From the NCBI GenBank assembly GCA_944389835.1, contig CALXNU010000016.1, positions 1 through 35,825 on the forward strand: a stretch of DNA of 35,825 bases, in the 5' to 3' direction. This DNA is from an uncultured Succinivibrionaceae bacterium (lineage in GTDB: Bacteria > Pseudomonadota > Gammaproteobacteria > Enterobacterales > Succinivibrionaceae). The position numbers and the translations under genes were made by a program. Every line of letters starts with the position of its first letter. The first letter of the stretch is position 1. This document shows positions 1-35,825 of this stretch, piece after piece. The notes below the pieces were generated by a model that had not been told where the DNA came from, did not search any database, and saw only the letters and a program-made list of their open reading frames with translations.

Positions 1-76
1 GGAGCCGTGTGCGATAAAGTCGCACGCACGGTTCTGAGGGAGGGGCAAGGCGCTAAACGCCATCCCCTACCCCTAT
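1..76 (+). mobile_element. Group II intron, 3' end (domains V and VI)
   Basis: Positions 2-35 fold as a group II intron domain V. The 5' arm starts GAGCCGTGTGCGA with the catalytic AGC triad at 3-5, and the 3' arm is TCGCAC, a two-base GC bulge at 26-27, then ACGGTTC. Domain VI follows: a G-rich arm (about 38-45), an inner GGCG/CGCC hairpin with a CTAAA loop (54-57 with 59-65 region), and CCCCTACCCCTAT. The A at 69 is unpaired and lies 8 nt from an intron end at about 76, as expected for the branch-point adenosine. The intron runs on the plus strand, so its body and any reverse transcriptase lie left of the window. It is inserted about 17 bp beyond the stop codon of gpmI and antisense to that gene. 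The exact 3' splice point is inferred. Confidence 0.88.
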
Positions 77-93
77 TCTTGTAAATTTAAAAT

Positions 94-1626
94 TTACTTT
101 AAGGTGATGATTGATTTGCCAGTCATTTCCTTTGGAATATCCATACCCATGAGATAAAGCATGGTAGGAGCGATATCGCTTAAACGACCGCCTTCACGCA
201 TGGTAGCCTCACGACCTACATAGATAAATGGTACCGGTAAGTTGGTGTGGGCGGTGTATGGTTGACCGGTAGTTAAATCTTTCATGCGCTCAGCATTACC
301 GTGGTCAGCGGTGATTAAGCACTCGCCACCTACTTTCTTTAATGACTCAACAACACGACCAATGCAAGTGTCGACCGCTTCAACAGCCTTAATTGCAGCC
401 TCATAAACGCCAGTGTGGCCTACCATGTCACCGTTTGGATAGTTGCAGATAATGACATCGTATTTGCCAGACTCAATAGCGGCACAAAGCTTGTCGGTAA
501 GCTCAGTGGAGCTCATTTCAGGTTGGAGATCATAAGTTGCAACTTTAGGGGATGGAATTAAGGTACGATCCTCTCCTGGGAAGACAGTCTCAACGCCTCC
601 GTTAAAGAAGAAGGTTACGTGAGCGTACTTCTCAGTTTCAGAAATACGAAGTTGGGTCTTACCGTGAGAGGATAACCACTCACCTAAGGTGTTCTTAAGA
701 TCCTCTGGTGGATAAGCGCAAGCGGTCTTAATATCTGCTGCATATTGAGTGAGCATGACAAAGTCTGCAAGCTTAGGAGTTGCCTTACGAGCAAAACCAT
801 CAAAATCAGCGTTTACAAAAGAGCGGGTGATTTGACGAGCACGGTCAGCACGGAAGTTCATGAAAATTAAAGAATCGCCATCTTCTAAAGGTGCTTTCTC
901 ACCGATGACAGAAGCTTTTACGAACTCATCGTTCTCACCTCTATCATAGGCGGCCTGTAAGGCATCCTTAGCGCAGGCAAAGGAATCAAATTGGCTCTCA
1001 CCTAAAGTGATGACATTGTAGGCTTGTTCGACACGATCCCAGCGATTATCTCTATCCATTGCATAGTAACGGCCGGTAATGGTTGCAAAACGACCAACAC
1101 CTAACTCTTTGAAAAGACCTTCAAAAAGTTCAATATCACCCATAGCAGAGCGAGGTGGTACGTCACGACCATCTAAGAAGGCGTGGAAGTAAAGCTTGGT
1201 GGCACCGCGTTGGGCTGCAAGCTTAAACATAGCCATAATGTGCTTTTCATGGCTGTGAACGCCACCTGGGGACATAAGACCCATGATGTGAACGGCTTTA
1301 CCTGCTTTAACAGCTTTATCAACAGCCTCACAGAGGACCTTGTTTTCAAAGAAATCACCGTCTTCAATAGCTTTGGTGATGCGAGTTAATTCTTGATAAA
1401 CAACGCGACCTGCACCGATGTTGGTGTGACCTACCTCAGAGTTTCCCATTTGACCATCAGGAAGACCTACATCAATACCTGAGGCTAAAATATCGGTGTG
1501 AGCATATTTTTGGCATAAACCATCAAGTACAGGAGTGTTTGCATTAGCAACAGCGTTGAACTCTTTAACTGGGTTATCACCCCAGCCATCCATAATGATA
1601 AGAGCTAAAGGTTTCTTGTTTGACAT
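94..1626 (-). CDS. gpmI: 2,3-bisphosphoglycerate-independent phosphoglycerate mutase
   Basis: A cytosolic, Mn-dependent glycolytic enzyme that interconverts 3- and 2-phosphoglycerate. The 510-residue length is normal for the family. The metal and catalytic motifs are visible: MDGWG near the N-terminus (Asp13), GNSEVGH with the phosphorylated Ser63, the phosphatase-fold insert with HSHEKH and DGRDVPP, and TADHGNAE plus AHTNLPVPF near the C-terminus. It starts at ATG 1624-1626, and the only Shine-Dalgarno-like stretch is a weak GAGATGG. It is divergent from the yibN-secB-gpsA genes, as in E. coli, but envC does not follow it. Its downstream end is separated by only 17 bp from a group II intron. 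An extended -10 (TGCTAAAAT) lies at 1668-1676 on the minus strand. Confidence 0.97.
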
Positions 1627-1655
1627 AAGGCCATCTCATCTAAATTAATGACTAA

Positions 1656-1681
1656 AAAACTGTTCTTATTTTAGCAGTTTT
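1656..1681 (-). promoter_or_regulatory. gpmI promoter -10 inside an inverted repeat
   Basis: On the minus strand TGC-TAAAAT (1668-1676) is an extended -10 element about 40 bp before the gpmI ATG. No good -35 is visible. The element sits inside a perfect 7-bp inverted repeat, AAAACTG (1656-1662) and CAGTTTT (1675-1681), separated by 12 bp. The repeat could be an operator, but no regulator can be named. Confidence 0.4.
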
Positions 1682-1777
1682 GAAAGGCTCTATTGCGTTT
1701 CTTGATAAGGCTTTTTCAGGTATTTTGACTAAATTTTGGTGACCTTGTTTAGAAACTTATGTGAAGCTTATGTTCTT

Positions 1778-1806
1778 TTGCAAATTGTTTCTATAAATAT
1801 GATAAA
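1778..1806 (+). promoter_or_regulatory. Promoter for yibN-secB-gpsA
   Basis: A -35 TTGCAA (1778-1783) is followed after exactly 17 bp by a -10 GATAAA (1801-1806), about 60 bp before the GTG start of the rhodanese-like gene. It is the best sigma-70 match in the divergent gpmI/yibN gap. Confidence 0.5.
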
Positions 1807-1866
1807 ATTTCAAAGTTTTTAGCAGATAGACTGCATATTGTGGTCTTTTATCTACAGAGGTGAATT

Positions 1867-2331
1867 GTGGCCGAGTTTTTCTCTGCTGAATTTTTTAATG
1901 AACTGCTTGCTTTCTGTTCACGTCATATGTTTATGAGTGGCGCATGGTTAGTTGTCCTAGTCATGTTAATTGGAGTGCAGTTTAAACTTTCCACAGCACG
2001 TGTTAAGAAGGCTTCTTCTAACATTGCCGTGCTTTTGGTTAATAAGGAAAACGGCGTATTTGTCGACATTCGTCCTGCAGATCGTTTTTCTTCAGGGCAT
2101 ATTGCCAATTCAGTTAATGTCACGGCTGGTGATATCAAAAGCGGTCGCATTTCCCGAATTGAGCGCAGTAAAGACTACCCTGTAATTTTAGTTGGTAAGG
2201 ATAAGTTTGATACTGAGTGCTTTAATAGCGCAAGAACTCTTAAAAAGAGTGGTTTTTCTAAGGTCTATATCTTAGATGGCGGTATTTTAGAGTGGTCAAA
2301 TCAAAATCTTCCATTGTCTACTAAGAAATAA
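1867..2331 (+). CDS. yibN: Membrane-anchored rhodanese-like protein (YibN-type)
   Basis: A 154-residue protein with one N-terminal membrane segment (about residues 22-38) followed by a rhodanese-like domain (about 50-150), seen as VFVDIRPADRFSSGHIANSVN and a C-terminal ILDGGILEWSNQNLPL. E. coli YibN has the same plan and the same place, divergent from gpmI and upstream of secB-gpsA. The canonical rhodanese loop C-x-x-G-x-R is absent: the equivalent stretch is VGKDKFDTEC, with Cys118 out of place, so sulfurtransferase activity is doubtful. The start is GTG 1867 with AGAGG six bases upstream. The usual neighbour grxC (glutaredoxin 3) is missing between this gene and secB. The specific function is not established by the sequence. 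Confidence 0.85.
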   Translation: MAEFFSAEFFNELLAFCSRHMFMSGAWLVVLVMLIGVQFKLSTARVKKASSNIAVLLVNKENGVFVDIRPADRFSSGHIANSVNVTAGDIKSGRISRIERSKDYPVILVGKDKFDTECFNSARTLKKSGFSKVYILDGGILEWSNQNLPLSTKK

Positions 2332-2368
2332 CAGAATTTAAAATCTACTCAGTTATTAGGAAGTTATC

Positions 2369-2887
2369 ATGACTGATACTACAAATAATGAAAACACCCA
2401 AAATGCTCAAACTCAGGCTCCACATCCTCAGTTTGAACTTTTAAGAATTTATGCCAAAGATTCTTCAATTGAGACTCCAAATTCTCCAGCTTGTTTTACA
2501 CAGCCATGGAAGCCAGAGCTCAAGGTTGAGTTCGACTCTAAGATTACCAAGCTTGGTGAAGAGGCTCATGAGGTTGCTTTACGTTTAACCGTAACTTGCA
2601 ATTCAAATGGTGCTACTGCCTTTATTTGCGAAGTCAATCAGGCTGCCACCTTCTTAACTCGCGCAATCCCTGAGAATGCTTTGGAGTTCTTATTAAACGT
2701 TTCAGCTCCAACCATTATCTTCCCATATGCTCGTGAGTTTATTTCTAACCTCGTAAACCGTGCTACTTTCCCACCATTAAACTTAAGCCCAATTAACTTT
2801 GAGGCCGTTTACAGAGCAAGAAAGCAGCATCAAGCAAAGCAAGCTGAGCAACAAAACGCTGCTAACGAAGAGAAGCCACAGGCTTAA
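2369..2887 (+). CDS. secB: Protein-export chaperone SecB
   Basis: A tetrameric cytosolic chaperone that keeps preproteins unfolded and hands them to SecA. The family core is clear: QPWKPELKVEF near residue 46, CEVNQAATF in the middle, and FPYAREFISNLVNRATFPPLNLSPINFEAVY at about 118-148. A Gln/Lys-rich tail follows, as does a Gln/Asn-rich N-terminal extension of about 20 residues. At 172 residues it is slightly longer than E. coli SecB. ATG 2369 has AGGAAG upstream. It lies between the rhodanese-like gene and gpsA, the same order as in enterobacteria apart from the missing grxC. It is probably cotranscribed with gpsA, whose start is 11 bp after the secB stop. Confidence 0.96.
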   Translation: MTDTTNNENTQNAQTQAPHPQFELLRIYAKDSSIETPNSPACFTQPWKPELKVEFDSKITKLGEEAHEVALRLTVTCNSNGATAFICEVNQAATFLTRAIPENALEFLLNVSAPTIIFPYAREFISNLVNRATFPPLNLSPINFEAVYRARKQHQAKQAEQQNAANEEKPQA

Positions 2888-2898
2888 GTCGTTAAAAA

Positions 2899-3900
2899 GT
2901 GACGGATATTAAATCGTTAAGTGTAATAGGCGCAGGTTCCTACGGAACTGCGCTTGCTATGGCTGTAGCTTCTAAGGGCTTTAGCACTATGCTTTATGCT
3001 CGAAAAGAAAGCGCAGTCAAAGCCATGCAACAAGAGCGTGCTAATGTCCGTTACCTGCCGGGGATCCCGTTCCCACCTTCACTTGAAATTACCGCAAGCC
3101 TTGATGAGGCGCTTTCATTTTCTTCTAATATCTTAGTTGTTGTACCAAGTCATAACTTCAAAGAAGTTATGCAAAGTATTGCCTCTAAACTTACTTTCAA
3201 GCATAAGCTTGCTTGGGCTACAAAAGGAATTGATATTGGAAGTGGTAAGCTTTTAAGTGAAGTTGCAGCTTCGATTTTTGAAAAAGGCACTGAATTTGCA
3301 GCCTTTTCAGGCCCTACTTTTGCAGGAGAACTAGCGCGCGGAATGCCAACTGCAATTGCAGTTGCCGGAACCTCACATGAGCATTGTGCTTTGTGGTGTG
3401 AGATTATGCATACTCCGACGTTTAGAATTTATGAAAGCCAAGATTTTGTAGGCTTACAATTAGGCGGGGCTGTAAAAAATGTTATTGCCATTGCCGCAGG
3501 CATGTCAGATGGCTTAGGTTACGGTGCTAATGCCCGTACTGCATTAATCACTCGAGGTCTTGCTGAAATGATCCGCTTAGGGGTTGCCTTAGGTGCTACT
3601 GAGCGTGGTTTTATGGGGCTTTCAGGCCTTGGTGATTTAGTTTTAACATGTACGGATAATCAATCGCGCAATCGTCGTTTTGGAGTCATGTTAGGCAAAG
3701 GCATTAATGCCGAAGATGCTTTACATGAAATAGGTCAAGTTGTTGAAGGCTATACCATGACGCGGGCGATAAGCAATTTAGCACAAAAACTTGAAGTTAG
3801 AATGCCAATTTGCCATGAGTTAGACGGGGTTTTATACCACGGTCATTCAGGAAAAGAAGCGGCACGCGCTTTATTATCACGTGCCTTAACCTCAGAATAA
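2899..3900 (+). CDS. gpsA: Glycerol-3-phosphate dehydrogenase [NAD(P)+]
   Basis: A cytosolic enzyme that reduces dihydroxyacetone phosphate to sn-glycerol 3-phosphate, the backbone precursor of phospholipids. The N-terminal Rossmann motif is VIGAGSYGTALAM (residues 9-21). WATKGID contains Lys110, and the catalytic-domain signature LGGAVKNVIAIAAGMSDGLG contains the catalytic Lys193. FSGPTFAGE and GLSGLGDLVLTCT are also typical. The 333-residue length is normal. The start is GTG 2899, which places the Rossmann motif at the usual distance. It closes the yibN-secB-gpsA run. The cysE gene that follows it in E. coli is absent. Confidence 0.97.
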   Translation: MTDIKSLSVIGAGSYGTALAMAVASKGFSTMLYARKESAVKAMQQERANVRYLPGIPFPPSLEITASLDEALSFSSNILVVVPSHNFKEVMQSIASKLTFKHKLAWATKGIDIGSGKLLSEVAASIFEKGTEFAAFSGPTFAGELARGMPTAIAVAGTSHEHCALWCEIMHTPTFRIYESQDFVGLQLGGAVKNVIAIAAGMSDGLGYGANARTALITRGLAEMIRLGVALGATERGFMGLSGLGDLVLTCTDNQSRNRRFGVMLGKGINAEDALHEIGQVVEGYTMTRAISNLAQKLEVRMPICHELDGVLYHGHSGKEAARALLSRALTSE

Positions 3901-3918
3901 AAATCTTAAAGCTTTTTT

Positions 3919-4509
3919 TTAAGCGTAAGATTCGTCGCTTTTTACGTGTTCTGTAACATCAACAACATCTTTAATCATGCCAGGGAAGGCGCGATTAAGA
4001 TTTGCTTGAATGCCTTCTTTTAAAGTTAAACCTACCATTGAGCAACCATTGCAACCACCTTGGAAGCGTACTTTAACTATACCATCTTCTGTAACATCAA
4101 CAAGTTCTGCCGCTCCCCCATGAGCTGCAAGCTCTGGATTTACAGAACGATTGATAAATTGTGCTACACGATCTTTTAAAGTTGCATCTTCAGGTAAGGT
4201 TTGTTTTTTAAGATTTGGAGCGTGGAAAGTTAACATCTCCTCGCCTTTATCATCTTTACCTAAATCAATTACTGATTCGTCTAAAAATTCACTTACATTG
4301 GAATCAATGACGATTTCAAAACCATCCATTTGGAAGTGTTCATCTGCAGTTGTGATGTATTCTTTAGGGCAATATAAGATCCCACACTCAACACCTGGGG
4401 TGCCGACATTTGTTGCAGAAAGGCGAATAGCTAAGCCTTCCATCTTTTGGGCATCAATTAATTTTTTAAAATAAGCTTGTGCCGGTTTGGTAACAGTAAT
4501 TCTACTCAT
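3919..4509 (-). CDS. nfuA: Fe-S biogenesis protein NfuA
   Basis: A carrier that binds a [4Fe-4S] cluster between two subunits and passes it to apo-enzymes. It has an N-terminal degenerate A-type (IscA-like) domain (GTPGVECGILYCPKEY, about residues 37-52) and a C-terminal Nfu domain with the cluster motif GGCNGCSMVGLTLKEG. I chose ATG 4507-4509, giving 196 residues starting MSRITVTKPAQAYF. It matches the E. coli start and has an AGG nine bases upstream. An in-frame ATG 39 bp further out has no ribosome site. It is divergent from pckA and convergent with gpsA. In E. coli nfuA lies next to bioH/gntX, and bioH is about 6 kb away here. Confidence 0.95.
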   Translation of the reverse strand: MSRITVTKPAQAYFKKLIDAQKMEGLAIRLSATNVGTPGVECGILYCPKEYITTADEHFQMDGFEIVIDSNVSEFLDESVIDLGKDDKGEEMLTFHAPNLKKQTLPEDATLKDRVAQFINRSVNPELAAHGGAAELVDVTEDGIVKVRFQGGCNGCSMVGLTLKEGIQANLNRAFPGMIKDVVDVTEHVKSDESYA

Positions 4510-4643
4510 TTTTTTAACCTGTTTTGGCTTGACAAAAAACAATCCCATACTATAGCACTAATCATGCGTATAAGCGGTTTTAAGTTGAGAAAAATGTGCG
4601 CTAAAAAACGTTTAAGGGGCTTATCGTAGAGGCTAATTTAATG

Positions 4644-4690
4644 TAGAATACTCATGGTTAATCAGATTGACACCGAGATATCCTCGGTTT
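4644..4690 (+). promoter_or_regulatory. Possible pckA promoter and 5' leader hairpin
   Basis: A -10-like TAGAAT lies at 4644-4649 with only a weak TTATCG 17 bp upstream. A transcript from it would begin around 4656 and carry a perfect 6-bp stem, ACCGAG (4672-4677) with CTCGGT (4683-4688) and loop ATATC, just upstream of the GTGGAG ribosome site (4696-4701). A hairpin near the 5' end could protect a heavily translated mRNA. The promoter call is tentative and the hairpin is seen directly. Confidence 0.35.
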
Positions 4691-4707
4691 TACTAGTGGA
4701 GAAAAAA

Positions 4708-6309
4708 ATGAGCTTAATTAACGAGCTTGAAAAGTACGGCATCACTGGTGCTACCAACATCGTTCACAACCCTTCCTATGAAGAACTTTTCACCGCTGAG
4801 ACTGCAGAAGGTCTTACTGGCTTTGATAAGGGCCAGGTCACTGAGATGGGCGCTGTGAATGTAATGACTGGTATCTACACTGGCCGTTCTCCTAAAGACA
4901 AGTTCATCGTTAAGGATGACACCACCAAGGATACTGTTTGGTGGACTTCCGAGGCTTTTAAGAATGACAACAAGCCATTAACTACTGAATCTTGGAATGT
5001 GTTAAAAGCTTTAGCTGCTAAGGAGCTTTCAAACAAGCCATTATATGTTGTTGATCTTTACTGCGGTGCTAACGAGGCTACTCGTCTTAAGATCCGTTTC
5101 GTAGTTGAGGTTGCATGGCAAGCTCACTTCGTAACCAACATGTTCATCCGTCCATCTAAGGAAGAGCTTGAAGACTTCACTCCAGACTTCGTTGTTCTTA
5201 ACGCTTCTAAGGCTAAGGTTGAGAACTACAAGGAGTTAGGTCTTAACTCTGAGACTGCTGTAGTATTCAACTTAACTGAGAAGATGCAGATCATCCTCAA
5301 TACCTGGTACGGTGGCGAGATGAAGAAGGGCATGTTCTCAATGATGAACTACTACTTACCACTCCAAGGCATTGCTGCAATGCACTGCTCTGCTAACACC
5401 GATATGAACGGTCAAAATACCGCTATCTTCTTCGGTTTATCAGGCACTGGTAAGACCACCCTTTCAACCGATCCAAAGCGCTTACTTATCGGTGACGATG
5501 AGCACGGCTGGGATGAAGAGGGCGTCTTCAACTTTGAGGGTGGTTGCTACGCTAAGGTTATCAACCTCTCCAAGGAAAATGAGCCAGATATTTGGGCTGC
5601 TATTAAGCGTGACGCTTTACTTGAGAACGTTACTGTTGATGCAAATGGTAAGATTGACTTCGCTGACAAGTCAGTAACCGAGAACACTCGTGTTTCTTAC
5701 CCAATTTTCCACATCAAGAACATCGTAAAGCCAGTCTCCAAGGCTCCAGCTGCTAAGCGCGTAATCTTCTTATCAGCCGACGCTTTCGGTGTATTACCAC
5801 CTGTTTCTATCCTTTCAAAGGAGCAAACCAAGTACTACTTCCTCTCTGGCTTCACTGCTAAGTTAGCTGGTACTGAGCGTGGTATTACCGAGCCAACCCC
5901 AACCTTCTCCTCATGCTTCGGTGCTGCTTTCTTAACTTTACCACCAACCACCTATGCTGATGTGTTAGTTAAGAGAATGGAGGCCTCAGGTGCTTCTGCT
6001 TACTTAGTGAACACCGGCTGGAATGGTACTGGTAAGCGTATTTCCATTAAGGATACCCGTGGTATCATCGACGCTATCTTAGATGGCTCTATCGATACTG
6101 CTCCAACCAAGGAAATCCCAGTATTCTCCTTCAAGGTACCAACTGAGTTACCAAACGTTGACCCAACAATTCTTGACCCACGTGATACTTATGCTGATAA
6201 GTCACAATGGGATGCTAAGGCAAAGGATCTTGCTGAGCGCTTCATCAAGAACTTCAAGAAGTTCGAGGCTTTAGGTGGCGAGTTAGTTAAGGCTGGTCCT
6301 CAGCTCTAA
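4708..6309 (+). CDS. pckA: Phosphoenolpyruvate carboxykinase (ATP)
   Basis: A cytosolic enzyme interconverting oxaloacetate + ATP and PEP + CO2 + ADP. In succinate-forming rumen and gut bacteria it runs in the carboxylating direction. The P-loop is [16 protein letters not shown] and the second metal motif IGDDEHGWD follows it. [10 protein letters not shown], the [16 protein letters not shown] block and [10 protein letters not shown] are all present. I chose ATG 4708 (533 residues, start [14 protein letters not shown]) because GGAG lies nine bases upstream and it matches the start of the Anaerobiospirillum enzyme. An ATG at 4654 would add 18 unlikely residues. Codon use stands out from the neighbours, with strong preference for CGT, AAG, ATC, TTC and AAC, as expected for a very highly expressed gene. 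Confidence 0.98.
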
Positions 6310-6343
6310 TTAGACCTTTAACTTAAAGTTAGAAGTTAAAAAA

Positions 6344-6373
6344 AAACCCTCAAGAAGAAATTCTTGGGGGTTT
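6344..6373. terminator. Terminator hairpin after pckA
   Basis: A 13-bp stem, AAACCCTCAAGAA (6344-6356) and TTCTTGGGGGTTT (6361-6373) with one G-U pair, encloses a GAAA tetraloop. The plus strand ends TTTGTAG, while the minus strand has a run of Ts from the A-tract at 6338-6346. It probably ends pckA transcripts and may act in both directions. Confidence 0.75.
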
Positions 6374-6392
6374 GTAGTCTCTAAATTTAAAA

Positions 6393-6421
6393 CTTAAGGC
6401 CTTATTTATAAAGGCCTTAAG
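6393..6421 (-). terminator. Terminator hairpin after the cupin gene
   Basis: A perfect 11-bp inverted repeat, CTTAAGGCCTT (6393-6403) and AAGGCCTTAAG (6411-6421), has a 7-nt loop. On the minus strand it is followed by TTTTAAATTT. It lies 7 bp beyond the stop codon of the minus-strand cupin gene. Confidence 0.7.
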
Positions 6422-6427
6422 ACTTAA

Positions 6428-6799
6428 TTAGAATTGAGCTTTAGTTTCACTAATCACACCATCACTCATGGTGAAATGCTCTAAAGAGCCACTCTTTACT
6501 TGTACGCAAAAATAGCTAAGACCTAAAGTGCCTGCCTTGATGCAACGTGCACATGCTGGATCAACACGCAAAGCATCGCCCTTTTTGATCTCAACTATTT
6601 CACCGTCCGCATAGAACTTACCATCACCTTCAATGAAAAGATAAATCTCTTCATTCTCTTTATGTGAGTGCACAAAAGGGATCTCAACTCCTGCAGGTAA
6701 GGTGTTATAAGAGATCTCAGCACCAGTAAGTTTTAAGGTGTCGTGAAGCTCAGTGCGGGCCTTGGAAAAATCAATTGAAGTCTTTGCAAAATTAGCCAT
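6428..6799 (-). CDS. Small cupin-domain protein
   Basis: A 123-residue single-domain cupin (beta-barrel). The first cupin motif is visible as HSHKENEEIYLFIEGDGKFYADGE (about residues 42-65), with two histidines and a glutamate as potential metal ligands. The second motif (DALRVDPACARCIKAG) lacks the usual histidine, so the metal site may be incomplete. I chose ATG 6797-6799, which has AGGAGC six bases upstream; the longer reading would add 31 residues with no ribosome site. A promoter at 6835-6862 supports this start. The gene stands alone between two terminators. No substrate can be named from the sequence. Confidence 0.8.
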   Translation of the reverse strand: MANFAKTSIDFSKARTELHDTLKLTGAEISYNTLPAGVEIPFVHSHKENEEIYLFIEGDGKFYADGEIVEIKKGDALRVDPACARCIKAGTLGLSYFCVQVKSGSLEHFTMSDGVISETKAQF

Positions 6800-6834
6800 C
6801 TTTATGCTCCTAAAAAAATGTAACTGATGGCTTA

Positions 6835-6862
6835 ATTTTAGGTCAATTGTATCTAATGTAAA
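6835..6862 (-). promoter_or_regulatory. Promoter of the cupin gene
   Basis: On the minus strand a -35 TTTACA (6857-6862) and a -10 TAAAAT (6835-6840) are 16 bp apart, about 35 bp before the chosen ATG. The match to the sigma-70 consensus is good, and its position argues against the longer reading frame. Confidence 0.55.
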
Positions 6863-6921
6863 GAAGGCACTTTTTTCTTCCTTACTTACCAAAATGATAC
6901 TTTTTTAAAAATCAATAAATA

Positions 6922-6941
6922 AACCTGCCATAAGGCAGGTT
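6922..6941 (-). terminator. Terminator hairpin after the M20 gene
   Basis: A perfect 8-bp stem, AACCTGCC and GGCAGGTT, has an ATAA loop and is followed on the minus strand by TATTTATTGATTTTT. It begins 5 bp past the stop codon of the amidohydrolase gene. Confidence 0.7.
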
Positions 6942-6946
6942 GTGAT

Positions 6947-8266
6947 TTAGTTGGTGTAAGTTGCGGCAATAATATGTGCCATCACTCCAGAGCTTAGGGC
7001 ACTATCATCAATTAAGAATTTATCGGAGTGATTGTTGGCCGCATCTTTAACGCCTTCCTTATCAATACCTAAGAACATAAAGACGCTTGGCACTTTTTGG
7101 GTGTAGAAGGAGAAATCTTCAGAAGCCCCAGGATTCCAATTGCTAATTTGGGCATTAAGTTTAGCCTCTTGTAAATTGGCAACTGTTTCATGGGCTAATT
7201 CTTTATTGTTGACAGTTACCGGATAAATTTCAACAATGCGTGTTTTAGCCTCAGTATTACATGCTTTAGCGGTATTATTAGCAACCTCTGGGATCCTCTT
7301 TAATAAAGTTTCACGAATTTTTGCATCATTTGATCTAATTGTACCCATCATTGAAGCCTGTCCTGCCATTACATTAGCAGCCTCACCGCCTGTAAGCTTG
7401 CCTATGGTAATTACACCCATACCAGAGGAGAGATTGGCATTGCGAGAGACGATTTGTTGTAAGGCTACAACAATTGAAGAGGCAGCATAAATGGCATCAG
7501 ATCCTGCCCAAGGCATGGCACCATGGGATTGAGTACCTATAACATCAATGAATACGCCATCGGCACTATTTAAGGCAGAACCTTCAGAGATTAAGATTTG
7601 TCCGCTTGGGGCACGTGCCATCACGTGAATACCAAACATTTTCTCAATCTGATACTTTTCAATAAGCCCGTTTTCAACTAAAGCTTTAGCACCTGAAAGT
7701 TTTGGATTTTCAGCGGTAAAAGGGTTTTCAAGGCTATCGCCTTCCTCTGCAGGTTGGAAAACGAAAACTACAGTTCTATCAATAAGATTTTTGTGTTCTG
7801 CCATGATTTTTGCTGCACTTAAGAGCATTGCCATATGAGCATCATGACCACACATATGGGAGACATCAACTTCTTGGCCAAACATTTTGCCTTTGGCTTT
7901 TGAAGCATAGGGAAGATCATTGCGCTCTTTAATAGGTAGGGCATCAATATCAGCTCTTAAACCAATAGCATGACCTTTTTTAGGATTTAAAACGCCAATG
8001 ACGGCAGTTGGCGCATCTTGAGTGCCTAAAGTGACTTCGATACCTTGGGCTTTTAAAAAGTCAGCAATATACTTTTGGGTTTGATATTCTTGATTGCCAA
8101 GCTCACCATTTGCATGTAAATAGTGGCGCATCTCAACCGTATGATTAAACTCTTGTGCTACGGCATCTTGCCAGATTTTAAGTTCGCTATTATCTAGAGC
8201 AAAACAAAGAGGACTTACAAATAAGGTAGCGGCAGTGATTAATGTAGGTATTAATTTTAAATTCAT
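6947..8266 (-). CDS. Secreted M20-family amidohydrolase
   Basis: A 439-residue metallo-amidohydrolase of the M20D type (hippurate, N-acyl amino acid or IAA-amino acid hydrolase group). Residues 1-23 form a signal peptide with probable cleavage after CFA, so the enzyme should act in the periplasm. Metal-binding features are HMCGHDAHM (Cys139, His141, Asp142, His144), QPAEEGD (Glu174-175), GIHVMAR and the C-terminal GASEDFSFYTQKVPSVFMFLG. A dimerisation insert lies at about residues 225-340. AAGGAG precedes the ATG. It is divergent from an HxlR-type regulator, which may control it. The substrate is unknown; a role in peptide or amide scavenging is an inference. Confidence 0.88.
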   Translation of the reverse strand: MNLKLIPTLITAATLFVSPLCFALDNSELKIWQDAVAQEFNHTVEMRHYLHANGELGNQEYQTQKYIADFLKAQGIEVTLGTQDAPTAVIGVLNPKKGHAIGLRADIDALPIKERNDLPYASKAKGKMFGQEVDVSHMCGHDAHMAMLLSAAKIMAEHKNLIDRTVVFVFQPAEEGDSLENPFTAENPKLSGAKALVENGLIEKYQIEKMFGIHVMARAPSGQILISEGSALNSADGVFIDVIGTQSHGAMPWAGSDAIYAASSIVVALQQIVSRNANLSSGMGVITIGKLTGGEAANVMAGQASMMGTIRSNDAKIRETLLKRIPEVANNTAKACNTEAKTRIVEIYPVTVNNKELAHETVANLQEAKLNAQISNWNPGASEDFSFYTQKVPSVFMFLGIDKEGVKDAANNHSDKFLIDDSALSSGVMAHIIAATYTN

Positions 8267-8401
8267 AAATTTCTCCTTTTCTTGTAAACCTTTATTGTAG
8301 CTAATCTGTGAAAAAACTTTGTGCTTAAGATCTAAACTATAGGCTAAAGCAAAAAAGTGCTACACTACACTAAAGTATATTTTGGATACTTAGGAGCAAA
8401 A

Positions 8402-8761
8402 GTGAGTGCAAGTACAATAAAGCGGGATGAGATCTTATGTCCTGTAGAACTTACGGTCTCCATGCTTTCTAATAAATGGAAGACACTTTTAATGCGGGAT
8501 CTTCTAGATGGGAAAAAGCGCTTTTCTGAATTACGCCGCAGTGTAAATGGTATTTCACAAAAAGTGTTAACCGCAAATTTACGGGCCATGGAAGCTGATG
8601 GCTTAATTAAAAGAGAGGTTTTTCCTGAAGTGCCCCCAAGAGTTGAGTATGAATTAACTGATCTTGGGCAATCTTTAAAAGGGATCATTGCTGCTATGTA
8701 CGAGTGGGGTACATATTACAAACAAGAGCGTAATCGTCAAATACAAGAAGGGAAAAATTAA
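8402..8761 (+). CDS. HxlR-family transcriptional regulator
   Basis: A 119-residue winged-helix regulator of the HxlR family. The family signature is complete: CPVELTVSMLSNKWKTLLMRDLLDGKKRFSELRR (from Cys13), followed by ISQKVLTANLRAMEADGLIKREVFPEVPPRVEYELTDLGQSL. The N-terminal cysteine is the position that senses electrophiles or oxidants in some relatives. GTG 8402 is preceded by AGGAG five bases upstream, so I prefer it to an ATG 45 bp earlier with no ribosome site. It lies divergent from the M20 gene, a common arrangement for a regulator and its target, and greB begins one base after its stop codon. Confidence 0.88.
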   Translation: MSASTIKRDEILCPVELTVSMLSNKWKTLLMRDLLDGKKRFSELRRSVNGISQKVLTANLRAMEADGLIKREVFPEVPPRVEYELTDLGQSLKGIIAAMYEWGTYYKQERNRQIQEGKN

Positions 8762-8762
8762 G

Positions 8763-9377
8763 ATGGGCAAGCCTTATATTACTCGTGAAGGTTATGATTT
8801 ATTACATGAAGAATTAGATTATTTATGGCTTACTTTAAGGCCTGAGGTGACACAAAAGGTCTCGTGGGCGGCAAGTTTAGGAGATAGATCTGAAAACGCC
8901 GACTATCAATATAATAAGCGCTTATTAGCACAAATTGACAGACGAGTACGTTATCTTCGCGGCTGTATGAATAAACTTCAAGTTGTAGAGTTTAATCCGC
9001 AACAACAAGGGAAGGTTTATTTTGGAGCCTATGTCGAAATTGAAGCCGATGACGATGAATCAATTATGCAAGTTAGAATCGTAGGTGGCGATGAAATCTT
9101 CGGTCGTAACAATTATATTTCAATAGACTCTCCGATGGCTCGTGCCTTACTTGGAAAAGCTGAAGGTGATGATGCTACGGTTTTAACCCCTAAGGGAAAT
9201 CGTATTTGGTATGTGAATAAGATAGCTTATCGTAAGCCTGAGTGGTTTACAGAAGAAAAGGTTCATAAACATAACATTGAAGTTAATGAAGAAGATATTG
9301 AAAAGGATGTGGAAAATGCCGAAGGCTTAGATCCTAAAGCTATTGAACAAGAATATCTTAAAACTTTAATGCGCTAA
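8763..9377 (+). CDS. greB: Transcript cleavage factor GreB
   Basis: It binds the secondary channel of RNA polymerase and stimulates cleavage of backtracked RNA. The N-terminal coiled coil (about residues 8-75) contains WAASLGDRSENADYQYNK with the acidic tip residues, and the C-terminal FKBP-like domain shows FGAYVEIE, RIVGGDEIFGRNNYISIDSPMARALLGK. The ATG at 8763 (204 residues) aligns with E. coli GreB; the frame is open further upstream inside the HxlR gene. A C-terminal extension of roughly 40 acidic residues (EVNEEDIEKDVENAEG region) is beyond the usual family length. Its stop overlaps the stop of the next, opposite-strand gene by 4 bp. Translation is probably coupled to the HxlR gene. Confidence 0.95.
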   Translation: MGKPYITREGYDLLHEELDYLWLTLRPEVTQKVSWAASLGDRSENADYQYNKRLLAQIDRRVRYLRGCMNKLQVVEFNPQQQGKVYFGAYVEIEADDDESIMQVRIVGGDEIFGRNNYISIDSPMARALLGKAEGDDATVLTPKGNRIWYVNKIAYRKPEWFTEEKVHKHNIEVNEEDIEKDVENAEGLDPKAIEQEYLKTLMR

Positions 9378-10000
9378 ATGAAGATCTGAAAGTTACGACC
9401 AATTTCACTTACGGTATAACTTTGATTATAGCGGCGGGCAATTGCCATCTGTCTTACGGCCATGCCTGCCATCTCAGGCTTATCACTTTTTATAAAGCGA
9501 GCTCCAGCCTTCTTTTCACTTTTCTCATAAGTCTTTTTCTCCTGCGCATTTTGGGGATTGGTATTTGAAAACGCAGGAGCTGAGCTTGCTTTTGCCGTTG
9601 AGCTTGTATAGCTTTGGCTACTTATTGCAAGTTGAGCCTGTTGTGACGGTGTTTGATTTAATTGCTGAAGTTCAGCATCGCTGTCTTGTTGAGCATTACC
9701 GTCTTGTTTTGAGGATTGTCGTCTTTGCTGTCCTTGATGGTTTTGATCTTTAATCTGTTTAATAGGCTCTTTAAGATTACTTTTAGCCTCAGCAATTCCA
9801 TCGGCTTGGGCTTGTAATTGAGAATTAGTCCCAGAGGTCGAACCTTTTTGATCGGCGGCCTTATCGTTAGCTTGTGAGCTTTGACTATTTTTAGGCGCAG
9901 GGATCTGCTCGCGAGCTATAGTATCGCGTCGGGCCTCCTCTGCTCCCATTTGAAAGGGCGGGGGAGTTACTGCAGCAACGAAGGTACTGGCAATCTCCAC
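9374..10000 (-). CDS. Unrecognised Q/S-rich low-complexity protein
   Basis: A 208-residue protein I cannot assign. It is very rich in Gln, Ser, Ala and Lys from about residue 38 to 155, with no membrane segment or signal peptide. The N-terminus (MGAEEARRDTIAREQIPAPK, residues 18-37) recalls the start of the SprA/CJM1_0395 putative metalloprotease family, but the protease motif HExxH of that family is not present. The C-terminal 50 residues are less simple (RFIKSDKPEMAGMAVRQMAI, then ARRYNQSYTVSEIG) and may be a conserved helical segment. The start is GTG 9998-10000 with GAGG seven bases upstream. It converges on greB with a 4-bp overlap. The reading frame is long, intact and has a ribosome site, so it is probably real. 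Confidence 0.65.
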   Translation of the reverse strand: MEIASTFVAAVTPPPFQMGAEEARRDTIAREQIPAPKNSQSSQANDKAADQKGSTSGTNSQLQAQADGIAEAKSNLKEPIKQIKDQNHQGQQRRQSSKQDGNAQQDSDAELQQLNQTPSQQAQLAISSQSYTSSTAKASSAPAFSNTNPQNAQEKKTYEKSEKKAGARFIKSDKPEMAGMAVRQMAIARRYNQSYTVSEIGRNFQIFI

Positions 10001-10086
10001 TTTAAAGCCTCACAAATCTAATAGTTACATTTCAAGACAACTTCATATCGGCTATAAATTAACTAAACTTAAGGAGGTTTTGGCAA

Positions 10087-10917
10087 TTAAGCGCGAAAAT
10101 TAAAGAAAGTGTTAACCCGATCATAAAAATTTAGAAGTTTCTCTTTAAAAAGGTTAGGCTCAGTTAAAAAAGGTACATGGGCAGAGTCTGGAAAGATAAA
10201 AATCTCAGATCCTTTATTATTACTTAAACTACTATAGAGCGGAGTGAAAGCAAGGGAGGCTGGAACTAAAACATCTTTTGCGCCAAATAAAAACATACAC
10301 GGAATATTTAAGTTTTTTAGAGCTTCTCTTACATCAGAGTAGGCCATAAGATCAATTCCACTCATCAGAACTTGATAGTCTGGTATTACGCCATCATTAA
10401 TCATGCTAAGAAAAAACTCTTGCTCGTGATTGTGATTTAAATTTGCTGCAATCTGGTATTTGGCAAAAAAGCGTAATAGTCTTCCACATCTTCTAGGATC
10501 TAAAAGCTGGCGGCATTTTAAAACTAAGGTGTGATCCATCCCAGGCCACATGGGATCACTTGGAAATCTTGCAGAACTGCAAATCGTAACTAAGGTTCTA
10601 ATCTTAGAAAAAGGCAATGCGGCGGCTAAAATTGCAAAGTGAGCTCCCATTGACCAAGCTATTACATCGCAATTTTTAGGTAAACTTCTGTGGAAGGCTA
10701 AAGCGGTTTCATTGGTATTAGAGCAAAGTTGGGTTAAATGCTGATTAATACCGTAGCCTGGTAAATCAAAAAGATAAATATCGCGTTTTGGAAACATTTT
10801 GGCTAGTGGATAAAGGAAACGGCAATCATAGCCCCAGCCATGGATTAAAGCTAGGGGGGCTCCATAAGGATCGCTTATTCTAGAGTAAGCAAGTTTAGTT
10901 TCCAAAATTTGACCCAC
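10087..10917 (-). CDS. bioH: BioH-like alpha/beta hydrolase
   Basis: An alpha/beta hydrolase resembling BioH, the esterase that removes the methyl group from pimeloyl-ACP methyl ester to finish the pimelate arm of biotin synthesis. LIHGWGYDCRFL is the oxyanion region. WSMGAH carries the nucleophile serine, LFGAKDVLVP the aspartate and FPDSAHVPFLTEP the histidine. DLPGYG and SSARFPSDPMWPGM also match BioH. At 276 residues it is about 20 longer than E. coli BioH. The start GTG 10915-10917 has no clear ribosome site. No bioC or other biotin genes are in the window, so the specific substrate is inferred. In E. coli bioH lies close to nfuA, as it does loosely here. Confidence 0.82.
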   Translation of the reverse strand: MGQILETKLAYSRISDPYGAPLALIHGWGYDCRFLYPLAKMFPKRDIYLFDLPGYGINQHLTQLCSNTNETALAFHRSLPKNCDVIAWSMGAHFAILAAALPFSKIRTLVTICSSARFPSDPMWPGMDHTLVLKCRQLLDPRRCGRLLRFFAKYQIAANLNHNHEQEFFLSMINDGVIPDYQVLMSGIDLMAYSDVREALKNLNIPCMFLFGAKDVLVPASLAFTPLYSSLSNNKGSEIFIFPDSAHVPFLTEPNLFKEKLLNFYDRVNTFFNFRA

Positions 10918-11074
10918 AAATTTTAAACTTGATGTTTTCTAAAAGATATTTTACGAAAAAGCCTAAAAAGATAAAAACAAGTCGAGCAATTATGTTAAGA
11001 AAAACACTATTTTTAGCTTAAAAACGCAAATTTTTGCAGTTTAAACATAGGAGTATATACAAGTTTGGTACATT

Positions 11075-11106
11075 ACCTCCCCTAAGATGCTCAGGGGAGG
11101 TTTTTT
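11075..11106 (+). terminator. Strong terminator, T-tract on the plus strand
   Basis: A perfect 9-bp GC-rich stem, ACCTCCCCT (11075-11083) and AGGGGAGGT (11093-11101), has a 9-nt loop followed by TTTTTT on the plus strand. It lies 6 bp past the stop codon of minus-strand ribB. In the minus direction it has no T-tract (next bases TAATGTACC). It may still end ribB transcripts, but its form is that of a plus-strand terminator, and no plus-strand gene precedes it. Confidence 0.7.
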
Positions 11107-11111
11107 AAAGG

Positions 11112-11762
11112 TTAAATACCACGAGCTTTGCGATAGGCAATGATATCTTCAATAGAGAGCACAGTGAGATCATGTAAGAGGGCAAAAGTGCAAACTCTAG
11201 GTAATCTTGCCATCTCACCATCTGGAGCGCATAACTCACAAAGGATACCCACAGGTTTAAAACCTGCAAGTCTTGCTAAATCAACAGAGGCCTCAGTATG
11301 ACCGTCACGAGTTAAGACGCCGCCTTTTCTTGCTACTAATGGGAACATGTGACCTGGGTGAACTAAGTCATCAGGTTTGGCATTCTCATTTACAATCGCT
11401 TTAACTGCTTTGATTCTGTCGGAGGCAGAAACACCTGTTGTCACCCCATGGGCTGCATCTACTGAAATAGTAAAAGCGGTACCATAGACAGAAGTATTCT
11501 TACTTACCATCATAGGCAGTTCCAAAGCTTGAGCTTTTTCCTCTTCAATACAGACGCAAACAATACCCGAGCATTCGCGAATGGTAAAAGCCATTTGCTC
11601 GGTAGTCATGGTCTCAGCTGCAAAAACTAAGTCGCCTTCATTTTCGCGATTTTCATTATCGACAACTAAGACGCCACGACCGCGACGCATAGCTTCTATT
11701 GCCGCTTCAACGCGGGCGGTACTGTCAATACCAAAGGTTTCAAGCAAGTTTTTCTGTGACAT
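11112..11762 (-). CDS. ribB: 3,4-dihydroxy-2-butanone-4-phosphate synthase
   Basis: It converts ribulose 5-phosphate to 3,4-dihydroxy-2-butanone 4-phosphate plus formate for riboflavin synthesis. Family motifs are [18 protein letters not shown] (metal and substrate site, about residues 33-50), [35 protein letters not shown] and [21 protein letters not shown]. It is the stand-alone RibB form, with no fused GTP cyclohydrolase II. I chose ATG 11760-11762 (216 residues), preceded by GAGG six bases upstream; the frame can be read four codons further to a TTG, but that TTG overlaps the ribosome site. It follows pdxJ by 16 bp and is probably cotranscribed with it. I see no FMN riboswitch upstream. 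Confidence 0.96.
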
Positions 11763-11778
11763 GATAATCCTCAATGTA

Positions 11779-12522
11779 CTATTGAATTGAAGCGTGGCGA
11801 GCTTCTCTCATAATGCGTTTCATTTCACGCACTGCTTCACTAAGTCCAGTAAAAATGGCCCTGGCGATGATGCTGTGCCCAATATTTAATTCTTCCATCT
11901 CAGGAATAGCCGCAATCGCTGCTACATTTTGATAATTTAGGCCATGGCCTGAGTTTACATGCAAGCCTTTTGCGGCTGCATAACTTGCCATTTCCTGTAA
12001 GCGCTTAAGCTCATTAGATCTTTGGGCATCATCACAAGCATTGGCATAAGCTCCGGTGTGGAATTCTACAAAAGGAGCGCCAACTTTAACAGCCTCATCG
12101 ATTTGTTCTTTGACAGGATCGATAAAAAGTGACACCTTTGTGCCTAAAGGAGCAAGTTTTTCAATGGCATGGCCTATTTTAAGGCTATCACCTACCACAT
12201 TAAGACCACCTTCGGTGGTGACTTCTTCACGTCTTTCTGGCACAAAGCAAGCAGCTTGTGGGGCAATGGCACAGGCAATGCCTAGGATATCATCAGTTAC
12301 TGCCATCTCAAGATTTAATTTTGTAGTAACTGTTTGTCTTATGATTCTTACGTCCCGATCTGTGATATGACGTCTATCTTCGCGCAAGTGAGTGGTAATA
12401 CTATCAGCACCTGCAAGCTCTGCTAAAGCAGCAGCGGTTACTGGATCTGGATAATCGACACCACGAGCATTACGCACGGTAGCTACGTGATCGATATTAA
12501 CTCCTAAATAAATTTCTCTCAT
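11779..12522 (-). CDS. pdxJ: Pyridoxine 5'-phosphate synthase
   Basis: It condenses 3-amino-2-oxopropyl phosphate with deoxyxylulose 5-phosphate to give pyridoxine 5'-phosphate, in the DXP-dependent vitamin B6 pathway. The TIM-barrel family signatures are intact: [21 protein letters not shown] at residues 7-27, [48 protein letters not shown] and [11 protein letters not shown], ending with [13 protein letters not shown]. The 247-residue length is normal. No strong ribosome site precedes the ATG (only AGG about 11 bases away). It is the first gene of a likely pdxJ-ribB unit. PdxJ is a mark of gamma- and alphaproteobacteria and their relatives with the long B6 route. Confidence 0.97.
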
Positions 12523-12606
12523 TTTTTTATTGGCCTATAAAAGCAATTGCTTACTAATTTTAGCAAGCTCTTTTAAAGATAAAAACCTACTGCGAAAAAT
12601 TGGCAT

Positions 12607-13809
12607 TTAAACTTTGAGATCTTGCTTTTTCTCATCAGCAGGCTCTTTGAGTATGGCAATAATGACAATTGCTAGCACCACCGCAGGTAAAACTGTAGTT
12701 GCAAGCGCAAGTCTTAAGCCTACAAAATCGCCAACTAAACCGGTTAAAACTGATTCAATATAGCCCATGCCAAAGGTAAAACCTAACATCATAGAGGCTG
12801 CAAAAGCAGCGTGTGAGGGCATTATTCTTTGCGCCCAGACAATTGCAGAGGGTGTTGAACCGTACATGCCAGCGCCCATGACAAATAGCGCGCACAAAGA
12901 GATTAAAGAGATATCGCATTTATATAAAAAGACCGCGCAACCTAGGATGGTCACGATAAAGGTGCTTTGTATAATAAGTTTTAAACCAAAATAGTCAGAT
13001 AAAGAACCTGCAAGAAGTCCACCTACTACGGTACCTACAAGGAGGATCATTAAAGCAAAAGCTGCCTCTACTGTAGAATGGCCTTGAGAGGTAAGAAGCA
13101 AGGGTAGGAAGACTACGAAAGCACAATAGCACCATGATCTAAGAGCAATGGCAAGGTTTAACCACAAAAAATTACCCTTAAGTAAGGAGAAAAAGTTTTC
13201 TTTTTGCTCAATAGGATTGTGCTTGGGCTCTAGACAATGTAATTTTTGTTTAATAACAAGGGCTGCAACAATCAAAGCAGGTAATGAAAGTATCCATAAA
13301 CTTTTATCACTGAAAGTTTCAATATAGGCTGCAATAATCACTGGTGCAAAAGCAAAACCTACATTACCTCCGGCAATAAAAATTGAGGTGCACAAAGAGC
13401 GCTTTCTTTTAATACTTACCGCATATACTGACAAAGCGGCAATTGGGTGGAAAGCAGATGAGCAAATTCCTGATAATAAAATAATAAAAATTAAAGGAAT
13501 AAGCCCTGGGGCAAGGCCTACAAGGGATGCAAAAACCGCTCCGGTGGCAATGGAGAGGGGCATTAAAATCCCGATGTTTTTCTTATCTGCCAAAATGCCA
13601 ATTGGTGGTTGCAGAAAGTTAGTTGAAACTGAAAACACCATAAATAAAGCGGCACTTTGGGAGTAGGAGATCCCATAGCGTTGAGCAAGAATAGGGAGCA
13701 TGACAGGTAGCACATTGCAAAAAAAGTCTGAGCAAAAGTGACCTACTGACATCAAAGAGACATTGCCCCAAGAGACTTTGGGCAATGCTAAAGTTTTAGT
13801 TTGAGCCAT
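12607..13809 (-). CDS. MFS transporter of the fosmidomycin-resistance (Fsr) type
   Basis: An inner-membrane major facilitator transporter of 400 residues with about 12 predicted membrane segments. Several stretches match the Fsr subgroup: GHFCSDFFCNVLPVMLPIL at the start, GICSSAFHPIAALS after segment 4, IAGGNVGFAFAPV, GGLLAGSLSDYFG and LGFTFGMGYIESVLTGLVGD. Fsr exports fosmidomycin and related small molecules in E. coli; the natural substrate here is unknown. The ATG lies 10 bp after the hslO stop with only a weak ribosome site, so translation is probably coupled to hslO. It is the last gene of a likely hslR-hslO-transporter unit. Confidence 0.85.
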   Translation of the reverse strand: MAQTKTLALPKVSWGNVSLMSVGHFCSDFFCNVLPVMLPILAQRYGISYSQSAALFMVFSVSTNFLQPPIGILADKKNIGILMPLSIATGAVFASLVGLAPGLIPLIFIILLSGICSSAFHPIAALSVYAVSIKRKRSLCTSIFIAGGNVGFAFAPVIIAAYIETFSDKSLWILSLPALIVAALVIKQKLHCLEPKHNPIEQKENFFSLLKGNFLWLNLAIALRSWCYCAFVVFLPLLLTSQGHSTVEAAFALMILLVGTVVGGLLAGSLSDYFGLKLIIQSTFIVTILGCAVFLYKCDISLISLCALFVMGAGMYGSTPSAIVWAQRIMPSHAAFAASMMLGFTFGMGYIESVLTGLVGDFVGLRLALATTVLPAVVLAIVIIAILKEPADEKKQDLKV

Positions 13810-13819
13810 ATGAGTTTTC

Positions 13820-14704
13820 TTATTGACTTACTTTAAGTAATAATTCTTTAAGTTCTTCTTGAGTGAAGTGATAAGTTTTACCACAGTGAGCACAGTTAAG
13901 ATCAGTGCCTTTTTCATCACTACAAATCTCTTCAAGCTCATGGCGCGGCAAGGACATTAAAGTCTTTTGACAACGCTCTTTTGAGCATACACAGTGGAAT
14001 TTCAAAGCTCTAGGCTCAAAAACACGCACTTTTTCTTCAGCAAAGAGGCGATTTAAAATCTCAAGTGAGTTTAATTCCTTAAATTCACCTAAAGTCATAG
14101 TAGAAGTTAAGATCCCTAAATGTTCAAGGGATTGAGTGTTACCCTCAACGCCTGAGATGATTTGAAGCATAATCCCATAGGCTTCAAGATCCTCTAAATC
14201 AGTGTAAATAAAGAATTTAGAGGGTAATTGCTCAGAAATTTCAAAGTATTCTTCTAAGGCTTGTTGGATACTGTCTTTTTCAATTGGCACAATACCCTGC
14301 CATTTAACACCGCCTTCCGGGAAAACAGAAATTACTAGTACACCATTGTCACCTATAATTTCTTTTAAGCTTGCATCATCTTTGAGATTAACCCCTTCAT
14401 ATAAAGAGGCTGAACCGTAAAAGGAGAGATTTTGGCTAATATTAATGAGCGCATATTTAAGAGGAGCATTATCACCACCTCTTAATTGAATCATCACCTC
14501 GCCATTAGCTTTTAAAGTCGCTGCAATTAAAGTTGAGGTTAGAGCTAACTCTAACATTAAAGCTTTAATGGCTTTAGGATAGTTATGATCTTTTAATAAA
14601 GCTTGAGCACTTTGCTTTAAAGTTGCAATTTCACCACGCACGCCGTGATTGTCGAACATAAAACGCATTACTTCATCTTGCGTTTTCTCTTGAGTTTTTA
14701 GCAT
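13820..14704 (-). CDS. hslO: Redox-regulated chaperone Hsp33
   Basis: A cytosolic holdase chaperone that is switched on when its zinc is lost and disulfides form under oxidative stress. The C-terminal zinc site is complete, with FHCVCSKERC and NCAHCGKTYHF giving the CxC and CxxC pairs. The N-terminal domain shows FDNHGVRGEIATL (about residues 18-30), the TATLKANGE-like helix and GVLVISVFPEG. At 294 residues it matches E. coli Hsp33. It lies between hslR, 23 bp upstream, and an Fsr-type transporter downstream. The hslR-hslO pair is conserved in enterobacteria. Confidence 0.95.
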   Translation of the reverse strand: MLKTQEKTQDEVMRFMFDNHGVRGEIATLKQSAQALLKDHNYPKAIKALMLELALTSTLIAATLKANGEVMIQLRGGDNAPLKYALINISQNLSFYGSASLYEGVNLKDDASLKEIIGDNGVLVISVFPEGGVKWQGIVPIEKDSIQQALEEYFEISEQLPSKFFIYTDLEDLEAYGIMLQIISGVEGNTQSLEHLGILTSTMTLGEFKELNSLEILNRLFAEEKVRVFEPRALKFHCVCSKERCQKTLMSLPRHELEEICSDEKGTDLNCAHCGKTYHFTQEELKELLLKVSQ

Positions 14705-14727
14705 AGTTTTTTAAATTTATCTTTAAG

Positions 14728-15147
14728 TTAATCAAAATCAGAGGCTAATTTTTCTTTAAAAGAGAGTAAAGCTCGGCGTTCCTTCTTATTAGGTTTGCCT
14801 TCGGTTCTAATGACCATTAAAGAGGCCATTTTATTAAGTCTTATTGCCTCTTCACGCTTTTGTATACTCTCTAAAGTTTCTTCATACAGTGTTTGTGCAA
14901 CACTTGCAGGACCTCTGACACCAGAAATCTTAAGGACGATAATCTCGCGCCTTGCATTGCCTTGTAATAATTTTATTGAAGCTCCTACTTCAACAATTTT
15001 TGAAGGTTTTGCGCGTGTCCCGTTGTAGTCGACTTTACCACCTTCAATCATTTGTCTGGCAAGACTTCGGGTTTTATAAAAACGGGCCGCCCAAAGCCAC
15101 TTATCAAGGCGAACTCCTTTTGTTTCAGTGTTTTCTTGATCTTTCAT
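14728..15147 (-). CDS. hslR: Heat-shock protein 15 (Hsp15), S4 RNA-binding protein
   Basis: It binds 50S ribosomal subunits that carry a stalled peptidyl-tRNA after heat shock and helps recycle them. The S4 fold is clear at residues 12-60: VRLDKWLWAARFYKTRSLARQMIEGGKVDYNG and KPSKIVEVGASIKL. The Lys/Arg-rich C-terminus (NKKERRALLSFKEKL) is typical of the family. At 139 residues it is normal in length. GAGAAG precedes the ATG. It heads the hslR-hslO-transporter unit and is divergent from nudE. The upstream promoter found here resembles sigma-70 rather than the heat-shock sigma-32 consensus. Confidence 0.95.
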   Translation of the reverse strand: MKDQENTETKGVRLDKWLWAARFYKTRSLARQMIEGGKVDYNGTRAKPSKIVEVGASIKLLQGNARREIIVLKISGVRGPASVAQTLYEETLESIQKREEAIRLNKMASLMVIRTEGKPNKKERRALLSFKEKLASDFD

Positions 15148-15175
15148 AAACGTCTTCTCGTCCTAGTGGTAGTGT

Positions 15176-15206
15176 ATTGTAACAATTTTGCGCAAAAAAG
15201 CGTCAA
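15176..15206 (-). promoter_or_regulatory. Possible promoter of hslR-hslO
   Basis: On the minus strand a -35 TTGACG (15201-15206) and a -10 TACAAT (15176-15181) each match five of six consensus bases, but the spacer is 19 bp, longer than ideal. Confidence 0.4.
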
Positions 15207-15256
15207 CCTTAAAGAGATAAGCTAAACTTAAATTAAAGTTAATTAAAGGAGAGGAT

Positions 15257-15823
15257 ATGGATCTTAGTGCTCTTTTACATCCCTTACCTGAGGTTACAAG
15301 GCGCAAGCGTTTTAAAGCCTCCAGGATTTTTACTGTTGAGGAGATGGATCTTAAATTTAGTAATGGAACTCTTGCCACTTATGAAAAAATTGTCGGCGGT
15401 CGAGGAGCCGTTATGGCAGTGCCTTTTGACGGTCAGTATTTTTACTTAAGTGTGGAATATGCAGGAGGTCTTGAAAGCTATCAACTAGGTTTAGTCAAAG
15501 GCAAAGTAGACAGTGGTGAGACTCCAGAACAGGCTGTTGTAAGAGAACTTAGTGAGGAGATCTCATTTAGCGCACGTAAGGTTACTCCCTTAAAACTTGG
15601 CATGACGGTAGCCCCTGGAATGCTTGAACTTACGATGTATGTCTATTTATGTGAAGATCTTTATCCTTGCAAGCAAGAAGGGGATGAACCAGAGCCTATA
15701 GAGATTGTTAAAGTGACAGTACAAGAATTAAAAGAGCTCTTATTTTCTGAGGATAGTCCTTTAAAAGAAGCAAGATCGATTGCTGCCTTAACTTTAGCTA
15801 TGCACAAAATTGGAGCGTTATAG
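15257..15823 (+). CDS. nudE: ADP compounds hydrolase NudE (Nudix)
   Basis: A cytosolic Nudix hydrolase that in E. coli cleaves ADP-ribose, NADH and diadenosine polyphosphates. The Nudix box is complete at about residues 81-103 (G-x5-E-x7-RELSEE within KGKVDSGETPEQAVVRELSEEISF). Outside it, RIFTVEEMDLKFSNGTLATYE, ESYQLGLVKG and DLYPCKQEGDEPEPIE match NudE rather than other Nudix proteins. AAAGGAG lies seven bases before the ATG. It is divergent from hslR, and in E. coli nudE also lies close to hslR-hslO. The argF leader follows directly, with no obvious terminator between them. Confidence 0.92.
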   Translation: MDLSALLHPLPEVTRRKRFKASRIFTVEEMDLKFSNGTLATYEKIVGGRGAVMAVPFDGQYFYLSVEYAGGLESYQLGLVKGKVDSGETPEQAVVRELSEEISFSARKVTPLKLGMTVAPGMLELTMYVYLCEDLYPCKQEGDEPEPIEIVKVTVQELKELLFSEDSPLKEARSIAALTLAMHKIGAL

Positions 15824-15860
15824 TTTGCTTATTGCACCAAAATAAACATTTAAGAAAATT

Positions 15861-15980
15861 GCCCCAAAAATAGACCTGTTTTGCAGGATAATATGCCCCA
15901 TTCAGGTCAAGAAAGCCTAGATTTGGTTCTGATTATTGGGGCTTGCCTCTATTCAATTCCTGCTTAAGAAGACTTTCTTA
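15861..15980 (+). other. Structured non-coding leader before argF
   Basis: The 186-bp gap before argF holds nested inverted repeats: GCCCCAA (15861-15867) with TTGGGGC (15936-15942), GACCTG (15873-15878) with CAGGTC (15903-15908), and TAAGAA (15965-15970) with TTCTTA (15975-15980). The first two nest into one long stem-loop. No full ArgR box is visible; only single ATTCA half-sites occur at 15899-15903 and 15950-15954. Which promoter drives argFGH is not clear. Confidence 0.4.
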
Positions 15981-16009
15981 CCATCACTGTTTTTTAGGAG
16001 ATAACTCCC

Positions 16010-16924
16010 ATGCAACATCTTCTGACAGGTTTTGAGTTCTCACAAGAAGAATATCTGTCTATTTTAGAGCTAGCCTCTAAGATGAAGAAAGATCCACGTG
16101 CCTACTGTGACACTTTAAAAGGATCTGCTGTCGCGATTATGATGGAAAAGCCATCATTAAGAACGCGCTCTACATTTGAAATTGCCGCTTATCGTTTAGG
16201 TGGCCACGGGGTGTTTTTAGATTTACGTGGTGGCGATTTAGGCAAAAGAGAATCTATTCCAGATTATGCAAGAAACTTATCGCGCTGGACGGATTGTTTA
16301 ATTGGTAGAGTTTTTTCTCAGCATACTCTAGAAGAGTTAGCCGCAACTGGTTCTGTGCCAGTTATTAATGCACTTTCAGATCTTTACCATCCTGCCCAAG
16401 CCATGGCAGATTACTTAACCTTACAAGAGCACTTAGGTAAGCTTCAAGGTCTATCTTTAGCTTATTTAGGTGATGGCAATAATGTTGCAAACTCACTTTT
16501 AGTAGCAGGTGCTATTTTAGGAGTTAATGTAACTTGCTTCTGCCCGCTAGGTCATGGCCCTGATATTCAAATTTTCAATCGCGCCAATGAGATTGCCAAG
16601 AAGAATGGGGCACGTCTTGATGTGATTGCCGATCCTTCAAAGATTATTGGTTTTGATGCTCTTTATACTGATACTTGGGTGTCAATGGGTGATAATACTC
16701 CACTAGATGAGGTAAAGAAGATTTTTATGCCTTATCAGATTAATGAAACCTTGGTAGCCCAATCAGGAGCTAAGGTAGTTTTACACTGCTTACCTGCGCA
16801 CCGTGGTTATGAAATTACTGATGAGGTGATGGACGGTCCTTTATCTGCAGTGTTTGATGAAGCAGAAAATCGTCTCCATATTCATATGGCATTACTTGCC
16901 AAGCTCGTAAAATCAAGAGGATAG
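16010..16924 (+). CDS. argF: Ornithine carbamoyltransferase
   Basis: It transfers a carbamoyl group from carbamoyl phosphate to ornithine to make citrulline. The carbamoyl-phosphate site is SLRTRSTFE (about residues 46-54), and HPAQAMADYLTLQEH is the second substrate motif. WVSMGD and HCLPAHRGYEITDEV complete the ornithine site, with the catalytic cysteine in HCLP. The 304-residue length fits the anabolic enzyme. TAGGAG lies eight bases before the ATG. It is the first gene of argF-argG-argH, which together turn ornithine into arginine. Its stop is 6 bp before the argG start. Confidence 0.97.
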   Translation: MQHLLTGFEFSQEEYLSILELASKMKKDPRAYCDTLKGSAVAIMMEKPSLRTRSTFEIAAYRLGGHGVFLDLRGGDLGKRESIPDYARNLSRWTDCLIGRVFSQHTLEELAATGSVPVINALSDLYHPAQAMADYLTLQEHLGKLQGLSLAYLGDGNNVANSLLVAGAILGVNVTCFCPLGHGPDIQIFNRANEIAKKNGARLDVIADPSKIIGFDALYTDTWVSMGDNTPLDEVKKIFMPYQINETLVAQSGAKVVLHCLPAHRGYEITDEVMDGPLSAVFDEAENRLHIHMALLAKLVKSRG

Positions 16925-16930
16925 AGCACT

Positions 16931-18160
16931 ATGTTAAAGCACGAGAACAAGCAATATAAGAAAGTTGTTTTAGCCTATTCAGGCGGTTTAGATACTTCAA
17001 CCATCGTACCTTGGCTTAAGGAAAACTATGGTTGTGAGGTAGTTTGCTTTGTAGCTGATGTAGGTCAAGAGCGTGAAGATTTAGAAGGCATTGAGCAAAA
17101 AGCTTTGCAATCTGGTGCCTCTAAGTGTGTAATTCGCGATTTACGTGAAGAGTTTGTACGCGATTATGTATTTGAAACCTTTAAGACTGGCGCTATCTAT
17201 GAGGGTGAATATCTTTTAGGTACTGCTATTGCTCGTCCTGTAATCGCTAAGGCTATGGTTGAGTGTGCTTTAGAGGAAGGTGCTGATGCTATCTCTCACG
17301 GTGCTACCGGTAAGGGTAACGATCAAGTCCGTTTTGAAAGCGCAGTGGCAGCTTTAGCTCCAGAGCTTGATGTGATCGCCCCTTGGCGTATTTGGGATAT
17401 GCAATCTCGTGAAGAGCTTTTAGCTTACCTTGAGGCACGTCATATTCCATGTAAGGCTACTTTAAAGAAGATTTATAGCCGTGATGCTAATGTGTTACAC
17501 ATTTCAACTGAAGGCGGTGAGCTTGAGCACACCTGGAATCCAGCCTCTGAGAATGTGTGGGTTTGGACTGTAGATCCTCAGAAGGCTCCAGATACTCCAG
17601 AGACTTTTGAGTTGACTATTGAAAAGGGTATCGTCACCGAGTTTAACGGTCAGAAGATGACTCCATTTGAGATCCTCTCTAAGTTAAATGAAGTAGGTGC
17701 TCGTCACGGTGTAGGTCGTATTGATATTACTGAGAACCGTTTAGTTGGCATGAAGTCTCGTGGTTGCTATGAGACCCCAGGTGGCACTATTGTCCACAAG
17801 GCTTTACGTGCTATTGAGCAATTAGTTTTAGATAAGAATACTCGCATTTTCCGTGATCATTTAGCCGTGGAATTCGCTCAGGTGGTCTATGATGGTCGTT
17901 GGTTTACACGTTTACGTGAAATCTTAATGGCTGCCGCCGATGAAGTTGCTCGTGATGTAAACGGTAAGGTAGTTGTACGCCTTTACAAAGGTAACATTGA
18001 TGTTATTCAAAAGGATTCACCAAATAGCCTCTTTAACTTTGATTTCGTAACCTTCGGTGCTGATGAAGTTTACGATCAAGGTGATGCTCAAGGCTTTATT
18101 CGTTTATATTCATTACCTTATAGAATTCGTGCTCTTAATGCAAAGAAGAATGCTAAGTAA
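16931..18160 (+). CDS. argG: Argininosuccinate synthase
   Basis: It condenses citrulline and aspartate with ATP to form argininosuccinate. The ATP-binding loop is [17 protein letters not shown] (residues 13-29). [13 protein letters not shown] is the aspartate/citrulline site, and [20 protein letters not shown] and RALNAKKN near the end are family marks. At 409 residues it belongs to the common ~400-residue type, not the longer ~447-residue form of E. coli. AGAGGA overlaps the argF stop region, so translation is likely coupled. Codons lean towards CGT, AAG and GGT, suggesting higher expression than argF or argH. Confidence 0.97.
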
Positions 18161-18187
18161 TTTTTTTTAAAGAGTATAAATTCTCAT

Positions 18188-18222
18188 GCCCGGGTGTTGT
18201 GCATCCGGGCTTTGCTGTTTTT
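18188..18222 (+). terminator. Terminator-like hairpin between argG and argH
   Basis: The GC-rich stem GCCCGGGTG (18188-18196) with CATCCGGGC (18202-18210), 9 bp with one G-U pair and a 5-nt loop, is followed by TTTGCTGTTTTT. It lies 28 bp after argG and 14 bp before the strong argH ribosome site AAAGGAGG. It may lower or attenuate transcription into argH. Confidence 0.65.
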
Positions 18223-18235
18223 AAAGGAGGCTTTT

Positions 18236-19615
18236 ATGGCATTGTGGGGCGGCAGATTTACCCAAGGTCCTGATCAAAGATTTAAAGATTTTAATGATTC
18301 ACTTAAGTTTGACTGTGCAATGGCTTTAGAAGATATTGACGGCTCAATTGGTTGGGCTAAGGCCATTTGTGAAGCAGGCGTTTTAACTTTAGAGGAAAAA
18401 GATAAGTTAATTCAGGCTTTAAATGAGTTAAGACAAGAGATTGCAGATGATCCTCATAAAATTGCAGGAGAAGCTGATGAGGATATTCACTCTTATGTTG
18501 AAAGACGTCTTATTGAAAAAGTAGGCCAATTAGGCAAGAAATTACATACTGGCAGATCAAGAAATGATCAAGTAGCTTTAGACTTAAAGCTTTGGTGTCG
18601 CGCCTCTTCAGTTAAAATTTCAGAAGCTCTAGTTCATTTAGAGAAGACCTTAGTTGAGTGTGCTAAGCGCCATCAAGGCCAAATTTTCCCAGGATATACT
18701 CATTTACAAAGAGCACAGCCGATAACCTTCTCTCATTACATCCTCTCTTATGTGCAGATGTTTGAAAGAGATTATAAAAGATTACAAAATGCCTTAGATT
18801 TAATGAGCACCTGTCCTCTAGGATCAGCAGCATTAGCTGGTACTGCCTATAAGATTGACAGAGATGCTCTAGCCGTAGATTTAGGCTTTAAAGAGGCTAC
18901 TTTTAATAGCTTAGATGCTGTTTCTGATAGAGATCATGTTTTAGAGCTTTTATCTTGCGCCTCAATTTCTATGGTGCACTTATCACGCTTAGCTGAAGAT
19001 TTAATTATTTATAATTCAGGTGAGGCAGGCTTTTTAGAGTTATCAGATAAAGTGACCTCAGGCTCTTCTTTAATGCCTCAAAAGAAAAACCCTGATGCTT
19101 TAGAGTTAATTCGTGGCAAGTGCGGGCGCGTGGTTGGTGCTTTAACTGGCATGTTAGTTACCATGAAAGCTTTGCCTATGGCCTATGATAAGGATTTACA
19201 AGAGGATAAAGAGCGCCTTTTTGATGCTATGGATACTTGGCACTCTTGCCTTGATATGGCAGCTTTGTGCTTTGAAGATTTAAAACTTCGTGAATCTAAA
19301 GTAGAAAGTGCAGCTAAAGGTGGTTACTCTAATGCAACCGAGCTTGCTGACTATTTAGTCTCAAAGGGCATTGCCTTCCGTGAAGCTCACGAAATTGTAG
19401 GTCGCACAGTCTTATATGCTATTGAAAAGAATAAGGCTTTAGAGGATCTTAGTGTCGATGAGTTTGAAAAATTCTCTCAAGTCGTAGGCGGTGATGTCTA
19501 TGAGTGCTTAAAGCTTGAGAATATTGTGGCCAAACGCGATATTAAAGGCGGTACAGCACCTCGCCAAAATGCTCTTGAAATTGAAAGATTAGAGAAGCTT
19601 TTAGCTTCACGCTAA
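18236..19615 (+). CDS. argH: Argininosuccinate lyase
   Basis: It splits argininosuccinate into arginine and fumarate. The N-terminus [23 protein letters not shown] is typical. [32 protein letters not shown] and the fumarase-superfamily signature [20 protein letters not shown] (with the catalytic serine loop) are all present, as is GTAPRQ at the C-terminus. I chose ATG 18236 (459 residues), five bases after AAAGGAGG; a longer frame would start inside the hairpin at 18194. It closes argF-argG-argH. A bidirectional terminator separates it from the convergent yeiH gene. Confidence 0.97.
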
Positions 19616-19625
19616 TTTAAAAATT

Positions 19626-19652
19626 AGGAGATCTACGTTTAGTAGATCTCCT
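19626..19652. terminator. Bidirectional terminator between argH and yeiH
   Basis: A perfect 11-bp stem, AGGAGATCTAC (19626-19636) and GTAGATCTCCT (19642-19652), has a GTTTA loop. Ts follow on both strands (TTTAAGTTT on plus, AATTTTTAAA on minus). It lies between two convergent stop codons. Confidence 0.8.
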
Positions 19653-19658
19653 TTAAGT

Positions 19659-20738
19659 TTAGGCTAAAGTCGTTGTTACAAAGTCAGTTAATAAATAACC
19701 GCCAATTACCAACCAGACAAAAAGCATAAAAGCTAAAAGGAAAGGTTTAGCTCCTGCCTGTTTAAACTTATCAAAAGAAGTATCGGTACCTAAGGCGGTC
19801 ATCGCCATGGTGAGCATGAAAGTATCAATATATTCAATCGCCCCATTTAAAGGGATTTCTTTTACCGATTGAGCATCAAAAAGTCCTTGTAAGAGAGTAT
19901 TTAGGCAAATAATGCCGATAAAGTAGAAAGCAAACCACGGAATAGTAACTTTATTTTTAACTTTTTTACCATCAATTACGACACTTTCACGATATTTGGC
20001 CAAAATTAAGCTCATTACAACTAAGACGGGGGCGAGCATCATGACGCGGATCATCTTAGTAATAGTCGCAGTACCTGCAATGCCAAGCTCATCGGTAGGA
20101 TCCATAGCATTACCAGCGCCTGCCACGTGTGCTACTTCATGTAAGGTACCTCCGGTGTAGATGGCAACTGCGGTATTGTTAAGACCATCTAAAAGACCTG
20201 AGCGATACATGATAGGGTATAAGAACATGGAGATGGTACCAAAAATTACCACGGTGGAGACGGCAATCGCAGTTTTATGTCCCTCACAGCGTACTACAGG
20301 TTCTGCACCTAATACAGCGGCAGCGCCACAAATGGAACTTCCAGTTGCCGTCATTAAAGCTAAATCTGAGTCGATTTTTAATAAGCGACCAAAAAGCACG
20401 CCTAAGCATAAAGTACCGCAGACTATAACTAAATCAACAAAAACTGCTTGTAGGCCAACGGCTGCCACGTCAGTTAAAGTTAAGCGAAAACCGTAGAGCA
20501 CAATACCGCAGCGTAAAATTTGTTTAGTACAAAATTTAATTCCTGGCGTCCAAGATTCAGGCAATTTACTTCTAAGTGAATTCGCGTAGATCATGCCTAA
20601 GATGATGCCGACAATTAAAGGGCTTAAGGATAAGGATTTAACAAAAGGTAATTGTGCAATATAGAAAGCGGCAAAGGAGAACAGGGCTATGAGTAACAGC
20701 CCATGAAAGGTATTTGCGCGTTGATCTTTTTCAAACAT
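19659..20738 (-). CDS. yeiH: YeiH-type (UPF0324) putative sulfate exporter
   Basis: An inner-membrane protein of 359 residues with about 10 membrane segments. UPF0324 signatures are visible: LSPLIVGIILGMIYANSL, GIVLYGFRLTLTDV, TGSSICGAAAVLGAEPVV (about residues 131-148), GGTLHEVAHVAGAG and TMAMTALGTDTSF. Members are annotated as putative sulfate exporters, but biochemical proof is thin. GGAGAG precedes the ATG. Upstream in the same direction lie a LysR regulator of the YeiE/CysL kind and a WYL regulator; in E. coli YeiE is the neighbour and regulator of yeiH. The gap to the LysR gene contains an array of operator-like half-sites, so it may have its own regulated promoter. Confidence 0.9.
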   Translation of the reverse strand: MFEKDQRANTFHGLLLIALFSFAAFYIAQLPFVKSLSLSPLIVGIILGMIYANSLRSKLPESWTPGIKFCTKQILRCGIVLYGFRLTLTDVAAVGLQAVFVDLVIVCGTLCLGVLFGRLLKIDSDLALMTATGSSICGAAAVLGAEPVVRCEGHKTAIAVSTVVIFGTISMFLYPIMYRSGLLDGLNNTAVAIYTGGTLHEVAHVAGAGNAMDPTDELGIAGTATITKMIRVMMLAPVLVVMSLILAKYRESVVIDGKKVKNKVTIPWFAFYFIGIICLNTLLQGLFDAQSVKEIPLNGAIEYIDTFMLTMAMTALGTDTSFDKFKQAGAKPFLLAFMLFVWLVIGGYLLTDFVTTTLA

Positions 20739-20805
20739 GACATCTCTCCAGATTTAGGATGCGTGCAGGATAGCTTTTAACGCGCTAAAAAACTAATGTT
20801 TTATT

Positions 20806-20832
20806 GTTATGCGCTATAACTTAAAGTTATAG
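20806..20832 (-). promoter_or_regulatory. LysR-type operator candidate before yeiH
   Basis: Three half-sites lie exactly 10 bp apart: GTTAT (20806-20810), ATAAC (20816-20820) and GTTAT (20826-20830). The last two are the core of a perfect 19-bp palindrome at 20814-20832. The array overlaps the end of the LysR gene and lies 68-94 bp before the yeiH ATG, where a LysR-type activator would bind. It could not act as an intrinsic terminator, since no T-tract follows on the minus strand. Confidence 0.55.
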
Positions 20833-21720
20833 ATTTTGAGCTTTGATATACTCTTTAAGAAATTGAACAAAGGAGATGGCAAGAGGTTTGAGCTCTCCTC
20901 CCATCCTTACAATCATAAATTCTCTTTTAAATTTTATATCTTCAAGGTCAATGACTTTTAAAGTACCAAGCTGTAATTCATTAGAAAGCGCATAGCCTGA
21001 GATAATGCCAAAAGCTTTGGTGTTTAATAAAAAGGATTTAATAGCCTCCGTACTTCCTAAATAAAGCAACACATTAAGCTTATCTAAATCAACCTGTTTA
21101 GTTAAAAGCGCCTCTTCGATGACCTCTAAAGTGCCGGATCCTCTTTCACGTAACACCAAAGGAGATCCTATAAAATCTTTTAAGGTAAGACTTTGGGCTT
21201 TAAAAGAGTTATTGGTTATAACTTTAAGTTCATCTTCTAAAAAGGGCGTATATTGAAGACCTTGGGTTTGATGGATGCCTTCTACGAAACCTACATCAAG
21301 TAAGTCACTTTTTAAGGCATCTTCAATAGTACGGGAGTTACCACTTAACATGGTGATCCCAACTTTGGGGTAAAAATGTTTAAAACTTGCTAAAACTTTA
21401 GGAAGCACATATTGAGCTATAGTAGTACTCGCCCCAAGTCTTAATTTTCCTACCTGATCTTTAGTTAAAAGATGCATGGTATAGTCTAAATCTTCATAAT
21501 CTTTTAAAATTTTTGAAGTTTTTTCAAAGAAAATCTCACCTGCTGCCGTAAGTTTAAGCTTTCTGCCAAGTCTTTCAAAAAATTTTACCCCATATTCACT
21601 TTCAAGTTTTGCAATCTGCCGAGTTATAGCAGGTTGGCTTATAAATAGCTCTTGTGAGGCTTTAGTAAAACTTAAGTTATTTGCTACACTAAAAAAAGTT
21701 TTAAGTCGAAAATCTTCCAT
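20827..21720 (-). CDS. LysR-family regulator (YeiE/CysL-like)
   Basis: A 297-residue LysR-type regulator. The N-terminal winged helix-turn-helix covers residues 1-60 (FFSVANNLSFTKASQELFISQPAITRQIAKLESEYGVKFFERLGRKLKLTAAG). The effector domain shows LGASTTIAQYVLPKVLASF, DVGFVEG, LVLRERGSGT and GSTEAIKSFL, all of which recall YeiE and CysL, regulators linked to sulfite/sulfur metabolism. AAGGGG lies seven bases before the ATG. The start codon abuts the stop codon of the WYL gene (TAGATG), so the two are probably co-translated. The likely target is yeiH, with the half-site array at 20806-20832. The effector is unknown. Confidence 0.9.
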   Translation of the reverse strand: MEDFRLKTFFSVANNLSFTKASQELFISQPAITRQIAKLESEYGVKFFERLGRKLKLTAAGEIFFEKTSKILKDYEDLDYTMHLLTKDQVGKLRLGASTTIAQYVLPKVLASFKHFYPKVGITMLSGNSRTIEDALKSDLLDVGFVEGIHQTQGLQYTPFLEDELKVITNNSFKAQSLTLKDFIGSPLVLRERGSGTLEVIEEALLTKQVDLDKLNVLLYLGSTEAIKSFLLNTKAFGIISGYALSNELQLGTLKVIDLEDIKFKREFMIVRMGGELKPLAISFVQFLKEYIKAQNL

Positions 21721-22719
21721 CTAAAGCCCCTTTTTATCCATAAGCTCTTCAGTTAAAGGGTTGATTTCTTCACCCTTATCATTAAAAAGACGTGCTTTAA
21801 GTCCAAAAGATCTCACAAAGGCAAAAAGCTCAGGACTTGAACAGGTGGTAATTTCCAAAAAAATACTCCCATCGGGGTTTTCGATGATTCTTTGATTTTC
21901 AGCAAAAATTCTTTCACGAATATAATCGCAAGCACCAGCGTCTTTAAATAAAATGCGATAAGTTACAGGATCATGCCATTTAAGACCAAATAGTTTAAGG
22001 TTGGAAACGGGAATTGGGAAGGTTCTTTTAGTATTAGTTTTATTAATATTATAAATGCGATGAATACTGAAGTAGCAGTAGTGATGAAGGGTTTTAAGAT
22101 CGGAAGTTAAAGCTCCAAAGACATAAAGTGCACCTGACATAGAAAGAATTCTTGCTGGGGCAAATAAATGATGACGCAGCTCTTTTTTCCCAGCTGCTTT
22201 ATAACTTATAGACAGAATTTGCTTACTTTCAATGGCATCTAAGAGCATTTGAATTTTCTCAAAATGTGGGGTGTAGTCGATATAACCTTTGGAGTAGAAA
22301 GAAAAATGCCCCTTTGCCTCATCGCTTGTAAAAGGATTTGAGAGATCTTGTTTGGAGATGGAGTATTCAAGTAAGAAATTATCAAGTGATTTTTTGACCT
22401 GATCTGGCATGAATTCATCTACTAATTCACGGCACAGATTAAGATATCTTAAATCTTTATTTTGCCTTGGTACTAAATTGCCAAGAGTGCTATTAGGGGT
22501 AATTTTGTAATAACGCTTACCGTATTTCATACCCGAGTAAAATCTATTGCCCATAACACTTTCAATTTCTGTACTAAGGCGAATTACAGTTTGGCGGGAG
22601 CAATTAAGCTTTTTACTTAAATCAGATAAGAAATGTTCTTTATCATCTGAAATTAAAATAAAAAGCAGACGTAAGAGTTTGGATCCTGAAGTGGCGTCAT
22701 TATCAATTTTTACAGTCAT
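21721..22719 (-). CDS. WYL-domain transcriptional regulator
   Basis: A 332-residue regulator with an N-terminal winged helix (about residues 14-70, with LSDLSKKLNCSRQTVIRLSTEIE as the recognition region), a central WYL domain (about 175-250, LSISYKAAGKKELRHHLFAPARILSMSGALYVFGALTS) and a C-terminal WCX domain (about 255-325). WYL domains sense ligands such as nucleotides or nucleic acid ends in relatives; the ligand here is unknown. GAGGG lies six bases before the ATG. It is the first gene of a likely WYL-LysR-yeiH unit. A palindrome at 22830-22844 over the probable promoter suggests control, perhaps self-control. Confidence 0.85.
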   Translation of the reverse strand: MTVKIDNDATSGSKLLRLLFILISDDKEHFLSDLSKKLNCSRQTVIRLSTEIESVMGNRFYSGMKYGKRYYKITPNSTLGNLVPRQNKDLRYLNLCRELVDEFMPDQVKKSLDNFLLEYSISKQDLSNPFTSDEAKGHFSFYSKGYIDYTPHFEKIQMLLDAIESKQILSISYKAAGKKELRHHLFAPARILSMSGALYVFGALTSDLKTLHHYCYFSIHRIYNINKTNTKRTFPIPVSNLKLFGLKWHDPVTYRILFKDAGACDYIRERIFAENQRIIENPDGSIFLEITTCSSPELFAFVRSFGLKARLFNDKGEEINPLTEELMDKKGL

Positions 22720-22812
22720 AGTGGTCCCTCAATATCTTATTACCGCCCCTGGTTGTCGCTTTTTTTCGGGTAGAAAGTTTTTTCAATGATGTAATTTATG
22801 GGGCGTGAAGGT

Positions 22813-22844
22813 AGTATAAAAAGGCCCCTTTCCATAATATGGAA
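22813..22844 (-). promoter_or_regulatory. Promoter and palindromic operator before the WYL gene
   Basis: On the minus strand a -10 TATACT lies at 22813-22818. A perfect 15-bp palindrome, TTCCATA-A-TATGGAA (22830-22844), sits where the -35 element would be, and no consensus -35 is seen. A regulator bound there would block or recruit RNA polymerase. Confidence 0.5.
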
Positions 22845-22898
22845 TACTGCCTTAAAAAGTTTAAAATTTTTGTGGACTAGCGCTCATTTATACGTTTT

Positions 22899-23360
22899 TT
22901 AGTTTTTACCTGTTGAGCCAAAGCCGCCAAGACCTCGAAGACTTGCTTCAAAATCATCTACGATGTCAAAATCAACTTTCACGATAGGTAAAATTACCAT
23001 TTGTGCAATTCTTTGGCCAACTTCAATAAGATAATCCTCATCTGAGCGATTCCAAAGAGGCACCATTAAAGGCCCTTGATAGTCAGAATCAATAAGACCG
23101 GTTAAATTGCCAAGCACAATGCCATGTTTAAAACCAAGACCTGATCTTGGAAGGATCGTGGCACAAAGATTAGGATCTTTAAGATGTAGAGCAATACCTG
23201 TTGGACATAAGATACTCTCATGGGCTTTAAGGAGAGTATCTTTATCAAACATGGCTCTTAAATCTAAGCCTGCCGAGCCTTCAGTTGCGTATGAAGGCAG
23301 GGGATAAGAGCCATTTTTTAGTCTTGCATCTAAAATTTTAAGACTTACCTTTAAACTCAC
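22899..23360 (-). CDS. dut: dUTP diphosphatase
   Basis: It hydrolyses dUTP to dUMP and PPi, supplying dTMP synthesis and keeping uracil out of DNA. The five trimeric dUTPase motifs are present in order: [58 protein letters not shown] and the C-terminal arm GLGGFGSTG. The 153-residue length is normal. The start is GTG 23358-23360, overlapping the coaBC stop (GTGA), so translation is coupled to coaBC. The coaBC-dut order is the usual enterobacterial one. Confidence 0.97.
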
Positions 23361-24655
23361 GCTTTAGAACTCCTAGCGTTTTGAAAGATAAGCTCCATTA
23401 ATTGACGAGCAATAACGCTTTTTGGGGCTTTGGTAAATTTTGAGACTAGACCATCTTTATCAAAGACGGAGACTTCATTTAAATCGCTGTTAAAGCCGAT
23501 ATCCTGTCTTGAAACATCATTTAAAACAATAAGATCAAGGTTTTTGCGCTTGAGCTTTTCTGTTGCATGTTCTTCAAGATGATCAGTCTCTGCCGCAAAG
23601 CCTACAGTAAATGGGCGCTTTTCTTCAAGGTGACCTACATAGGAGATGATATCTTCATTTTTAATTAAAGTTAAAGTGATGCTATCTCCAGTATCATTTT
23701 TAGTAAGTTTATGATCATAAACATAGGCTAAACGATAATCTGAAACTGCAGCACAGCCTATGACAATATCAGCATTTGCTACTTGATCTTTAATAGCATT
23801 TAACATGTCAGCGCAAGTTCTAATGTTAATGCGTCTGACCCCATTTGGGCAGTTTAGATTTACCGGCCCTGAAATTAAGGTTACTGTAGCACCCATATCC
23901 CGAGCAGCCTCTGCTAAGGCATAACCCATTTTGCCAGAGCTTCGATTGGTGATAACTCTTACTGGGTCGATTGGTTCTTCAGTAGGTCCTGCGGTAATTA
24001 AAACTTTAAGGTTGGCACCTAAAACTTTAGGTAATAATTTGGTTTGACCTAAAGCTAAAGGATTGGCAGGTGATGGTAAGTACTGACTGTAGCCTGCAAA
24101 AGGAATGCCTTCGCGGGAGTTTAAAATTGCACAGATAAAATTGAAGATTTTATCGACATCTTGCATTCTGCCAGAGCCTTTTTCTCCGCAGGCTAAGTCC
24201 CCATCCTCAGGGGTTAGAATGATAAAACCTCTTTTTCTTAAAATCTCAAGATTATCTTGGGTGGCTTGATTTTGGTACATGCGCTGATTCATAGCCGGTG
24301 CGATGATGGTACGGCAAGGAGCTGCAAGCACGGTGGCAGTTAGCATATTATCTGCAAAGCCGTGTGCTAATTTAGCAATGGTTTGAGCAGTGGCCGGGGC
24401 TATGACAATTAAATCAGCATTAGCGGATAATTCGATGTGTTTAATATGGTTGGTATCATCGAAAATTTCGGTTGATACTTGATGATGTGAGAGGGCTTCA
24501 AAAGTGGCTGGTGCGACAAGTTTACTTGCAGCCTCGGTTAAAGCAACATAGACATCAGCACCATTTTTTACAAGTAATCTTAAAAGTTCACAGGATTTAT
24601 AGGCGGCAATAGAGCCTGAAACTCCTAAAACGATCTTGCGATTTTGAAGTTGCAT
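23357..24655 (-). CDS. coaBC: Bifunctional CoaBC: phosphopantothenoylcysteine synthetase/decarboxylase
   Basis: A two-domain CoA synthesis enzyme of 432 residues. The N-terminal flavoprotein decarboxylase (CoaC, about residues 1-190) shows [16 protein letters not shown], the [17 protein letters not shown] loop and the substrate-clamp [16 protein letters not shown] with the catalytic cysteine. The C-terminal synthetase (CoaB, about 210-425) shows [32 protein letters not shown] and later [21 protein letters not shown] lies seven bases before the ATG. It is cotranscribed with dut. In E. coli radC lies between this region and rpmB; here radC is missing and a 532-bp non-coding region takes its place. 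Confidence 0.97.
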
Positions 24656-24782
24656 AATTTGCCTCCTTAATGCAATCGTATATTGATACTACCCTCTAAT
24701 CTTAAACTAAATTTTAGCTGTCTGCACAAAGACTTGCATTTTTTATGAGCCTTTTTCTGTCGATTTTGGATAGGCTCTTTAA

Positions 24783-24806
24783 TGATTGGTAAAGAGATGC
24801 TATAAT
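24783..24806 (+). promoter_or_regulatory. Promoter P1 of the rpmB leader
   Basis: A consensus extended -10, TGC-TATAAT (24798-24806), is followed by a GC-rich discriminator (GCCCGTCCCC), the form seen in growth-rate or stringently controlled ribosomal promoters. The -35 (TTTAAT, about 17 bp upstream) is weak, as is common with an extended -10. Confidence 0.7.
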
Positions 24807-24918
24807 GCCCGTCCCCGATTTCTTCTTTCACTTGATTTTAAGCTGATTTTGGGGTCCATGCCGATGCTTTTTTGTTTTAGAGGTTACGCGCTTTAGCTTA
24901 GCTTAAATAAATATATGT

Positions 24919-24950
24919 AAAAATCCGTGATCTTTTCGTGGGTTTTGTGA
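24919..24950 (+). terminator. Terminator or attenuator-like hairpin between P1 and P2
   Basis: AAAATCCGTG pairs with CGTGGGTTTT across an ATCTTTT loop, a stem of about 10 bp with G-U pairs, ending in TTTT then GTGATAAAA. A transcript from P1 would be about 130 nt if it stopped here. The T-run is short, so termination may be partial. Confidence 0.45.
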
Positions 24951-24956
24951 TAAAAT
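24946..24956 (+). promoter_or_regulatory. Promoter P2 of the rpmB leader
   Basis: TGTGATAAAAT at 24946-24956 can be read as an extended -10 (TG-T-GATAAA) or as a plain TAAAAT. It is followed by a GC-rich discriminator GCGCGC. No clear -35 is seen. A transcript would begin near 24962, about 225 nt before rpmB. Confidence 0.5.
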
Positions 24957-24980
24957 GCGCGCACTTTGTTGTATCCTAGA

Positions 24981-25155
24981 CGGTTGCGACAGGATGACGT
25001 GTGCAAGTTCAAGTCAAACGTCAGATTGATGCCGCAACGGCTCTAAATATTTGGCAGACGGCATGAAAGGCTATTCTGCCTGAGTTCCCCTTAAAGGGGA
25101 GATCTCAAAGTAAAATTTAAAATGTTTATGGTTACAGCCCTTAAGGCGCTGTGAC
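24981..25155 (+). other. Structured 5' leader of rpmB-rpmG
   Basis: Several perfect stems follow one another: GTTGCG (24983-24988) with CGCAAC (25033-25038), enclosing TGACGT (24995-25000) with ACGTCA (25018-25023); GGCAGA (25053-25058) with TCTGCC (25075-25080); CCCCT with AGGGG (25087-25099); and GTTACAGC (25131-25138) with GCTGTGAC (25147-25154). This density is far above that of other gaps in the window. It may be an autoregulatory ribosomal-protein leader, but I recognise no known family. Confidence 0.5.
25001..25066 (+). CDS. Possible 21-residue leader peptide
   Basis: GTG 25001 opens a 21-codon frame (MQVQVKRQIDAATALNIWQT, then A and TGA) with AGGA at 24991-24994, six bases upstream. 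It lies inside the structured rpmB leader, between P2 and rpmB. The length and ribosome site are suggestive, but such short frames arise by chance and no runs of regulatory codons are seen. Confidence 0.2.
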   Translation: MQVQVKRQIDAATALNIWQTA

Positions 25156-25187
25156 CCGTAGATTGTTTATTTGGAGTGTAATCTGAC

Positions 25188-25424
25188 ATGTCCAGAGTTT
25201 GCCAAGTTACGGGCAAGCGCCCGGCAGTGGGTAATCACCGTTCCCACGCTAAGAATGCGGCTAAGCGCCGTTTTCTTCCAAATTTAAAGTATCACCGTTT
25301 CTGGGTTGAGAGTGAGGGCCGCTTCGTGAGACTGCGCGTCACCACTAAGGCCATTCGCACTATCGATAAGAGAGGCATTGATGCCGTTCTTGCTGATATG
25401 CGTGCTAACGGCGCTAACGTCTAA
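25188..25424 (+). CDS. rpmB: 50S ribosomal protein L28
   Basis: A structural protein of the large ribosomal subunit. The 78-residue sequence starts [21 protein letters not shown] and continues [35 protein letters not shown], matching gammaproteobacterial L28 throughout. Only one N-terminal cysteine remains of the zinc ribbon found in some L28 proteins, so it is the zinc-free form. GGAG lies 12 bases before the ATG. rpmG starts 15 bp after its stop with its own AGGAG, giving the conserved rpmB-rpmG-mutM-coaD neighbourhood. Expression is probably set by the long leader upstream. Confidence 0.98.
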
Positions 25425-25439
25425 TAGGAGTAATGCATC

Positions 25440-25610
25440 ATGGCTAAGAAAGGCGGTCGCGAGAAAATCCGTTTAAATTCTTCAGCTGGCACCGGTCACT
25501 TCTACACCACCTCCAAGAACCGTCGTACCACCCCTGGTAAGTTGGAGATGATGAAGTACGATCCAGTTGTCCGCAAGCATGTTCTTTATAAAGAAGGTAA
25601 GATTAAGTAA
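25440..25610 (+). CDS. rpmG: 50S ribosomal protein L33
   Basis: A 56-residue large-subunit protein found by reading the plus strand after rpm[21 protein letters not shown], then [20 protein letters not shown] and [16 protein letters not shown] before TAA. It matches E. coli L33 nearly throughout. It has no CxxC pairs, so it is the zinc-independent type. TAGGAG lies nine bases before the ATG. It is cotranscribed with rpmB and ends at a GC-rich hairpin before mutM. Confidence 0.97.
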
Positions 25611-25630
25611 TTTTACTTATCATGCTTTGT

Positions 25631-25662
25631 ATACGATGGGGCCTTTGGCCCCATTGTCGTAT
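25631..25662 (+). terminator. Hairpin between rpmG and mutM
   Basis: TGGGGCC (25637-25643) and GGCCCCA (25647-25653) form a 7-bp GC-rich stem, extended after a TTG bulge by ATACGA (25631-25636) with TCGTAT (25657-25662). The T-tract is poor, so it is probably a partial terminator or a processing/stability element that lowers mutM relative to the ribosomal genes. Confidence 0.55.
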
Positions 25663-25675
25663 TTGAGAGGTTAAA

Positions 25676-26494
25676 ATGCCTGAACTACCTGAAGTTGAAG
25701 TGACGATGCGCGGTATTGCCCCCCACCTTTTACATGGGCAAATCAAAGAAGTTATTTTAGGTACGAAAAATTTACGCCTACCCTTATCTCCTGATTTATT
25801 AAACCTAGATGGTGCAAAAGTTCTTAAGTTACAAAGACGGGCTAAGTATATTTTAGTATTTACTGATAAAGGCACTTTAGTTTTACATTTGGGTATGTCA
25901 GGGCATCTAAGAGTCTTACCTCAAAAAGAGTCTTTAGGAAAGCATGATCATTTTGCCTTAGTGATGGACTCTGGAAAAGAGCTTATCTTAAATGATATAC
26001 GCCGTTTTGGTTTGGCAGTTTATGTAAAAGTTGATGATAATCCTTTATTACTGCCTTTTTTAAAAGATCTAGGACCTGAGCCTTTTTCTTTAGAGTTTAA
26101 TGCCAACTATCTTTTTGAGAAAATAAAAAAACGGCGTCTGCCAATCAAACAGCTTTTAATGGACAATAAAGTTGTGGTGGGTGTTGGTAATATTTATGCA
26201 AGTGAAGTTTTATTTGCAACTTCTATAAGTCCTTTAAGAAAAGGTTGTGAGATAACGCATAGTGAATGTGAGGCCTTAGTAAGTGCTATTGTTGCAATTT
26301 TAAAAGCCTCCATTGAAAAAGGTGGCACTACGATCCGTGACTTCTCAGGTGCTGATGGTAAGCCAGGTTATTTTGTGCAAAATTTACATGTCTATGGGCA
26401 TAAAGGTGAGCCTTGCCCGCGCTGTGGTACTGCTATTGAAGAAGTAACTTTAGGACAGAGAAGTTCGTTTTATTGCCCAAATTGTCAAAAATAA
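25676..26494 (+). CDS. mutM: Formamidopyrimidine-DNA glycosylase (Fpg)
   Basis: A base-excision repair enzyme that removes 8-oxoguanine and formamidopyrimidines and cuts the abasic site. The N-terminal MPELPEVEV supplies the catalytic Pro2 and Glu3. RRAKYILV carries the conserved Lys. The helix-two-turns-helix includes VVGVGNIYASEVLF, and the C-terminal zinc finger is CPRCGTAI to YCPNCQK. The 272-residue length is normal. It lies in the conserved rpmB-rpmG-mutM row and converges on coaD. Confidence 0.98.
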   Translation: MPELPEVEVTMRGIAPHLLHGQIKEVILGTKNLRLPLSPDLLNLDGAKVLKLQRRAKYILVFTDKGTLVLHLGMSGHLRVLPQKESLGKHDHFALVMDSGKELILNDIRRFGLAVYVKVDDNPLLLPFLKDLGPEPFSLEFNANYLFEKIKKRRLPIKQLLMDNKVVVGVGNIYASEVLFATSISPLRKGCEITHSECEALVSAIVAILKASIEKGGTTIRDFSGADGKPGYFVQNLHVYGHKGEPCPRCGTAIEEVTLGQRSSFYCPNCQK

Positions 26495-26539
26495 TAGTTA
26501 AGCAATTAAGCTTAGATTTAAGCGCTACCTTAAGTCTTA

Positions 26540-26566
26540 GGGGTCAACTTTTAAGTTAAAGACCCC
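26540..26566. terminator. Hairpin between convergent mutM and coaD
   Basis: GGGGTC (26540-26545) pairs with GACCCC (26561-26566), with an inner AACTT/AAGTT stem. It sits between two convergent stop codons, but there is no good T-tract on either strand. Confidence 0.5.
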
Positions 26567-26577
26567 AATGAATGTAT

Positions 26578-27081
26578 TTAGCTTTTGTGTAAATATTTGC
26601 GATTAATAATAGAAGCTACAGCAGGTGGCACAAAGCTTGAGGTATCACCTTGATGAATAATGACCTCTCTTACTAAAGTTGAGGAGATAAAAGATAAATT
26701 CCCAGAAGTTGGGAACATGACAATTTCAAGTTCTGGCATCATCGTGCGATACATTCCAGTAAGCTGAATTTCATAATCATAGTCGGCAACGGTTCTCACG
26801 CCTCTTACTAAAACTCGAGCTCCATGATCTTTTAGAAAATCAACTAAAAGCCCAGAGAAGCCTTCAACTTTCACTCTCTCCATACCAAAAGTTGCAGCTT
26901 TCATCATTTCAATGCGATCTTCAAGCGAAATTAAGGTGTGTTTAGAGGGATTGTTGGCCACTGCAACTAATACTTCATCAAAAAGATTATGTGCTCTTTT
27001 GATAATATCAAAGTGCCCAAGAGTTGGAGGATCGAATGTCCCTGGAAAAACTGCAAGTTTAGGAGTGTTGTTATAAGTCAT
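26578..27081 (-). CDS. coaD: Pantetheine-phosphate adenylyltransferase
   Basis: It transfers AMP from ATP to 4'-phosphopantetheine, giving dephospho-CoA, the fourth step of CoA synthesis. The nucleotidyltransferase motif is FPGTFDPPTLGHFDII (about residues 12-27, with the TxGH histidine). VRGVRTVADYDYEIQLTGMYRTMMPELE and the C-terminal ISSTLVRE motif follow. ATG 27079-27081 (167 residues) has AGGG eight bases upstream. It overlaps the end of the heptosyltransferase gene by 11 bp, so the two are translationally linked. CoaBC in the same window supplies an earlier step of the pathway. Confidence 0.97.
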   Translation of the reverse strand: MTYNNTPKLAVFPGTFDPPTLGHFDIIKRAHNLFDEVLVAVANNPSKHTLISLEDRIEMMKAATFGMERVKVEGFSGLLVDFLKDHGARVLVRGVRTVADYDYEIQLTGMYRTMMPELEIVMFPTSGNLSFISSTLVREVIIHQGDTSSFVPPAVASIINRKYLHKS

Positions 27082-28171
27082 TTTCAAGTCCCTTGGCTAA
27101 TTCTAAAGTTCTTTTTACGACATGATTGTTCAAAGCGGTATCAAAAGCTTTTTTTACCATCTCCAACGTTATTCTCTCCATAGCATGTTCATTTCTTACG
27201 CGATAGCGCCACGGAATCTTTTTATCACCAAGCTCTTCTTTGGCGATGGTATCGTGTACTGAGACACAAAGATCCATAAAACGCGTAGGTCCTACTCTTT
27301 TTTCTGAATGGATGGCATAAAGACCTATTACTGGAACATTTAAGGCATTAGCTAAATGTAAAGTACCACTATCTGGGGCTAGGACTAAAGATGAGATGGC
27401 AACTAAGCTTAATAATTGGCGTAAAGTGGTTTTGCCACAGAAATTAATCACCTTATTAGGATTTGCTAAAGCAGTTTCGATTGCATTGCAAATCTTAAGC
27501 TCTTTTGGTGAATTTGAACCTACTAAACCTACGCTAAAGCCATGTTCTAGCGCATAGCGTGCCATGCCAATATAACCTTCTATAGTCCAATTTTTTTGAG
27601 GTTTTGAAGCGCAAGGTGAAATAAGGAAGATTTTGTTACTCTCAAAACAACTAATCGCTGCCTCAAGTTCAGTGTCTTGTAAATTAAAATCCCAGTAAGG
27701 CTTAGCCTTAACAAAACCTGCCTCATGGGCAAAAGCCATAAAACCTGCTAAGACATGAGGATCTGAAGGGGAGGGGACTTTAACGTCGACAAAAAAACTT
27801 TGACCTTCACGGGCGCGTTTTTTGTCATAGCCCATTTTGACATTAGCATTTACGACAAGTGAGGTAAGAGAGGCTTTAATTGAGGTTTGAATATCAAGTA
27901 AACAATCAAAGCTTTTACCATCAAGTTCACGTTTTAGCCTTTTAATGGCTTTAAAACCATCTTTTTTAAAGTTGACCGTATATAAAGGGACTAATTCTTC
28001 GCGGTCGTGATCAATAAATAAAGGGGCAAAACGTTCATCAATGATCCAGGATATTTTAGTTTTAGGATAGGCTTTTTTAATACCTAAGATCATGCCAAAA
28101 GCGTTAATGCAATCGCCAAGAGCAGAAAGACGCAAAACGCAAACAGATTTAGGAAGATACGACGAGTCCAT
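27071..28171 (-). CDS. GT9 heptosyltransferase, probably heptosyltransferase I (OpsX/WaaC-like)
   Basis: A family 9 glycosyltransferase of 366 residues on the cytosolic face of the inner membrane, expected to add heptose to Kdo in the lipopolysaccharide inner core. The N-terminus VCVLRLSALGDCINAFGMILGIKKAYP and the middle block CLLDIQTSIKASLTSLVVNANVKMGYDKKRAREGQ resemble Haemophilus OpsX. The nucleotide-sugar domain shows LAPDSGTLHLANALNVPVIGLYA (the D/S-G-xxH motif). Haemophilus has WaaA, KdkA and OpsX together in its core pathway, and all three types occur here. It overlaps coaD downstream. Confidence 0.85.
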   Translation of the reverse strand: MDSSYLPKSVCVLRLSALGDCINAFGMILGIKKAYPKTKISWIIDERFAPLFIDHDREELVPLYTVNFKKDGFKAIKRLKRELDGKSFDCLLDIQTSIKASLTSLVVNANVKMGYDKKRAREGQSFFVDVKVPSPSDPHVLAGFMAFAHEAGFVKAKPYWDFNLQDTELEAAISCFESNKIFLISPCASKPQKNWTIEGYIGMARYALEHGFSVGLVGSNSPKELKICNAIETALANPNKVINFCGKTTLRQLLSLVAISSLVLAPDSGTLHLANALNVPVIGLYAIHSEKRVGPTRFMDLCVSVHDTIAKEELGDKKIPWRYRVRNEHAMERITLEMVKKAFDTALNNHVVKRTLELAKGLENDL

Positions 28172-28208
28172 GAAATTTAAAATTAATGATTAACACACCT
28201 TGTAGATT

Positions 28209-28234
28209 GTAACAAAGAAGAACGCTTTTGTTAC
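28209..28234. repeat. Inverted repeat in the divergent opsX-like/yejM-like gap
   Basis: A perfect 8-bp inverted repeat, GTAACAAA (28209-28216) and TTTGTTAC (28227-28234), is separated by 10 bp and lies about 38 bp upstream of the minus-strand heptosyltransferase start. It may be an operator; it is not placed as a terminator of either gene. Confidence 0.4.
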
Positions 28235-28378
28235 GGATAAAAATAATCTTTATGAATTTTATTCTCTTTTGGTAAATAACCTAAAAGCAGGTAAAAAGGA
28301 AGTTTGAAGGCAGATTAACTTTAATTAACAAAAATTTTTTTAAAAGGAGAGTCTAGGTTTAAAGTCTTTAGCTTATGC

Positions 28379-28384
28379 TAAGAT
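28379..28384 (+). promoter_or_regulatory. Possible promoter of the yejM-like operon
   Basis: A -10-like TAAGAT preceded by TGC makes an extended -10 (28376-28384), about 45 bp before the ATG at 28429. The -35 region is weak. The preceding TTAGC-TTAT-GCTAA inverted repeat overlaps the element. Confidence 0.35.
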
Positions 28385-28428
28385 TGTCGATACGTTTGTT
28401 TTTAAGTTTTTAAACAAGGTCTTAAATT

Positions 28429-30252
28429 ATGCTAAACAATCGTCTTGGACTTATAGGTTTTCTGGCTATATTTAATTTGCCACTTTGTCTTTATTATTCA
28501 ACTTTCTTTGCCCCAGCCTTTGATAAAAGTCCGTGGTTTGTTTTAGTGACCTATGCTTTGGCGGCAATTGGACATTTTTGTCTCTACTTTTTAATTGGAA
28601 CTTTCATATTAATTTTACTGCCAAGCCTTTTTAAGAAGAAAAGTAGTTTGTTATTTGTCTTGTGGTGTGTAATCGTTTTGACTTTAATGCAGATAGTCTT
28701 AGCGGTTGATGCGCATGTCTTCTCTTTGTATCGCTTTCATTTAAATTATGCGATGCTAGATTTATTTTTTAACGCTCAAGGTCAAGTAATTTCTTTTTCA
28801 AGTGATACTACTTTTTCCATACTTCTTGAAGTTGTTGCAATTATTGTCTATTGTGCACTAGCATTAGGCCTTGCAGCTTTTTGTGCCATAAAAGGCTTTC
28901 ACAGTAAAAAATTCGTTATAACCTGTGTGATTTTTTATGTAATTGCCAATTTAATTCATGCTTACGCTTTTCCAAATGGAATTTTAACTTTAACTGAAAT
29001 TCAAAATCGTTTGCCTTTATATAAGCCTCTAACTATGAACTCAACTTTAATTAAGCTTGGGATCATTTCAAGAGAGGATTTAGCAAATGCTAAGATTTCA
29101 GTAAGTAAAGATGGTCTTTTTGCTTATCCAAAAGCACCTTTAGCCTACAATGGAACTAAAGAAGATTTAAATGTGCTGTATATTTATATAGATGCGCTAA
29201 GAGGAGATATGTTAACTCAAGAGATTATGCCAAACACCTGGGCATTATCTCGTGATGAGGCTTTTATTTTCAGAGATCATCAATCAAGTTCAAATTCAAC
29301 GCGTGGTGGTATTTTTGGGGCCTTTTATGGACTACCTCCTTCATATTGGCAGGTAGCTTTATCGTCAGGAATTCCTTCTTCGACAGTAAAGGCTGTTTTA
29401 GATAATAACTATCGCTTAGGGGTGTTTACTTCCGCGACTGTAACTAAGCCTGAATTTAATAAAACAGTTTTTGCAGGTGTTGAAAATCTTAGAGTGTCAT
29501 CAAGTGGAGAGAATATTTTTGAAAGAGACGCTCAATGTATTAGCGATTTTGAGAAGTTTGTAAAAGAGGATAAAACAAAGCGCTTCTTCTCCTTTATCTT
29601 TTTAGATAATGTGCACTCAGCTGCAGTCCCTGAAGATGCTCCCAAACCTTTTGAGCCTTCTTTAAAGATGGTTAATCATTTAGAGCTTGATGAAAATACC
29701 GATCCTACCCCTTATTTTAATCTTTACAAAAATGCGGTGTACTTTGCAGATAGTAATATTAAGAAGATCCTTGATTTCTTAGTTACTGAAGATTTAATGA
29801 AAAATACCGTTATTATAATTAGCTCAGATCATGGTGAAGAGTTTAATGACAATAAGGATAATTATTGGGGTCATAACTCTAACTTTACTCAGGCGCAAAT
29901 GCATATTCCTCTAGTAGTAAAGTGGCCTGGTATGGGTGGTGGCAATATTTCAAGACGTACTACAGCCTATGATTTAACGGCAACTATTTTGCCAAGAATT
30001 TTTGGTGTTTCAAATCCTTTAAGTGATTTCACCATAGGACAAGATCTTTTTACAGGCAAGAGAGAGCCTTATTATTTGGCAGGATCGTATCTTGAAAATG
30101 CGGTCATAGAAGAGGATCGTATTGTGCTAATAGATTCGGTTGGTATGTTAAAGTTTTTAGATAATCACTATCAACCTTCAGAAGATACAACCCGTGATGC
30201 TCATCTTTTAGAGGCCATCGCAACTTTTGGTGAATATCTTAAAAAGGATTAA
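28429..30252 (+). CDS. yejM: YejM/LapC-like inner-membrane sulfatase-fold protein
   Basis: A 607-residue protein with about five N-terminal membrane segments (to about residue 185) and a large periplasmic alkaline-phosphatase/sulfatase-fold domain. GIFGAFYGLPPSYW aligns with E. coli YejM (GIFGLFYGISPSYM), and HFHLN-type motifs in the membrane part also fit. YejM (PbgA/LapC) senses lipopolysaccharide and tunes LpxC turnover through LapB. Unlike E. coli YejM, this protein keeps IISSDHGEEFND and WGHNSNF, the metal-ligand pattern of active phosphoethanolamine or glycerol-phosphate transferases. It may therefore be an enzyme rather than only a sensor. AAGG lies about 10 bases before the ATG. It heads a run with a GT-C-like protein and kdkA. 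Confidence 0.8.
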   Translation: MLNNRLGLIGFLAIFNLPLCLYYSTFFAPAFDKSPWFVLVTYALAAIGHFCLYFLIGTFILILLPSLFKKKSSLLFVLWCVIVLTLMQIVLAVDAHVFSLYRFHLNYAMLDLFFNAQGQVISFSSDTTFSILLEVVAIIVYCALALGLAAFCAIKGFHSKKFVITCVIFYVIANLIHAYAFPNGILTLTEIQNRLPLYKPLTMNSTLIKLGIISREDLANAKISVSKDGLFAYPKAPLAYNGTKEDLNVLYIYIDALRGDMLTQEIMPNTWALSRDEAFIFRDHQSSSNSTRGGIFGAFYGLPPSYWQVALSSGIPSSTVKAVLDNNYRLGVFTSATVTKPEFNKTVFAGVENLRVSSSGENIFERDAQCISDFEKFVKEDKTKRFFSFIFLDNVHSAAVPEDAPKPFEPSLKMVNHLELDENTDPTPYFNLYKNAVYFADSNIKKILDFLVTEDLMKNTVIIISSDHGEEFNDNKDNYWGHNSNFTQAQMHIPLVVKWPGMGGGNISRRTTAYDLTATILPRIFGVSNPLSDFTIGQDLFTGKREPYYLAGSYLENAVIEEDRIVLIDSVGMLKFLDNHYQPSEDTTRDAHLLEAIATFGEYLKKD

Positions 30253-30269
30253 CACAAGGGGATATTAAG

Positions 30270-31751
30270 ATGCGTTTTTTTAATCGTAAGACGCTAACTT
30301 CCATAAAAAACTTAGCTTATAGTTTTTATAAAACAGTAAGTGCAGGTTTAAGTACTGATGAGGCAAATAAGATTAGCGTAAGTGAAGAGAAAGTGGTACC
30401 GCTTTGGCATTATCGCTTTTTTGAATTATTTACGCTGCTTGTGGTTTTACTCTTGTCGGTTTATTTGGGGTATTTTTTTGAAATTCACCAAATCGTCTCA
30501 GGCGATCAGATGCAAATGATAGAAAAAGGCTATCATGCAGCACAAACTTATGAATTTATCCCCTATGGAAATGAAGCCTCAACAGTTGGCAATGTTCCAG
30601 GCTCCTTATCTTCAATTATTGTAGGTTTGCCTTTAATTATTTATATGCACCCGCTCTCCCCGGTAGTACTTCTTATCTTTTTAAGAATACTTGGGGTGTT
30701 ATTCTTCATGGATGCACTAAGACAGCTTAAGCTCTCATCTAAAGTGGTGGTAGCAGGTACGGCTATTTATGCTTTAAACCCTTGGTTTATGTATGACTTT
30801 TTGTTATACAACCCCTCCTACCTTTCCTTTGGTGCTGCAGTCTTTTTAAATATGCTAGTAAGGCTTAGAAAGGGTCAAGAGTTAAGTAATAAAAGACGTT
30901 TTACTTATTCTTTAGTCTTAGCCTTAAGCGTAGGTTTTTGTTTACAGTTTCACTTCTCATGGCCGGTGTTGGTGGCCTTGTGTGGTGTTTTGTGGTTAAG
31001 ACGGGACATTAAGATTTCTTATCTTGGTATTTTAGTTGGTGTCTTAATTGTTGCGCTAACTTTAATTCCCTATTTTATTGAGCTTTGGCAAAATCATGCG
31101 ATAAGAACTAATAGTGCTGAATACACCCAAGAGCGTTATTTTGGTTATGGTTTAGTGCATGTTTTCCCGCTATTTAAGGCTGTGCTTTATTGGTTAAGAT
31201 TTGGCTCTTTATTAGTCACACAAAAGGCTTTAATTGATGAGTTACCACAATATGCGCCTTTCTATTTTGAAATTGGTAAATATTTGTGGATTGTGATTAC
31301 TCAGGTAATTGGCATTATTACGGTGTGTGCTTCAGCTATTATTAACTTTAAAGTTATCTTTAAGTTAAGACAATGTGAAGATGCAGGAATTAAATTTATT
31401 CGCGGTCTTACTATTTCCTGTTTAGTAGCGCTTTTAGTTGCAGCGGCTGCCGCAACTTTAGTTTTAAATTATTGGCAGATTATTATTCTCTTTGTTTTTG
31501 CCTTAATGCCCATTGTGCTTGCTTTATGTTTAAATCCTAAATGGAGATTGCGTCATTTGTGGGTTCTAATGTGCATTATGGTAGCTTTTAATGTCATAAG
31601 CGCGATGAGTTCAGATAAATTCTCAATTGACAGTTCCTATGTGCAATCTGTGAATGAGTGGTGCACACAAAAATATGGTGCAACTCAATGCGGCCTTGAT
31701 AATCAACAAAATCAATCAATTGAGAATGTAGAGACCACGAATCCACTGTAA
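30270..31751 (+). CDS. Polytopic membrane protein, GT-C glycosyltransferase-like
   Basis: A 493-residue integral membrane protein with roughly 10-11 membrane segments and a 45-residue cytosolic N-terminus. The first periplasmic loop (about residues 73-105, IHQIVSGDQMQMIEKGYHAA) contains an aspartate shortly after the first membrane segment, the arrangement of GT-C transferases of the ArnT/PMT kind, which use polyprenyl-linked sugars. A later ALNPWFMYDFLLYNPSY also fits such proteins. I do not recognise an exact family. It lies between the yejM-like gene (17 bp) and kdkA (24 bp), so a role in modifying lipopolysaccharide or lipid A is likely by context. AAGGGG precedes the ATG. Confidence 0.7.
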   Translation: MRFFNRKTLTSIKNLAYSFYKTVSAGLSTDEANKISVSEEKVVPLWHYRFFELFTLLVVLLLSVYLGYFFEIHQIVSGDQMQMIEKGYHAAQTYEFIPYGNEASTVGNVPGSLSSIIVGLPLIIYMHPLSPVVLLIFLRILGVLFFMDALRQLKLSSKVVVAGTAIYALNPWFMYDFLLYNPSYLSFGAAVFLNMLVRLRKGQELSNKRRFTYSLVLALSVGFCLQFHFSWPVLVALCGVLWLRRDIKISYLGILVGVLIVALTLIPYFIELWQNHAIRTNSAEYTQERYFGYGLVHVFPLFKAVLYWLRFGSLLVTQKALIDELPQYAPFYFEIGKYLWIVITQVIGIITVCASAIINFKVIFKLRQCEDAGIKFIRGLTISCLVALLVAAAAATLVLNYWQIIILFVFALMPIVLALCLNPKWRLRHLWVLMCIMVAFNVISAMSSDKFSIDSSYVQSVNEWCTQKYGATQCGLDNQQNQSIENVETTNPL

Positions 31752-31775
31752 AGGGAATTTCATAAGGAGAGAATG

Positions 31776-32510
31776 ATGCGTACTTCGCGAGTTCATGAAA
31801 GAACCTTTGGAGCTACTGCTTGGTATTTTGTAGATGAGAGCTTACTCGATCTTGAAAATGAGCAATTAGAGCAATTTTTTGATCGAGAATATATCCATAA
31901 AAATGCTTGTAATCTTAAAGAGTGTGGTGGTCGTGGACAGACTTTGCTTTATTCTTTACAGGGTAGAGATTTAATTTTACGCCATTACTTGCGCGGTGGT
32001 TTGTGGGGCAAAGTCATGGGAGATAAGTACTTTGCTCTAACTGGCGATAGTGAGCGAGCCTTTTTAGAACTTGAGCTTTTAGATCTTCTTTATGAGGAAA
32101 ATCTTCCAGTCCCCAAACCCTTTATTGCAAGACAGCAAAGAAGTGGAGCTTTTTTGCGCAATGATATCGTGCTTTATCAATTAAAATATAGTCAAGATTT
32201 GTTTTATCTTTTACAAAAACGCTCTTTAACTCAAGAAGAGTTAGTCAAGATAGGTAAAACTCTAAAAAGATTCTTTGAGCATGATGTCGTGCATACTGAT
32301 TTGAATATTCATAACATTATGCTCTCTCAAAGCGGAGAGGTTTATTTAATTGATTTTGATAAATGTCGTCAGACTTTATTGCGTCAAGCGCATAAAGATG
32401 CCATGCTTTCAAGACTTAATCGCTCTTTTTTAAAGGAAAAAAAGAAAAATCCTAATCTTTATTTTAAAGAAAGTGATTTTTCTTTAATCAAAGATATGGC
32501 TTTGTCTTAA
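31776..32510 (+). CDS. kdkA: Kdo kinase
   Basis: It phosphorylates the 4-OH of the Kdo residue on lipid A, using ATP, in the cytosol. KdkA hallmarks are GGRGQTLLYSLQGRDLILRHYLRGGLWGKVMGDKYF (about residues 47-82), ERAFLELELLDLLYEENLPVPKP, the catalytic loop VVHTDLNIHNIML and the metal motif LIDFDKC. ATG 31773 and ATG 31776 are adjacent; AAGGAG at 31764-31769 is better spaced for the second, giving 244 residues. KdkA is found in bacteria whose WaaA adds a single Kdo, such as Haemophilus, so WaaA here is probably monofunctional. It is the third gene of the yejM-like operon. Confidence 0.93.
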   Translation: MRTSRVHERTFGATAWYFVDESLLDLENEQLEQFFDREYIHKNACNLKECGGRGQTLLYSLQGRDLILRHYLRGGLWGKVMGDKYFALTGDSERAFLELELLDLLYEENLPVPKPFIARQQRSGAFLRNDIVLYQLKYSQDLFYLLQKRSLTQEELVKIGKTLKRFFEHDVVHTDLNIHNIMLSQSGEVYLIDFDKCRQTLLRQAHKDAMLSRLNRSFLKEKKKNPNLYFKESDFSLIKDMALS

Positions 32511-32579
32511 GGAATGGTGTTAAGCACTTCTTTTGTGCAAAAAGTTCATAATTTAGTTCTTTTGTTAGCTGAAAGAAAC

Positions 32580-32601
32580 AAAAAGCCTAAAAGCGCTTTT
32601 T
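32580..32601 (+). terminator. Possible weak terminator after kdkA
   Basis: AAAAAGC (32580-32586) and GCTTTTT (32595-32601) form a 7-bp stem with an 8-nt loop, about 70 bp after the kdkA stop. The stem is AT-rich and its Ts are part of the hairpin. Confidence 0.35.
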
Positions 32602-32621
32602 AGCTCTTTAGTTTGACGGTG

Positions 32622-32627
32622 TATAAT
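32622..32627 (+). promoter_or_regulatory. Possible promoter of the flavodoxin-fold oxidoreductase gene
   Basis: A perfect -10 TATAAT is present with TG directly before it. The -35 region 16-18 bp upstream is poor. It lies 80 bp before the ATG at 32707. Confidence 0.4.
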
Positions 32628-32706
32628 TAGTTAGTTGTTGAGCTTAAGCTTATGTAGATTTGAGCTTACACTTTTCTAGGGTAGAGTACTTAAGGATTTA
32701 GTTACT

Positions 32707-33252
32707 ATGAAGACAGTGATAATTGTTGATCATCCACATTATGATCAATCTGTGGTAAATCGCAGATGGCTTGATGAAGTACGTAAATATCCAGATGAAT
32801 TTATCGTACATAATCTTCAAAGTTCATACCCAAGATCTTCAATTGATGTGGCCGCAGAGCATTCTTTAATTGATAATAATGGATCTGTGGTATTTCAATT
32901 CCCTCTTTATTGGTTTAATTGCCCACCAATGCTTAAAAGCTGGTTTGATTTAGTTTTAACACCAGGTTGGGCTTATGCTGGAGGTCGTCATTTAGAAGGA
33001 CGTAAGGTGGCATTAGCTGTAACTTGCGGTGGTGATGAAGCAGGCTATAGCGCTCAAGGTGACAATAAACATACTCTAAGAGAATTTTTAAATTCATTAG
33101 AGCAATCTTTAGTGCGTTGCCATGCAGATTTTCAAGGGGTTTACGCTTTTTATGGGGCAAATCCTGTAAATAAGCAACCAATTGATGCTACAACACTAGC
33201 TACTAGCGCTAGAAATTATGTTGATTTCTTAAATGCTATGAAACAGAACTAA
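32707..33252 (+). CDS. NAD(P)H oxidoreductase, flavodoxin-like fold (MdaB/KefF/NQO1-type)
   Basis: A 181-residue flavoprotein of the NAD(P)H dehydrogenase (quinone) type. FQFPLYWFNCPPMLKSWFDLVLTPGWAYA (about residues 64-92) is the family's FMN/FAD-binding and dimer-interface signature. VVNRRWLDEV and a C-terminal helix are also typical. Relatives reduce quinones or electrophiles, or control glutathione-gated potassium efflux (KefF); no kef gene is near, so the partner is unknown. AAGGA lies about 10 bases before the ATG. It stands alone after kdkA with its own likely promoter and ends at two hairpins before the convergent waaA. Confidence 0.85.
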   Translation: MKTVIIVDHPHYDQSVVNRRWLDEVRKYPDEFIVHNLQSSYPRSSIDVAAEHSLIDNNGSVVFQFPLYWFNCPPMLKSWFDLVLTPGWAYAGGRHLEGRKVALAVTCGGDEAGYSAQGDNKHTLREFLNSLEQSLVRCHADFQGVYAFYGANPVNKQPIDATTLATSARNYVDFLNAMKQN

Positions 33253-33269
33253 ACTTCTTTTAGAAGTTT
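33251..33269 (+). terminator. Hairpin at the stop of the oxidoreductase gene
   Basis: A perfect 8-bp stem, AAACTTCT (33251-33258) and AGAAGTTT (33262-33269), has a 3-nt loop and overlaps the TAA stop codon. AT-rich sequence follows. It may add to the stronger hairpin downstream. Confidence 0.4.
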
Positions 33270-33286
33270 AAATTAAGTCTTTTAAT

Positions 33287-33329
33287 AAAAAAAACTTGTA
33301 GTTTATGTTTAAAAACTGCAAGTTTTTTT
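33287..33329. terminator. Bidirectional terminator between oxidoreductase gene and waaA
   Basis: AAAAAAAACTTG (33287-33298) and CAAGTTTTTTT (33319-33329) frame an inner AGTTT/AAACT stem. A-tract and T-tract on the two sides give Ts after the stem on both strands. It sits between two convergent genes. Confidence 0.75.
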
Positions 33330-33351
33330 ATCTAATAGGATTTATGTAAAT

Positions 33352-34632
33352 TTAAGAAATTATTTCTTCAATAAAATCAAGAGTCTTTTGTACAGCTCCT
33401 TTGCCTTGCTGTTGTACATCTAAAGCTTGCATTCCCGCATTTAAAATAAGATCAGGATCATTTAAAAACATCTTTATTAAAGTATAAAGGCGCATATTGT
33501 CACCTGCGAGGAATGCTCCTTGAACTTCAATTAGTTTTTCATATTGCTCAGCAAAATTATAGTAAAAAGGACCTGTAAGAATGGGGAGTGAAAAATAAGC
33601 AGACTCAAGCGGATTGTGTCCGCCGACATCTACGAAGCTGCCACCCATAAAGACAAAATCACAAAGGCCTAAGTAAAATTCGATTTCGCCAAAGGTATCT
33701 CCAATTAAGACACTGCCTTGCAGGTCATCAAGATTTTTATGACAAAAAGAGCGTCTTGAATAGTTCTCTTTTATCTCATCTAAGAATTTGCACGCCCTTT
33801 GGGTACCGCTTTGATGTCTTGGAACTAGCACTAAGCGCAAATTAGGAAATTCTTTTTTTACAGTAAAGAAGGTCTCAATAATTTCCTCTTCTTCACCATC
33901 GTGAGTGGAAATTGCTCCCATCACAGGATAGAGATTTAAGTGTTCTTTCAACTTTCTTGCAAGCTTAAATTTTTCCTCATCAGGACTTAAATCATATTTT
34001 AAAGAGTTAGCAACTTTAATTTTGTAAGGCTCAACACCAATTCTTATAAAGCGATCTTTATCTTCATCAGTTTGCGCAATCACAAAAGTTAAATTATCGG
34101 AGATTAAATCGCGAACTAAATTTAAATGCTTTTCATATTTAAGACAGGTTTTCTCGGGCATCCTCGCATTAAAGATGGTGACTTTTACTCGCTCTTTTCG
34201 AGCTTTATCTAAAAGATTAGGCCAAAGTTCAGTTTCCATAATAAAAAGATGCGTAGGCTTTATCGCTTTAAAAAAACGTCTTAAAGCACAAGGACTGTCA
34301 AGTGGACAGAAAAGGTGGGTGATACCTATAATTTTCCGAGCCTCATTAGCGCCAGTGGTGGTGGTTGTGGTGACCACGACTTTGAAATTAGGATGTCTTT
34401 GGACAAAGCCTTCAATTACTGGGCGGGCGGCAATGACTTCACCGACACTTACGGTATGAAACCAGATAGTGCGATGAAAGCTTACTTTTTGATAGCCTAA
34501 AAGCTCCCATTTGCGCTTTCCATATGGCGGATCACGTCTTTTTTTGTGTATAAGATATGCCATCCCTAAAGGCGCAATCAGGGCAGTTAGGGTTTTATAA
34601 CAACAAAGTACGCAAGCTGATGTAAATCTCAT
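33352..34632 (-). CDS. waaA: Kdo transferase WaaA (KdtA)
   Basis: An inner-membrane-bound GT30 enzyme that transfers Kdo from CMP-Kdo to lipid IVA. One N-terminal membrane segment is followed by WFHTVSVGEVIAARPVI, in which the Glu is the catalytic base. IMETELWPNLL, ANSLKYDL, STHDGEEEEII, VPRHQ and GGSFVDVGGHNPLESA are further family marks. I chose ATG 34630-34632 (426 residues); a GTG four codons earlier is also possible, and neither has a strong ribosome site. KdkA in the same window suggests the single-Kdo type. It follows waaF by about 40 bp and is likely cotranscribed with it. Confidence 0.95.
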   Translation of the reverse strand: MRFTSACVLCCYKTLTALIAPLGMAYLIHKKRRDPPYGKRKWELLGYQKVSFHRTIWFHTVSVGEVIAARPVIEGFVQRHPNFKVVVTTTTTTGANEARKIIGITHLFCPLDSPCALRRFFKAIKPTHLFIMETELWPNLLDKARKERVKVTIFNARMPEKTCLKYEKHLNLVRDLISDNLTFVIAQTDEDKDRFIRIGVEPYKIKVANSLKYDLSPDEEKFKLARKLKEHLNLYPVMGAISTHDGEEEEIIETFFTVKKEFPNLRLVLVPRHQSGTQRACKFLDEIKENYSRRSFCHKNLDDLQGSVLIGDTFGEIEFYLGLCDFVFMGGSFVDVGGHNPLESAYFSLPILTGPFYYNFAEQYEKLIEVQGAFLAGDNMRLYTLIKMFLNDPDLILNAGMQALDVQQQGKGAVQKTLDFIEEIIS

Positions 34633-34671
34633 AACAAAAGGCACTTAACAGAAAAATATAGTGCCTTAAGT

Positions 34672-35691
34672 TTAAATTAGTTTATTGATTTTTTCTATGA
34701 CCATTTCAGGAGTGATACCTTTTAGACAAGCATAGGTACCATATTTACAGGTTCTTTCAAAACAAGGATGGCAAGGCTCATTTGATTCAAGACAAATGGC
34801 TTTACTTGAAAGAGGTGGAGTGTAATTAGTGGAGGTGGAGCCAAAAATACACACTTGAGGAACAGAGGCTGCAGCTACAGTATGCATCATACCTGAGTCA
34901 TTGCATACTGCCATCTTACATACTCCAACTAAATCTAAAGCTTCAGTAAGATTAGTAAGCCCTGCAATATCATAAAAATATTTGCGGGTATCTGCACTTA
35001 GATAGCTTTTAATTTTCTCTACAGTCTCTTTATCTTTTTTAGTGCCAGAGGCTAGAATGGCTCCTTTCTTTTCTTGAACCCAAAATTCACAAATTTGGGC
35101 AAAATATTGAGGTGGCCATAATTTAGAAGGACCATAGTTTGCTCCACAACCTAGAGCTAAAAGCTCTCTTTCAAGATTAAGTTTTAAACGCTCAAGAAGT
35201 TTATTTTCAGGATATTTAAGCTCTAAACTTGGATAATCAATAGGCGGCAGCTCTGATGAGTCTTTACACTCTAAATGTGCTAATGCCACATAGCGCTCCA
35301 CCATTAAAGGGAAAGCTTTTTTATCTTTGCGCATCTTATTTAAAAGAAGATAGCGACTTTCACCTTTAAAGCCAATGCGTTCTGGAATTCCTGCAAAATA
35401 GGCAGGTAGTGCTGATTTAAAAGAGTTTGGTAAGACAAACACTCTATCGAAATTATAACGTTTAAGTCTTATGCCATCAGCCCATCTTGCGGTGAGATTA
35501 AACTCCCCATGGGCAAAAGGATTTACTATCCTATCATCTACCTCTTTCATGCGTGCAAGAATAGGCATCATGTACTCTGGTGCATATACAGTAAGAGTGG
35601 AGCTTGGATCTTGTTTTTTTAGATCTTTAAAGAGGCTTTGAGCCATGATTAAATCACCAAGCCATGAAGGTGCAATGATAAGGGTTTTCAC
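34672..35691 (-). CDS. waaF: Heptosyltransferase II (WaaF)
   Basis: A GT9 enzyme that adds the second heptose of the inner core in the cytosol. The N-terminus LIIAPSWLGDLIMAQSLFKDL, the stretch RVFVLPNSFKSALPAYFAGIPERIGFKGE (about residues 83-111), LGCGANYGPSKLWP and CNDSGMMHTVAAASVPQVCIFGST match WaaF closely. The C-terminus has four cysteines (CHPCFERTCKYGTYAC), seen in several WaaF proteins. The 339-residue length is normal. The start is GTG 35689-35691 with AGGA about 11 bases upstream. An IS200/IS605-type element ends only about 62 bp upstream in the same direction, so the native promoter may be displaced. Confidence 0.95.
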   Translation of the reverse strand: MKTLIIAPSWLGDLIMAQSLFKDLKKQDPSSTLTVYAPEYMMPILARMKEVDDRIVNPFAHGEFNLTARWADGIRLKRYNFDRVFVLPNSFKSALPAYFAGIPERIGFKGESRYLLLNKMRKDKKAFPLMVERYVALAHLECKDSSELPPIDYPSLELKYPENKLLERLKLNLERELLALGCGANYGPSKLWPPQYFAQICEFWVQEKKGAILASGTKKDKETVEKIKSYLSADTRKYFYDIAGLTNLTEALDLVGVCKMAVCNDSGMMHTVAAASVPQVCIFGSTSTNYTPPLSSKAICLESNEPCHPCFERTCKYGTYACLKGITPEMVIEKINKLI

Positions 35692-35752
35692 TACAAATAA
35701 ATCCTAAGGTAAATTGCGTATCTCAAAACTTACTATGATCTTACCTGAATTT

Positions 35753-35825
35753 GTGAATCACCCATAACCTAAAGGTTAAGGGCTTCTTCCTGCTTCAAAG
35801 ACTTCCTAACGGTTATCTCCACAGG
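35753..35825 (-). mobile_element. IS200/IS605-family element, right end
   Basis: Read on the minus strand from the window edge, this is the end of a tnpB frame, then a hairpin (TAACCT/AGGTTA inside CCC...GGG, about 35761-35782) and GTGATTCAC. Hairpin-bearing ends closing in TTCAC or a similar pentamer are typical of the right end of IS200/IS605 elements, where the omega (reRNA) scaffold also lies. The boundary at 35753 is inferred. The body of the element lies right of the window. Confidence 0.75.
35769..35825 (-). CDS. tnpB: TnpB C-terminus, partial (RNA-guided nuclease of IS605 family)
   Basis: Only the last 18 codons and the stop lie in the window: PVEITVRKSLKQEEALNL then TAG. The pattern PVEI...S-x-KQE(E/A) just before the stop is characteristic of many IS200/IS605 TnpB proteins. 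The catalytic RuvC and zinc-finger parts are outside the window, so I cannot say whether the gene is intact. The frame is open through the window edge. Confidence 0.72.
   Translation of the reverse strand, partial: PVEITVRKSLKQEEALNL

What the first reader, a model, noticed from the sequence alone, without database searches (positions are those of the whole stretch)
35753..35825. End of an IS200/IS605 element with tnpB just upstream of waaF
The last 19 codons of a TnpB-like frame and a right-end hairpin lie about 62 bp from the waaF start, in the same direction. Two things follow from known IS605 biology: the omega RNA guide would be read from the flank beyond 35753 (minus strand, starting AAATTCAGGTAAG), and transcription from the element could run into waaF-waaA, which make essential lipopolysaccharide core.
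Basis: partly seen in the sequence, partly recalled or inferred. Interest (0 to 1): 0.6.

Follow-up and report, generated by a model that had tools for sequence, protein, structure and literature searches.

The report
IS605-type jumping gene's right end
The end of this contig is one of at least 25 practically identical copies of an ordinary IS200/IS605-type jumping gene, which here landed 61 bases in front of a lipopolysaccharide gene (waaF); it is a clean example of a well-known kind of element, not a new system.

Summary
Window 35753-35825 (minus strand) is the 73-bp right end (RE) of a multicopy IS200/IS605-type element: 18 codons and stop of a TnpB tail, a hairpin, and the terminus TTCAC. 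The same 73 bp occur at 25 contig ends of this genome, each with different DNA after TTCAC. I recovered the left end (LE) independently: 26 copies, every one preceded by TTGAA. Four LE/RE pairs rejoin broken reading frames exactly as ...TTGAA|flank, so insertion is 3' of TTGAA without target duplication, as for ISDra2 (TTGAT). One LE copy reads into ATG ACA AAA TGG TTA TCA CAC, which resembles the tnpA start of a family member. Related Succinivibrionaceae carry the same end design with a Y1 tnpA (broken in the copies read) and an open 419-aa TnpB with RuvC D/E/D.

The guide prediction is sound by inference: flank from 35752 down, AAATTCAGGTAAGATC..., TAM TTGAA. Not shown: a whole tnpB in this copy (interior absent from the assembly), any guide RNA, or read-through into waaF-waaA. 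No terminator-like or minus-strand promoter-like site was found between element and waaF, so read-through is possible but untested. New member of a known kind; low interest.

The parts
35753..35825 (-). Right end (RE) of a multicopy IS200/IS605-type element; the terminus TTCAC ends at 35753
   Evidence: The same 73 bp at 25 contig ends with different flanks; relatives in two other genera of the family end at the same base
35769..35825 (-). Last 18 codons and stop of a TnpB-like frame, PVEITVRKSLKQEEALNL*
   Evidence: the same frame in relatives reads KPVESSKSSLKQEEAHQL* (read from the DNA)
35787..35825 (-). Probable omega-RNA scaffold core CCTGTGGAG...TGAAGCAGGAA, overlapping the tnpB tail
   Evidence: Sub-threshold Rfam RAGATH-18 match (24.4 bits, gathering score 44.9; 36.4 and 34.6 bits in relatives); the motif sits at or just past the 3' end of a tnpB frame in at least 24 of 74 viral-contig loci
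35761..35782 (-). Right-end hairpin CCCTTAACC-TTTA-GGTTATGGG
   Evidence: two compensated pairs and one T-T mismatch relative to relatives; the LE carries a hairpin of the same design
35733..35752 (-). Flanking DNA that would supply the guide (AAATTCAGGTAAGATCATAG); predicted TAM of the empty site TTGAA
   Evidence: Boundary from 25 copies; TTGAA at 26 left ends and in four rejoined frames; guide use inferred from ISDra2 TnpB (PMC8612924)
35692..35752 (-). 61-bp interval between the element and waaF
   Evidence: No terminator-like and no minus-strand promoter-like site found
34672..35691 (-). waaF (heptosyltransferase II), co-directional, downstream of the element
   Evidence: TIGR02195, E 3.1e-106, above cut-off
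33352..34644 (-). waaA (Kdo transferase), downstream of waaF
   Evidence: PF04413, E 6.3e-52; best NCBIfam match NF004388 is below its own cut-off

Best explanation
This is the right end of one of at least 25 recent copies of an IS200/IS605-type insertion sequence (LE - tnpA - tnpB - RE, ISDra2-like layout) in a bacterium of the family Succinivibrionaceae. Shown: both ends, hairpins, insertion 3' of TTGAA with no target duplication, the start of a tnpA-like frame next to one LE copy, and the end of a tnpB-like frame in the RE. Inferred: TnpA moves it as a single-stranded circle; TnpB, guided by RNA from the RE plus about 16-20 nt of flank, cuts empty TTGAA sites and so keeps the copies in place. 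The copy in front of waaF is best read as an ordinary insertion into the upstream region; any effect on waaF-waaA is open.
For: 25 REs with different flanks; 26 LEs all preceded by TTGAA, against a background of about 0.0023 TTGAA per base in the window; four LE/RE pairs rejoin open frames through TTGAA; the C121 LE copy continues into ATGACAAAATGGTTATCACAC, which by reading matches the tnpA start of the G004:C24 relative; relatives with the same RE design carry a 419-aa TnpB (NF040570 243 bits, above its cut-off; NF038281 313.6 bits, below its cut-off; PF07282 and PF01385 above theirs), alignable to ISDra2 TnpB with RuvC D/E/D kept, downstream of a broken Y1-type tnpA frame.
Against: The interior of the element was not found in this assembly: the OrfB and TNB domain searches hit only other elements. 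The closest relatives share only about 79-84% of the last 45-53 bp of the RE. Short internally deleted copies exist in sister genera.
Confidence: 0.92

Rival explanations
1. The copies here are short non-autonomous derivatives (LE and RE with a deleted middle), so the TnpB tail is a remnant and this copy makes no nuclease.
For: In sister genera, copies of 237-238, 340 and 765 bp between TTGAA and TTCAC exist and keep both ends.
Against: All RE and LE copies break the assembly about 73-77 bp into the repeat (about 90 bp for one variant LE), while the 237-238-bp copies of G002 are assembled through; this favours long copies here (inference about the assembler, not proven). Near-identical ends mean recent movement, so some copy supplied an active tnpA.
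Confidence: 0.25
2. The insertion changes expression of waaF-waaA: tnpB/guide transcripts run on into waaF, or the insertion cuts waaF off from its own promoter.
For: Same direction, 61-bp gap, no terminator-like and no sigma-70-like site on that strand in the gap; in relatives the hldD-waaF intergenic region is about 113-370 bp, so upstream promoter DNA may now lie beyond the element.
Against: No RNA data; consensus scans over 61 bp say little; the left-hand flank of this copy was not identified.
Confidence: 0.2
3. The join at 35753 is an assembly artefact.
For: It lies near a contig end in a fragmented genome of 142 contigs.
Against: The same boundary base is seen at 25 contig ends, and four LE/RE pairs restore open frames.
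Confidence: 0.03

Closest known systems
ISDra2 (Deinococcus radiodurans, IS200/IS605 family; PMC8612924)
   Same: Hairpin ends, pentanucleotide target 5' of LE (TTGAT there, TTGAA here), no target duplication, tnpA then tnpB in one direction, guide taken from the RE flank (the last inferred here)
   Different: Different target pentanucleotide and end sequences; nuclease and transposition not tested here; tnpB of this copy not recovered
IS605-type elements of sister Succinivibrionaceae (G004:C47 = CALXOV010000047.1; also G002, G024, G034, G060, G062)
   Same: TTGAA before LE where LE was read, hairpin with TTTA loop, scaffold GTGGAG...GAAGCAGGA, terminus TTCAC where RE was read
   Different: About 79-84% identity over the last 45-53 bp of RE; many copies short or broken; TnpB tail SSLKQEEAHQL instead of KSLKQEEALNL
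RAGATH-18 RNA of IS607 TnpB systems (RF03064; PMC11061315)
   Same: Sequence core CCUGUGGAG...UGAAGCAGGAA and outer stem
   Different: Below Rfam's gathering score; loop much shorter; here it overlaps the tnpB tail of an IS605-type element with a TTGAA target, whereas the IS607 TnpBs of that paper use AGGAG or GAGGG

Membership tests
IS200/IS605 insertion sequences | Subterminal hairpins at LE and RE instead of terminal inverted repeats | tested here: met
   LE and RE both fold into CCC...TTTA...GGG hairpins
IS200/IS605 insertion sequences | Insertion 3' of a fixed short target without duplication | tested here: met
   TTGAA at 26/26 LEs; four rejoined frames
IS200/IS605 insertion sequences | Y1 (HUH) transposase tnpA | tested here: inconclusive
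   Only the first seven codons (MTKWLSH) next to one LE copy; a Y1-type frame, broken, in the relatives G004:C47 and C24 (by reading)
TnpB RNA-guided nucleases | RuvC D/E/D and zinc-finger domain | tested here: inconclusive
   Met in the relative G004:C47; the window holds only the tail
TnpB RNA-guided nucleases | Guide RNA ending with flank DNA next to the RE | not testable with these tools
   Needs small-RNA data; scaffold-like motif present
IS607 elements | Serine-recombinase TnpA | not tested
   Nothing pointed to one; the TTGAA target and hairpin ends fit IS605 instead

The most novel reading that the evidence does not exclude
The RE copy makes guide-RNA biogenesis and LPS-core gene expression one transcript: the tnpB/guide transcript extends into waaF-waaA, so element activity tunes the outer membrane.
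Probability: 0.07. Interest if true: 0.4.

Novelty: new member of a known kind. Interest (0 to 1): 0.13.

Why it matters
It gives precise ends, target (TTGAA) and 25 distinct natural candidate guides for an IS605-type element that expanded recently in one bacterium. That could serve as a test set for TnpB guide use, but it changes no picture of the family.

Tried and rejected
Exact-pattern scans for the RE in genome contigs and for RE and LE in viral contigs found no copy (records of this genome may be left out there), and the plasmid collection gave none. The same-genus genome G001 has waaF but its contig begins 233 bp upstream, so the empty site could not be compared. hldD, divergent from waaF in eight of the ten relatives read, is not on any LE contig stretch examined, and the gene upstream of waaF in G001 was not found in this genome, so the left flank of this copy stays unassigned. 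IS607 membership was considered because of the RAGATH-18-like core and set aside on target and ends. A first tnpB test on the viral-contig loci used too strict a pattern and was replaced. One family scan was run by mistake on a TnpA-like fragment I had typed, not on sequence from these genomes; it is not evidence.

Full report
Observation. The last 73 bases of the window, read on the minus strand, are CCTGTGGAG...GGTTATGGGTGATTCAC. They translate to PVEITVRKSLKQEEALNL* and hold a hairpin; the stop codon overlaps its loop. A search of the window's own genome (2.41 Mb, 142 contigs) found the sequence at 25 places, every one at the end or start of a contig, at 99-100% identity. After TTCAC the flanks differ. 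The boundary at 35753 is therefore real and exact.

The other end. Contig starts of the genome were fetched and clustered. One cluster, 8 of 45 starts, read in the element's direction as TTGAA-ATAAATGTCCGCGCAATCCCATTATCTTTAGATGATGGGTCAAGCGGACTC. A genome search found 26 copies, all preceded by TTGAA; seven copies have T for A in TCAAGCGG. Joining the left flank through TTGAA to the flank of a right end restores open reading frames in four cases: a tnpB of another element (C45/C93), an aldo/keto-reductase-like gene (C36/C3), an acetyltransferase-like gene (C62/C52) and a further gene (C7/C96) (the last three gene names by reading, not by a family search, and the last pair is the least certain). 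This pairs LE with RE, fixes the target as TTGAA and shows no target duplication.

What the element encodes. One LE copy (C121) differs by a base and is assembled about 20 bases further...ACAC ATGACAAAATGGTTATCACAC, M-T-K-W-L-S-H. The element in G004:C24 reads V-T-K-W-F-S-H-N-R-H-K-Y at the corresponding place (sequence). G004 is an uncultured Succinivibrionaceae genome (CALXOV01). G004:C47 has a Y1-type tnpA frame (partial) followed by a 419-aa TnpB with OrfB_IS605 and TNB domains, alignable to ISDra2 TnpB over residues 7-390 with the RuvC D, E and D in place. Its own tail is shifted by one base relative to most other relatives, which read KPVESSKSSLKQEEAHQL* in the window's frame. The interior of the window's own element was not found: domain searches hit only other elements, as would be expected if collapsed repeat contigs under 3 kb are not held. 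So for this element tnpA and tnpB are shown by their first 7 and last 18 codons only.

Right-end RNA. The RE contains CCTGTGGAG...TGAAGCAGGAA, which Rfam's RAGATH-18 model matches below its threshold here (24.4 of 44.9 bits) and better in relatives (36.4 and 34.6). A pattern scan shows the motif to be common in viral contigs; in at least 24 of 74 distinct loci it sits at or just past the end of a tnpB frame, and in 29 a TTCAC-like end follows within 60 nt (the tnpB test was a short regular expression and misses many). This is the expected place of a TnpB guide-RNA scaffold: PMC10278001 describes the RE as the 3' end of the scaffold, followed by a guide from outside the element, made from the tnpB mRNA; PMC8612924 shows that the TAM equals the insertion target. 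Applied here, the guide would start at 35752 with AAATTCAGGTAAGATC and the TAM would be TTGAA. The RE terminus TTCAC differs from the TAM, so an occupied site should be spared. This is inference.

Length of the copies. Sister genera hold short copies of 237-238, 340 and 765 bp that keep both ends, so a short, tnpB-less copy here cannot be excluded. The 237-238-bp copies of G002 are assembled through, whereas all copies in this genome break the assembly 73-77 bp in (one variant LE about 90 bp); this favours long copies but is an inference about the assembler.

waaF. The 61 bp between the element and the waaF GTG show no terminator-like and no minus-strand promoter-like site. In eight relatives hldD lies divergent from waaF with about 113-370 bp between them; here the left flank could not be identified. 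Read-through is possible and untested.

Verdict. An ordinary, recently amplified IS200/IS605-type element, cleanly delimited. New member of a known kind; interest low.

Noticed in passing
window 2-76 (+): 3' end of a group II intron (RF00029, 50.8 bits); the same end begins 7 of 45 contig starts, so the window is bounded by two different multicopy elements.
   Followed up: partly
L131/L018 (C45/C93) and L032 (C49): Copies of the element sit inside other IS200/IS605 genes: in a tnpB (frame restored through TTGAA) and next to a Y1 tnpA fragment.
   Followed up: partly
L189, L190, L195 (G002), L116 and L115 (G062): Short derivatives of 237-238, 340 and 765 bp between TTGAA and TTCAC that keep both ends, MITE-like.
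   Followed up: partly
L115:625-660 (-), L117:530-565 (-), window 35787-35825 (-): RAGATH-18-like core in IS605-type right ends, although PMC11061315 reports RAGATH-18 only with IS607 TnpB. Sub-threshold; suggests a scaffold core shared by both families.
   Followed up: partly
L084, L102, L112 (contig starts): A third repeat end...AAGGAGTTAAAGGGGACACAT, at 3 of 45 contig starts: probably yet another insertion sequence.
   Followed up: no
LE copies L141, L143-L148: Seven of 26 left ends share a T for A change, i.e. at least two subfamilies of the element.
   Followed up: no
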